Positions 1-46,858 of a stretch of DNA of 46,858 bases are shown here, in pieces. How positions within the stretch are numbered: position 1 is the first letter of the stretch; each line of letters opens with the position of its first letter. A program made the position numbers and the translations under genes. The DNA is from Brasilonema sp. UFV-L1 (lineage in GTDB: Bacteria; Cyanobacteriota; Cyanobacteriia; Cyanobacteriales; Nostocaceae), in contig NZ_QMEA01000038.1 of assembly GCF_012912105.1 (NCBI RefSeq), forward strand, positions 1 to 46,858, read 5' to 3'. Below the pieces are notes generated by a model. It did no database searches, was not told the origin of the DNA, and saw nothing but the letters and a program-made list of their open reading frames with translations.

Positions 1-1484
1 ACTCCCCCGACTCCCCCGACTTCCTCTACTCCTCCTACGTCCCTAACACTCACCCACGTTTCCAGTGAGGGAGTTGCTGAACCTAGGATGAGGGGGTAGT
101 TTTCTAACTCTGCTCGCCATTGGGCGACTGTGCGGGCGTGATAGTTGGGGATGAGAGAATCTTGCTTAAAGCTGCTGTCGTGTTCTTCGTCTAAGATTAT
201 CAAACCTAAATTTGGTAAAGGAGCAAAAACTGCACTGCGGGTACCTATGACAACTTGGGGTTCTCCTGTTAACATTTGTCGCCAAGTGTCATATCGTTCA
301 CCATCTGAAAGGGCGCTGTGATAAACGCTGACTTTATTGCCGAAACGAGCACGGAAACGATCAGTCAGCTGAGGTGTCAGTCCAATTTCTGGTACTAAAA
401 CGAGAGCAGACTTGCCTTTTGCCAGTAGAGGGGCTATGGCTTGCAAATACACCTCTGTTTTTCCAGAACCTGTCACACCATGCAACAATACCGTAGCACA
501 TCCTTCTAGATGGGTAATGACCCCTAACGCTTGCGATTGAGCTGATGTTAGTATTTTGGTCTGCTCCAATGCAGAAGTATCGCCTTGCGTTCCGTCTGCA
601 AGAGGAGGAAACACAGGAGATGTTCGCAAGACTTCTCGTTCTTGAATGACAATGTACCCCTTTTGTTCTAATGTTTTAAGAGTGGAGGTAGTGGTACTAC
701 AAATTTGTAAGAGTTCACTTTGCCACAACTCGCCCCCGCGTCTTCGCAGCACTTCTAAAATTTCTCGCTGACGAATGCTTAAGTCGCGTTCCAATGTACT
801 CCCTATTAGTGTCACTGCTTTTTGCTGTTTTGGTTGAGTCAGTCGTGGGGGTTCTAAATAACTTTCCACTAAACCTCGTCGCTGCAGTTCTCGTACACCT
901 TGGTAAGCAGCTTTGATTTGGCGTTGCAGGTAGGCGAAACTATAATCTCCATCTGCTTGTGCTTGTAAAAGTTCCAGAATTTGCTGCGCTGCTGAACTGA
1001 GGAAGGGTAGAACAGATGACGAAGATGAGGAGAGGTTTATTTCTTTGTTATCTTTTTTGGCGAGGCGAATGCGCCGTTGCGATCGCCCTAACAAACCAGG
1101 TGGTAAAGCTATACGTATAACTTGAATCAGCGGTGTGTAGTAGTACGCTGCAACTCGATTCAAAAGTTCCCAGTAATGCGACGGAAAAAACCCCACACTG
1201 ACGACATCTTCTACGTTACGAATTTTTTCTAGTGGTAAATCTACTGGAGGTTGTGTTACAAAACGAATGGCGATTCCTCCTAGCAATTGCGTACCAAATG
1301 GCACACTTAAAATATCCCCTGGTTTTACTTCTAACTGAGCAGGGAGCCGATATGTATAAAGTCCTGAACCTCCCGGACAGTCTACTAGCACCTCAATCCA
1401 ACGATTCACTGGTGTTTGTGACTGGTACGATTGACCAGGTTCAGCAACTATCAAAGAGGACAACCTGACACCATTCATATACAT
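1..1484 (-). CDS. priA: Primosomal protein N' (PriA helicase), 5' part only
   Basis: Superfamily 2 DNA helicase that restarts stalled replication forks by reloading the replicative helicase. The frame starts at ATG 1484 (or in-frame ATG 1478) and is open to the window edge, so the C-terminal helicase half and zinc-binding cysteines are outside. Visible in order: the N-terminal 3' DNA-binding domain (WIEVLVDCPGG..YTYRLP), the Walker A motif GVTGSGKTEVYL (about 420-480), the DEEH box with HDSSFKQD (about 170-210), and the motif III region LGSATPSLETW (about 60-100). Immediately after LETW the frame enters a short repetitive stretch, DVGGVEEVGGVGG, encoded by copies of a GTCGGGGGA-type repeat. 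This is not a normal part of the family. Identification is secure. Whether the full protein is functional cannot be judged from the fragment. Confidence 0.93.
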   Translation of the reverse strand, partial: MYMNGVRLSSLIVAEPGQSYQSQTPVNRWIEVLVDCPGGSGLYTYRLPAQLEVKPGDILSVPFGTQLLGGIAIRFVTQPPVDLPLEKIRNVEDVVSVGFFPSHYWELLNRVAAYYYTPLIQVIRIALPPGLLGRSQRRIRLAKKDNKEINLSSSSSSVLPFLSSAAQQILELLQAQADGDYSFAYLQRQIKAAYQGVRELQRRGLVESYLEPPRLTQPKQQKAVTLIGSTLERDLSIRQREILEVLRRRGGELWQSELLQICSTTTSTLKTLEQKGYIVIQEREVLRTSPVFPPLADGTQGDTSALEQTKILTSAQSQALGVITHLEGCATVLLHGVTGSGKTEVYLQAIAPLLAKGKSALVLVPEIGLTPQLTDRFRARFGNKVSVYHSALSDGERYDTWRQMLTGEPQVVIGTRSAVFAPLPNLGLIILDEEHDSSFKQDSLIPNYHARTVAQWRAELENYPLILGSATPSLETWVSVRDVGGVEEVGGVGG

Positions 1485-2637
1485 ACTTTGTGAACTAATA
1501 GTATAGATCTTTTCTTTACCAAAACAGTTCCAAGTGTGAAAAGACTTCTTTTCTATTTTCAATCCTCTAGATGACTCCAGCACTTAGGAAAATAGTTAGA
1601 AGCCCTCGAATTGATTCTTGGAAAAACAACTTTTTTTCTTTGTTCTATGTTTCGGATTCATTGGTCGTCATTTCTATAAAACTCTCAACTCAACACTTTT
1701 GCAATCATGAACCAGTTTGTCTATCTTAACTTTCCTTTCTTCGGCTCTAAATATATACATCCCTTGATGGAAAATGTAATTGCCAATACTGTCATCAGAC
1801 ATAATACTTGATAAGTTTCGTCTTATGTAATCTGGTAGAAAATGACTCTATTACTGTAGAAGACAATCAATATTTGAGGTTATCCCAACAAAATTAGACA
1901 ATCTCAGCTTTTTCAGTTCATATTCTCTGATTACTAAATAGGGAATGATGCTTTTCCCCCTATTGATAGATATTCAACCCTAGGTGTATGTGAGATCCTT
2001 TATCAGGAGAAGACATTGCTAAAGTTTTTACTTGCCAAGTTTCTAATTTTGGGGAAAGCTCAAGAGCGATGCATAACCCCCACTATTCTAAAGACATCAA
2101 AAAGTCAAAAAAATTAGAAAATACAAAAAGATTTAAGATTCTGGAGAGAGACGAATGAGTTTTTACCATTGTTAAGATAGTGATACTTTCGTGGAGGAGG
2201 GTTAGGAAAAATTTTTAATCAAGAAAATTAACAAGACCTGTATCGCTAGCCTGAGAAAATATTAATAGGGTGAGACTACCAAGATTAGTTAAGAACTGTA
2301 TCTATCTGTAACCAAAAAATGACATCAACCGAGGTTTAAGTGTTGAAAATGAAGTATGAAGAAACTGCATAAATAAAAAAACCAGGGCTTGTGTGAGAGT
2401 GTTTCCTGTTTTTTCATACTTCTACCTTGATCCCAGCTTATGGCAAATACTGACATCTTTATTGTATGTCATTGGCTTAAGACACTTTTCCTAAAGCATG
2501 AGCTTTTGGTGATGATAGATAGATACTATTGTTCAGAATCAGATCAATTCTGGGCAGGTATTTGTATTTTGTCATGTGGCAGTGTCTTTGTTCTTAAAAG
2601 AAAACAATAAGCAATGCCTGAGTAGCTGTGACTAATT
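1485..2637. other. Long non-coding region between priA and the sigma factor gene
   Basis: About 1.15 kb of AT-rich sequence between divergent genes. No convincing ORF was seen in any frame. The only structured element noticed is the nested inverted repeat at 2351-2422, listed separately. A smaller AATAGGG/CCCTATT hairpin lies near 1936-1963. The region must hold promoters for both priA (minus) and the sigma gene (plus), but no unambiguous -35/-10 pair was identified. Confidence 0.6.
2351..2422 (+). ncRNA. Nested inverted repeat upstream of the sigma gene (structured leader or small RNA candidate)
   Basis: Outer arms GAAGTATGAA (2351-2360) and TTCATACTTC (2413-2422) are perfectly complementary over 10 bp. 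Nested inside, an A-run followed by CAGG (to 2386) pairs with CCTG (2405-2408) followed by TTTTTT. The inner hairpin with its T-run resembles an intrinsic terminator on the plus strand, about 215 nt before the sigma factor start. It could be the end of a small RNA, an attenuator in a long 5' leader, or a repeat remnant. The pairing is seen directly; the function is inferred. Confidence 0.35.
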
Positions 2638-3807
2638 ATGTACCAAACAGAGCAACAATCCCTGAAGGAAACTATGAATCTAGCTGAATTAAAAACAACG
2701 GAGACAATGGGAAGTGCTGCTGATAATGAAGAATTATTTATAACGTTAGATGCAGTGGTAGATGATGAATCTCTAGTTGTAGTAGAAAATATAGAAGCCG
2801 AAGAGCGCGATGGAGATCGAATGGCGGCGGCGCGTCCCTCGGGATATAATAAAACCGAGTATGATGATGCGGTTGGGGCGTTTTTTAAAGAAATGGCTCG
2901 CTACCCGTTGCTAAAGCCAGATGAAGAAGTTGAATTAGCGCGTAGAGTCCGATTTTTAGAAGAATTTAGAGAAATACAAGCTTCGTTGTTTGAAAAACTA
3001 GGAGAACAACCAAGCAAGGAAACTGTAGGTTCCCATCTGGGGATGACAGAAAAACAATTGGAACATCGGTTGTATCAAGGGCGGGTTGCGAAACGTAAAA
3101 TGATTCGCTCAAATCTACGGTTAGTCGTTTCTATTGCTAAGCGATATTTAAATAGGGGAGTTCCTTTTCTGGATTTAATTCAGGAAGGAGCAATGGGGTT
3201 AAATCGTGCCACAGAAAAATTTGATCCAGATAAAGGATATAAGTTCTCTACATATGCTTATTGGTGGATCAGACAAGCAATTACGCGGGCGATCGCCAAC
3301 GATGCACGAACAATTCGCTTACCCATTCATATTGTTGAAAAACTTAACAAACTCAAAAAAGCGCAACGAGAACTCAAGCAGAGATTAGGGCGCAACCCAT
3401 CTGAAGAAGAAATGGCTCAAGCTTTGGATGTTCCCGCCCAACAACTACGCCAGCTGCAACAACTACGACGACAAGCACTATCCCTCAACCATCGTGTTGG
3501 TAAAGAAGAAGACACAGAATTGATGGATTTGCTAGAAGATGATGATAACCTCTCTCCAGAGGCGAAAATGAATGAAAGTATGATGCGCCAGGAGATTTGG
3601 GAAGTCTTAGGTGACGTACTTACACCTAGAGAGAAAGACGTCATCTCTCTACGCTATGGTTTGGTGACTAGTGAACCCTGTACTTTAGAAGAAGTTGGTA
3701 CTATGTTCAATCTTTCCCGCGAGCGAGTGCGACAAATTCAAAGTAAAGCTATGCGGAAGTTGAGACGCCCTCACATCGCCAAACGTTTAAAAGGATGGTT
3801 GGTATAG
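2638..3807 (+). CDS. Group 2 RNA polymerase sigma factor (RpoD/SigA family)
   Basis: A sigma-70 family factor of 389 aa that directs RNA polymerase to promoters. It is non-essential and stress or nutrient responsive in cyanobacteria. Visible: region 1.2 (AVGAFFKEMARYPLLKPDEE), region 2 with the DLIQEGAMGLNRATEKFD and STYAYWWIRQAITRAI segments that melt the -10 element, region 3 (NKLKKAQRELKQRLGRNPS), and region 4 with a helix-turn-helix near the C-terminus (TLEEVGTMFNLSRERVRQI). The acidic N-terminus of about 75 residues is short compared with a group 1 factor, which supports group 2. It resembles the cyanobacterial SigB/SigD group more than SigC, but I cannot fix the paralogue, so no symbol is given. 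It has a long non-coding leader and a GC-rich hairpin right after the stop. Confidence 0.93.
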   Translation: MYQTEQQSLKETMNLAELKTTETMGSAADNEELFITLDAVVDDESLVVVENIEAEERDGDRMAAARPSGYNKTEYDDAVGAFFKEMARYPLLKPDEEVELARRVRFLEEFREIQASLFEKLGEQPSKETVGSHLGMTEKQLEHRLYQGRVAKRKMIRSNLRLVVSIAKRYLNRGVPFLDLIQEGAMGLNRATEKFDPDKGYKFSTYAYWWIRQAITRAIANDARTIRLPIHIVEKLNKLKKAQRELKQRLGRNPSEEEMAQALDVPAQQLRQLQQLRRQALSLNHRVGKEEDTELMDLLEDDDNLSPEAKMNESMMRQEIWEVLGDVLTPREKDVISLRYGLVTSEPCTLEEVGTMFNLSRERVRQIQSKAMRKLRRPHIAKRLKGWLV

Positions 3808-3815
3808 ATGAAATA

Positions 3816-3845
3816 CCCCACTCTAGCAGCAGTTCAAGGGTGGGG
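3816..3845 (+). terminator. GC-rich hairpin after the sigma factor gene
   Basis: Arms CCCCACTC (3816-3823) and GGGTGGGG (3838-3845) form an 8-bp stem with one wobble, starting 9 nt after the stop codon. There is no clear T-run after it, so it is a weak terminator candidate. A further GGGATC/GATCCC hairpin follows at about 3883-3906. Confidence 0.4.
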
Positions 3846-4136
3846 CTTGCAGTTTCACACAAGAGTGGCTATGCTCCACTTGGGGATCGACCTCCGTGGG
3901 GATCCCTAGTACAAGGCGGCGGAAATAAGGCTACCATTTTCAATCAACAAAAAGCTTACAGCATAAGCCTTTTGACTTGTTACCTTCAATGCATGACTTC
4001 CGCACAGCGGTACTAGCCCCCCACCTGACACGAAGTTTGACAGCTTGTCTTTTGACAAATCATCTTACTAATCGTAAGTTGACAAATACTCTTACCAGAG
4101 TTTTTGTTAATAAAGTTGGGTGTGGTGAGGTAGAAA
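3846..4136. other. Intergenic region upstream of the TonB receptor
   Basis: About 290 bp with no convincing gene. The first part contains small hairpins (AGTGG/CCACT near 3864-3880 and GGGATC/GATCCC at 3883-3906). The second part has two TTGACAAA-type stretches (about 4056 and 4079) that could be -35 elements for the receptor gene. No clear Fur box was recognised. A GAGG ribosome-binding site lies about 8 nt before ATG 4137. Confidence 0.45.
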
Positions 4137-6248
4137 ATGAGATTCAATCTCCTTATTTGTCCAGTCATATTAATTAACTTTGCTTTCAATTCTGTCGCTT
4201 TTGCACAAGAAAATAATTTAGAGCCAAAGAAGACTTCCATAAAGAAAATATCAAAAATTCCCTATTTAAATGAGATAGAAAAACCATATACCAGTGCAAA
4301 ATTCCTCACTCAAACGCCAATTCCATCTCAAAAACCACAAACAACTGATAACCCAGAACCAAATTCCACAACGAACGAATCCAAACCCGTAGTTGAAGAT
4401 GATGGTGCGATTATTATAGATGTGACAGGAAAGAAAGATGACCTTCCTCAATCTACTCCTACATACGTCATTGAAAAAGAAGAAATTGAAAAACAAGGTG
4501 CGACAAGTGTCTCTGATGTGTTGAAAAAGTTGCCTGGTTTTGCTATCAATGACTCAGGTCATGGTGCAGATATTCACACAGGTACATACTATCGAGGAGC
4601 TTCGATTAATCAGTCTGTCTTTCTGATTAATGGCAGATCCATTAATACTAATGTCAATACCTATCATGGTGCAACAGATTTAAATAGTATTCCTGTAGAA
4701 GCAATTGAACGAGTGGAGTTGTATAGTGGAGCTGCTTCTACTCTTTATGGTTCTTCCGCTTTTGGAGGAGTTGTTAATATCATCACCAAAGAAGGTAGCA
4801 GGGATCCTCGCTTAAATGCAACTGTAGAATTTGGCGATTTGAATTTTAATAATCAACAATTAACTTATGCAGGTGCAACTGCTTCCTTAAGATATAACCT
4901 CAGCTTTGAAAGATCTTTTATTGATAACCGTTACCGTGTTCCTGTTGGTGCAGCCAATCGTGATGAGCGAGGATATTTATTTAATGCTGATACAGCTAGG
5001 AGCACATATTTTGGTAGTTTTGCCTTTGATGTCAATTCTAGGAATACGTTAAGTTTAGATGTGACTAAACTTAGCAGTCGTCGAGGATTAATTTACTTTG
5101 GCTTTCCTTTGCAAAGCGACCGACTAGACCATGATAATTTAAATATTGGTTTTTCCTGGAAAACTCGCTTGGGTAATGGTAACAGTTCTGTTCTGACAAC
5201 GACACTCGGTTATAACCAAGATTACTTTAATACTTATGGTCCTAGCAGTCAATATTACCGTACAGGAACTTTAGATACACAATTATATACAGCTAGGGTA
5301 GACCATGTGTGGCAACTCACTCCCAATTATAAATTGCGCTGGGGATTAGATCTACAAAACACAGATTTAAGCGGTGATGCATTGAGTACAGTTCCTAATC
5401 GAGTCGCCTTGAATGAAGAAGAAAATCAAAGTTTATTCAACACCGCATTATTTGCTGTTAATACTTGGAATATCACCGATAATTTTCAGGTAGATTTAGG
5501 CTTGAGACAAAGCTTTGATAGCAAATTCGGAAGTTATCTGAATCCAAGCGTGGGATTTAAATATGATATTGTTCCTGCTTTAGCTGTGCGAGGAAGTTGG
5601 GCAGGAGGACAACGTAATCCTGGTTTGGATCAATTGTACGTTTATGATACAGTGCATGGATGGCTTCCTAACCCTGATTTAGAACCAGAAACTGGCTCAT
5701 CTTGGACTGCGGGAGTTGATGTCATGTTTTTTAAAAACTTAACAGGACAATTTACTTACTTCGGGAGTAGTTTAGATAATCGCTTAGGAGTCGTACAAGG
5801 AAAATGGGCAAATATTGGGTTAGTTGATACCAATGGTTTTGAGGCGGCGTTACGGTTGAAAATTGCTTCTGGATGGTCAACTTTTCTCAACTATACATAC
5901 ACAGATGCCAAAATTAAAACGGGAACAGAAAAAGGTTTACAGTTGGGTTTAATTCCTTACTCTGTTGCTTCTGCTGGTATTGGTTATGAAAATAGAGGTT
6001 GGCAGGCTAATTTGTATGCTACTTATTATAGTGGCGCTCGTCGCTCTTTATATACAAGAGCTGGAGATACAACGACAGATTTCTCGCCCTCTTTCTTTAA
6101 TTTAGATTTTAGCGCTCGCCTTCCTGTGACGAGAAATGTGGGGTTAACAGTTTATCTCGAAAATTTACTCGATGAACAATATGAGCGAGTCAATCGTATC
6201 TATAGCCCTGGGTTTACTTTTCGTTTGGGTTTAACAGCTAGTATTTAG
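4137..6248 (+). CDS. TonB-dependent outer-membrane receptor
   Basis: A 703-aa outer-membrane active transporter, expected to import a siderophore, heme, vitamin or metal complex using TonB energy. It begins with a signal peptide (hydrophobic LLICPVILINFAFNSVAFA, cleavage near AFAQ). A low-complexity linker follows, then a TonB-box-like AIIIDVTGKKDD stretch (about residues 83-98). The plug domain (about 100-225) contains the typical VSDVLKKLPGF, FLINGRSIN, IERVELYSGAAS and YGSSAFGGVVNIIT segments. The rest is an antiparallel beta-barrel with alternating aromatic strands, ending in NLLDEQYERVN and FRLGLTASI. It lacks the N-terminal AMIN domain found in many cyanobacterial siderophore receptors. 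No TonB/ExbBD or ABC genes adjoin it, so the substrate is unknown. A small unknown gene follows after 26 bp and may be co-transcribed. Confidence 0.92.
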   Translation: MRFNLLICPVILINFAFNSVAFAQENNLEPKKTSIKKISKIPYLNEIEKPYTSAKFLTQTPIPSQKPQTTDNPEPNSTTNESKPVVEDDGAIIIDVTGKKDDLPQSTPTYVIEKEEIEKQGATSVSDVLKKLPGFAINDSGHGADIHTGTYYRGASINQSVFLINGRSINTNVNTYHGATDLNSIPVEAIERVELYSGAASTLYGSSAFGGVVNIITKEGSRDPRLNATVEFGDLNFNNQQLTYAGATASLRYNLSFERSFIDNRYRVPVGAANRDERGYLFNADTARSTYFGSFAFDVNSRNTLSLDVTKLSSRRGLIYFGFPLQSDRLDHDNLNIGFSWKTRLGNGNSSVLTTTLGYNQDYFNTYGPSSQYYRTGTLDTQLYTARVDHVWQLTPNYKLRWGLDLQNTDLSGDALSTVPNRVALNEEENQSLFNTALFAVNTWNITDNFQVDLGLRQSFDSKFGSYLNPSVGFKYDIVPALAVRGSWAGGQRNPGLDQLYVYDTVHGWLPNPDLEPETGSSWTAGVDVMFFKNLTGQFTYFGSSLDNRLGVVQGKWANIGLVDTNGFEAALRLKIASGWSTFLNYTYTDAKIKTGTEKGLQLGLIPYSVASAGIGYENRGWQANLYATYYSGARRSLYTRAGDTTTDFSPSFFNLDFSARLPVTRNVGLTVYLENLLDEQYERVNRIYSPGFTFRLGLTASI

Positions 6249-6274
6249 ATATTGTGGAATCTAACTGAGTAAAA

Positions 6275-6580
6275 ATGGCTATCATGAAAGCCAAAATTCA
6301 AGACAGCGTACTTTTTCTTCACCACGAGGATGTGCCAGAGTACAAAAAAGGTGGTTCTGTGGTGAGGAATAGTTATTTCTGGGCGCTGCGTTCGATTGCT
6401 GGTAAGGCTTCGCGTTATAGTGATTGGGAATATGAGTCTGAGGTTTGGTTTGCACTGACGCGCATGCTTTTATCCTTCGCTGAGTCTGGTTATTTGGGGC
6501 TAAAAGAAACTGTGCTAGAGTTTCCTCTATCTCAAGGGGAAATTCCTGAAGTGCTGCGAGATGTTTCAACTTGGGAATAG
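6275..6580 (+). CDS. Small hypothetical protein downstream of the TonB receptor
   Basis: A 101-aa predicted soluble protein; I do not recognise the family. There are no membrane segments or obvious motifs. The sequence is rich in aromatic residues (VVRNSYFWALRSIAGKAS, WEYESEVWFALTRML). Two nearby in-frame starts exist (6275 and 6284). The gene follows the receptor by 26 bp in the same direction and probably shares its transcript. Its last codons and the downstream sequence are copied, degenerately, about 220 bp further on (see the duplication). An antisense frame of 125 aa covers it, but that frame has no ribosome-binding site and no recognisable domain. Confidence 0.6.
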   Translation: MAIMKAKIQDSVLFLHHEDVPEYKKGGSVVRNSYFWALRSIAGKASRYSDWEYESEVWFALTRMLLSFAESGYLGLKETVLEFPLSQGEIPEVLRDVSTWE

Positions 6581-6957
6581 GATAATACTCAAGGCGGAGG
6601 CTGAAAACGAAAAGAATGTAGCAACGTTTACACAAAAACTTAATATTAAAATCAGTCAAAAATCATAGAAGTTAAGGGGCAAAACTAGCTATGCTAGTTT
6701 TGCCCCTCGCAAAAAAATTTACCTACTGGAGAGTTATAATTATCCAAACTTTGATCTATTAAAATACTCGCTCTGCTTCGAGATGTTTTAACTTGGCAAT
6801 AGGATAAAGCTGGAGACTCCGCCTTAGAAAATTTATTTTCAGGCTGAGCCTGGAAACCAGGAGATATTGATTCATTCCAAAAAAATATTTGGGGGGCAAA
6901 ACTAGCTATGCTAGTTTTGCCCCCCCTTGCAAAGAAATTCATCTACTGGAGAATTAT
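6558..6957. repeat. Degenerate tandem duplication (about 220-bp period) with long palindromic hairpins
   Basis: Copy 1 runs from about 6558 (GAGATGTTTCAACTTGG) to 6737, and copy 2 from about 6780 (GAGATGTTTTAACTTGG) to 6957. The two end segments are similar and the middle has diverged. Each copy carries a near-identical hairpin with a TAT loop. Copy 1 has perfect 14-bp arms GGGGCAAAACTAGC (6676-6689) and 6693-6706. Copy 2 has perfect 16-bp arms at 6891-6906 and 6910-6925. Both copies end with a CTACTGGAGA(G/A)TTAT segment that includes a GGAG ribosome-binding site. Only copy 2 leads into an ATG and an ORF. Confidence 0.75.
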
Positions 6958-7243
6958 GCATGAAAGCTCTGAAGAATACCGTCAGTTCATTGAAAAATAC
7001 AATAAGTTCATTGAAGAATACAATAAGTTCTTACAAAATTATGGAAACTCCTCACGAGTTCTTACAGCCATGAAAACTTCAAAACCGCAAAATACTCAAG
7101 TTGCCGTATTATATGACGAAGCTCTACAGGCACACATCTATGCTACTGATGCATACATAAAAACAGTTGCAATGTATAGAGAGTTAGTTCAGAAATGGAT
7201 TTTGTTAGCAAAATCCTGTTACAAGAGTGGATCATTCAAATAG
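6956..7243 (+). CDS. Small hypothetical coiled-coil protein
   Basis: A 95-aa protein starting [12 protein letters not shown] chose ATG 6956 because a GGAG ribosome-binding site (6948-6951) precedes it and the longer frame would run through the 16-bp hairpin. The first 35 residues contain two tandem copies of a (E)YNKFIE-type unit ([19 protein letters not shown]), predicting an amphipathic helix or coiled coil. The rest is helical and tyrosine-rich. The family is not recognised. The 3' end overlaps the convergent truB stop by 8 bp. The start region is the second copy of the local tandem duplication, so a duplicate 5' end may once have existed upstream. Confidence 0.6.
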
Positions 7244-8123
7244 GCTCAAATACCATTTCAGGAATGAGTTGCTCTTGGTTGTCTAAATTTATCAGTTTAC
7301 CTATTCCCAAAAAACGCTGCTCTTCGTTGTAGACTCGCAAAATTCCTGTAAGACTGGGCGTGACAGGAATACGCTGACCTTGACACCATTTTTGTGCTGA
7401 TGTTACTGGTAATTTTATAAAAGGAAGATGCTGTAGTGGTGCATCAGGGACAAGAGGTTGAAATGTCCCGGCTTTGAGATGTGTTTCCAAGTCAGTCAAG
7501 GTAAGACTATTGGTTAAGTCAAACCCACTGCTTTGTGTTCGTGTTAAAGCAGCAAGAGTTCCACCAGTTTGTAATATTGTGCCTAAATCACGGGCGATCG
7601 CCCGAATATATGTACCCGCACCACAGGCGATCGCCACATCCACTTCTGCAAATTCCTCTTCACGCCAGTCCAAAACCTCGATTTTAAAAACCTCCACTGT
7701 TCGCGCTGGTACTTCTACATCTTCCCCTTTGCGTGCTAAGTCGTACAAGCGTTTTCCTTGAACTTGAATGGCGCTGTAAATCGGAGGAATTTGTTCAATT
7801 TTCCCGACAAATTGTTGCAGTGCTGATTTCACTGCATTTAAACTCAACCCAGTGCAAGGTTTTGAGGTGATGATTTCGCCTTGCAAATCATCAGTTGTTG
7901 TCCGCACACCCAAACGAATTGTTGCTTTGTAAGCTTTTTCTCCTGGAAGATATTGTAACAAGCGAGTTGCTTTTCCAAGAGCGATCGGTAATACTCCTGT
8001 TGCTGCTGGATCTAAAGTTCCAGCATGTCCGACTCGTTTGAGGTGCAAAAGTTTGCGTGTCTTCGCTACACAGTCGTGAGAAGTCCAACCAAATGGTTTG
8101 TTGAGATTGAGGAAACCTTGCAT
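7236..8123 (-). CDS. truB: tRNA pseudouridine-55 synthase
   Basis: Converts U55 of the tRNA T-loop to pseudouridine. The protein is 295 aa from ATG 8123 ([17 protein letters not shown]), which matches the usual family N-terminus. An upstream in-frame start at 8159 would add 12 basic residues encoded by an AAAATTCAAAA-type repeat and is less likely. Motifs: [16 protein letters not shown] with the catalytic aspartate at about residue 38, the KYTATIRLG-equivalent [30 protein letters not shown], and [15 protein letters not shown]. The C-terminal part is the short PUA-like domain common in cyanobacteria. Length and motifs are complete. It overlaps convergently with the small gene at 6956-7243. Confidence 0.95.
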
Positions 8124-8442
8124 ATGAGTTTTGAATTTTGATTTCTTTTTTAACCGCACGAGGCAAGAGAGAACGCACCAGAAAATACGCTTCGCTTGAT
8201 AGATAATTTTAGAGCACCGAAGAAAGTAAGTTTAGGTTAACTTAGATTTTGCACCTCTACCTGAGCAATGTAGAGACGTAGCATTTACGTGCTCTACACA
8301 TCACCAAATCTCACCAATAATCCTTAACTGAATATTGCGTTAAAACGGAGCCAAAGACTTATCCAGTCGGTTTTAACGGACTTGAACTTTGAGCCAATAA
8401 ATTTATTTATTGACATAGGAAAATAATGGTGCGAGATATCAG
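8124..8442. other. Intergenic region between truB and the EamA gene
   Basis: About 320 bp with no gene seen. It contains the upstream region of truB and one copy (8269-8298) of the TGTAGAGACGT palindromic repeat family, listed separately. No promoter was assigned with confidence. Confidence 0.5.
8269..8298. repeat. TGTAGAGACGT-family palindromic repeat
   Basis: TGTAGAGACGT at the left and ACGTGCTCTACA at the right form an inverted repeat with one bulged base and a 7-nt loop. The same core recurs at 20754-20794, at 45809-45838 and as a half-site at 46556-46570. Confidence 0.7.
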
Positions 8443-9360
8443 TTAACGTTCTTTTCCCAAAGCAATAGTCATCGAACCTGTGACCACTAAAACTGCTCCT
8501 ACGATTCCGATAAAGGAAATGTTTTCTGGTAAAATGAGAGTTGGTGCCAAAACTGATACAAGCCAAATTGAGATTAAAGTCACAATTGGAGCTAATGCTA
8601 AAACTGCACTCACGCGTGAGGCTTCCCAATGTTCCAGAGATTCAGCGAATGCACCATAAGCAATCAGAGTATTTAAAGCACAAAAAATTAACACACCCAA
8701 ATGCCAAGGATTTAGTGTCAAAATGACTTTTGGATTAGCAAATGGAGTAAATAACAAAGTACATCCTCCATAAATGATCAGCATGATGCTAAAAGAAGAT
8801 AAAGATTGTAATAACTGCTTTTGCGCCAAAGCATAAATAACCCAAGTGACTGCACCTAGCACAACCAAACCACTACCCAAAAGATATTGATCATGAGCTG
8901 TCACTAAATTCTTTAATTGTTCGTGAAAAAACAGAGTGAAGCCCATAACAAGAACACTGACACCAATCCATTGAGGCAGAGTATAACGTTCTCTAAAAAG
9001 AAATAAACCACCAAAACCCAAAAGGAAAGGAGCCAACTGAATAATCACTTCAGCGTTACCAGGTGTAGTTAATGCTAAACCTTGCGTGAAAAGAATATAG
9101 TTAGTTGCTAAGCCGAGAATAGCAATTCCTAGCAACATCCAAGAAGTGGAACGCAATCTTTCTAATGTTGGTAGTTTTCCTTGCCATCCTAAATAAACAG
9201 CTGATAACACAAACGATACTAAAAAGCGAAACCAAATGAGCGTGTAAACATCAAGTACTTGCAAAGTGATTGCTAAAGCAATTGGTAGAATTCCCCACAA
9301 AGAAACGGTCACTAACGATAATGCTAGCCCGAAACGCCAGCGACCGGAAGTTGTATGCAT
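8443..9360 (-). CDS. EamA/DMT superfamily permease
   Basis: A 305-aa inner-membrane transporter of the drug/metabolite transporter superfamily. About ten hydrophobic segments are visible, organised as two EamA repeats: residues about 10-145 (LALSLVTVSLWGILPIAL ... FRERYTLPQWIGVSVLVMGF) and about 160-300 (LGAVTWVIYALAQK ... IGIVGAVLVVTGSMTIAL). The characteristic repeat-end helices preceded by a charged loop are present in both halves. Substrates of this family range from amino acids to nucleosides and sugars; nothing in the context identifies one here. The gene is single, with a repeat element upstream between it and the Eis-like gene. Confidence 0.88.
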   Translation of the reverse strand: MHTTSGRWRFGLALSLVTVSLWGILPIALAITLQVLDVYTLIWFRFLVSFVLSAVYLGWQGKLPTLERLRSTSWMLLGIAILGLATNYILFTQGLALTTPGNAEVIIQLAPFLLGFGGLFLFRERYTLPQWIGVSVLVMGFTLFFHEQLKNLVTAHDQYLLGSGLVVLGAVTWVIYALAQKQLLQSLSSFSIMLIIYGGCTLLFTPFANPKVILTLNPWHLGVLIFCALNTLIAYGAFAESLEHWEASRVSAVLALAPIVTLISIWLVSVLAPTLILPENISFIGIVGAVLVVTGSMTIALGKER

Positions 9361-9430
9361 TGTAGTTATTAGTTATGAGTTATTAATGATTAGTCAAAGA
9401 ACAAACGACTAATGACAAAAGACAACATCA

Positions 9431-9530
9431 GGACTTATGTAAAGAAACCCGGTTTATACCAAAAATCATTTGTTTTGCAAGCAAATACGAACGAATAAAC
9501 CGGGTTTCTAGCAGATGGTGCGTCAGTGGT
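9431..9530. repeat. MITE-like element with AAACCCGGTTT inverted repeats
   Basis: Perfect 15-bp arms AGAAACCCGGTTTAT (9443-9457) and ATAAACCGGGTTTCT (9495-9509) enclose 37 nt. They are flanked by an imperfect outer repeat (GGACTTATGTA left, GGTGCGTCAGT right). The right half closely resembles 33015-33079, so this is a dispersed family. It fills most of the 177-bp gap between the flanking genes. Confidence 0.7.
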
Positions 9531-9537
9531 AAACATT

Positions 9538-10716
9538 TTAAAAAAAATCAGCCATCCAAGGGGATGCGCCAGCAAATATTTGAGTTGCTGCTAACAAAGC
9601 TGTTTCTGTAGCATCAAGTTGTCCTGCAAGTTGCAGTTTCTCAGGAGTAAACAAGCCTGTGTACAAAGGTGCTAATCCTCTAATATCTAGCTTCATTTCG
9701 CCTTTCCCACCACTGGTAACTTCACCGCGTCCATTGGCAACAGACAAAATAAATCTACCATTATTTTCAGCAAGCAAGTCATCTTGAATTTCCAGGTGCA
9801 GTTCTGCTTTTATTCCTAGTGGATAACCACGCTTTTCTAGCGCCTTGACTACATCAATGACACGTAGCATCCAGCGCTTGACAGATTTTTGCTTAGCAGT
9901 TTGCTCTGGTAACAGTAAAGTTAGAGAGTCAACAGCAGAACCTTTCCATCGGATATAGTTGATCATAGAACGATGGTTGGCAATAAAGTTCCAAAAGGTT
10001 CGTGCAGCAGCACTTGTCAGGACTGCCCAATCCCTGATACGTATAAAGGAGTCATCCTCGTTTTGGTCTTGATTGAATATTATGTAGCCTTGGGGTTGGT
10101 CTGCTGAACCGATAAAATAAGCGTAAACTGTTTCCTTCTCATCTGGTGTCACTAAACGTTTCCAAATCCCTACATGTCGATCTAAGTGTCCGTTGTTGAG
10201 TCTTGCATGTTGCTGATACAGCTCATGAAAGAGTTCATGATTGTCTGATATTCTAGATACTAGAGGTAGTGGTTGCTCTTTTAGTTGGATACTCTGGGTA
10301 TCGACTTCCCAAATACAAAAGGTACCACCTTGTTCATAGCCTGTTTTTCGGTATAAGCCTTGAGTCGCTGGATAAAGAGCAGAGATTGGTACTCCCTTCG
10401 CGTGAAGTTCTCTAACAGTATGCTGCATCAGAGTTAATCCTGCTCCACCTCCACGATATTCTGGAGCAACACCTACTGCAGCTATTCCTATCATAGGTAC
10501 ACGTTGACCACCCCACCACTGAGCCATCGGGATAGTCGCTAGTCCACCAGCAACTTCCTCACCTACACGGATGACATGAAAGTTTTCCAAGCCGAGACGG
10601 TTGAAGTAAATTTCGCTCTCACCCGGCGACATGAGAAAACACTGCTCAAGAATATTCCCTAGTCGCTGAATGTCCTTTTGATTGACAACTTGGCTGTATT
10701 TAAATGTTGATATCAT
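9538..10716 (-). CDS. Eis-like GNAT family N-acetyltransferase
   Basis: A 392-aa protein with the three-part layout of the Eis family. The N-terminal GNAT domain has the acetyl-CoA loop APEYRGGGAGLTLM (about residues 84-97) and the LYPATQGLYRKTGYE segment. A second GNAT-like domain is in the middle. The C-terminal part is an SCP2/sterol-carrier-like domain (about 285-390; GRFILSVANGRGEVTSGG). In the characterised mycobacterial enzyme an interior tyrosine and the C-terminal carboxylate act in catalysis; this protein also ends in Phe. Family members acetylate aminoglycosides and lysines, but the substrate here is unknown. An AGGCAGC sequence precedes the ATG. Confidence 0.88.
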   Translation of the reverse strand: MISTFKYSQVVNQKDIQRLGNILEQCFLMSPGESEIYFNRLGLENFHVIRVGEEVAGGLATIPMAQWWGGQRVPMIGIAAVGVAPEYRGGGAGLTLMQHTVRELHAKGVPISALYPATQGLYRKTGYEQGGTFCIWEVDTQSIQLKEQPLPLVSRISDNHELFHELYQQHARLNNGHLDRHVGIWKRLVTPDEKETVYAYFIGSADQPQGYIIFNQDQNEDDSFIRIRDWAVLTSAAARTFWNFIANHRSMINYIRWKGSAVDSLTLLLPEQTAKQKSVKRWMLRVIDVVKALEKRGYPLGIKAELHLEIQDDLLAENNGRFILSVANGRGEVTSGGKGEMKLDIRGLAPLYTGLFTPEKLQLAGQLDATETALLAATQIFAGASPWMADFF

Positions 10717-10814
10717 TGTATGTGCTGCCTAGTACGCTCAAACTACAAGCATACTACAGCAAGTAGTCGTACTAGCGCCTCACCCAAAAGGTTCATGCAA
10801 ATGGGGGAAGTGTG

Positions 10815-11384
10815 TTAGCCTTCAATTTGTTTTGAAGACTTCCAGTCTTTTGTTTCTATTGCTAAGAGATTTTCTTCCACCCATTTCCCGTGTTTCTGGA
10901 AACCTTGTGGGATATAACAAATAAATTTCATCCCAATTCTTTTTAAAACTTTCTCGCTAGCCTTATTCCACAAAGCGTGATACGCTTCAATACGTTCCGC
11001 TCCTAAAACAGTAAAACCAAACTCGACAATAGCTTTAGCCGCCTCTGTCATATAACCTTGACGTTGGTGTTCTGGGTGTGTCCAAAACCCAAGATTCCAA
11101 ACATCTTTTAATTCGTTATGTTTTCTGATAGAAATTCTGCCAATAAATGCATTTGTCTCAGCAGATTCAAGCGTGAATGTGTAAGCTAAACCGAAATCCC
11201 AAGCTTGAAGATTTCGTTGAAGAGGTTCGTGAAGTTCTTCGATAGATTTCGGAGCTTCCCAAAGGATACCATCATTAAACCCCTGGAACCGTGTTGCTGA
11301 AAACACGTATGGAATATCTTGTTCGCAGACGCATCTTAGAATATAGCGTTCAGTGTGAATTCGGTATGTTCTTGGTACTCTCAT
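10815..11384 (-). CDS. GNAT family N-acetyltransferase (RimJ/RimL type)
   Basis: A single-domain acetyltransferase of about 189 aa from ATG 11384 (MRVPRTYRIHTERYILRCV). A GTG at 11405 would add seven residues. The TERYILR start, GFNDG..W loop, IGRISIRKHNELKDVWNLGFW strand and HPEHQRQGYMTEAAKAIVEFGF acetyl-CoA binding segment are typical of RimJ/RimL-type enzymes, as is the AYHALWNKASEKVLKRIGMK tail. Such enzymes acetylate ribosomal protein N-termini, antibiotics or small amines. It is separated from the Eis-like gene by about 100 bp, and its 5' end is close to the ABC ATPase gene in the same direction, so it may be co-transcribed with that gene. Confidence 0.87.
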   Translation of the reverse strand: MRVPRTYRIHTERYILRCVCEQDIPYVFSATRFQGFNDGILWEAPKSIEELHEPLQRNLQAWDFGLAYTFTLESAETNAFIGRISIRKHNELKDVWNLGFWTHPEHQRQGYMTEAAKAIVEFGFTVLGAERIEAYHALWNKASEKVLKRIGMKFICYIPQGFQKHGKWVEENLLAIETKDWKSSKQIEG

Positions 11385-11420
11385 GTGTTCAAATAAGAGC
11401 TTCACTTGACTTTACCAATC

Positions 11421-12194
11421 TTAACTTGTAAGATCCAATCCTTTACCATTGAGACGACTTAGGAAACTACGTAGGCGATCGCTTTCTGGATGAGAAAGAA
11501 CTTTGCAAGCCAAGCCCTGTTCTACCACAACACCTTTATCCAAAAACATAACTCGATGTGCTACTTCACGAGCGAATTGCATTTCATGAGTGACAACTAC
11601 CATTGTCATACCTTCTGCTGCTAATTGTTGTATGACTTGCAAGACTTCACCAACAAGTTCTGGATCTAAAGCGCTAGTTGGTTCATCAAAAAGCATAACT
11701 TGGGGATTCATACACAAACTACGGGCAATAGCGACTCGTTGCTTTTGTCCTCCTGAAAGTTGTTCTGGATATGCAGATACTTTATCAAAAAGTCCTACTT
11801 TTTCAAGATAAAATTTTGCCAATTTTGTACTTTCTTGTATTGATTTTCCCTGCACTTGACGCGGAGCTAGTGTAAGATTTTCTAGTACGCTTAAATGAGG
11901 AAATAAGTTAAACTGTTGAAACACCATACCGACTTGTGTTCTTAGTTGCCGCAGTTGCCTATCGCTAAAGTTAGGTTGCGATAGGTCTATTCCATTGACT
12001 ATTAAACGTCCACAATCAATAGCTTCCAGCCGATTGAAGCAGCGAAGTAAAGTACTTTTACCACAACCAGAAGCACCAATGACTGCTACGACTTCTCCGC
12101 GTTTGATTTCGCCAGAAATTCCCTTGAGAACTTTTAGGGGACCATAACTCTTTTCAATATTTTGAAAGAAAATTGTAACAGAGGAATTGTCCAT
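11421..12194 (-). CDS. Polar amino-acid ABC transporter, ATP-binding protein
   Basis: A 257-aa cytoplasmic ATPase of a polar amino-acid importer (GlnQ/HisP/ArtP type). Walker [14 protein letters not shown] (about residues 37-49), the Q-loop [17 protein letters not shown], the signature [15 protein letters not shown], Walker [13 protein letters not shown] and the H-loop [14 protein letters not shown] are all present and intact. The gene diverges from a substrate-binding lipoprotein gene and a permease gene (12305-13962) across a 110-bp shared promoter region, so the three components of one importer are split over two transcripts. The transported amino acid cannot be deduced. Confidence 0.93.
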
Positions 12195-12304
12195 TTTATA
12201 TACTTATTTGACGACAGATTATTCCAGGTAAACACCCTGATTTGTCAAACATAAAAGTTAAGCTGGTACGTCTTGAATATATTGAATCTTTTGGACAAAA
12301 ACAC
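12195..12304. promoter_or_regulatory. Divergent control region of the amino-acid importer
   Basis: 110 bp between two divergently transcribed parts of the same transporter, so it should contain both promoters and any shared operator. No consensus promoter pair or operator was recognised with confidence; the assignment rests on gene layout alone. Confidence 0.45.
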
Positions 12305-13189
12305 ATGTCAGAGCAAAAAATGACGCGATCGCGTTTTCTGAAACATTTTTTAACGACTTTAGGTGCAGCTGTCATTTTGTCAGCTTGTGAAACTTCAGGC
12401 AGCAGTACTAGCACTACTTCTAACGGTAATTCCGAGACAACAGCAAAGTCAACATCAGAAACAGGACAGAAAGCGACATCGGGAAAAACCATAACAGTTG
12501 CTACAGAACCGACTTTTCCACCCTTTGAGTCTAAAGGTTTGGGAAATGAACTCGTAGGGTTCGATATTGATCTCATCAAAGCAGTGGGACAAGCCGCTGG
12601 AATAACGATTGAATTCCAAAGTTTACCTTTTGATGGTATAATACCAGGACTTCAAGCCAATACTGTTGATGCTGCTATCAGTTCAATTACAATCACTCCA
12701 GAACGTGCTCAAGCAGTGTCTTTTTCTCGACCTTATTTTAGAGCAGGGTTGGCGATCGCAGTCCGTCAAGACAACACAGCAATTACCAACCTAGATAATC
12801 TAAAAGGCAAGAAAATTGCTGCTCAAATTGGGACAACCGGAGCGAAAAAAGCAAAAAGCATCTCTGGTGCTCAAGTACGGGAATTCGACTCAGCCCCTTT
12901 AGCGCTGCAGGAACTGGCAAATGGTAACGTAGATGCTGTCATCAACGATGGTCCTGTGACATTAGAAGCGATCAAGAGTGGTAACATCAAAGGTTTAAAG
13001 GTAGTTGGTCAACTCGTCACCGAAGAATATTATGGCATTGCCTTACCGAAAAACTCTCCCAATCTCAACGCCATTAACACAGCTCTTGCAAAGATAATTT
13101 CAGACGGTACTTACGCTCAAATTTATAAGAAGTGGTTCAATGCAGAACCTCCAAAATTACCAGAGACTGCACCAGCCTCTACCTCTTAA
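12305..13189 (+). CDS. Polar amino-acid ABC transporter, substrate-binding lipoprotein
   Basis: A 294-aa periplasmic solute-binding protein of family 3. ATG 12305 was chosen over the longer TTG-initiated frame because it places a compact lipoprotein signal at the N-terminus: basic MSEQKMTRSRFLK, a hydrophobic core, then the lipobox LSAC with the acylated cysteine near residue 28. A Ser/Thr-rich linker precedes the bilobed domain. The domain contains the family signatures TFPPFESKG, GFDIDLIKAVGQAAG, PFDGIIPGLQANTVDAAIS, ITPERAQAVSFSRPYF and an aspartate-containing DAVINDGP hinge segment. It is followed after 62 bp by the permease gene and is divergent from the ATPase gene. Confidence 0.93.
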   Translation: MSEQKMTRSRFLKHFLTTLGAAVILSACETSGSSTSTTSNGNSETTAKSTSETGQKATSGKTITVATEPTFPPFESKGLGNELVGFDIDLIKAVGQAAGITIEFQSLPFDGIIPGLQANTVDAAISSITITPERAQAVSFSRPYFRAGLAIAVRQDNTAITNLDNLKGKKIAAQIGTTGAKKAKSISGAQVREFDSAPLALQELANGNVDAVINDGPVTLEAIKSGNIKGLKVVGQLVTEEYYGIALPKNSPNLNAINTALAKIISDGTYAQIYKKWFNAEPPKLPETAPASTS

Positions 13190-13251
13190 GGAGAAGACAA
13201 GCAGACAAATCAATTCAAAGCAAGTCTTCCCACCTCCCCATTAATAATCTA

Positions 13252-13962
13252 ATGATTCAGAGTCTAACCATCATTCTCAACGCCCTACCAGATTTACTGC
13301 TTGGCGCTGTTGTCACGCTTGAGATTACCGCGTTTTCAATTGTTTTTGGCATGATTGGCGGCTCGTTGATTGGAATTGCTCGACTTTCGCCAATTGTACC
13401 CTTGCGCTTTTGCACTCGTGCTTATGTTGATTTTTTTCGCGGAACGCCTTTGCTCGTACAAATTTTTATGATTTACTTTGGTTTACCAGCACTGGCTCAA
13501 AGCATTGGTATACCTCTGCGTTTTGACCGTTTACTTGCTGCTGTGGTTGCTTTGAGCCTCAACTGTGCTGCATATATAAGTGAAATCGTTCGTGCTGGAA
13601 TTCAATCTATTGAACCAGGACAAGCAGAAGCAGCAAACTCGCTGGGTATGAGTGGATTACAAACCATGCGCTATATCATTTTTCCCCAGGCGTTGCGCCG
13701 CATGATTCCACCGCTTGGAAATGAATTTATTACTTTGCTTAAAGATACCAGTCTTGTCGCAGTCATCGGTTTTGAAGAATTATTTCGACGCGGTCAATTA
13801 ATTGTCGCTAGTACTTATCGCGCTTTTGAGATTTACACTGCAGTTGCTTTAGTTTACCTTGTTCTCACCTTAGCTTCATCCCAATTTTTCTCTTTTCTTG
13901 AAGTTTGGATGAACCCAATCAAGCGTAAAAGACCAAGTCATACCAAATTGACCTCGTCATAA
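13252..13962 (+). CDS. Polar amino-acid ABC transporter, permease
   Basis: A 236-aa inner-membrane permease (HisM/GlnP family). I chose ATG 13252 (MIQSLTIILNALPDLLLGAVVTLEIT), which gives the normal N-terminus; the longer frame would overlap the binding-protein gene. About five membrane helices are visible. The cytoplasmic EAA loop reads QAEAANSLGMSGLQTMRYIIFPQALRRMIPPL (no stretch altered), and the segments YVDFFRGTPLLVQIF and ISEIVRAGI are also typical. The stop codon TAA (13960-13962) lies inside an 8-bp direct repeat flanking a palindromic element. The element inserted at the very 3' end without damaging the protein. Confidence 0.92.
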   Translation: MIQSLTIILNALPDLLLGAVVTLEITAFSIVFGMIGGSLIGIARLSPIVPLRFCTRAYVDFFRGTPLLVQIFMIYFGLPALAQSIGIPLRFDRLLAAVVALSLNCAAYISEIVRAGIQSIEPGQAEAANSLGMSGLQTMRYIIFPQALRRMIPPLGNEFITLLKDTSLVAVIGFEELFRRGQLIVASTYRAFEIYTAVALVYLVLTLASSQFFSFLEVWMNPIKRKRPSHTKLTSS

Positions 13963-13963
13963 T

Positions 13964-14122
13964 GGCGTTGCTGAATCAGCGTATGAATTGTCATTCTGAG
14001 CGTAACGAAGTGAAGCGTTAGCGCAGCGTGTCCGCAGGACATAGAATCTCTGCAGATGCTTCATTTCGCTTCGCTACATTCAGCATGACAAAACTAGATT
14101 CATACTTCAAATCAGCAACGCC
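13964..14122. mobile_element. Non-autonomous palindromic (MITE-like) element at the permease stop codon
   Basis: A 159-bp element with terminal inverted repeats GGCGTTGCTGA (13964-13974) and TCAGCAACGCC (14112-14122), and largely self-complementary inside (TGTCATTCTGAGCG left against CATTCAGCATGACA right). It is flanked directly by the 8-bp direct repeat GTCATAAT at 13956-13963 and 14123-14130, as expected for a target-site duplication. It encodes no protein. The left repeat contains the permease stop codon. Confidence 0.78.
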
Positions 14123-14160
14123 GTCATAATAATACCATTTCTTTGTGAGGCTGCGCCAAA

Positions 14161-14188
14161 TTTTCTTTCTTTCTTTCTTTCTTTCTTT
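14161..14188. repeat. TTCT tetranucleotide microsatellite
   Basis: About seven tandem TTTC/TTCT units in the intergenic region between the palindromic element and the synthetase leader. Non-coding and likely length-variable by slippage. Confidence 0.85.
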
Positions 14189-14351
14189 GTGTCCTTTGCG
14201 CTCTACCCTGCGGGAAGCCGCTCCGCGTCTATGTGGTTCGTTCTTCATATAATTAGGCGCATCTTCATACAGAATTGGTATAAGTCAATAGCGCGTTCTA
14301 CTAAATTTCTGAGCTAATTTTCTTAATAGACACAAGGTCACAACAAAATTT

Positions 14352-14360
14352 TGCTAAAAT
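14352..14360 (+). promoter_or_regulatory. Extended -10 promoter candidate for the synthetase leader
   Basis: TGCTAAAAT matches an extended -10 (TGn followed by TAAAAT). No good -35 is placed 17 bp upstream, which is tolerated with an extended -10. It predicts transcription starting near 14367 and a leader of about 240 nt, a normal length for a T-box leader. Confidence 0.4.
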
Positions 14361-14366
14361 GCATTC

Positions 14367-14609
14367 AACTCATTGAAGAGGAAAGACCCCTCTGAGAGGT
14401 TCACCTGAAAAGGAAATCTGCAATCAGACTATAAACTGATTTAGATAGGCATTAGTAAGGTGAAACGTAGCTGCAACGAAACTGCAGTAATTGAGTGCCA
14501 CATTCTTGTGCTAGCAAGCAAAAAAACCGAGTGTGTGGAAGCTGGATGGCACCGCCGTTGATATGGTTCCAGTACTTAAACAATAGTCGTTGTTTGCGAA
14601 CCGTAGCAT
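14367..14609 (+). promoter_or_regulatory. T-box-like tRNA-sensing leader of the aspartyl-tRNA synthetase gene
   Basis: The 3' part has the layout of a T-box antiterminator. Arm CTGGA (14542-14546) is followed by the 7-nt bulge TGGCACC (14547-14553), GCC (14554-14556), an 8-nt loop, GGT (14565-14567) and TCCAG (14568-14572). GCC pairs with GGT and CTGGA with TCCAG. The family consensus bulge is TGGNACC; N here is C, which would pair with the G discriminator base of tRNA-Asp or tRNA-Asn. A competing 8-bp helix pairs 14562-14569 (TATGGTTC) with 14598-14605 (GAACCGTA), 5 nt before the ATG. No T-run follows, so control at translation initiation is more likely than termination. Upstream hairpins: AGAGG/CCTCT (14377-14393), AATCAG/CTGATT with outer ATCT/AGAT (14416-14446), and CTGCA/TGCAG (14471-14487). 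I could not place the canonical Stem I loop E motif or a unique specifier; AAC at 14434 and GAC at 14427 are candidates. Confidence 0.65.
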
Positions 14610-15908
14610 ATGGTGAGTCCCACACGTACACTTATTGGCTCCCTTCAATCGTCACTTTCAGAACAAGTTCTTATTCGCGGATGGATATATCGTTTGCGAG
14701 AACTTGCTAGAACAACATTTATTATTGTTAAGGACTGTAGCGGCGAAGTTCAGTGTGTTGCTGATTCAGCTTCAGTTCGAGAAATGTCTCTCAAGCTGGA
14801 TGAACCAGTTGAAATCAAAGGGAAGGTAAAACCTGATCTTCGCTCACGCGGTGGTTTTGAGATAGAAGTTATTGATATTTCCATTTTAAATCGCGTTACT
14901 CATCTTGTTCCTTTTAATTCTTGTTCAGATATTTCAGAAATTGGAATTGACACAATTTTGGCTTATCGTCCCTTGTCACTTCGTAATGATAGCGTTGGCA
15001 ATATTTTCAAGATTCAAGCTGCAATTCTACATAACTTTCGTCAATTCTTGAGAGAGCAACACTTCAGCGAGATAATAACATCCAAAATCGTCTCCAGTGG
15101 AACGGAAGGAGGAACAAATCTCTTTGAAATCAAGTACTTTGAACGCTCAGCATACCTTGCTCAAAGTCCCCAATTTTATAAAGAACAAGGCGTGGCGGGA
15201 TTGGAGAGGGTTTTTGAAACAGGTCATGTTTACCGCGCTGAACCTCACGCCAGTAGTCGTCACCTCACAGAATATTACTCCCTAGACCTGGAAATAGGAT
15301 TCATCCATAGTCCCGAAGAGGTCATTCAGTTGGAGAAAGAACTCTTGAGTTATGTATTTGAGCGACTTAACCAAGAGTACGCTCACCTACTAAAAAAGTA
15401 TCGAGACAAGCCTCTTCCAGAAATAATTAACGCCCCTACATGGGAATTTGAAGAATGTCTTGAGCGACTGCATCTGCACTTTAATCGTACTGACCTTGTA
15501 GACGACTTAGATCCAGAAGCGGAACGTCAGCTTTGTCAACTTGCAGAGTCAGAAACTGGAATTCCAGCCGTTTTTGTTATAGGTTTCCCACTTTCAGCGC
15601 GACCTTTTTACACGCACCCTCGTGGTAATAACGGGGCTTCGCAAAGCTTTGACCTTTTGTTTGAGGGTGTTGAGATTACGACGGGTGGGCAAAGACTTCA
15701 TAAGCGAGAGGATTTGGAACAAGCACTCACAAACCGTGGTATTCCTCCAGCCTCATTTGAAAATCATCTTCAGATGTTTGAAATGGGTATGCCTCCACAT
15801 GGTGGGTTGGCTATTGGTTTGGAAAGACTGACTGCACGAATATTGCATCTTTCCAACGTCAGACAAGCAACGCTTTACCCACGAGATAGGTATCGAATCT
15901 TTCCGTAG
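14610..15908 (+). CDS. aspS: Archaeal-type aspartyl-tRNA synthetase (aspartate--tRNA(Asp/Asn) ligase)
   Basis: A class IIb synthetase of 432 aa that charges tRNA-Asp, and possibly tRNA-Asn, with aspartate. It has the short archaeal/eukaryotic-type architecture without the GAD insertion of the roughly 590-aa standard bacterial enzyme. The N-terminal OB-fold anticodon-binding domain covers about residues 1-105 (VLIRGWIYRLRELARTTFIIV). The catalytic core has the motif 1 region (FREQ-like FRQFLREQHFSEIITSKIV), SSGTEGGTNLFEIKYF, LAQSPQFYKE, motif 2 FETGHVYRAEPHASSRHLTE, and motif 3 GGLAIGLERLTARIL near the C-terminus. The position that distinguishes discriminating from non-discriminating archaeal enzymes (Trp or His after GWV) is Tyr here, so tRNA-Asn use is undecided. 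The gene is isolated, preceded by a T-box-like leader and without a clear Shine-Dalgarno. It is probably a second, acquired synthetase. Confidence 0.9.
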   Translation: MVSPTRTLIGSLQSSLSEQVLIRGWIYRLRELARTTFIIVKDCSGEVQCVADSASVREMSLKLDEPVEIKGKVKPDLRSRGGFEIEVIDISILNRVTHLVPFNSCSDISEIGIDTILAYRPLSLRNDSVGNIFKIQAAILHNFRQFLREQHFSEIITSKIVSSGTEGGTNLFEIKYFERSAYLAQSPQFYKEQGVAGLERVFETGHVYRAEPHASSRHLTEYYSLDLEIGFIHSPEEVIQLEKELLSYVFERLNQEYAHLLKKYRDKPLPEIINAPTWEFEECLERLHLHFNRTDLVDDLDPEAERQLCQLAESETGIPAVFVIGFPLSARPFYTHPRGNNGASQSFDLLFEGVEITTGGQRLHKREDLEQALTNRGIPPASFENHLQMFEMGMPPHGGLAIGLERLTARILHLSNVRQATLYPRDRYRIFP

Positions 15909-15942
15909 ATGGAGCAGAGAGAATGTCTGCCTTAAAATAGTC

Positions 15943-15965
15943 AGGGTGGGCATTTTGCCCATCCT
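15943..15965. terminator. Hairpin between the convergent synthetase and amylase genes
   Basis: AGGGTGGGCA and TGCCCATCCT form a 10-bp stem with one G-T pair and a 3-nt loop. It lies between two convergent stop codons, so it may serve both directions. There is no long T-run. Confidence 0.5.
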
Positions 15966-16012
15966 GCAAAACTTGTTAAATCACTTCTCAAATATGGAAC
16001 GCCATCACTGGA

Positions 16013-17476
16013 TTACCCTACACCAATAATGCAACCAGAGCGTGGAGGAACACCTAAAGTAAGATTCCTAGATTCTCCCTCAACACTCCACTCTACCTGT
16101 GCAGCACCATATAAAAGCTTATTCGGTTGAGTTTTCAAACTTGCGATGTCAACATCTCCTTTTGCCTCAGCAGTACCAACGTTCACTGCAATTATCAATT
16201 CTTCTGTTTCCAAAACTCGCGTAAAGATATAGAGTCCTCCTTGAGCACATAAGACTTTGTAATCACCTGTACGTAAACATGGATAAGCGTGTCTTATGGC
16301 AATTAATTCGCGGTGAGTCTTGAAAATTTGCCTATCCCAGGTAGCTTCTAGTGGAAAACCACGACGAGAGTCTGGATCTATAGCTCCTGGTAAACCAACC
16401 TCATCACCATAATAAACGCTGGGAGCACCAGGAAAGGTCAGCAGCAGTAAAGTTGCTAATTCCACACTTGCTTGATCACCACCAGCGATCGTCATCAACC
16501 GTGCTGTATCGTGACTAGCAAGCAGATTTAATTGAGTCAGTTGAATCTCCCAAGGGTAAAGTTGCAGAAGTTCTTGCATTTTCTGTGCATACTCAGCGGC
16601 GAACAATGGTGGGTAGGGTTTGTAGTCGCGGCTTTGCACTTGTTCCATAACAACGCGATCGCCTGCGCTAAAAGCAATAGTAGGTCCTGCAAACAGATAA
16701 TTCATCACCCCATCGAATTGAGTCCCATCCAACCACTCACGCGAATCTCCCCAAACTTCACCGACAATATAAGCATCGGGATTAATCGCTTTGACTCGCT
16801 GACGGAATTCTTGCCAAAAACCAGGAGTTTTAATTTCAAAAGGCACATCTAACCGCCAACCGTCAATCCCAAATTTTATCCAATATTCGGCGATTTCCAT
16901 AATATATTCTTTGACTTCCGGGTTATCATGATTAAACGCTGGCAGCGCCCGATTATCTGCCCAACCGACATAATTAGCAGGAAACTCACCATTGTAAGGA
17001 GAAAGTGGCCAGTCTTCTATTTTGAACCAATTCACCCAAGGTGAATAAGGACCATTTTCTAAAACATCATGGAAAAAGAAAAATCCACGACTAGAATGGT
17101 TAAACACTCCATCGAGAACAACTTTGATATTACGCTTGTGAGCAGCGTCTAGCAATTCCTTAAAAGCTGGGTTACCACCAAGCATTGGATCTACTTGATA
17201 ATAATCATGCGTATGATAGCGGTGGTTGCTAGCCGACTGAAAGATAGGCGTAAAGTAAATGGCATTAATTCCTAAATCCTGTATGTAGTCTAACTGCTCT
17301 AGAACCCCCCACAAATCTCCTCCTTTGTAACCTTGGAGTGTGGGCGTAGCTTCCCAATCCTCCCAACGAGCATTGTGTAAAAGTTGTTTGCGAGGTTGCT
17401 TGCTTTTGGCAAACCGATCTGGAAAGATTTGGTAAAAAACAGCGTGTTTAACCCAGTCTGGTGTTTGAATCTGCAT
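16013..17476 (-). CDS. Glycoside hydrolase family 13 alpha-amylase/neopullulanase-like enzyme
   Basis: A 487-aa retaining alpha-glucan hydrolase or transglycosidase. ATG 17476 (MQIQTPDWVKHAVFYQIFPDRFA) is preferred over a GTG three codons upstream. The GH13 conserved regions are complete: region I DGVFNHSS (about residue 122-129), region II GWRLDVPFEI with nucleophile Asp210, region III VGEVWGD with acid/base Glu240, and region IV LLASHDTAR with Asp323. Region IV has SHD where many members have NHD. There is no signal peptide and no N-terminal carbohydrate-binding domain, so it probably acts in the cytoplasm on glycogen-derived maltodextrins. The C-terminal beta domain is present. The exact specificity (cyclomaltodextrinase, neopullulanase or alpha-amylase) cannot be read from motifs alone. 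Confidence 0.9.
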   Translation of the reverse strand: MQIQTPDWVKHAVFYQIFPDRFAKSKQPRKQLLHNARWEDWEATPTLQGYKGGDLWGVLEQLDYIQDLGINAIYFTPIFQSASNHRYHTHDYYQVDPMLGGNPAFKELLDAAHKRNIKVVLDGVFNHSSRGFFFFHDVLENGPYSPWVNWFKIEDWPLSPYNGEFPANYVGWADNRALPAFNHDNPEVKEYIMEIAEYWIKFGIDGWRLDVPFEIKTPGFWQEFRQRVKAINPDAYIVGEVWGDSREWLDGTQFDGVMNYLFAGPTIAFSAGDRVVMEQVQSRDYKPYPPLFAAEYAQKMQELLQLYPWEIQLTQLNLLASHDTARLMTIAGGDQASVELATLLLLTFPGAPSVYYGDEVGLPGAIDPDSRRGFPLEATWDRQIFKTHRELIAIRHAYPCLRTGDYKVLCAQGGLYIFTRVLETEELIIAVNVGTAEAKGDVDIASLKTQPNKLLYGAAQVEWSVEGESRNLTLGVPPRSGCIIGVG

Positions 17477-17644
17477 GAATGACACTCTATGACTCCACAG
17501 CCATAGTTGCAGATATCAGGCTGCTTACGACTCACACTTATGATAGAAAATTTAACGCTTCTTCACAATGCTGGTAAACTTGCTGGATTTTCCACTTCCT
17601 CATTTTTTGATATCCTTTGTCTAGGATATACTGTTAATTTACCA

Positions 17645-17965
17645 TTAATGTGGAGAAACAAGCCTCAGTCCGATCACACCTGTGATGATCAAGCCCATAC
17701 AAATGAGGCGGCGCGCTTCAAGAGGCTCTTGAAACAAAACTGTACCTAATACAATTGTACCAACAGCGCCTATACCTGTCCAAACAGTGTAGGCAGTACC
17801 CACTGGTAGTGTACGCAGGGCTCTAGACAGAAAGGTGAAGCTCAGTAACATAAAAACAATAGTAATAACACTGGCACCAAACTTAGTGAATCCTTGTGCA
17901 TACTTAAGACTAATTGCCCACCCTACCTCAAGTAAACCAGCAATTAGAAGATAGATCCACGCCAT
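17645..17965 (-). CDS. SMR family transporter, Gdx/SugE-like (guanidinium exporter type)
   Basis: A 106-aa small multidrug resistance protein with four membrane helices. ATG 17965 follows a good GGGAGAAG ribosome-binding site; the longer frame adds a charged MLMYREKR stretch that is unlikely. Glu13 in [17 protein letters not shown] is the proton/substrate-coupling glutamate, and [19 protein letters not shown] is the signature helix 3 region. The LKYAQGF and WTGIGAVG details fit the Gdx (formerly SugE) subtype, whose known substrate is guanidinium, rather than the EmrE multidrug subtype. No guanidine riboswitch was recognisable upstream. The gene is monocistronic as far as can be seen. Confidence 0.87.
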
Positions 17966-18092
17966 ACGCTTCTCCCTATACATTAGCAATCACTTAAAAC
18001 TGAGGAGTTTCTATCCGAGTCATAGTAGGGATACTTTGGTCAATGAGTTCAGTATTTTATGTAATTAAAATAACATAATATTCTCTTGTTGT

Positions 18093-18413
18093 CTATAACT
18101 CTATCTGTCTCATAATTTCAGTTTCAGACTTCCAAAGACATGCTGGCAATCGCCAATAAAAACCATTTTCCCGCTCCATGAGCTGATAACCAATCAGTTC
18201 CCGTCGTAATGTCGCATGGTCACAGTGATGACGCCCGATAATTTCGTTCACTTGACGTTCCGTGTAAGTCACCTCTTGCTCAAATTTTCTGATTAACCAC
18301 CTGAGTACAACTAAGCGTTTTTTGCGAGAAGCAGGAATCTTTATGAGACGCGTGCCATCAAGATAATTTTTAAGTACTTTTTCTTCCCATGCTTCTATTT
18401 TGACATTTCTCAT
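18093..18413 (-). CDS. DUF2087 domain-containing protein (putative DNA-binding)
   Basis: A 106-aa protein. ATG 18413 is chosen because AGGA sits 7 nt before it; the longer frame uses a TTG. The DUF2087 pattern is clear: KNYLDGTRLIKIPASRKKR, VVLRWLIRKFEQEVTYTERQVNEII, and HHCDHATLRRELIGYQLMER followed by YWR. The fold of this family is a helical, winged-helix-like domain often found fused to or beside transcriptional regulators. The function of stand-alone members is not established. Nothing nearby suggests a partner. The coding strand is convergent with nothing and lies upstream of a long non-coding gap. Confidence 0.8.
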   Translation of the reverse strand: MRNVKIEAWEEKVLKNYLDGTRLIKIPASRKKRLVVLRWLIRKFEQEVTYTERQVNEIIGRHHCDHATLRRELIGYQLMERENGFYWRLPACLWKSETEIMRQIEL

Positions 18414-18973
18414 TTGTTGCATCCTGCACTCTAAAATATCAATGCCTAAGCACAAGAAAAATCTGGCGCTATATGAGCGTTAAGGTGTTGGAAAATTTGA
18501 GAACAATATGTTACAGAGAATCAGTTAGGATTGTTTTTGCTATCTATAATTTTAGATCAGGTTATGTCAGGACCTTATGGCACTCCGAATTTTCAGTGAA
18601 TTGAAAAATGTATTGAAAATTACACTTGTTTCATGAACTTTCACAGGGTGATTTATGCAGGAGCATGGAAGCCCATTATAATTCCTTAGATTTGTTCAAA
18701 TTTGACCACAATTTTGTCTTAAACTGCGTCCGGTGAAACAGTATCTCATGCTCCAAGTTAGGTAAAATCATTTATCATCTTAATTTTTACAAGGCAAACT
18801 GGCTACCTCACCACTTAACCACAGTTACTTGGTGTGTATCCACAGAAGACGTTATGTTACATTAACCACTGGAATAACCAGTTTCTTACATAACTATAGT
18901 AGATACACTAACTTGAGCAATTGCCTTGACTTAACTTAACGTAGGTATGCAATACTGCGCCGCAGGAATGCAA
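18414..18973. other. Non-coding region upstream of the WD40 gene
   Basis: About 560 AT-rich bases between divergent genes. No ORF, palindromic repeat or strong promoter pair was recognised. It presumably contains the promoters of the DUF2087 gene and the WD40 gene. Confidence 0.5.
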
Positions 18974-20734
18974 ATGGATTGGATTAGCTTACTCAAAGCT
19001 CAACAAGCTGATTTCCTTCAAAGAGTCAAAAAACCTAAGACTTATGATCTGTCTTTGCTGGAAAGTCAAGTCAAAGGTTGCCACAGCGAAATTATGGCAT
19101 TTTGGGGTGAACCATTGGCAAAACTGCTTGATATGACTCGCCAACAAGCAGAAATTATTGCCAAAAATCCCCCTCCTACACCGCCTGAATATCCTGAACC
19201 TCCTGACTGGGCTATTCCCTTTACAACATACTTTCAGCAGCAAGCAGAAGATTATCTTTTGCGAGAGCAAATTGTTGACCGGGTGATAGGCGATCGCCTG
19301 GCTAAGCAAGTGAAAAAAGTGGCACAAGATACCTTGAACAATATAGTTCTAGATGACGAAGGAAATTTACGTGGTGAAAGCAAATTTTCCTACGTGCTTG
19401 CAAGTAACCCCAAAGTCAGTCTTCAAGTTTATGCTGCGGATGGAGAAAGTTTTAACAGTATTAAGAAAGATAAAGTGAGATGGTCTGTTACACAAGAGGA
19501 TATAAAAAATCACCAAGTCTTAATATTTCTATGTTTGTTTTATCCATTTACTGGTCAAAGAGGTTACGAAAAGCAGGCGGTGATGGCAGGATTTTTACCT
19601 ACAAATCAAATTGAATTTAGTGAGCCAAAACTGTATATCACGCCAAGTCAATTGTTATATACTGGAGGACTGAGTTGGTATTTAGAATCACTAAATACTC
19701 AAAAAGACAAGCTACGAGTCTTGAATGCAATTACGATCACAGAGTCAACTCAAACTCTACCACCAGACCATCCTCTCAAGGCAATAGTAGGTGATTGGGA
19801 ATGCTGGCAGACGTTAAAAGGACATACCAGAGGAATAAATTGCTTAGCGTTCAGTCACAGAGGTAGTAATGGGAATGCCTCTCCTCTTGTCGCAAGTGGT
19901 AGTCGTGGAGAGACAAAACTATGGGATTTAACCAAAGGTGAGTTGATAGGGACATTATCTGAACATCCTTGGATTTTATCTGGGTTAGTTGATGAAGTGA
20001 ATTCCCTGGCTTTCAGTCCAGATGGACAGACATTAGTCAGTGCTGGTGCAGACTCGACAATTAAACTTTGGCACGTTGGGGCACAAGATTTGATTGATAT
20101 TTTGCACAAGCATAATGGGATGGTGCGGTGTGTAGCCTTTACCCCAAATGGACGAATGTTAGCAACTGGGGGGGATGATAGAACAATTATGTTTTGGGAC
20201 TTGATGCAGCGTCAGGTTGCTATTGCCCTATCTTTAGAAGATACAGCTGCCCATTCACTTGCTTTGAGTCCAGATGGACAAACTCTAGTCACCGGGAGTT
20301 ACCGTAAAATCAAAGTTTGGCGTCTATGCCAACAAGAAGGTAAAATACCTTTGGTTCCTGAGTTGCTACACTCGTTTACAGGTCACTCCCATATTGTTCG
20401 TTCCTTGGCTGTGAGTACAGACGGCAAACTTTTGGTTAGCGGTAGTCGGGATAAAACAATTAAAATTTGGCACTTAGAGAATGGAGAATTACTTCGCACT
20501 CTGAATGGACACAGGGATGGAGTGTATGCTATTGGGTTAAGTCCCGATGGACAAATTATCGCCAGTGGCAGTGCAGATAAAACGATTAAATTGTGGCATA
20601 TAGAAACGGGAGAACTACTAGCTACATTTACAGGTCATACGCATACGGTAACAGCACTAGCTTTTACTGCTTCCGGGGAACTTTTGGTGAGTGGGAGTTT
20701 GGATAAGACGATTAAAATTTGGCAGCGGAGTTGA
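18974..20734 (+). CDS. WD40 repeat protein with a cyanobacterial N-terminal domain
   Basis: About 586 aa from ATG 18974 (MDWISLLKAQQADF), which has AGGA six bases upstream; in-frame ATGs at 18947 and 18968 are alternatives. Residues 1 to about 270 form an N-terminal domain I do not recognise by name, with a proline-rich PPPTPPEYPEPPDW segment. The rest folds as a beta-propeller with about seven WD40 blades (GHTRGINCLAFS, SPDGQTLVSAGADSTIKLW, HNGMVRCVAFTPNGRM, GHSHIVRSLAVS, SGSRDKTIKIW, GHRDGVYAIGLSPDG, SGSLDKTIKIW). Such propellers are protein-interaction platforms, common in filamentous cyanobacteria. No signal peptide was seen, so it is probably cytoplasmic. The partner is unknown. Confidence 0.87.
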   Translation: MDWISLLKAQQADFLQRVKKPKTYDLSLLESQVKGCHSEIMAFWGEPLAKLLDMTRQQAEIIAKNPPPTPPEYPEPPDWAIPFTTYFQQQAEDYLLREQIVDRVIGDRLAKQVKKVAQDTLNNIVLDDEGNLRGESKFSYVLASNPKVSLQVYAADGESFNSIKKDKVRWSVTQEDIKNHQVLIFLCLFYPFTGQRGYEKQAVMAGFLPTNQIEFSEPKLYITPSQLLYTGGLSWYLESLNTQKDKLRVLNAITITESTQTLPPDHPLKAIVGDWECWQTLKGHTRGINCLAFSHRGSNGNASPLVASGSRGETKLWDLTKGELIGTLSEHPWILSGLVDEVNSLAFSPDGQTLVSAGADSTIKLWHVGAQDLIDILHKHNGMVRCVAFTPNGRMLATGGDDRTIMFWDLMQRQVAIALSLEDTAAHSLALSPDGQTLVTGSYRKIKVWRLCQQEGKIPLVPELLHSFTGHSHIVRSLAVSTDGKLLVSGSRDKTIKIWHLENGELLRTLNGHRDGVYAIGLSPDGQIIASGSADKTIKLWHIETGELLATFTGHTHTVTALAFTASGELLVSGSLDKTIKIWQRS

Positions 20735-20753
20735 AAGGATTTTCGATGCTAAA

Positions 20754-20794
20754 TTGTAGAGGCGTGAAGCGCAAAGTTTCTCACGTCTCTACAA
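20754..20794. repeat. TGTAGAG-family palindromic repeat
   Basis: Arms TTGTAGAGGCGTGA (20754-20767) and TCACGTCTCTACAA (20781-20794) pair over 14 bp with one wobble and a 13-nt loop. It lies between the WD40 and phosphotransferase genes and may act as a terminator. It is the same family as 8269-8298 and 45809-45838. Confidence 0.75.
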
Positions 20795-20807
20795 CTGTGA
20801 TTCTCAT

Positions 20808-21755
20808 ATGACAAATGATATTGTGAAGGCAGCTCTTGCAGAATATAACTTAGAACAAACCAACGCTTCTTTATTAAGAAGTTTAGGTAACTCAACATAT
20901 AAAGTTGTTGCTAATGATGAGAAATGTTTTTCCTTAAGAATCTATTCACCAGATAACTTTGACGAAGCTCAAGTTTCTTCCGAATTAACTTGGCTGCGTT
21001 TCCTATTCTCAAAAAATAGTATACTCGTTCCAAATCCTGTAAGAAATAAACAAGGAAATTTCATTACAAATCTTCATCTTAAAGATAGTGAAAGCTTGTG
21101 GCTGTGCTGCTTGTTTGACTGGGTTGAAGGACAAGAATCTAGCAAGAACCTTTCCTCAAAATTGATAGAGAATATAGGTGAGACAATAGCACATCTTCAC
21201 TCTTATTCCCGGAGTTTCCATCCACCTGCTGGATTTAAACGCAAAAGTTATGATGCAAATTGGCTGAGAAAGCACTCTTCTTGGATACGTAATGCCTATA
21301 CTGAACTTAGTGAAAATGAGTGTCAGTTATTATTGCAAGCCATAGAAAGAATTTACTCTGAAATGGTCACACTTGGAGAAAGCAATCAATACTTTGGCTT
21401 AATTCATTCTGACTTGCATTTTGGCAATTTTATAGTGAATTCAGAGAAAGTTCAAGTTATAGATTTTGATGAGTGCGGCTGGGGATTTTATCTATTTGAT
21501 ATAGCCGGAACTCTCATGGAAATTATAGATGAGCCAAGTCAATACCCAATTTTTCGAGAATGTCTACTCAAAGGTTATGAGAAGCTATCTCCCTTGCCTC
21601 TGACTCACATACAACAAATAGAAATTTTTATGGCAGCCCAAGGTCTAGCTTTTTTACAATGGGTCTTTCTAGCTAAAAATCCAGAAGTTCGTCAACAAAA
21701 AATGAAATGGGTTCCTGAGATAATAGAACGCATTGAAGAGTTTATTTCAGCTTGA
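20808..21755 (+). CDS. APH/choline-kinase-like phosphotransferase
   Basis: A 315-aa protein-kinase-like fold enzyme of the aminoglycoside phosphotransferase family (SrkA/homoserine-kinase-II-like). The N-lobe has a GNSTYKVV nucleotide-binding loop (about residues 27-34) and the FSLRIY strand with Arg in place of the usual Lys region. The C-lobe contains the catalytic loop LIHSDLHFGNFIV (Asp, His, Asn) and the metal-binding VIDFDECGWGFYLFDIA. All catalytic residues expected of an active kinase are present. Family members phosphorylate aminoglycosides, choline, homoserine or proteins; the substrate here is unknown. It starts about 70 bp after the WD40 gene, separated by a palindromic repeat. 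Confidence 0.85.
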   Translation: MTNDIVKAALAEYNLEQTNASLLRSLGNSTYKVVANDEKCFSLRIYSPDNFDEAQVSSELTWLRFLFSKNSILVPNPVRNKQGNFITNLHLKDSESLWLCCLFDWVEGQESSKNLSSKLIENIGETIAHLHSYSRSFHPPAGFKRKSYDANWLRKHSSWIRNAYTELSENECQLLLQAIERIYSEMVTLGESNQYFGLIHSDLHFGNFIVNSEKVQVIDFDECGWGFYLFDIAGTLMEIIDEPSQYPIFRECLLKGYEKLSPLPLTHIQQIEIFMAAQGLAFLQWVFLAKNPEVRQQKMKWVPEIIERIEEFISA

Positions 21756-21790
21756 CTAAAAATTAAAAAGAAAAGTGACCCTCGCTTCGC

Positions 21791-21984
21791 TCAAATTCAA
21801 AGTTCAAAATTCAAAATTCAAAAAAAAAGAAAAAAGGATACAAGCCCCTAAATTTATTTATGGAAAATTTAAAGAGATTTTTTCCGAGACGCGCAGCGCA
21901 AGGAAAAAGGCGTCCTTATTTCAAGCCCCTAAATTTATTTTGGTGGTTCTTAATTTTGAACTTTGAATTTTGAATTTTGAATTG
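21791..21984. repeat. MITE-like element with AAAATTC heptamer arrays at both ends
   Basis: The left end (21791-21824) is an array of TCAAAAT/AATTCAA heptamers. The right end (21954-21984) is its inverse (TTTTGAATTTTGAATT). Between them is a 19-bp direct repeat starting CAAGCCCCTAAATTTATT, at 21841 and 21922. No coding capacity. Similar heptamer arrays occur at about 37862-37903 and 42083-42140. Confidence 0.65.
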
Positions 21985-22175
21985 TTTTGACTTGGGGCGG
22001 CACGTTTTTAGAGAAATCTTCCCCAAAAACCTGCAAAGCCTTCCAGACAGAATCTTCCGCCCAGCAAGCTTTGCACCTTGACAATGCGTCGGAGTTGTCA
22101 GTCTCTCCGGAATCGAAAGAGTTGAGATTGTATCATACTTTGTCAGCACATTCTAATTAACTTTGATCATCTATT

Positions 22176-22400
22176 ATGAAACTCAACAAAAATCAACTTG
22201 ATTTACTTGGCACTGTCTTAGGTGTTGTTGCAGGTGTTTCCACAGTCCTCACAACCCAAGGCGTTATTAATCAGAAAGTTGGCGGTAGCGTCAGTGGTAT
22301 TGCTACTGTTTTATTAGGGGTTATTGTCCAAAGACCAACAGATGCAGAGCCAACGACTCAACAAGTAGAACAAGAAGAAGTCAAACAAACAAAAGTTTAA
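22176..22400 (+). CDS. Small two-helix membrane protein, unknown function
   Basis: A 74-aa protein with two hydrophobic stretches (LLGTVLGVVAGVSTVLTTQGVI and SVSGIATVLLGVIV) and a short acidic/glutamine-rich C-terminal tail. The pattern is holin-like or like other conserved small cyanobacterial membrane proteins, but the family is not known to me by name. It is followed by a strong bidirectional hairpin shared with the convergent ftsH gene. Confidence 0.65.
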   Translation: MKLNKNQLDLLGTVLGVVAGVSTVLTTQGVINQKVGGSVSGIATVLLGVIVQRPTDAEPTTQQVEQEEVKQTKV

Positions 22401-22502
22401 TGAATGATTGCAAAGGAGCGCAGCGCCTTGACAAACAATTGGGCGATCATTTAATAACTACTTTTATCAATAAAACTATCTTTATTGGACTTCTTATATA
22501 AA

Positions 22503-22538
22503 AAAAGCGATCGCTCTTTTAGTAGGGCGATCGCTTTT
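22503..22538. terminator. Bidirectional terminator built on two HIP1 sites
   Basis: AAAAGCGATCGC (22503-22514) and GCGATCGCTTTT (22527-22538) form a perfect 12-bp stem with a 12-nt loop. A/T runs on both outer sides give a U-run in either direction. It lies between the convergent small membrane protein gene and ftsH. Both arms contain the cyanobacterial GCGATCGC octamer. Confidence 0.8.
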
Positions 22539-22568
22539 CAATTATTTCAATAACTTTATACCAACAAA

Positions 22569-24506
22569 TTACACCAGCAAACTTTGCATCAAGGGCTTAT
22601 CTTCCGATAACTTACCCGTCCGCAACCACTCAGCTAGTTCAGCTGGTGCTTTTGCTTGGTTGAGATGTTCGCGCAGTTGTGTACCTTCTAAAATTTCCCT
22701 CTGCAACAGTTCTTGTGCAGTTTGCTCTAGTAAGTCGCGGTTTTCTTGCAAAATACTTAAAGCAATATGATGAGCATTATCCACTATCTGCTTGACCTCG
22801 CGGTCAATTTCTTTTGCCACTTCAGGACTAATTGAACGACGCGGGTTACCATATCCTTCAATAAACTGCTGTTGAACTTTTTCAAATGCCACAGGACCGA
22901 GTTTATCGCTCATACCGTAGACAGTCACGGCGCGTTCTGCAAGATCAGTAGCTTTTTGGATATCGTCACTCGCACCTGTGGATACCTTCCCAAAGACGAT
23001 TTCTTCTGCAGAACGTCCACCCAACAGGATTGCAATGCGACCACGAATTTCGTCTTCTATCATTAAGAAGCGGTCTTCTTCTGGCATTTGAATAGTGTAA
23101 CCTAAGGCTCCAACACCACGAGGGACGACAGAAATTTTCTCTACTTTACCAGCCCCTGGCATCAAAGCACCAATGATAGCGTGACCAACTTCGTGATAAG
23201 CAACAGTCTTTTTCTCAATTTCATTGAGAACACGAGAGCGTTTTTCCAAACCAGCAACAACGCGTTCAATGGCTTCGTTGAAGTCTGCCATGATCACTGC
23301 TTGTCGATTTTGCCGTGCTGCAAGTAGTGCAGCTTCGTTGACAAGATTCGCTAAATCTGCTCCAGCAAATCCAGGTGTCCTGATAGCGATGGTTCCTAAG
23401 TTGACATCATCAGCCAATTTGACATTTCTGGCATGAACTTTGAGAATTGCTTCACGACCAATTTTATCAGGACGATCCACAACAACTTGACGGTCAAAGC
23501 GACCAGGACGACGTAATGCAGGGTCAAGAATTTCAGGACGGTTGGTAGCGGCGATGATGATCACTCCAGTATTAGCATCAAAGCCATCCATTTCAGTTAG
23601 TAACTGGTTGAGGGTTTGTTCTCGTTCATCGTTACCACCCATCATTGCACCACTACCGCGAGATTTACCCAGTGCATCCAATTCATCAATAAAGACGATA
23701 CACGGAGCTTGTTTTTTTGCTTGTTCAAATAAGTCGCGGACTCGTGCAGCACCAACACCAACAAAGAGTTCAATAAATTCAGAACCAGAGATGCTGAAGA
23801 AAGGGACACTCGCTTCACCAGCAATTGCCTTGGCTAGAAGTGTTTTACCTGTTCCTGGAGGTCCTACCAGTAAGACTCCTTTAGGAATTTTCGCACCTAA
23901 ACGGGTGTATTTATCAGCACTTTTAAGAAAGTCAACAATCTCTTCCAGTTCAGCTTTAGCTTCATCTACACCAGCAACATCGAGAAATTTGACACCAGTG
24001 CTACCTTCTGAGTAAATACGAGCTTTACTTTTACCGACTGTCAGTGCTGCAGGACCACCCCCACCTCGATTGAGCAAAAAGCCCCAAATACCAAAGAAAA
24101 TTAATGGTGGTGCAACCCAGCTTAAAAGAGTGCCAATCCAACCATTTTGGTCTGGTGGTGGTGCGGCAAACTCTACCTTATTGTCGCGCAGAATTTTAGG
24201 TAAATCTAGGTCGATTGCCACTGGTGTGGTTGCAAAAACTTGTTCAGAAGGTTTACCATCAGGGGCTTGAGTCTTGAGGGCATACTCAATGCGATCGCCA
24301 CCCACAACCGCCCTATCAACTTTACCTGCTTGTACCTGAGCAATAAAATCGCTATAAGGAACTTGTGGTAATTTAGGACCGAAAAAGCTAGGAACAATCG
24401 CGTTCAGAAGAAAAAGAAGCGTCAACAAAATGAGCAAGCTACCACCAAACTGACGTATTCTTGGTGGTTTCATTTGACGTTTATTATTATTAGTTTCTAC
24501 TGGCAT
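22569..24506 (-). CDS. ftsH: ATP-dependent zinc metalloprotease FtsH
   Basis: A 645-aa membrane-anchored AAA+ protease that degrades damaged membrane and soluble proteins; cyanobacterial FtsH hexamers handle photosystem II repair and iron-stress regulation. N-terminal helix ([15 protein letters not shown], about 24-38), a lumenal/periplasmic domain, and a second helix (about 124-146). The AAA domain has Walker A GPPGTGKT (215-222), Walker B CIVFIDE (269-275) and the second region of homology [20 protein letters not shown]. The protease domain has HEVGH (438-442) and the third zinc ligand in the [14 protein letters not shown] region. Length and motifs are complete. Cyanobacteria carry about four paralogues; which one this is cannot be assigned. 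Confidence 0.96.
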
Positions 24507-24585
24507 TGTTTGAGCTACCCTCCAATAATTTCTTCTTTATCCTTCTTCATTCGCCTGTTGTTCTCGCAAATGAAAAATGACTATT

Positions 24586-25254
24586 TCACGTTAATAAAAG
24601 AGCAAATAAACCACACAAGGCGATACCATCAAATACACCCGCACCACCAATACTCAGGACTCCTGAACTCATCATTTGAATGTCCTTAAGATGCAGTAAG
24701 TCAGCACCAATTAAAGTTCCAAGAACGCCACTAGCAAAGGCAACTGGAGCCGCATGGCTTGCAGCAAAAACAGAAGCAGATAAAGCCGCAGTTAAAGGAG
24801 CCAGCAATGGATTCATTTGTATGCCTATTCCAGGGACAACACGCGCTGCATAGTAGCTCACAACTGTGACAATAGCTGTCACTGGCAAAATAGCGATCGC
24901 GTTTCCTTGTGTAAATTGATAAAGTGCCAACACAATAGGGATCAAGCCTCCCCCCACATTGAGAGCGATCACAGTCGAACGCTGTACTTTCCCCAGAGGA
25001 ATGCCCCAAAACTCCCTCACCCACAAAGATGCAAAGCTATCTGCCACTGCAATAGATGATTCAGTGCGGTACAGAGGAATATTGATCGTACTGGTCAATA
25101 TCACTAGCGCAAATAATAAAATTGCGATAGAGGGGGAAAGCCCTAATTTTGCAACTGCAATTTCTACCACGTCTACTGCGACAACAAACCAAAGAAAAGG
25201 TAGTAGCAGTAACAACACCAGAAAAAGCAGCAGCGATACTGGTAAGTAAATCAT
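24586..25254 (-). CDS. DUF1614 family membrane protein
   Basis: A 222-aa polytopic membrane protein with about six to seven hydrophobic segments. Typical DUF1614 features: the internal STINIPLYRTES segment, the GGGLIPIVLALYQ helix, and the C-terminal GTLIGADLLHLKDI..SSGVLSIGGAGVFDGI motif. The function of the family is unknown; it occurs in archaea and cyanobacteria. A 9-bp hairpin (25264-25294) lies 9 nt upstream of the start codon in the transcript. The gene lies 80 bp upstream of ftsH in the same direction, so it could be co-transcribed with it. Confidence 0.85.
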   Translation of the reverse strand: MIYLPVSLLLFLVLLLLLPFLWFVVAVDVVEIAVAKLGLSPSIAILLFALVILTSTINIPLYRTESSIAVADSFASLWVREFWGIPLGKVQRSTVIALNVGGGLIPIVLALYQFTQGNAIAILPVTAIVTVVSYYAARVVPGIGIQMNPLLAPLTAALSASVFAASHAAPVAFASGVLGTLIGADLLHLKDIQMMSSGVLSIGGAGVFDGIALCGLFALLLT

Positions 25255-25263
25255 GGCAGTTTA

Positions 25264-25294
25264 CAAGCAGAGTGTTGTCTATATGCTCTGCTTG
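25264..25294. promoter_or_regulatory. Leader hairpin close to the DUF1614 start codon
   Basis: Arms CAAGCAGAG and CTCTGCTTG (25264-25272 and 25286-25294), perfect 9-bp stem. In the minus-strand transcript it ends about 9 nt before the ATG and could affect ribosome access. It could equally be a terminator-type remnant. Role inferred only from position. Confidence 0.35.
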
Positions 25295-25371
25295 CATTTA
25301 TTTTAAATAATGATATGTCTTTTTTTATTTCGTATCTCCCCCCCAGATAGATGTGAATTGCCGTACTTGTT

Positions 25372-25560
25372 ATGCAAAATCAATTTGGATTTGTTTTAAA
25401 AGTGTTTTTTCTCTCCGCTGGACTCTCAGTCTTGATCAAGTACATTTTTCCAAATCTACATATTCCAGCCACAGCAGCCAATGCTCTGATAATTGTTTTT
25501 TTGCCAATCGTTATTGTGACAGGTGTTTTATTGTGGCGATTTCAACAACAGCACAATTAA
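25372..25560 (+). CDS. Small two-helix membrane protein upstream of the AI-2E transporter
   Basis: A 62-aa hydrophobic protein (FGFVLKVFFLSAGLSVLIKY, then ANALIIVFLPIVIVTGVLLW) with a short polar tail. It has two predicted membrane helices and no recognised family. It precedes the AI-2E family transporter by 57 bp on the same strand, so the two are probably one transcript. Length and hydrophobicity suggest an accessory or regulatory membrane peptide, but this is not established. Confidence 0.6.
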   Translation: MQNQFGFVLKVFFLSAGLSVLIKYIFPNLHIPATAANALIIVFLPIVIVTGVLLWRFQQQHN

Positions 25561-25617
25561 CAAAAAATATTTAGTCGGTGACTGCTAAAATCAGCTAACC
25601 TATCTGGAGCAAGAGGA

Positions 25618-26772
25618 ATGAGCAGCTCGTTAAAAGCCAGGAGTCAGGTAGTGAATCTAGGTCAATGGATTGGTTTAATTGTCATAGTTCTTTCTTTGTA
25701 TATTCTGTGGCAAATTCGGGAAGTTTTGTTACTGATATTTGCTGCAGTTGTCTTAGCAACTACCTTAAATCGACTGGCTCGAAGGTTCCAGCGCTCAGGA
25801 ATGAAACGTGGAATTGGGGTTTTCTTATCAGTTACTTTGTTCATAGCGCTAGTTGTATTTTTCTTCTTGCTGGTTGTACCGCCTTTTGCAGTTGAGTTTC
25901 AAGCAGTCACAAAACAGGTTCCTCAAGGATTGGAGCTGTTTAATAGTTGGCTGGATCAACTTAAAAATCGCATTCCTAGCCAACTCACTCCCTATGTACC
26001 AGATTTAAATAGCTTGATTAAACAAGCACAACCTTTTATCAATCGTGCGGTGGGAAGTTCTTTAGCCTTAGTCTCTGGTTCTTTGGAAGTTCTTGGCAAA
26101 ACCTTACTGGTACTGGTGTTGACTGGAATGTTCCTTGTAGATCCCTCAGCTTATCGAAAGGTTTTTGTGCGGCTGTTTCCCTCATTTTATCGACGGCGAG
26201 TAGATGGCATTTTGGATAAATGCGAAGTGTCATTGGAAGGATGGGTGACAGGTGCTTTTATTGGTATAGGTGTTGTGGGACTCATGAGCGTGATTGGCTT
26301 ATCAATTTTGCGCGTACGTTCAGCGCTGGCTTTAGGGATTTTGGCGGGATTTTTGAATTTGATTCCTAATCTCGGTCCAATAATGAGTGTAGTTCCAGCA
26401 ATGGCGATCGCCCTTTTAGATGCTCCCTGGAAAGCTGTTGCTGTGTTGATTCTCTACGTTGTCATTCAGCAGATTGAGAGCAACTTTATCACCCCAATTG
26501 TGATGGCGCATCAAGTGTCGCTATTACCTGCTATCACTCTAATTGCTCAGTTATTTTTTGTGACATTCTTTGGTGTTCTGGGCTTGTTTCTTGCACTACC
26601 CCTAACAGTTGTCGCTAAAATTTGGCTGCAAGAAGTGTTGATTAAAGATGTTTTGGATCGATGGGGTCATAGATCTCATGCAGAGACTGAGTGTGTGCTT
26701 GTTTGTGATCAGCCGCAAACAGAGAAATCTGAAGAGAATTTGCCAAATGATGAGAATCAACCAGTTCGTTAA
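25618..26772 (+). CDS. AI-2E family transporter (PerM/TqsA-like)
   Basis: A 384-aa polytopic membrane protein. The N-terminal helices (LIVIVLSLYILWQIREVLLLIFAAVV), a large cytoplasmic/amphipathic region (about 85-145), and a C-terminal block of helices contain the family signature FLNLIPNLGPIMSVVPAMAIAL and the QQIESNFITPIVMAHQVSL..ITLIAQ segment. Members export autoinducer-2 or act as Na+/H+ antiporters; the cyanobacterial role is not known. The C-terminal 45 residues are hydrophilic and acidic. A GAGGA sequence directly precedes the ATG. The transcript probably ends at the hairpin at 26843-26870. Confidence 0.9.
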   Translation: MSSSLKARSQVVNLGQWIGLIVIVLSLYILWQIREVLLLIFAAVVLATTLNRLARRFQRSGMKRGIGVFLSVTLFIALVVFFFLLVVPPFAVEFQAVTKQVPQGLELFNSWLDQLKNRIPSQLTPYVPDLNSLIKQAQPFINRAVGSSLALVSGSLEVLGKTLLVLVLTGMFLVDPSAYRKVFVRLFPSFYRRRVDGILDKCEVSLEGWVTGAFIGIGVVGLMSVIGLSILRVRSALALGILAGFLNLIPNLGPIMSVVPAMAIALLDAPWKAVAVLILYVVIQQIESNFITPIVMAHQVSLLPAITLIAQLFFVTFFGVLGLFLALPLTVVAKIWLQEVLIKDVLDRWGHRSHAETECVLVCDQPQTEKSEENLPNDENQPVR

Positions 26773-26842
26773 TGTTTTAAATCTTCCTAAAATCCTGTAG
26801 TTCTTAATTTGACATTCTCTCCACCCTCAATACGGTTCAGAT

Positions 26843-26870
26843 AAGCCTTTTAGCATAAATAGGCTTTTTT
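26843..26870 (+). terminator. Intrinsic terminator after the AI-2E transporter gene
   Basis: AAGCCT (26843-26848) and AGGCTT (26861-26866) form a short stem followed by a run of T. It lies about 70 bp after the stop. Confidence 0.7.
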
Positions 26871-26891
26871 CTCGTAAAAATATAATTTTTG

Positions 26892-27027
26892 TGTAAGAAT
26901 TCAGCACCCAGGAGTCAGAAGTCAGAATATACTAGGAATCCAGTATATTTGGTAAATTAATTTATCAAATGTTTTTTTGATTCTTTAAATCTTCTGACTC
27001 CTGAATTCTGACTCCTGAATTCTTACA
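26892..27027. mobile_element. MITE-like element with GGAGTCAGAA inverted repeats
   Basis: The left end TGTAAGAATTCAG followed by AGGAGTCAGAAGTCAGAA (26892-26928) is the imperfect inverse of the right end (26991-27027), which closes with GAATTCTTACA. A nested AATATACT/AGTATATT pair sits inside. 136 bp, no coding capacity. The GTCAGGAGTCAGAA core is shared with repeats at 33121, 40347 and 40748. Confidence 0.65.
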
Positions 27028-27704
27028 TTTTTGTAATATGCATTGGTTCTGTCAATGAGTTTAGATTGACTAATAAATATGTTTTAGATACAACTAAGTA
27101 TACTTCGGTTTGCTAAGTAAAATCATGGGGCTATATTAGCTCAATCATCTATTTTCCAAGAGCTTTAGATGAATTGATTACCTCTCAACAACGAAGCTCA
27201 ATAAATTTTGATTATTATTTAATACATGTAAAAAGCTTGATTAATCCTGAAACAACAAGTATAATCAACTACGAAAGCCAAAAAAGTACGCAAATCAATG
27301 CTAGAAGAGATATCTATAACGATGTGATATGAGAATTTCAAAAAGAGTTCAGTATTCACAATGCAATGAGTGGTGGCTGAGAATTCTCTACTCATTGAAT
27401 ACCCTTCATAGTAGGTCGAACAAAAGTCATTCTGACTTCTGGCGGGGAGCGTAGGCAAGAGGGAACGTTGCTAGTAATTGAGTTGGTAAGTTGTTTCTTG
27501 ATGAAGTGCAAGTAAGCACAAGTTGGAAACTCAGTCAATAGCTCAAAAAACACATTACCTTTTAAGCATCTGAGTGTCAAAATTTAAATATCTAATCTCT
27601 TAACATTGTCGATTGATTTAACTCTTGCTTTAAGAAATATTTAATAAATAATTAATAAAAAATCATGATTTCCTGCCAATATCCTGACAGCATAAGGAAA
27701 CACA
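27028..27704. other. Non-coding region upstream of the polysaccharide-type operon
   Basis: About 680 AT-rich bases. Two short minus-strand frames exist (27219-27458 and 27392-27580) but show no ribosome-binding site or family features. No strong promoter was assigned. AAGGA lies 7 nt before the ABC gene start. Confidence 0.5.
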
Positions 27705-29498
27705 ATGCAAGAAGTAAAGGCAATTAAGGCTTTATTGCCACTGTTAAGATTATATCCTTGGACAATTCCATTAATCATCATTCTAGGAATATTCTCCTCT
27801 TTGTTTGAGGGATTAGGAATTAGTTTGTTTATACCTTTTCTACAAAGTCTAGATACAACAAACTTGCAAGAGAAAGCAAGTCATTCACTCGTCGATAATT
27901 TTCTGAATCAAATATTTATTCATGTCCCACAAGAGAAACGTTTGTTTCTAATACCGTTGTGTATGCTTGGATTGGTTTTACTAAAAAACTGTCTTGCATA
28001 TATTAGTACTCTTCTTTCTTATCAACTATACTGGCGTATTGGGCAGCGTTTACTATGCAAAATTTTTCAGCATCTTTTAAGCGTGAGTTATAGTTTTTTA
28101 GACTCTACTCCATCAGGTAAATTGCTGAATACTCTAGATATTGAAACCTGGCGAACTTGTGACGCTATTTTTACTTTCATTAATATTATTATCAGTCTTT
28201 GCACAGTTGTTGTTTTTGTCATTCTGCTCATGTTGACATCTTGGCAATTGAGTGTGTTAGTTACTGTTGCCTTGATACTCATTTCACTGAGCATACAGTA
28301 TGTAACGCGCAGAGCAAAAAAGCTTGGTCAGCAATCAGTACAGGCAAATAATAACCTTGCTAATCGAGTGATGGAAGGGTTTTACGGAATGAGAGAGATT
28401 CGCGCCTTTGGTCACGAATCTTACGAACTTAAACGTTTTGAACAAGCAACGATTCATTCACGTAATATCGCTTTGAAACTGGCGAAGCTTTATTCAATTA
28501 CGGGACCACTATCAGAATTTTTAGCTGTTGCTTTACTAGTATGTATTTTGATTATCGCTCTGCAATATAAATCAGATGTCCCAACATTACTAACATTCAT
28601 TTTTATGCTTTATCGTCTCCAACCAGTCGTGAGGCGGTTAGATACTGAGCGTGTAAATTTTATTAGTTACTTAGGTGCGCTAGAGGATGTTATGTCCTTT
28701 TTGGAGAGAGCAGAGAAACATTACATTCATTCGGGCGATATCCAATTTCAAAAATTACAGCGAGGAATCAGTTTTGAATCTGTTGATTTTTGCTATACCG
28801 CTTCAGAAAAACCTGCACTACAGGATATTTCACTTTTGATTCCACGAGGAAAAACCACCGCGTTAGTTGGACCATCAGGTGCAGGTAAGTCTACACTGAT
28901 TGGGTTGATTTGCCGCTTTCATGAGATAACAAAGGGAGAAATTTGTGTTGATAATTTGCCTCTTAGAAAGTTGAATTTGCCTTCCTGGCGTAGTCGAATT
29001 GCTATTGTCAGTCAGGATATTTATATATTCAATACAACGATAGGAGAAAATATCGCTTATGGTCGCTTGGATGCAACAAAATCCGAAATTATTGCCGCCG
29101 CCAAAAAAGCGAATGCCCATGAGTTTATTAGTAAATTACCCGAAGGATACGATACTGTAGTAGGCGATCGCGGAATTCGACTTTCTGGGGGACAAAAGCA
29201 ACGTATCGCCCTAGCTCGTGCTATGGTTCGCGAACCAGAGATTTTGATTCTTGATGAAGCAACGAATGCTTTGGATAGTCTTTCTGAAAATTTAATTCAG
29301 GAAGCTCTCAATTCCTTTAGTCAGAATCGTACTGTCATTGTGATTGCCCACCGTTTATCTACGATTGAGCAAGCAGACCAAATTATTGTACTGCAAGAAG
29401 GACGGATTGTAGAACAAGGTCATCTTCAATATTTACTTAAACTTAATGGATTATTTGCTAAGCTCTATCATCTGCAATCTGGTAGTACACAAGTTTAA
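27705..29498 (+). CDS. ABC exporter, fused permease and ATPase (MsbA/HepA-like)
   Basis: A 597-aa half-transporter that should work as a homodimer in the inner membrane. The N-terminal domain has about six helices (residues 18-300). The ATPase domain has Walker A GPSGAGKST (389-397), the signature [14 protein letters not shown] (493 on), Walker B ILILDEATNALD and the H-loop VIAHRLSTIEQAD. Together with the next two genes (glycosyltransferase-methyltransferase and polysaccharide deacetylase) it suggests export of a lipid-linked glycan or glycolipid, as for HepA-type exporters of the heterocyst envelope. Orthology to HepA is not proven, so no symbol is given. The start has an AAGGA ribosome-binding site. 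Confidence 0.9.
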   Translation: MQEVKAIKALLPLLRLYPWTIPLIIILGIFSSLFEGLGISLFIPFLQSLDTTNLQEKASHSLVDNFLNQIFIHVPQEKRLFLIPLCMLGLVLLKNCLAYISTLLSYQLYWRIGQRLLCKIFQHLLSVSYSFLDSTPSGKLLNTLDIETWRTCDAIFTFINIIISLCTVVVFVILLMLTSWQLSVLVTVALILISLSIQYVTRRAKKLGQQSVQANNNLANRVMEGFYGMREIRAFGHESYELKRFEQATIHSRNIALKLAKLYSITGPLSEFLAVALLVCILIIALQYKSDVPTLLTFIFMLYRLQPVVRRLDTERVNFISYLGALEDVMSFLERAEKHYIHSGDIQFQKLQRGISFESVDFCYTASEKPALQDISLLIPRGKTTALVGPSGAGKSTLIGLICRFHEITKGEICVDNLPLRKLNLPSWRSRIAIVSQDIYIFNTTIGENIAYGRLDATKSEIIAAAKKANAHEFISKLPEGYDTVVGDRGIRLSGGQKQRIALARAMVREPEILILDEATNALDSLSENLIQEALNSFSQNRTVIVIAHRLSTIEQADQIIVLQEGRIVEQGHLQYLLKLNGLFAKLYHLQSGSTQV

Positions 29499-29577
29499 AT
29501 CAGTACACAATGATCACTAATAACTGTTAAATGTTTAGAACAAAGAAATTTTCTTCATATTCAGGGTATAGAAAATC

Positions 29578-31230
29578 ATGAACAATCAACCTCTAGTCTC
29601 TATCATTACTCCCTTTTTAAATACTGAAAAATTCATCCAAGAAGCGATAGAAAGTGTCATCATCCAATCTTATGAAAATTGGGAGTTATTGTTAATAGAT
29701 GATGGTTCCACTGATAGGAGTACTGCAATTGCTCAGGAGTATGTTTCTTTGTATCCAAAAAAGGTGTATTATTTTGAGCATGATGGTCACCAAAATTGCG
29801 GTAAGAGTACTTCCCGCAACTTGGGAGTCAGCAAGGCAAAAGGCAAGTATATTGCTTTTCTAGATGCCGATGATATCTTTTTGCCACAAAAACTAGAACA
29901 TCAGGTGGCAATTTTGGAATCTCAACCTGAGACTGGTATGGTCTACGGACCAACTCAACATTGGTACAGTTGGACAGGCAAACCAGAAGATTACCAACGT
30001 GACAGTATGAGACCACTTGGGGTTGAGCCGAACACTTTGTTTCATCCACCAAGCTTGCTCACAGAATTTTTAAAAACGGGTGAGATCGTACCTTGTACCT
30101 GCGGAGTACTGGTGCGACGGGAGGTTATGGAAGCTGTAGGAGGATTCGATGACAGTATTCAATATATGTTTGAGGATCAAGTGTTGCTAGCAAAAATTTG
30201 CTTGCACGTCCCTGTATTTGTAGATAGTAGTTGCTGGGATCGGTATCGCCAACACTCAGAATCTAGTTGCTCTAAAGCAATGCAAAAAGGAGAGTATCAT
30301 CCTTCAAAACCGAATCGTGCGCATCAGATTTATTTAAATTGGGTACAGCAGTACATTACTACACAGCAAGTGAAAGATGCTGAACTTTGGAAGGCACTGC
30401 ACAAGGCTATATTTCCATATCGCTATCCCTTCTTATACTTCTTGTTGCGAATGAAAAACAAACTCAAGCAAATAGGACACAAAAGATTACCTGGTTTGGT
30501 TCACCGCTTTGTGGGAACGCAATTACAGGGTGATAAATATATCCCTCCAACGGGGGCAGTGGACTTTGGTAGTTTGCGGCGGGTTATCCCCATGAGCCAA
30601 AACTTTGGCTATGAGAGAGGTCAGCCTGTTGACCGCTACTATATTGAAAACTTTCTAGCTCGTTGTCAAGATGATATTCGTGGGCGTGTCTTGGAGGTTG
30701 GTGATGATGGCTATACAAGGCGGTTTGGTGGTGGTGTTTGTGGTAAGGACTTCGTTCAACGCATCACTCAAAGCGATGTACTTCATGTGACAAAAGGCAA
30801 TCCCAAGGCAACTATTATTGGGGATCTTGCCTCTGGCGACAATATTCCATCAGATAGCTTTGACTGCTTTATTTTGACCCATACAATACAGCTGATTTAC
30901 GATGTCCGGGCGACACTGAAGACAGTTTACCGCATTCTGAAGCCTGGAGGAGTTGCCCTAGTTACAGTTCCGGGCATTAGTCATATTGGTGATCATCAGT
31001 GGTCTCATTACTGGTGTTGGAGTTTTACAGCTCTGTCAATACAGCGTTTATTTGAAGAGTCCTTCCCAAGCGAAAATCTCCAGATAGAGACTCACGGAAA
31101 TGTGCTAGTTGCTGCTGCTTTTCTGTATGGGTTAGCAACAGAAGAACTGCGTCAAGAAGAATTAGATTACCACGATCCCAATTATCAAGTCACGATTACT
31201 ATCAGAGCAGTCAAGCCACAGACACCATGA
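29578..31230 (+). CDS. Glycosyltransferase family 2 fused to a SAM-dependent methyltransferase
   Basis: A 550-aa two-domain cytoplasmic enzyme. Residues 1 to about 240 are a GT-A family 2 glycosyltransferase: VSIITPFLNTEKFIQEAIESV, LLIDDGSTDRST, the metal/nucleotide DADD (DADDIFLP), and the acceptor region GGFDDSIQYMFEDQVLL. A linker of about 90 residues follows. From about 340 on is a class I methyltransferase-like domain (GRVLEVGDDGYTRRFGG, DSFDCFILTHTIQLIYD, LKPGGVALVTVPGISH), with a GDD variant in the SAM-binding loop. It probably builds and methylates a cell-surface glycan. It overlaps the deacetylase start by 4 bp (ATGA), indicating translational coupling, and follows the exporter by 79 bp. 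Confidence 0.9.
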   Translation: MNNQPLVSIITPFLNTEKFIQEAIESVIIQSYENWELLLIDDGSTDRSTAIAQEYVSLYPKKVYYFEHDGHQNCGKSTSRNLGVSKAKGKYIAFLDADDIFLPQKLEHQVAILESQPETGMVYGPTQHWYSWTGKPEDYQRDSMRPLGVEPNTLFHPPSLLTEFLKTGEIVPCTCGVLVRREVMEAVGGFDDSIQYMFEDQVLLAKICLHVPVFVDSSCWDRYRQHSESSCSKAMQKGEYHPSKPNRAHQIYLNWVQQYITTQQVKDAELWKALHKAIFPYRYPFLYFLLRMKNKLKQIGHKRLPGLVHRFVGTQLQGDKYIPPTGAVDFGSLRRVIPMSQNFGYERGQPVDRYYIENFLARCQDDIRGRVLEVGDDGYTRRFGGGVCGKDFVQRITQSDVLHVTKGNPKATIIGDLASGDNIPSDSFDCFILTHTIQLIYDVRATLKTVYRILKPGGVALVTVPGISHIGDHQWSHYWCWSFTALSIQRLFEESFPSENLQIETHGNVLVAAAFLYGLATEELRQEELDYHDPNYQVTITIRAVKPQTP

Positions 31231-32264
31231 AAATACCTGGAGTAAGTAAATTGCGGCGAGTTGCTAAACGCTTGCGCGCACGTTTAGCACCAGGGGGTCT
31301 AATTTTGATGTATCACCGTATTACTGAAGTAAAATCTGATCCCTGGTCAATTTGCGTCAGTCCCCGCCACTTTGCCGAACAAATGGAAGTCTTACGCAAG
31401 TTTGGCAAAGTTGTTTCGTTACAACAATTCAACCAGACATTACAACAAGGAAAGAGTCCTCATTGGCAGATAGCAGTCACTTTTGATGATGGTTACACAG
31501 ATAATTTATATACTGCCAAACCATTGTTAGAGCGTTACGATATTCCTGCCACGATGTTTTTGACTAGTGGATATATAGAGCAAAAACGTGATTTGTGGTG
31601 GGATGAACTTAATAGGTTATTGCTGGAACCTGGTTCTTTACCAGAAGTTCTTTGTTTAGAAATTAACGGTACAATCCATCGGTGGGAATTAGGTACAGCA
31701 GCTCATTACAACGAAGAGCAGTTCCAACAATATCGCAGCTGGAAGGCGTCGAGGGAAGATCACCCCACTCCTCGTCATGCTCTTTTCTATGAACTTTACT
31801 GGCTACTATCGCCTTTGCTTCCAGAAGTACGACAAAAAGTCATGGATGAACTGCTGGCGTGGGCTGGTTCTGTTCCAACACTACGCCCTGAGTACCGTAT
31901 TGCAAATTTAGAGGAAGTGTCTGCTTTAGCGAAAGGTGGACTTATTGAAATTGGCGCTCATTCTGTGACACATCCATTTTTATCTTTCTTAGCGATCGCC
32001 AGACAAAGGCAGGAAATTCAAGACAACAAAACTGATCTTGAAGAAATTGTAGGACAACCAGTGGTGAGTTTTGCTTATCCTCACGGCAATTATTCTGAGG
32101 AAACAACAGCTTTGGTGCAGGAAGCCGGATTTACGAGTGCTTGCACGACTTATGCTGGTACTGTGCGGCGAAAGTGCGATCGCCTGAAATTACCTCGCGT
32201 TGTTGTTGAGGATTGGGATGGAGAAGAGTTCGCCAAACAGTTGTTTGAGTGGAGAGCAAACTGA
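31227..32264 (+). CDS. Polysaccharide deacetylase family protein (NodB homology)
   Basis: A 345-aa carbohydrate esterase family 4-type protein. Motif 1 AVTFDDGYTDN supplies the catalytic base and metal aspartates (about residues 84-94). Motif 2 GAHSVTHPFLS supplies the two metal-binding histidines (about 248-258). Motif 3 VVSFAYPHGNYSEE and the GFTSACTTYAGTV segment complete the fold. The insertion between motifs 1 and 2 is long and includes a DLWWDELNRLL segment, seen in cyanobacterial and proteobacterial surface-polysaccharide clusters. No signal peptide is obvious, so it may act on a lipid-linked intermediate in the cytoplasm. It is translationally coupled to the upstream glycosyltransferase and followed by a strong hairpin. 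Confidence 0.9.
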   Translation: MKIPGVSKLRRVAKRLRARLAPGGLILMYHRITEVKSDPWSICVSPRHFAEQMEVLRKFGKVVSLQQFNQTLQQGKSPHWQIAVTFDDGYTDNLYTAKPLLERYDIPATMFLTSGYIEQKRDLWWDELNRLLLEPGSLPEVLCLEINGTIHRWELGTAAHYNEEQFQQYRSWKASREDHPTPRHALFYELYWLLSPLLPEVRQKVMDELLAWAGSVPTLRPEYRIANLEEVSALAKGGLIEIGAHSVTHPFLSFLAIARQRQEIQDNKTDLEEIVGQPVVSFAYPHGNYSEETTALVQEAGFTSACTTYAGTVRRKCDRLKLPRVVVEDWDGEEFAKQLFEWRAN

Positions 32265-32302
32265 ACGGTGCATTGAGATGTCGAGGTAGTTATCTACTTA
32301 GT

Positions 32303-32328
32303 GACCGGGAAAATGGGCTATCCCGGTC
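32303..32328 (+). terminator. Terminator of the exporter/glycosyltransferase/deacetylase operon
   Basis: GACCGGGA (32303-32310) and TCCCGGTC (32321-32328) form a perfect 8-bp GC-rich stem with a 10-nt loop, followed by a T-rich stretch. It lies 40 bp after the deacetylase stop. Confidence 0.7.
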
Positions 32329-32360
32329 GTTCTGTTTTAAACTTGCTGCCGTTCAACTCT

Positions 32361-32675
32361 TTACATGACTCGGAACGGTTCTGATTTTGTCGTGAAATGA
32401 ATTGGCAAAACACTTTCCACATTCTCAGGCGGATTAGGCACAATGTAGTGGGTAATAACCTTACCACCATTAGATTGAGTATTACCAGCTTCTATACCAG
32501 CTTCAACAGCTCTTTCTACCTCAGCAGTTTGTCCCCGAACAGCGACTATCAAGCGAGCACTTTCCGCTTGCCCATAATAGACAATGGTGACTGCAGCAGC
32601 TTTTACCATTGCATCTGCTGCTGCTAGCACAGCAGAAAAACCCTGGGTTTCAATGACTCCAACTGCAATTGGCAC
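32361..32675 (-). CDS. CcmK-type bacterial microcompartment shell protein
   Basis: A 104-aa single BMC-domain protein forming hexameric tiles of the carboxysome shell. Start GTG 32675 (reads MPIAVGVIETQGF as in all CcmK proteins) with AAGGGG nine nt upstream; the longer frame adds an unrelated N-terminus. The ADAMVKAAAVTIVYY and HYIVPNPPENVESVLPI segments define the family. The central pore loop reads GQAES where CcmK1/CcmK2 have EKIGS, so the usual pore lysine is absent. Together with the HYIVPNPPENV tail, this places it with CcmK3/CcmK6-like minor shell proteins. It is a solitary gene away from the main ccm operon, as typical for satellite CcmK paralogues that tune shell permeability. Confidence 0.9.
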   Translation of the reverse strand: MPIAVGVIETQGFSAVLAAADAMVKAAAVTIVYYGQAESARLIVAVRGQTAEVERAVEAGIEAGNTQSNGGKVITHYIVPNPPENVESVLPIHFTTKSEPFRVM

Positions 32676-32752
32676 GGTTTTACACCCCTTGATGAAGGAT
32701 TGGCAATCTTTATTGTACAAGCAAGCACTTAGAATTTAAAACTCTTCACCTC

Positions 32753-32866
32753 AGATCTTGCACCAGCTTCAAAAACCGGGTTTCTTGCAACTCATACAAT
32801 CTAGAAACCTTGATTTTTCGTTAAGAAACCCGGTTTTTTGGTCTTGTTGAGAATGGTGCAAGATCT
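32753..32866. mobile_element. MITE-like element with double inverted repeats
   Basis: Outer arms AGATCTTGCACCA (32753-32765) and TGGTGCAAGATCT (32854-32866) are perfect 13-bp inverses. Inner arms AAAAACCGGGTTTCTT (32771-32786) and AAGAAACCCGGTTTTT (32823-32838) are perfect 16-bp inverses. 114 bp, non-coding. The inner arm is shared with the elements at 9431-9530 and 32877-33079. Confidence 0.75.
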
Positions 32867-32876
32867 CAGTCACCAG

Positions 32877-33079
32877 GATTTACGCAAACAAACCCGGTTA
32901 GGGGAGACCGTAAAAATAAAATACCAGCCGTATTTCGGGTTGACGGGTTGGTAACAAGGGATCTAGGAATGATCTGCTGGTATTTTATTTCAAGGCAAGT
33001 GCCTTAAGAGCAAAAATCGTCTGTTGCGCAACTAAATACGAATGAAAAAACTAGGTTTGTGGCAGATGCTGCGTAAGTC
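32877..33079. mobile_element. Composite repeat: GATTTACGCA element with a nested palindrome
   Basis: Terminal repeats GATTTACGCA (32877-32886) and TGCGTAAGTC (33070-33079) match in inverted orientation at 9 of 10 positions. The right half resembles the element at 9431-9530. Between its halves lies an unrelated palindrome with perfect 15-bp arms AAATAAAATACCAGC (32914-32928) and GCTGGTATTTTATTT (32976-32990), suggesting insertion of one element into another. Non-coding. Confidence 0.6.
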
Positions 33080-33120
33080 TTGGCTACTTGATAGCTACAA
33101 TCTTAAGATTTTATCAAAAG

Positions 33121-33580
33121 AAGTCAGGAGCGGAGCAAGGAAAGCTCCGCCTCCGGTCAGGAGTCAGGAGCGGAGCCACCAGCCGCTCCGCCTCCGGTCA
33201 GAATGAACGAGCGGTACTCAGAGATGCGGATGACTCTAGGGGTCGCGCAACCCCACCGTCTTCACGGGAGCCAGTACTGCAGGAGGGTCTCCCTCCGTAG
33301 GTATCTGGCGTTGTCTACAATTGGTTGGGGTCCCAAACCCCATCCAAAAGATTGCTGAATTCTGAATCAGGACTTGCTGAATTCTTCTTCATTAACTTTT
33401 CTTACCTTTTTATTTTCATCATCCTGTCGATAGATAGATTGAGCCAGCTTAATAGAGAATAATTAAAAACAATCTAACTAAATTAATAAAATCTTATGAA
33501 AATATATATAAAGTCATAAGTTTATAAGTGAAGTTAGCGTCCCAACATAGGCAAGCGTATTAAGAATAGAATTTAAGCGT
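33121..33580. other. GC-rich repeat cluster and non-coding upstream region of the response regulator
   Basis: 33121-33300 is a patchwork of repeated GTCAGGAG and GCTCCGCCTCCGGTCA units with palindromic GGGTCTCCC-type hairpins. A short plus-strand frame across it has no protein-like features. 33301-33580 is AT-rich and holds no gene; the response regulator promoter is probably there but was not identified. Confidence 0.5.
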
Positions 33581-34132
33581 ATGAACACTCCACAATTCTT
33601 AGATGGGTTGCGGGTACTGGTTGTTGATGACGATACTGATAATCTTGATTTGATAAAGATTATTTTTGAAGAGTACAATACTCAAGTGATTACGGTTACA
33701 TCAGCAACTGAAGGCCTTGAAGCAATTACGCGGTTAAAGCCGAATATTCTGATTAGCGATATTGCTATGCCTGGTGAGGATGGTTTTTCCTTTATTCACA
33801 AAGTTAGAAACCTTGCTCTTAAAGTCAGCCAGATTCCGGCGATCGCTTTGACTGCACTAGCTTCTGAGGAAGTAGGTACTCTTGCTCTTGATGCAGGATT
33901 CTCCACAAGGTTAGTTAAGCCATTTGATCCTGATGAGTTAGTTGAAGTTGTTTCCAAGCTTGCTTTAATTGCTCAATACGATATTTGTCCTATTTGTCGC
34001 ACTGAAAAACTATCCTTTATTGAGTGGGAATCACTCAACAAAATTAGGTTTCATTGTCGGGGCTGTCAATGGAATAAGAGTTACAAACTCAATAAAGCTA
34101 AAGAAGTTGGATTTATGAATCGATACCATTAG
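33581..34132 (+). CDS. Response regulator with C-terminal zinc ribbon
   Basis: A 183-aa protein. Residues 8-128 form a receiver domain: acidic pair VVDDDTDN, phospho-acceptor Asp60 in ISDIAMPGEDG, the conserved Thr/Ala in IALTALA, and Lys113 in LVKPF. The C-terminal 50 residues carry two CxxC pairs, C136-x2-C139 and C159-x2-C162, with 19 residues between, predicting a small zinc ribbon (YDICPICR and FHCRGCQW). No DNA-binding helix-turn-helix is present. The zinc ribbon may mediate protein or nucleic-acid contacts. No histidine kinase is encoded nearby, so it is an orphan regulator. It resembles stand-alone CheY-like regulators of cyanobacteria, but the zinc ribbon output is unusual. Confidence 0.85.
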   Translation: MNTPQFLDGLRVLVVDDDTDNLDLIKIIFEEYNTQVITVTSATEGLEAITRLKPNILISDIAMPGEDGFSFIHKVRNLALKVSQIPAIALTALASEEVGTLALDAGFSTRLVKPFDPDELVEVVSKLALIAQYDICPICRTEKLSFIEWESLNKIRFHCRGCQWNKSYKLNKAKEVGFMNRYH

Positions 34133-34165
34133 AAAAACAGAATGCATGATACAAGTAAGCCTGCT

Positions 34166-34852
34166 TTAGGGTATCCACTCCACATTCATACCTAAGCGAG
34201 TATCTTTATCCTGTCTGGTATTTTGCTGCTGTATTTCTGTAGATATACGTAGATGACGAGTCAGGGCATAACTGAATGATATAGTCGTGAAACCAACTTC
34301 TTCTCCTGTACCCAAAGCAATCCAACTCTGTGTTAAAGAAATATCTGCAGCACCACCACGAGACAACACTAACAACAGTTTTGCACCTAGACTCACTCCA
34401 TCTGTGGAATCGCTATTTATTTCCAGGTGACGATAGCCTACCACAGGTGCGATATTGATGTAGCTACCTAAAGGACGCAGATAATAATGCAAGTCTGCAC
34501 CATAAACCTCACGCTGACCATTGAACGCTGCTTGATACTCACCACTTAACGTTAAACCACTACGACCAATAAAGATATCCTGTACACTAATATTTAGCCC
34601 AAATGCTTGCTTAGAAGAAAAGTAAGAATAACCCAACCGTACTTTGGTGGGAAAACTAGGGTCATTTTTGATATCTTCCAAGACATTAGGCACTTGACGC
34701 TGCCAACGCTGCAAAACTGGACTATTTTTAATAATTTCCGGGCTTAAATCTAAATCCTGGGCACTTTTTGAAGGCGTATCACATAAACCAGGAGTAGCCG
34801 TCAAAATCAAATTCATACCTACTCCAAAGCATAAAGCTAACCGCCCTCTCAT
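34166..34852 (-). CDS. Putative outer-membrane beta-barrel protein
   Basis: About 228 aa from ATG 34852 (MRGRLALCFGVGMN). The longer GTG-started frame overlaps the acsF terminator hairpin and is rejected. The N-terminus is a signal peptide (LALCFGVGMNLILTATPGLC). The mature part has alternating hydrophobic strands ending in aromatic residues (KVRLGYSYF, GLTLSGEYQAAF, YGADLHYYLRPLG, INIAPVVGYRHL, FTTISFSYALTRHL), as in a small outer-membrane barrel. The specific family is not recognised. It lies downstream of acsF on the same strand but is separated from it by a strong terminator, so it is probably expressed separately. Confidence 0.68.
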   Translation of the reverse strand: MRGRLALCFGVGMNLILTATPGLCDTPSKSAQDLDLSPEIIKNSPVLQRWQRQVPNVLEDIKNDPSFPTKVRLGYSYFSSKQAFGLNISVQDIFIGRSGLTLSGEYQAAFNGQREVYGADLHYYLRPLGSYINIAPVVGYRHLEINSDSTDGVSLGAKLLLVLSRGGAADISLTQSWIALGTGEEVGFTTISFSYALTRHLRISTEIQQQNTRQDKDTRLGMNVEWIP

Positions 34853-34879
34853 TCCTTTGCGCCTCTGCTGTTCATAAAA

Positions 34880-34908
34880 AAGTGGCTCTGTATCATACAG
34901 AACCACTT
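34880..34908 (-). terminator. Intrinsic terminator of acsF
   Basis: In the minus-strand direction AAGTGGTTCTGTA (34908-34896) and TACAGAGCCACTT (34892-34880) form a 13-position stem with one mismatch and a 3-nt loop, followed by a run of T. It sits 23 bp after the acsF stop codon. Confidence 0.85.
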
Positions 34909-34930
34909 AAGTTTTAGCAAATCTTATAAC

Positions 34931-36007
34931 TTAGTGAACAGTTGCTTGAATTGCTGTAGCATCAATTGGTTTGATGAAGTACAACCGTGAAATTTGCCAA
35001 GCGTTGGAGATGTAATAAGGTAGCTTTTGGAAGAATTGTAGGAATTTAGGAGTCTTTGAGTTAGCGATCGCCGTTAACTTCTCGTTATTCTTCACACAAA
35101 CTTCTAATCGCTGATAAAACTCCGGATGCTCAACATCCAGTATCACTGGGAACACACGTCCTGCGGTTTCATTGGTCTTTTCAATCACGTAGATGTCATA
35201 TTCTCTTGCATCTAAACCAATTGATGCATAGAAGTCTTTGCGCTGGACATCGTTGAGGTACATTGTCGCGAACACCGACAATAAAAAGAACCGACTCCAC
35301 AACCGTGCCTTCCAATCATTTAACATTTGGGGCTGGGACCTCATGATCGCATCAAAGAAATCCCCGTGACGGTTTTCATCCTGACACCAGTTTTCAAACC
35401 AACGGAAAATTGGATAAACTCGGTCTTCTGGATGTGCCTCTAAATGACGATAAATTGTGATATATCGCCAATAACCAATTTTTTCTGACAAATAAGTTGC
35501 GTAAAAGATGAATTTCGGCTTAAAGAAGGTGTATTGGCGGCTTTTCGTCAAAAACCCTAAATCCAGCGCCAGATTAAAGTCCGACAGCGCTTTGTTCAAG
35601 AAGCCAGCATGACGTGCTTCATCCCGAGACATGAGGGTGAAACATTCTGCTAAAACAGGACTTTTGTCCTTCAAGCGGCGACCGAGTTCTTTATACAGCA
35701 AAAAGCCAGAAAACTCTGCCGTACAAGAACGTTCTAGAAATTCAACGAACAATCGGCGAGTATCCCCGTCAATATGATCCCAGGATTGTTCAAACTCGGC
35801 ATCCCGAACAAAGTGATGGCGGTTGTAATCTGCACGAAACTCTTCCAAAATGGCTTTCAATTCGTCTTCATTTGGCGAGATGTCCATCCGTGCCATCTCA
35901 TCAAAGTCGGTCGTGTAGAATCGGGGTGTCAGTAGGGTTTCTTTTGCCGGAACTTTAATCCCGGACCGCATTTCTTCAAAGCCTGGTTTTTTTAGGGAAT
36001 CTACCAT
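34931..36007 (-). CDS. acsF: Mg-protoporphyrin IX monomethyl ester oxidative cyclase
   Basis: A 358-aa di-iron enzyme (AcsF/CHL27 family) that forms the fifth ring of chlorophyll using oxygen, at the thylakoid or plasma membrane. The di-iron ligands are visible: the first glutamates in [27 protein letters not shown], and DENRHGDFF. The [21 protein letters not shown]-terminal region and the C-terminal part are full length. The gene has a consensus-like promoter immediately upstream (36029-36057) and a strong terminator downstream, indicating a monocistronic transcript. chlI, which acts earlier in the same pathway, lies 5 kb away on the same strand. Cyanobacteria can carry two acsF paralogues for different oxygen levels; which one this is cannot be decided. 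Confidence 0.96.
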
Positions 36008-36544
36008 GTCTTGATTGCCACGAGTGTCTTATTATCTTGAGTGCCTGCAAAAGTCAACAGTAATACTTTTATTAAGGCACAATATGACGACAGTATTTTA
36101 TTCGTACTGTTCAGTCTACCAAGGTGTAGGGCGACAACAAACACAACAAACGTTAAGAGTTGCAACAACACTGCAATTTTTTTGGAAATCCTCAATTGAG
36201 GATGTGTAGCCTGTAGTAAATGCCCATGCGAACTCAAATCATCCAGTTGGGTGAATCCACTAGGTGAGGTAGGGTAAGCACAAATCAATCATACTGTAAA
36301 TATATGCCAGCCTGATTTAATTTGTAAAAAATGTAACATTTATCTTTTCAGTAGAATTACTATAATCTTAGTTATTGTCATGGATGAGAACTGTCCAATC
36401 ACACTCAGCTTGTTGGTGCGCTGGTTTGCTCAGTCGTGGTGGTTATGAAAATTTAGAAAACTCTAACTGCCTATCCTGACACGAAAAAAACAGAAGAGAA
36501 AGTTATTGGGGAATTAAGAATGAATGAGAGGGGAAAGAAACGAG
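36008..36544. other. Divergent non-coding region between acsF and the TM2 gene
   Basis: About 540 bp containing the acsF promoter (listed separately). The rest shows no convincing gene; two short frames (36001-36288 minus and 36015-36209 plus) lack family features. A GAGGGGAAAG ribosome-binding site precedes the TM2 start. Confidence 0.5.
36029..36057 (-). promoter_or_regulatory. Sigma-70-type promoter of acsF
   Basis: On the minus strand, -35 TTGACT (36057-36052), a 17-bp spacer, and -10 TAATAA (36034-36029). This predicts transcription starting near 36022 and a very short leader of about 15 nt before ATG 36007. Confidence 0.55.
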
Positions 36545-37051
36545 ATGAAAGCAGAAAATAATAATAATAAAGATAATCAAGAACGTCTTCTTGTCTCCTA
36601 CATCTTGAGTGCAGCCTGGTTTGTTGGCTTGGGAGGACTCCACCGTTTATATAACGGCAAGATAGGGACAGGTATAGTTTGGTTGTTAACTGGTGGTGTG
36701 CTAGGGATAGGGCAGTTTGTAGACTTGTTCGTTATCCCCAACATGGTAGATGAACACCAAATGAGACTCAGAGCAAAAGCCGGTTTATCGCCTTTGGGTG
36801 TTCCTTTGAATCAACCGGCTGTTGCTGCTCAAGTTTTTCGCTCTCCTCAGGAAAAACTGATGATGGAATTGCTCAAAGCAGCAGAAAAAAGAGGTGGACA
36901 GTTGACTGTGACTCAAGCAGTTATGGACACAGGTGCTAGCTTTGCGGAGGTCGAGGCTGTTTTTAAGGAGATGCTGAAAACAGGTTACGTTAGAATAGGT
37001 AACGATCCGGTCACCGGAGCCGTCACCTATGATTTTCACGAATTGAACTAA
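36545..37051 (+). CDS. TM2 domain-containing membrane protein
   Basis: A 168-aa protein from ATG 36545 (MKAENNNNKDNQERLL), preceded by GAGGGGAAAG; a start 21 nt earlier is possible. The TM2 domain is clear: two helices (VSYILSAAWFVGLGGLHRLY and IGTGIVWLLTGGVLGIGQFVDLFVIP) with the GLHRLY turn and a final Asp-containing helix. The C-terminal domain (about residues 100-168) reads like a small winged-helix module (QLTVTQAVMDTGASFAEVEAVFKEMLKTGYV), a combination seen in cyanobacterial TM2 proteins. The function is unknown. It overlaps convergently by 4 bp with the DUF2996 gene. Confidence 0.83.
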   Translation: MKAENNNNKDNQERLLVSYILSAAWFVGLGGLHRLYNGKIGTGIVWLLTGGVLGIGQFVDLFVIPNMVDEHQMRLRAKAGLSPLGVPLNQPAVAAQVFRSPQEKLMMELLKAAEKRGGQLTVTQAVMDTGASFAEVEAVFKEMLKTGYVRIGNDPVTGAVTYDFHELN

Positions 37052-37695
37052 TTTCTCCCCAGCCACTTTTGACCATTCAAGCGCTGTACGAGTCCATAAA
37101 CTAGTAAGTCAAGAGTGACTTTGCGTTCATCGATTAAGAATGACTCAAGAGTACTAGGCTTTTTGCCTTCATGACAGGAAAAAGCCTTTTTCGCTTGGAT
37201 ATCTTCTTCGGTAAAGTACAGGTTGAATTGACGCAATCCATTCTGCCAACAGCCGATAATTTGCCAGCATTCGTCAGACTTGTCAAAACCAACGATGGAA
37301 ATTTTTTGCTTAGCGAAATTCAGCGCTAAATCTTGGACTCCTTCTTTGGCGATCGCCTTTTGCACAGCTGGCAAATAATCTTGCTGGATAAACTCTGCAA
37401 ATGGCTTATCTTCCAAAGCCGGGGCTTTCTCTTTTTTTGCTGCTTTAGCGGCTGGCTTTTCCCCTGCGGTTGCTTTGGCTGCCCCTGCTGGTTTCTCGCC
37501 TTTGGGTGCTTTGGCTGCATTTGGATTCTCTTCTGGATTCGCCGCTTTGGGATCTGGCGCATTTGCAGAAGGAATATCTGTCGCTTCGGGTGAGTCTGTA
37601 CTGGGAGCGTGTTCTTCAGCGACACTGGGAGCCTGCTTATCTACAGTGCTGGGAGCAACTTCCCTAGCTTCATTGTGATTTGTTTCTTCTGCCAT
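37048..37695 (-). CDS. DUF2996 domain-containing protein
   Basis: A 215-aa protein. The first 95 residues are a disordered, alanine/lysine/proline-rich stretch (repeated KAPKGEKPAG and AGEKPAAKAAKK). The C-terminal 115 residues carry the DUF2996 domain (DKPFAEFIQQDYLPAVQKAI, WQIIGCWQNGLRQFNLYFTE, KPSTLESFLIDERKVTLDLL). The family is conserved in cyanobacteria and plastids and has been linked to photosystem assembly only by association; I cannot assign a role. The gene is convergent with the TM2 gene and lies upstream of nothing obvious. Confidence 0.83.
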   Translation of the reverse strand: MAEETNHNEAREVAPSTVDKQAPSVAEEHAPSTDSPEATDIPSANAPDPKAANPEENPNAAKAPKGEKPAGAAKATAGEKPAAKAAKKEKAPALEDKPFAEFIQQDYLPAVQKAIAKEGVQDLALNFAKQKISIVGFDKSDECWQIIGCWQNGLRQFNLYFTEEDIQAKKAFSCHEGKKPSTLESFLIDERKVTLDLLVYGLVQRLNGQKWLGRN

Positions 37696-37906
37696 TGCTC
37701 AGGTTTATCCTTTGTCTTGCGTTTAAGAGCTCACAAGCATGGTTCAGTCACTTTCATTTTGACACAGCCACGTGCATCTCCCGACAGCGATAGCTTCGCT
37801 GCTGCGCGGAGCGCAGATCGCTTTTTAAAGCAACCAAAACCTTGCCTTTTGAGGACAAATCAATTCAAAAGTATTCTTTCTTTTGAATTTTGAATGTTGA
37901 ATTCTA

Positions 37907-38182
37907 CTAGCCTCCAGCCACTGCTGGTACAATGCTGACTTCATCACCATCATTTAATGGTGTTTCGGTTCCATCCAAAAAGCGAATATCTTCACTGTTT
38001 ACGTAGAAATTCAAAAACCGACGTGGTTGTCCAGCCTCATCGCACAAGCGCGACTTAATTCCAGGACAGTTTGCTTCTAGAGAGTCAAATAGTTCTGCAA
38101 CCGTATCACCTTTACATTCTAAGGTGGCTTGGTCATTGGTGAATTTTTGCAGAGCAGTAGGAACTAAAACTTTTACAGTCAT
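37907..38182 (-). CDS. MoaD/ThiS-like ubiquitin-fold sulfur carrier protein
   Basis: A 91-aa beta-grasp protein from ATG 38182 ([14 protein letters not shown]); the longer frame adds an unrelated 22 residues. It ends in the diglycine tail VPAVAGG that is adenylated and converted to a thiocarboxylate in this family. Conserved features: [20 protein letters not shown] and [20 protein letters not shown]. It lies 84 bp downstream of threonine synthase on the same strand. This thrC-carrier pairing is recurrent and recalls the CysO/CysM system, in which a thiocarboxylated carrier feeds a PLP enzyme. A role in sulfur transfer to a homoserine-derived substrate is a speculation from context. Confidence 0.87.
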
Positions 38183-38266
38183 AAATTCGGAGACTTGTGA
38201 ATTGGGAGTGAAGAGTTGTCGTTTGTCCTTTGTTCTTACTGATGACAAACGACAAATAACTAATGA

Positions 38267-39571
38267 CTAAACCAAGACTTGCTGCCATTCTAGGCGATCT
38301 AATGTCTGGGAACGCTCTAGCGCTCGTTCAAAGCTATCGAGTTTTGCCTCGATTGTCAGAGGTTCGCCAATGTAACCTTGTATCGCTTCTTGGGTTTTCA
38401 AGCCGTTTCCGGTAATATATACCACGGTGGTTTCATCTGGGTTAATCTTACCAGCTTCTGCTAACTTCTTCAGCACAGCAATAGTTGTTCCACCTGCGGT
38501 TTCTGTAAAAATGCCTTCTGTTTCTGCCAAGAGCTTAATACCTTCGATAATTTCAGTATCGGTCACTGATTCAATATGACCACCTGTTTTTTTAGCGAGT
38601 TCTACAGCGTAGACACCATCTGCTGGGTTACCAATTGCAAGAGACTTGGCAATGGTGTTGGGTTTGACTGGCTTGATAAAGTCGCGTTCTTCTTTGTAAG
38701 CTTGGGCTATCGGTGAACACCCTTCTGCTTGTGCGCCACTGAATCTAACACTCTTGCCTTCCACTAAACCAACTTCTACAAATTCTTGGAAGCCTTTGTA
38801 GATTTTTGTGTATAGCGAACCAGATGCTAAGGGTGCAACAATGTGGTCGGGTAGCTCCCAGCCCAGTTGTTCGGCCACTTCAAAACCCAATGTCTTTGAA
38901 CCTTCTGAGTAGTAAGGACGCAAGTTTATATTGACAAAACCCCAACCATGTGTATTAGCAACTTCAGAACAGAGGCGGTTAACTTGGTCGTAATTACCTT
39001 TAACAGCCATGAGGGTTGGACTGTAAACAAGGCTACCTAAAACTTTTCCAGCTTCTAAATCAGCAGGAATGAAGACGCAACAGTCTAAACCAGCATGTGC
39101 GGCGATCGCAGCAGTTGAATTTGCGAGGTTACCTGTGCTAGCGCAAGAAACTGTTGTGAAACCTAACTCGCGTGCGCGGGTAAGTGCAACTGATACCACC
39201 CGATCTTTGAAGCTGAGCGTAGGCATGTTGACGGCATCGTTTTTAATATAGAGCTTATTTAAACCAAGGCGACGTGCCAAGCGATGGGAACGAACCAACG
39301 GAGTCATACCAGTTCCTACATCAATGGGGTTGTCACTTGCGACAGGCAAAAACTTACGATAGCGCCAGATGGAGTTTGGTCCCGCTTGAATTGTTTCACG
39401 GGTGACTGTAGAGCGTAGGGCACTATAGTCGTAGGTTACTTCCAATGGACCAAAGCAGAACTCGCACACATGAAGAGCCTTGAGTTCGTACTCCGCGCCA
39501 CATTCTTTACACTTTAAGGCTTTAAAAGCGGCAGTGGTGGCTTGGGTGTGGGTAGTTTTCGCCTGTGTCAT
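38267..39571 (-). CDS. thrC: Threonine synthase (fold-type II PLP enzyme)
   Basis: A 434-aa PLP-dependent enzyme that converts O-phosphohomoserine to threonine. ATG 39571 (MTQAKTTHTQ) has GGGAAG upstream; the frame extends 70 codons further but that part is not protein-like and contains a leader hairpin. An N-terminal zinc-ribbon-like CKECGAEYELKALHVCEFC is followed by the catalytic domain. The PLP lysine lies in LSFKDRVVSVAL, the phosphate-binding loop in ASTGNLANSTAA, and VVYITGNGLKTQEA is near the C-terminus. The enzyme is complete. The adjacent MoaD-like gene suggests that a related sulfhydrylase activity should be considered, but threonine synthase is the first choice. Confidence 0.92.
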   Translation of the reverse strand: MTQAKTTHTQATTAAFKALKCKECGAEYELKALHVCEFCFGPLEVTYDYSALRSTVTRETIQAGPNSIWRYRKFLPVASDNPIDVGTGMTPLVRSHRLARRLGLNKLYIKNDAVNMPTLSFKDRVVSVALTRARELGFTTVSCASTGNLANSTAAIAAHAGLDCCVFIPADLEAGKVLGSLVYSPTLMAVKGNYDQVNRLCSEVANTHGWGFVNINLRPYYSEGSKTLGFEVAEQLGWELPDHIVAPLASGSLYTKIYKGFQEFVEVGLVEGKSVRFSGAQAEGCSPIAQAYKEERDFIKPVKPNTIAKSLAIGNPADGVYAVELAKKTGGHIESVTDTEIIEGIKLLAETEGIFTETAGGTTIAVLKKLAEAGKINPDETTVVYITGNGLKTQEAIQGYIGEPLTIEAKLDSFERALERSQTLDRLEWQQVLV

Positions 39572-39637
39572 AAGTCTTCCCTGGATGTCCGTCAACTGAG
39601 CATTGATGTTACCACGAGCAAAAACACGAGTCAAACA

Positions 39638-39660
39638 TACCCGACTTTTTTTATCGGGTA
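39638..39660 (-). promoter_or_regulatory. Leader hairpin upstream of thrC
   Basis: TACCCGA and TCGGGTA form a 7-bp stem with a 9-nt A/T-rich loop about 70 nt before the thrC start in the transcript. It could be an attenuator or a simple 5' UTR structure. No leader peptide rich in Thr/Ile codons was seen. Confidence 0.3.
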
Positions 39661-39787
39661 TTTTGGAAAGATTGTCTTTCAATATCTTTGGCGATTGCCT
39701 GTTACAGTTGGATAAAGTCCTGAGCAAAAAAAACTGTCTAAAGTTATAGAATGTAAATAAAGTTCCCAAGCAAGCTGGCATTTAAGG

Positions 39788-40339
39788 ATGACTCTCACCA
39801 CAGCCAAATGGACGCTTGACGATTATCATCGGATGATTGAAGTCGGTCTTCTTTCTGGTCGTCAGGTTGAACTGTTGAATGGAGAAATCGTTGAAATGTC
39901 CCCTGAAGGTCCCGAACACGCACAGATCAGTACAGATGCTGGGGATTATCTGCGATCGCTACTTGGTGAAAAAGCACTGGTGCGTGATGCAAAACCAATT
40001 ACAATACCCGAAATCAATTCGGAACCAGAACCTGATTTAGCAATTGTTCAACCATTAAGGGCAGTGTATCGTACTCGTCACCCATACCCAGAAAATATTT
40101 TTTGGGTTATTGAATATTCAAACACTAGCTTGAGTAAAGATTTAGATGCGAAGAGAAAGACTTACGCATATGCTGGGATTAAAGAATATTGGGTTGTAGA
40201 TTTGAAGAATCGCCTCCTCAAAGTTTTACGCAATCCTATTGATGAAAACTATAGCGATGAAGTCACCCTGAGTGAGGGGGAAATTAGTCCTCTTGCGTTT
40301 CCAGAAATTAAGGTCTTAGTGCAACGATTATTAAATTAG
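39788..40339 (+). CDS. Uma2 family putative PD-(D/E)xK nuclease
   Basis: A 183-aa protein of the Uma2 family (DUF820), abundant in cyanobacteria. The restriction-endonuclease-like core is visible: RQVELLNGEIVEMSPEGPEH, EPDLAIV (Asp), FWVIEYSNTSL (Glu), and DLDAKRKTYAYAGIKEYWVVDL (Lys). The putative catalytic D-ExK set is intact. Function in cyanobacteria is unknown; the many copies are often regarded as mobile or selfish genes. It is divergent from thrC and not in an operon. Confidence 0.88.
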   Translation: MTLTTAKWTLDDYHRMIEVGLLSGRQVELLNGEIVEMSPEGPEHAQISTDAGDYLRSLLGEKALVRDAKPITIPEINSEPEPDLAIVQPLRAVYRTRHPYPENIFWVIEYSNTSLSKDLDAKRKTYAYAGIKEYWVVDLKNRLLKVLRNPIDENYSDEVTLSEGEISPLAFPEIKVLVQRLLN

Positions 40340-40439
40340 TACAAAAAGTCAGGAGTCAGAAGTCAGGAGTCAGGAGAGAAAAAAACATAGCAAACAAGTA
40401 GTCAAAAGTCAAGAGTCAGCAAATGTGAATGGCGAATCC

Positions 40440-40736
40440 TCAAAGATTTTGAAATACGTAAACAAAGCCATAGAGACTGATGCTAAGAAAGAAAAATGCT
40501 GCTAATTGATTAATTCGTATATCGGGTGAAGGAGCAATCGCTTCTCGTACTAAGATAGAAATAGACGCTCCAATCACAAAGCTCCACCCAAGTATCATAT
40601 AAGGTGTATCTAGCGTAAAGTTCCAAATAATCAGCATTATTATTGCTAACAATACCATCAGCATCTCTACAAACCGAGGCGGATTGTATTGACTGGATAA
40701 AACAAAGCTATTGAGCCAAAAGTGCCAAAATCTCAT
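40440..40736 (-). CDS. Small three-helix membrane protein, unknown function
   Basis: A 98-aa hydrophobic protein. Predicted helices: FVEMLMVLLAIIMLIIWNFTL, YMILGWSFVIGASISILV, and LAAFFFLSISLYGFVYVF. The loop has an EAIAPSPDIR segment. No family recognised. It lies between repeat clusters and upstream of no obvious partner; chlI follows further upstream in the other transcript. Confidence 0.6.
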   Translation of the reverse strand: MRFWHFWLNSFVLSSQYNPPRFVEMLMVLLAIIMLIIWNFTLDTPYMILGWSFVIGASISILVREAIAPSPDIRINQLAAFFFLSISLYGFVYVFQNL

Positions 40737-40747
40737 AATTAGTGCTG

Positions 40748-40838
40748 AGTAAGAAGTCAGGAGTCACCGAGTCAGGAATCAGGAGTCAGGAATCACCGAG
40801 TCAGGAGTCAGGAGTCACCGAGTCAGGAGTCAGGAGGG
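40748..40838. repeat. Tandem array of GTCAGGAGTCAC(CGA) units
   Basis: About 90 bp of imperfect tandem GTCAGGAGTCA and GTCACCGA units directly upstream of the small membrane gene and near chlI. The shorter version GTCAGGAGTCAGAAGTCAGG recurs at 40347-40378 and 33121. It is a dispersed repeat, not a CRISPR: there are no unique spacers and the repeat lengths vary. Confidence 0.75.
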
Positions 40839-40885
40839 AATGCTGAATTCTATCTCCTGGCTTCTACATTTTGGATTCTGAATTC

Positions 40886-42007
40886 TTAATTTCTAACTCC
40901 TAGTTTTTGTGCTGTACCGTTTGCTTGTGTTGTTTCTTGTGATGTCTCTACACCAAAGACGCGGCTAAAGGCTTTATCTACTTTATATCCAGAATCAATT
41001 GACTCTAGAGGATCTTTCCGTAGTCTGTGGCGCAGACATAAAGTCATCACGCGGCGGATGTCATCAACTGTAACCTCAGTACGTCCTTCATATGCGGTTA
41101 TTGCTTTGGCGGCGCGGTTAGTTACAATGTCTCCGCGTAAACCATCAACATCGAGTTCGGAACAAACTTCGGAAATCTTTACCCGCAAGTCATAATCTAT
41201 TTTTACTGATGGCAACAACTTTTGGGCGTTGATGATATTCTGTTGGAGTTCTTGTTGCTGTTGTTTATATTTTTCCAGAAATTCTGGTGGGTTTTGGTCG
41301 AACTCTGAACGTTGCTCAACGATTTGGACGCGCAAGGCTGGTTCTTTGACTGTATGAATTTCTGCGTGCATTCCAAATCTATCTAAGAGTTGGGGGCGTA
41401 GCTCTCCTTCTTCTGGGTTACCAGAACCTACAAGAACAAAACGCGCTGGGTGACGTATGGAAATTCCTTCTCGTTCTACAGTGTTCCAACCACTGGCGGC
41501 GGAGTCTAGAAGTACGTCTACGAGGTGATCATCTAGCAAGTTGACTTCATCTACGTAGAGGATACCCCGGTTGGCTTTTGCCAAAAGTCCTGGTTCAAAG
41601 GCTTTGACACCTTCTGATAATGCTTTTTCGATGTCTATTGTACCACAAACTCGGTCTTCTGTTGCTCCTAGTGGTAAATCTACCATTTGGACTTTTTTCT
41701 GAACTATGGGAATATCCACCCCTTGCTGTAGCTGTTGGCGGACTTCATCACTCATCAAATCGGGATCGCTAGGATCGCTGTTGAAGGGATCATTCGCAAC
41801 GACGGGGATTTCTGGGAGTAAATCAGCCAGCGCCCTGATAGTTGTGGATTTTCCGGTACCGCGATCGCCCATAATCATCACACCACCAATTTTAGGGTCA
41901 ATCACGTTCAACAGCAAAGCCAGTTTCATTTCTTCTTGACCGACAATTGCTGTAAATGGAAATACCACGCGACGCGCAGCAGCGGTAGCTTGAGCAGTAG
42001 GACTCAC
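40886..42007 (-). CDS. chlI: Magnesium chelatase subunit I (ChlI)
   Basis: A 373-aa AAA+ ATPase that powers insertion of Mg2+ into protoporphyrin IX, the committed step toward chlorophyll. It works as a hexamer with ChlD and ChlH. Walker [10 protein letters not shown] (47-55), Walker [21 protein letters not shown], the sensor [22 protein letters not shown], and the C-terminal lid ([36 protein letters not shown]) are all present. The gene is monocistronic as far as can be seen. acsF, acting two steps later in the same pathway, is in the same neighbourhood and orientation. Confidence 0.96.
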
Positions 42008-42221
42008 TAAATTACCTTATCTATATTTTTCTTATTACCGTCTTTATTGTGCCACACGTGGGGAGACCCCCTCCGGGGGAATTCAAAGTTCAAAATTCAA
42101 AGTTCAAAAAAAGATTCTTTAATGAGCGAATTTTGAATTTGTTAGCGTAGCGAGTGGGGAGGTGGGGAGGTGGGGAGGGATATGATCGGGAATGAGGAAA
42201 TCACTATTAACTCATTGGTTT

Positions 42222-42896
42222 ATGTTAGAGTACGATGCTTTTGCCTGTTTGCCCTCATCTGAGGAACTTCCCGATTCTGACGATACGCCCGTGGATAATG
42301 AACTCCAAGATTTAATTCCTAGTTTACTCAAAGCCATACTCGCTATGGTGTGGGCTAACCGCATGGACTGGTTTTTTGGTGTTGATATGGGTGTTTACTT
42401 TGACCCAAATCAACCGCCTATTGTACCAGATGGGTTTCTGAGTTTGGGTGTTGAGCGATTTTTTGACGAAAATTTGCGTCCGAGTTATGTTCTTTGGGAA
42501 GAAGAGAAACTCCCAATTTTGATGCTGGAAGTTGTTTCTCAGAATTATCGTGGAGAATATACCACCAAAAAAGATGCGTATGCAAAGTTAGGAGTTTTGT
42601 ACTACGTCGTTTATCATCCAACTCGTCGTCGCAAACCACGTTTGGAAGTCTATAAGTTGGTAAATGACACCTATTTCTTGCAGCAAGGGAATCCTGTATG
42701 GTTACCCGAAGTTGGTTTAGGTATTGGTATGGAACGGGGAATTTATCAAGGAATTACGCGGGAGTGGCTGTATTGGTATCATGAGCAAGGAGAACGAATT
42801 CTGACACCAGAGGAACAGGCTCAACAAGCTCAACATCGTCTTCACTTGCTGGCGGAACGCTTACGTACAATGGGTGTTGACCCAGATTCTTTTTAA
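42222..42896 (+). CDS. Uma2 family putative nuclease (long form)
   Basis: A 224-aa Uma2 protein from ATG 42222 (MLEYDAFACLPSSEELPDSDDTPVDNE), the usual N-terminus for this subfamily; an in-frame ATG at 42192 would add ten residues. The PD-(D/E)xK core can be followed as PPIVPDGFLSLGVERF (Asp), KLPILMLEVVSQNYRGEYTTKKDAYAKLG (Glu, Lys) and LYYVVYHP. The C-terminal 35 residues are glutamine-rich and helical. Catalytic residues appear complete. It precedes the P-loop ATPase gene by 112 bp on the same strand, which may be chance or co-transcription. Confidence 0.87.
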   Translation: MLEYDAFACLPSSEELPDSDDTPVDNELQDLIPSLLKAILAMVWANRMDWFFGVDMGVYFDPNQPPIVPDGFLSLGVERFFDENLRPSYVLWEEEKLPILMLEVVSQNYRGEYTTKKDAYAKLGVLYYVVYHPTRRRKPRLEVYKLVNDTYFLQQGNPVWLPEVGLGIGMERGIYQGITREWLYWYHEQGERILTPEEQAQQAQHRLHLLAERLRTMGVDPDSF

Positions 42897-43008
42897 AATC
42901 GTCTAGAAATCATCTTAAGATCATCGGAAAATCAAGCATCAAAGCTGTAATTATTTGTATTCTTGAAATCAAGGATATGAAAAATAAATAATCTAAATTA
43001 CACGCTTT

Positions 43009-44358
43009 ATGATAATAGATTTACGAAAGTTTTTTGAAGCAACAGACCCCAGCCGAACTCTGGTTATTAACAACACACAGGATAAGAAATATTATATTGA
43101 TTTTTCTTCTGTGCGCGGTGGGGATATTATCAGCAAACTGAAGCAGAAAATCACATATTTTAAGCCAGATGATCCGACTTGCACTTTGTTTACTGGGCAC
43201 ATTGGCTGTGGTAAATCTACGGAATTACGGCGGCTGCAACTAGAACTGGAAGCGGATGGTTTTTGTGTTATCTATTTTGAGTCTAGTGAAGATTTGGAAA
43301 TGACTGATGTGGATATTGCTGATGTACTTTTAGCAATCGCCCGTCGTGTCAGTCAAAGTTTAGAAAAACTCAATCTTGCAGAACCCAGTCGGCTTAAGGA
43401 ATTACTGCTAGGTGCGATCAAGGTTTTAAACGCTGATGTGACTGGGGTAAAACTTAAAGTTCCTAATGTTGGTGATTTTGGTGTCAGTTCTGAAAAAGAA
43501 AAGTTTACTTTGGCTTTTGGAATTGGAGAAATCACGACTAAGGCTAAGAGTGATGCGACGCTGCGCGAAAGACTTAATCAGTATTTGGGACCACAAAAAA
43601 TTAAGCTCTTAGATGCAATTAATAAGGAGTTGCTGGAACCTGCGATCGCCAAACTCAAACAGCAAGGCAAAAAAGGTCTAGTAGTCATTGTAGATAATCT
43701 TGACAGAATTGATAATCGTCCCAAGGCTTGGGGACGTCCACAACAGGAATACTTGTTTGTGGATCAGGGTGAGTATTTGACGAAGTTGAATTGTCATGTT
43801 GTGTATACAATGCCACTATCTCTGAAGTTTTCCAATGACTATGGTACGCTCACACAACGGTTTTTGGAAGACCCCAGAGTGTTACCGATGGTACCTGTAC
43901 AATGGTCTGATGGCAGTGTTCATGAAGAAGGAATGATGCTGATGCAACAAATGGTACTGGCAAGAGCTTATCCTGACTTGCGATCAGACCAGCGTCTCAG
44001 TAATATTACTTTTATCTTTGACCGGAAAGCGACACTTGAGTATTTATGTAGAATGAGTGGCGGTCATGTCCGCGACTTGTTGAGGCTGCTGAATACATGG
44101 ATTATGGAGGAAATGTCACTTCCTTTAACGCGTGATACTTTGGATACTGTAATTCGTGCTCGTCGAAATGAAATGGTTTTACCGATTTCTGATGATGAGT
44201 GGGGATTGTTACGTCGTGTGAAGGAAACGAAAAAAGTCAGTGATGATCAAGGATATCAAAAGCTGATTCGCAGTCGGTTTGTTTTTGAATATCGCGATCG
44301 CGGTGAGTCTTGGTTTGAAGTTAATCCGATTTTGGCACAAGCGCGGGAGTTGCAGTAA
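43009..44358 (+). CDS. P-loop ATPase (AAA-like), partner of the downstream STAND-type gene
   Basis: A 449-aa cytoplasmic ATPase. Walker A GHIGCGKST (63-71) and Walker B GLVVIVDNLDRI (223-234, Asp followed by Asn-Leu-Asp) are intact. The C-terminal helical part (GGHVRDLLRLLNTW, ISDDEWGLLRRVKETKKV) reads like the lid and winged-helix of a signal-transduction ATPase. I do not recognise a named subfamily. The last 17 codons (ESWFEVNPILAQARELQ) are present twice more downstream as part of a tandem array. The next gene is a TPR/STAND-type protein on the same strand. Together they may form a nucleotide-switch system, for instance in stress or phage response, but this is inferred from domain types only. 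Confidence 0.8.
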   Translation: MIIDLRKFFEATDPSRTLVINNTQDKKYYIDFSSVRGGDIISKLKQKITYFKPDDPTCTLFTGHIGCGKSTELRRLQLELEADGFCVIYFESSEDLEMTDVDIADVLLAIARRVSQSLEKLNLAEPSRLKELLLGAIKVLNADVTGVKLKVPNVGDFGVSSEKEKFTLAFGIGEITTKAKSDATLRERLNQYLGPQKIKLLDAINKELLEPAIAKLKQQGKKGLVVIVDNLDRIDNRPKAWGRPQQEYLFVDQGEYLTKLNCHVVYTMPLSLKFSNDYGTLTQRFLEDPRVLPMVPVQWSDGSVHEEGMMLMQQMVLARAYPDLRSDQRLSNITFIFDRKATLEYLCRMSGGHVRDLLRLLNTWIMEEMSLPLTRDTLDTVIRARRNEMVLPISDDEWGLLRRVKETKKVSDDQGYQKLIRSRFVFEYRDRGESWFEVNPILAQARELQ

Positions 44359-44936
44359 GGGGGACAAGGGGACTTAGGGTGTACACACCGAAGTGCTCAA
44401 AACCTCACCCTCGCTTTTCGCTTCGCTAAAATCTTTCCCTCTCCTACCCTGCGGGAAGCCCTTCGGATTCGCAGTCGCCTACGGAGGGAAACCCTCCTGC
44501 AGCGCTGTCTCACCGCAAAGCGTCTATAGCAAGGAGAGGGATGCCCGACAGGGCAGGGTGAGGTTCCCAGAGTCTTGGTTTGAGGTTAATCCGATTTTGG
44601 CACAGGCGCGGGAGTTGCAGTAAGGGGGACAAGGGGACTTAGGGTGTACACAGCGAAGCCCTCAAAACCTCACCCTCGCTTTTCGCTTCGCGAAAATCTT
44701 TCCCTCTCCTTGCTAAGGAGAGGGATGCCCGACAGGGCAGGGTGAGGTTCCCAGAGTCTTGGTTTGAAGTTAATCCGATTTTGGCACAGGCGCGGGAGTT
44801 GCAGTAAGGGGGACAAGAGGACTTAGGATGTACACAGCGAAGCCCTCAAAACCTCACCCTCGCTTTTCGCTTCGCGAAAATCTTTCCCTCTCCTTGCTAA
44901 GGAGAGGGATGCCCGACAGGGCAGGGTGAGGTTCCC
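44306..44936 (+). repeat. Tandem triplication of the ATPase gene tail plus palindromic repeat
   Basis: The coding tail beginning AGTCTTGGTTTGA at 44306 recurs at 44571 and 44755. Each copy runs through the stop codon, a GGGGGACAAG..GACTTAGG spacer and a large palindrome with arms AACCTCACCCT and AGGGTGAGGTT around CCCTCTCCTT/AAGGAGAGGG. Unit length is 184 bp for copy 2 and 265 bp for copy 1, which carries about 81 bp of extra repeat sequence in the palindrome loop (about 44446-44528). Copies 2 and 3 have no start codon and are not genes. A short open frame reading into copy 2 from 44393 is an artefact of the array. Confidence 0.85.
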
Positions 44937-45017
44937 AGGGAGTTTTGGATCATTCGATGACTTGTACACCACCACCGTAGAGTAGAACCTGGGAACGAGT
45001 CTAAGGACTAATGACTA
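44937..45017. other. Short spacer before the STAND-type gene
   Basis: About 80 bp between the tandem array and the next gene, with the small repeat GACTAATGACTAATGA near the start codon. No clear Shine-Dalgarno or promoter was identified. Confidence 0.4.
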
Positions 45018-46858
45018 ATGAATAATGACAAATTAGAAGATGTCGATTTTAACAATGAGCGATCGCTACAACAACTGGCTTGGGCGATTGATGCTTCTGT
45101 TGGACAGTTTAAGCTGATTTTGGCACGGTGTAATTATGCTAGTTCGCGATCGCATCTCCTACAACGATTACGTGACATTTGTCAAGCAAAAATTCGCGTC
45201 TTGGTTCTGAAGGAATCTGCAAGGAGTCTCTATACTGCAATTCGGGAAGAATTAAAGGATAATGTGCAAGCTTTGATGATTTTAGGTTTAGAATCAGTAC
45301 GGAATCTTGACCAAATGCTGATTAGTGCAAATCAGGTACGAGAGGAGTTTCGCAATCATTTTCCTTTTCCTGTAGTGTTGTGGATTGATGATGAAGTTCA
45401 CAAGCGGTTTATGCAGTTTGCCCCTGATTTGGAAAGTTGGGGAACGACGAGAAATTTTGCGATTGCTCCCAATGAATTGATAAAGTTTCTGCAAGAAACA
45501 GCTGAGCAATTTTTGATTGGTGATTCTAGCCTGACATTAGAAAAATATTCAGAGATTAAATTAGCTTGGCAAGATTTGCAAAATTCGGGATATGTTTTAG
45601 AACCAGAAGTGAAAGCGAGAATTGAATATTTGTTGGGAGTCACAGAATATGTGGATAATCATCTAGATAATGCTCTGGAATACTATCAAAAAAGTTTGGC
45701 TTTTTGGCAGCAAGTGAATGATTTAGTCTGGCAAGGTAAAGTCTTGAGTGATATTACTTTATGTTATTACGAAAAAGCGAGACAACAAGAAACAAATTCT
45801 CCTCAGACTGTAGAGACGTTGCATGCAACGTCTCTACAACGTGAGAACACAGATGATTCTGATTGGCAAGAAACAAGAAATTACCTTCAGCAATCTCTCC
45901 AAATTTTAGAAGCTACTCAACGTCCTGATTTAGTTGCTCATTCACTTGAGAAATTTGGCAAAATATTACGTGATTTACAAGACTTTGAGCAGTTGAAAAA
46001 CTTAGCAGAACGTGCTTTAGTCGTTCATGAAGCTGAAGGAGATTCGCTCAAGATATCTCAGGATTATGGGTTTTTAGCTGAAGCTGCTTTAGCAAATCAA
46101 AAATGGCAAGATGCGAAAACTTTAGCGCAAAAGGCGTTAGAAGTAAATAGCGCTCAGACTAGAAGTCTGGCGCTACACAGACAAAGCCTGCCTCCGCAGG
46201 CTAATGAGTCCGCGCAGGCGGACTTCGTTTGTGTAGCCGCGATTTCTAATCGCCAGGAATTTTTGTTTATTTTAGCGAAAGCAGAACAAAACTTAGGCGA
46301 AGAGCAAGCTGCTATAAGTTTTTTAAAAACAGCAATCAAAATAGGTGTTATTGACTCTAAACCACAACTTTATCTTAGTCTTTTAATAAATTTACGAAGC
46401 TTATATTTAAAAGAAAAGCAATATCTCGAAGCTTTTAAAATTAAACAAGAAAGACTTTCTGTTGAACAGCAATTTGGCTTACGGGCGTTTATTGGTGCTG
46501 GGAGATTACAAGCAACACGACAGGTAAATTTCTCCAAAATTGTAGAACTTTCGGATGCAACGTCTCTACAGGAAAATATCTCGCCAGAAATTAGCGCATC
46601 TGGTCGTTTACTTGATGTAGAACGTTTGATTGAACGCGTCGGTCGTCTTGATTATAAATTAATTGTTATTTATGGACAATCCGGTGTTGGTAAAAGTTCT
46701 CTGGTTAATGCGGGAATTGTACCAGCTTTGAAAAAGAAGGCGATCGGCATTCAAGATAATTTGGTTGTGCCGATACGAGTTTACACGAACTGGGCGGATG
46801 AGTTGGGATGGCAGATGACAGAGGCGTTGCGGGAAATGGGGAGAGGGGGAGCTGTCTC
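45018..46858 (+). CDS. TPR-containing STAND-type NTPase, 5' part (runs off the window)
   Basis: The frame opens at ATG 45018 (MNNDKLEDVDFNNERSLQQL) and stays open for more than 613 codons to the window edge. Residues 1 to about 155 form a domain with the signature FPFPVVLWIDDEVHKRFMQFAPDLESW. A helical TPR-like region follows (about 180-520; YVDNHLDNALEYYQKSLAFWQQ, EAALANQKWQDAKTLAQKAL). Then comes an NTPase domain of the nSTAND1 kind, with ASGRLLDVERLIERVGR and Walker A IYGQSGVGKSSLV (about 551-563). Such proteins are signal-transducing switches, including several anti-phage sensors; effector and C-terminal sensor parts would lie outside. Three palindromic repeat insertions sit in the frame without breaking it (45809-45838, 46149-46253, 46556-46570). 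Confidence 0.82.
   Translation, partial: MNNDKLEDVDFNNERSLQQLAWAIDASVGQFKLILARCNYASSRSHLLQRLRDICQAKIRVLVLKESARSLYTAIREELKDNVQALMILGLESVRNLDQMLISANQVREEFRNHFPFPVVLWIDDEVHKRFMQFAPDLESWGTTRNFAIAPNELIKFLQETAEQFLIGDSSLTLEKYSEIKLAWQDLQNSGYVLEPEVKARIEYLLGVTEYVDNHLDNALEYYQKSLAFWQQVNDLVWQGKVLSDITLCYYEKARQQETNSPQTVETLHATSLQRENTDDSDWQETRNYLQQSLQILEATQRPDLVAHSLEKFGKILRDLQDFEQLKNLAERALVVHEAEGDSLKISQDYGFLAEAALANQKWQDAKTLAQKALEVNSAQTRSLALHRQSLPPQANESAQADFVCVAAISNRQEFLFILAKAEQNLGEEQAAISFLKTAIKIGVIDSKPQLYLSLLINLRSLYLKEKQYLEAFKIKQERLSVEQQFGLRAFIGAGRLQATRQVNFSKIVELSDATSLQENISPEISASGRLLDVERLIERVGRLDYKLIVIYGQSGVGKSSLVNAGIVPALKKKAIGIQDNLVVPIRVYTNWADELGWQMTEALREMGRGGAV
45809..45838. repeat. In-frame palindromic repeat inside the STAND-type gene
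   Basis: A perfect 30-bp palindrome: TGTAGAGACGTTGCA followed by its exact inverse TGCAACGTCTCTACA. It is translated as part of the TVETLHATSLQ segment. Same family as the intergenic copies at 8269-8298 and 20754-20794. Its right half alone recurs at 46556-46570 in the same gene. Confidence 0.85.
46149..46253. repeat. In-frame 105-bp multi-hairpin repeat inside the STAND-type gene
   Basis: Three hairpins in a row: AGCGCTCAGACT with AGTCTGGCGCT; a central GCCTGCCTCCGCAGGC and TCCGCGCAGGCGGA block; and GCGATTTCTAATCGC at the right end. The length, 105 bp, is exactly 35 codons, so the reading frame is kept through it. Base composition is much more GC-rich than the surrounding gene. Confidence 0.8.

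Follow-up and report, generated by a model that had tools for sequence, protein, structure and literature searches.

The stretch of DNA analyzed here (the window) is contig NZ_QMEA01000038.1 of Brasilonema sp. UFV-L1 (assembly GCF_012912105.1), 46,858 nt in length. Positions 14610–15908 of its + strand encode an archaeal-type aspartyl-tRNA synthetase of 432 amino acids (AspRS2, gene aspS2), which the genome carries in addition to its housekeeping AspS and AsnS. The gene had been predicted to encode an aspartyl-tRNA synthetase, and the protein bears this out, with a class II catalytic domain and an OB-fold. The bacterial AspS of the same genome scores 863.7 bits against its own family (cut-off 443). 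As aspS2 starts at 14610, the region in front of it is the 5' leader of an amino-acid related gene.

Among 20 loci, no conserved neighbor of the gene was widespread outside the Calothrix group, and the comparison thus gave no operon partner. Homologues of the protein in plasmid (110 records) and phage (20 records) sequences were all less than 60% identical. A MITE-like element of about 160 bp (13971–14130), with imperfect inverted ends gcgttgctgaatcagc and aatcagcaacgc seen by eye, lies in the gap that separates the leader from the transporter genes.

Architecture of the leader

T-boxes are known chiefly from Gram-positive bacteria. The original prediction was of a T-box-like leader and proposed a covariance-model check. 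This check aligned the leader (14364–14574) with the Rfam T-box RF00230 over the full model length (positions 1 to 219), with a score of 48.5 bits (E 1.2e-9, under an E-value threshold). The Rfam scan of the window gave no family at its own gathering score, which for the T-box is 93, a curation cut-off and not an anatomical feature. The gap in the alignment is Stem I, where 5 bases stand for 74 model positions; the score lies under the gathering score because this stem is ultrashort. At E 0.01, T-box matches were obtained in three of eight further loci, the remaining five giving none, and three of four leaders of the family also matched (L048 did not). The matching leaders scored 41.4–64.3 bits, all below 93, and the family shows how compact T-boxes can escape detection.

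All leader features described here lie on the + strand. The original prediction had located no canonical Stem I or unique specifier codon; a Stem I and a specifier were found, in ultrashort form. Stem I (14369–14398) is a kink-turn hairpin with the sequence CUC-AUUGA-AGAGG-AAAGACC-CCUCU-GA-GAG, as read off the Rfam alignment. It comprises a CUC/GAG base helix, the kink-turn AUUGA/GA, an upper helix of 5 bp and a 7-nt loop, AAAGACC, that holds the specifier GAC (14385–14387), an Asp codon. GAC is present in all 20 leaders aligned, in 19 by alignment column and in the 20th (L041) in a loop one base shorter. The second loop base is variable and the others are invariant. The GA/GA sequence pattern of the kink-turn is present in 19 of the 20 leaders (exception L042), and one stem pair is C-G in G023 against G-C in the other 19. 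A C stands 3' of the specifier, a position at which a purine is preferred in the T-boxes described so far, according to the source passages of PMC7583486. The leader has no sequence for a distal Stem I elbow-binding motif (IDTM), which is defining for long-stem T-boxes alone; section 6.2 of PMC7583486 describes the motif as absent from ultrashort and intermediate translational T-boxes.

A candidate −10 promoter element with a TG extension, TGCTAAAAT (14352–14360), would place the transcript start at about 14367, at Stem I. If it is the promoter, little room is left for a longer Stem I. The element is missing from the output of a sigma-70 consensus scan. TANNNT at an equal distance from Stem I occurs in 13 of 21 leaders, namely those of all 12 cyanobacteria and the Oligoflexia, and in none of 8 acidobacterial leaders; the TG extension is present in 7 of the 21. 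A hidden longer Stem I was considered and dropped.

Downstream of Stem I, Stem II (14400–14464) is closed by UUCACCU/AGGUGAA and contains an S-turn formed by GAA (14407–14409) and AGUA (14454–14457), motifs found in 17 and 19 of the 20 leaders, respectively. It is followed by the Stem IIA/B pseudoknot (14466–14488), in which CGU pairs with ACG and the loop GCUGCA with UGCAGU. Stem III (14493–14540, CCACA/UGUGG) is preceded by the purine string GAGUG and followed by AA, and the corresponding RRRxG and AA flank it in all 20 leaders.

The antisequestrator occupies 14541–14573. Its helix A1 is GCUGGA/UCCAGU, and the 7-nt bulge UGGCACC (14547–14553) separates A1 from helix A2, which ends in a G-U pair (14554/14567). 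The predicted antiterminator, CTGGA + TGGCACC + GCC ... GGT + TCCAG, is thus exact at 14542–14572. The gapped pattern has one site in the window and none in 100 shuffles, and the short core TGGNACCGCC by itself is present in 16 of 100 shuffles. A chance motif was considered as the source of the T-box likeness and dropped. The UGGN-ACC bulge of 7 nt is seen in 19 of the 20 leaders; the terminal A2 pair is G-U in 15, G-C in 4 and A-U in 1. Table 1 of PMC7583486, in the part available, lists the purine string RRRxG–Stem III–AA and the 7-nt UGGN-ACC bulge as T-box features and describes the terminal G-U pair of A2 as a steric sensor of the aminoacyl group. The leader thus has nearly every part of a T-box, both in sequence and in structure.

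A tRNA-Asp gene of the genome has the anticodon GUC and the discriminator G73. GUC fits the specifier GAC, and G73 fits the C of UGGC, as had been expected from the bulge. In 11 of the 20 leaders the variable base of the bulge is U, which can form at best a wobble with G73. The target had been given as tRNA-Asp or tRNA-Asn; the specifier GAC points to tRNA-Asp in preference to this pair.

Conservation and distribution

Protein searches and the Stem I pattern yielded 22 further genes of the AspRS clade, 23 with the window: 12 from cyanobacteria, 9 from acidobacteria and one each from Oligoflexia and Myxococcota. A complete leader was recognized by model R1 in 21 of the 23, namely in all 12 cyanobacteria, in 8 of the 9 acidobacteria and in the Oligoflexia. 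L049 has no leader, and in a member of the Solibacteraceae (L045:2453-2488) the leader is reduced to the 3' antisequestrator part. L077, which was found via Stem I only and lies outside the training set of R1, scores 136.6 bits across the whole model.

The alignment of 20 leaders (A1) excludes L007 and L008, which share genomes with L034 and L051, as well as L045, L049 and L077; alignment A2 further excludes the near-identical L039, L040, L050 and L051. One structure accounts for the 20 leaders, with 96.5% of 737 cells paired. When the partner columns were slid by 1–3 positions, pairing fell to 37.3–49.6%. Both sides have changed in 18 of 37 pairs, against a shuffle mean of 8.9, and none of 500 shuffles was as high; kinship alone can lift sequences above shuffles, an effect to which pair and type counts are the least sensitive measures. 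In Stem II, both sides have changed in 6 of 7 pairs and 100% of cells are paired, and in Stem III both sides have changed in 3 of 4 counted pairs. Stem IIA is paired throughout (100% of cells). Helix IIB, with 75.7% of cells paired in one half and 92.5% in the other, is the weakest part of the whole structure across the 20 leaders, and in a free partner search for the pseudoknot some rows land away from the expected place. The comparison of orthologous leaders that had been proposed gave a conserved UGGN bulge and arms, with covariation.

Two members of the clade have interrupted genes. In L035 (4742-6296, Pleurocapsales), an in-frame stop occurs at codon 240 and the bulge is reduced to UGGUA-GCC with the loss of two bases; this may reflect joint decay of the gene and its switch, or an error in the sequence. 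L056 (5001-6108, acidobacterial, gp5) combines a complete leader with an interrupted reading frame, and its branch in the tree is very long; the interruption may be an assembly frameshift. In the six leaders of the Calothrix group (L037–L040, L050 and L051), an AACCC/GGGUU hairpin and a U-run stand immediately before the AUG.

AspRS2 orthologs were found in 4 of 98 relatives searched and in none of 6 other genomes of the genus. A covariance-model search of 386 cyanobacterial genomes returned the window alone, which is no proof of absence because six candidates were scored per genome. The Stem I pattern, with the specifier free and as many as 3 mismatches allowed, was present in 1 of 386 cyanobacteria, the genome of the window itself, and in 2 of 396 acidobacteria; the cyanobacterial rate is a rough lower figure, as four other carriers lie outside the genomes searched. 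The same pattern gave exactly one match in each of 6 genomes with a known locus, and every site found in these pattern searches reads GAC. With GAC fixed, it gave no match in viral contigs.

A quick tree places the clade beside Limnochordia and Clostridiales, with a support of 1.0 for the joint node and 0.02 for the node of the clade itself. No match to R1 was obtained in L052–L065, of which L052–L055 were also scanned with Rfam. A long-stem T-box (104 bits) precedes the aspS2 gene of L054 (Clostridiales). This leader (L054:3666-3950) contains two UGGCACC motifs and one Rfam T-box, over the first. The joint occurrence of leader and gene in three phyla fits transfer together, and we infer that the two may have moved between phyla as one unit.

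The predicted start-codon helix and alternative readings

A competing helix of 8 bp had been predicted between 14562–14569 (TATGGTTC) and 14598–14605 (GAACCGTA), and it is perfect at these coordinates; the AUG at 14610 is four bases beyond. The larger predicted sequestrator (14556–14612) pairs CGUUG-UAUGGUUC (14556–14569) with GAACCGUA-CA-AUG (14598–14612) and so includes the start codon. Against shuffled downstream sequence, this duplex has p 0.010 in the window, 0.010 in G053 and 0.007 in L034. G023 has a helix in the equivalent place with p 0.37, and none of the 16 other leaders of the 20, Calothrix included, is above chance. The two exclusive folds of the original prediction are accordingly modeled above chance for the window, G053 and L034, 3 of the 20 leaders.

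Free folding of the 3' part forms a helix over the AUG region in the window, G053, G023 and L034. When the antisequestrator was forced, the mean openness of positions −18 to +3 rose from 0.17 to 0.33 in the window, from 0.31 to 0.61 in G053, from 0.23 to 0.64 in G023 and from 0.34 to 0.59 in L034. Openness increased in 12 of the 20 leaders (in some by just 0.01–0.02), was unchanged in 4–5, and decreased in L035, L041, L046 and slightly in L056. In the six Calothrix-group leaders the change was at most 0.02. These tests of openness and competition exclude L045, L049, L007, L008 and L047 (no ATG where expected). In the window, G053 and L034, the start-codon helix is predicted to compete with the antisequestrator, which suggests translational control.

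Control through transcription termination instead of translation would agree with annotated T-boxes, which are overwhelmingly transcriptional in the source passages of PMC7583486. It would also agree with the AACCC/GGGUU hairpin and U-run right before the AUG in the six Calothrix-group leaders, and with the hairpin followed by U5 in three acidobacterial leaders (L041–L043). However, the competing helix of the window is predicted to pair the AUG, and the same passages associate ultrashort stems with translational T-boxes. We consider termination unlikely. No terminator-like site was found on the + strand of the window 3' of the antisequestrator, which makes translational control the best reading there.

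A T-box for tRNA-Asn, or for both tRNAs, would serve a tRNA-dependent route to asparagine through a non-discriminating AspRS and GatCAB. AspRS2 passes the NCBIfam model NF003483, 'aspartate--tRNA(Asn) ligase' (470.2 bits, cut-off 353), and the closest protein in the PDB is the non-discriminating AspRS2 of T. thermophilus (1n9w/3kfu). The tRNA-Asn likewise has G73, and a two-codon T-box was reportedly described in Clostridium by Saad in 2013. The protein stays under the cut-off of TIGR00458 for non-discriminating AspRS, though (327.7 of 368.4), the genome has an AsnS (682.2 bits, cut-off 414), and all 20 leaders have GAC, not a codon for Asn, as their specifier; this reading is quite improbable. 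A decayed or fortuitous look-alike without function would explain the Rfam score of 48.5, below the gathering score of 93, and would suit L035, with its bulge short of two bases and its in-frame stop, and the interrupted gene of L056. Against it stand covariation spanning three phyla, the open gene in the window and the conserved specifier and bulge, and we regard it as highly improbable.

Counted against a tRNA-Asp T-box are the sub-gathering score, the loci that gave no Rfam match, the C after the specifier, the U in the bulge of 11 of 20 leaders, a modeled competition that is above chance in just 3 of 20 and the leaders in which openness falls. Counted in its favor is a start region that, in the window, G053, G023 and L034, is predicted to open up once the antisequestrator forms. 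The translational T-box of the original prediction is supported by the covariance-model match, the conserved bulge and arms, and the covariation. Taking computed sequence, conservation, covariation, tRNA fit and predicted folds together, the leader is very probably a translational T-box riboswitch sensing tRNA-Asp.

Proposed mechanism and comparison with known systems

In the mechanism that we propose, the free 3' end of the tRNA (G73-CCA) would pair with the bulge UGGC and stabilize the antisequestrator. The stabilized antisequestrator would exclude the start-codon helix, and the spare AspRS would be made. With charged tRNA the second contact would not form, the leader would refold and translation would stop. 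Binding of tRNA-Asp, the response to charging and the direction of control are what the sequence would imply, and aspS2 would then be a reserve AspRS made on uncharged tRNA-Asp. We offer more tentatively the idea of a self-contained, horizontally moving emergency cassette, in which an archaeal-type AspRS is held off by an Asp ultrashort T-box and comes on only when tRNA-Asp is uncharged. The trigger might, as a guess, be the blocking of the housekeeping AspRS by a natural inhibitor. Extra synthetases that give antibiotic resistance are a subject of the review PMC9437257, in the portion available.

For 13 genomes of cyanobacteria, a survey from 2008 gives a T-box count of 0 (PMC2494555, Table 3, as excerpted). 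TBDB, in the excerpt of PMC7778990, sought translational T-boxes in Actinobacteria, along with long-model matches with truncated Stem I. Titles and abstract beginnings of the open-licence papers found on the subject contain no report of a cyanobacterial or acidobacterial T-box. If our reading is true, this would be, as far as the searchable literature shows, the first cyanobacterial tRNA-sensing riboswitch described and also the first T-box of the ultrashort type to read Asp. Asp would be added to Ile, the sole specificity that the source passages give for ultrashort T-boxes. The family would also offer a natural test of the minimal Stem I for anticodon reading, and it is a candidate case of a regulator travelling between phyla with its gene.

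The same gene family carries T-box leaders in Actinobacteria (Nonomuraea, L078; S. cattleyicolor, L080) and in Paraclostridium (L081), where Stem I, by our own reading, is longer than in the ultrashort leaders. The matches in L078:2236-2456 and L080:2230-2464 score 63.5 and 43.2 bits, below the gathering score, and in both GAC immediately follows GAA. Model R1 finds no match in L078 or L080 and a weak one (21.3 bits) in L081. The long-stem T-box of L054 and the longer-stem actinobacterial leaders fit a history in which the T-box would have been inherited, lost length in Stem I and moved with its gene between phyla.

Short-stem translational T-boxes are described from Actinobacteria, with ileS as the example, in the passages available of PMC7583486 and PMC10651847. 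Those passages, and a residue-number reading of the Nocardia farcinica ileS T-box (PDB ID: 6UFM), show a likeness to the aspS2 leader in the Stem I kink-turn with the specifier near the apical loop, the Stem II S-turn, the IIA/B pseudoknot, the discriminator and the predicted translational logic. A kink-turn hairpin as Stem I with the specifier in its loop, as in the ileS type, is present here, the likeness being drawn from published descriptions alone. In contrast to the ileS type, the aspS2 leader would read Asp (GAC) and not Ile, has C and not a purine after the specifier, and would control an extra archaeal-type AspRS; its hosts are cyanobacteria, acidobacteria and Oligoflexia, and the predicted OFF helix of the window leader pairs the AUG itself. 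Judged by its sequence, the leader would be the known T-box machine with a new specificity and new hosts.
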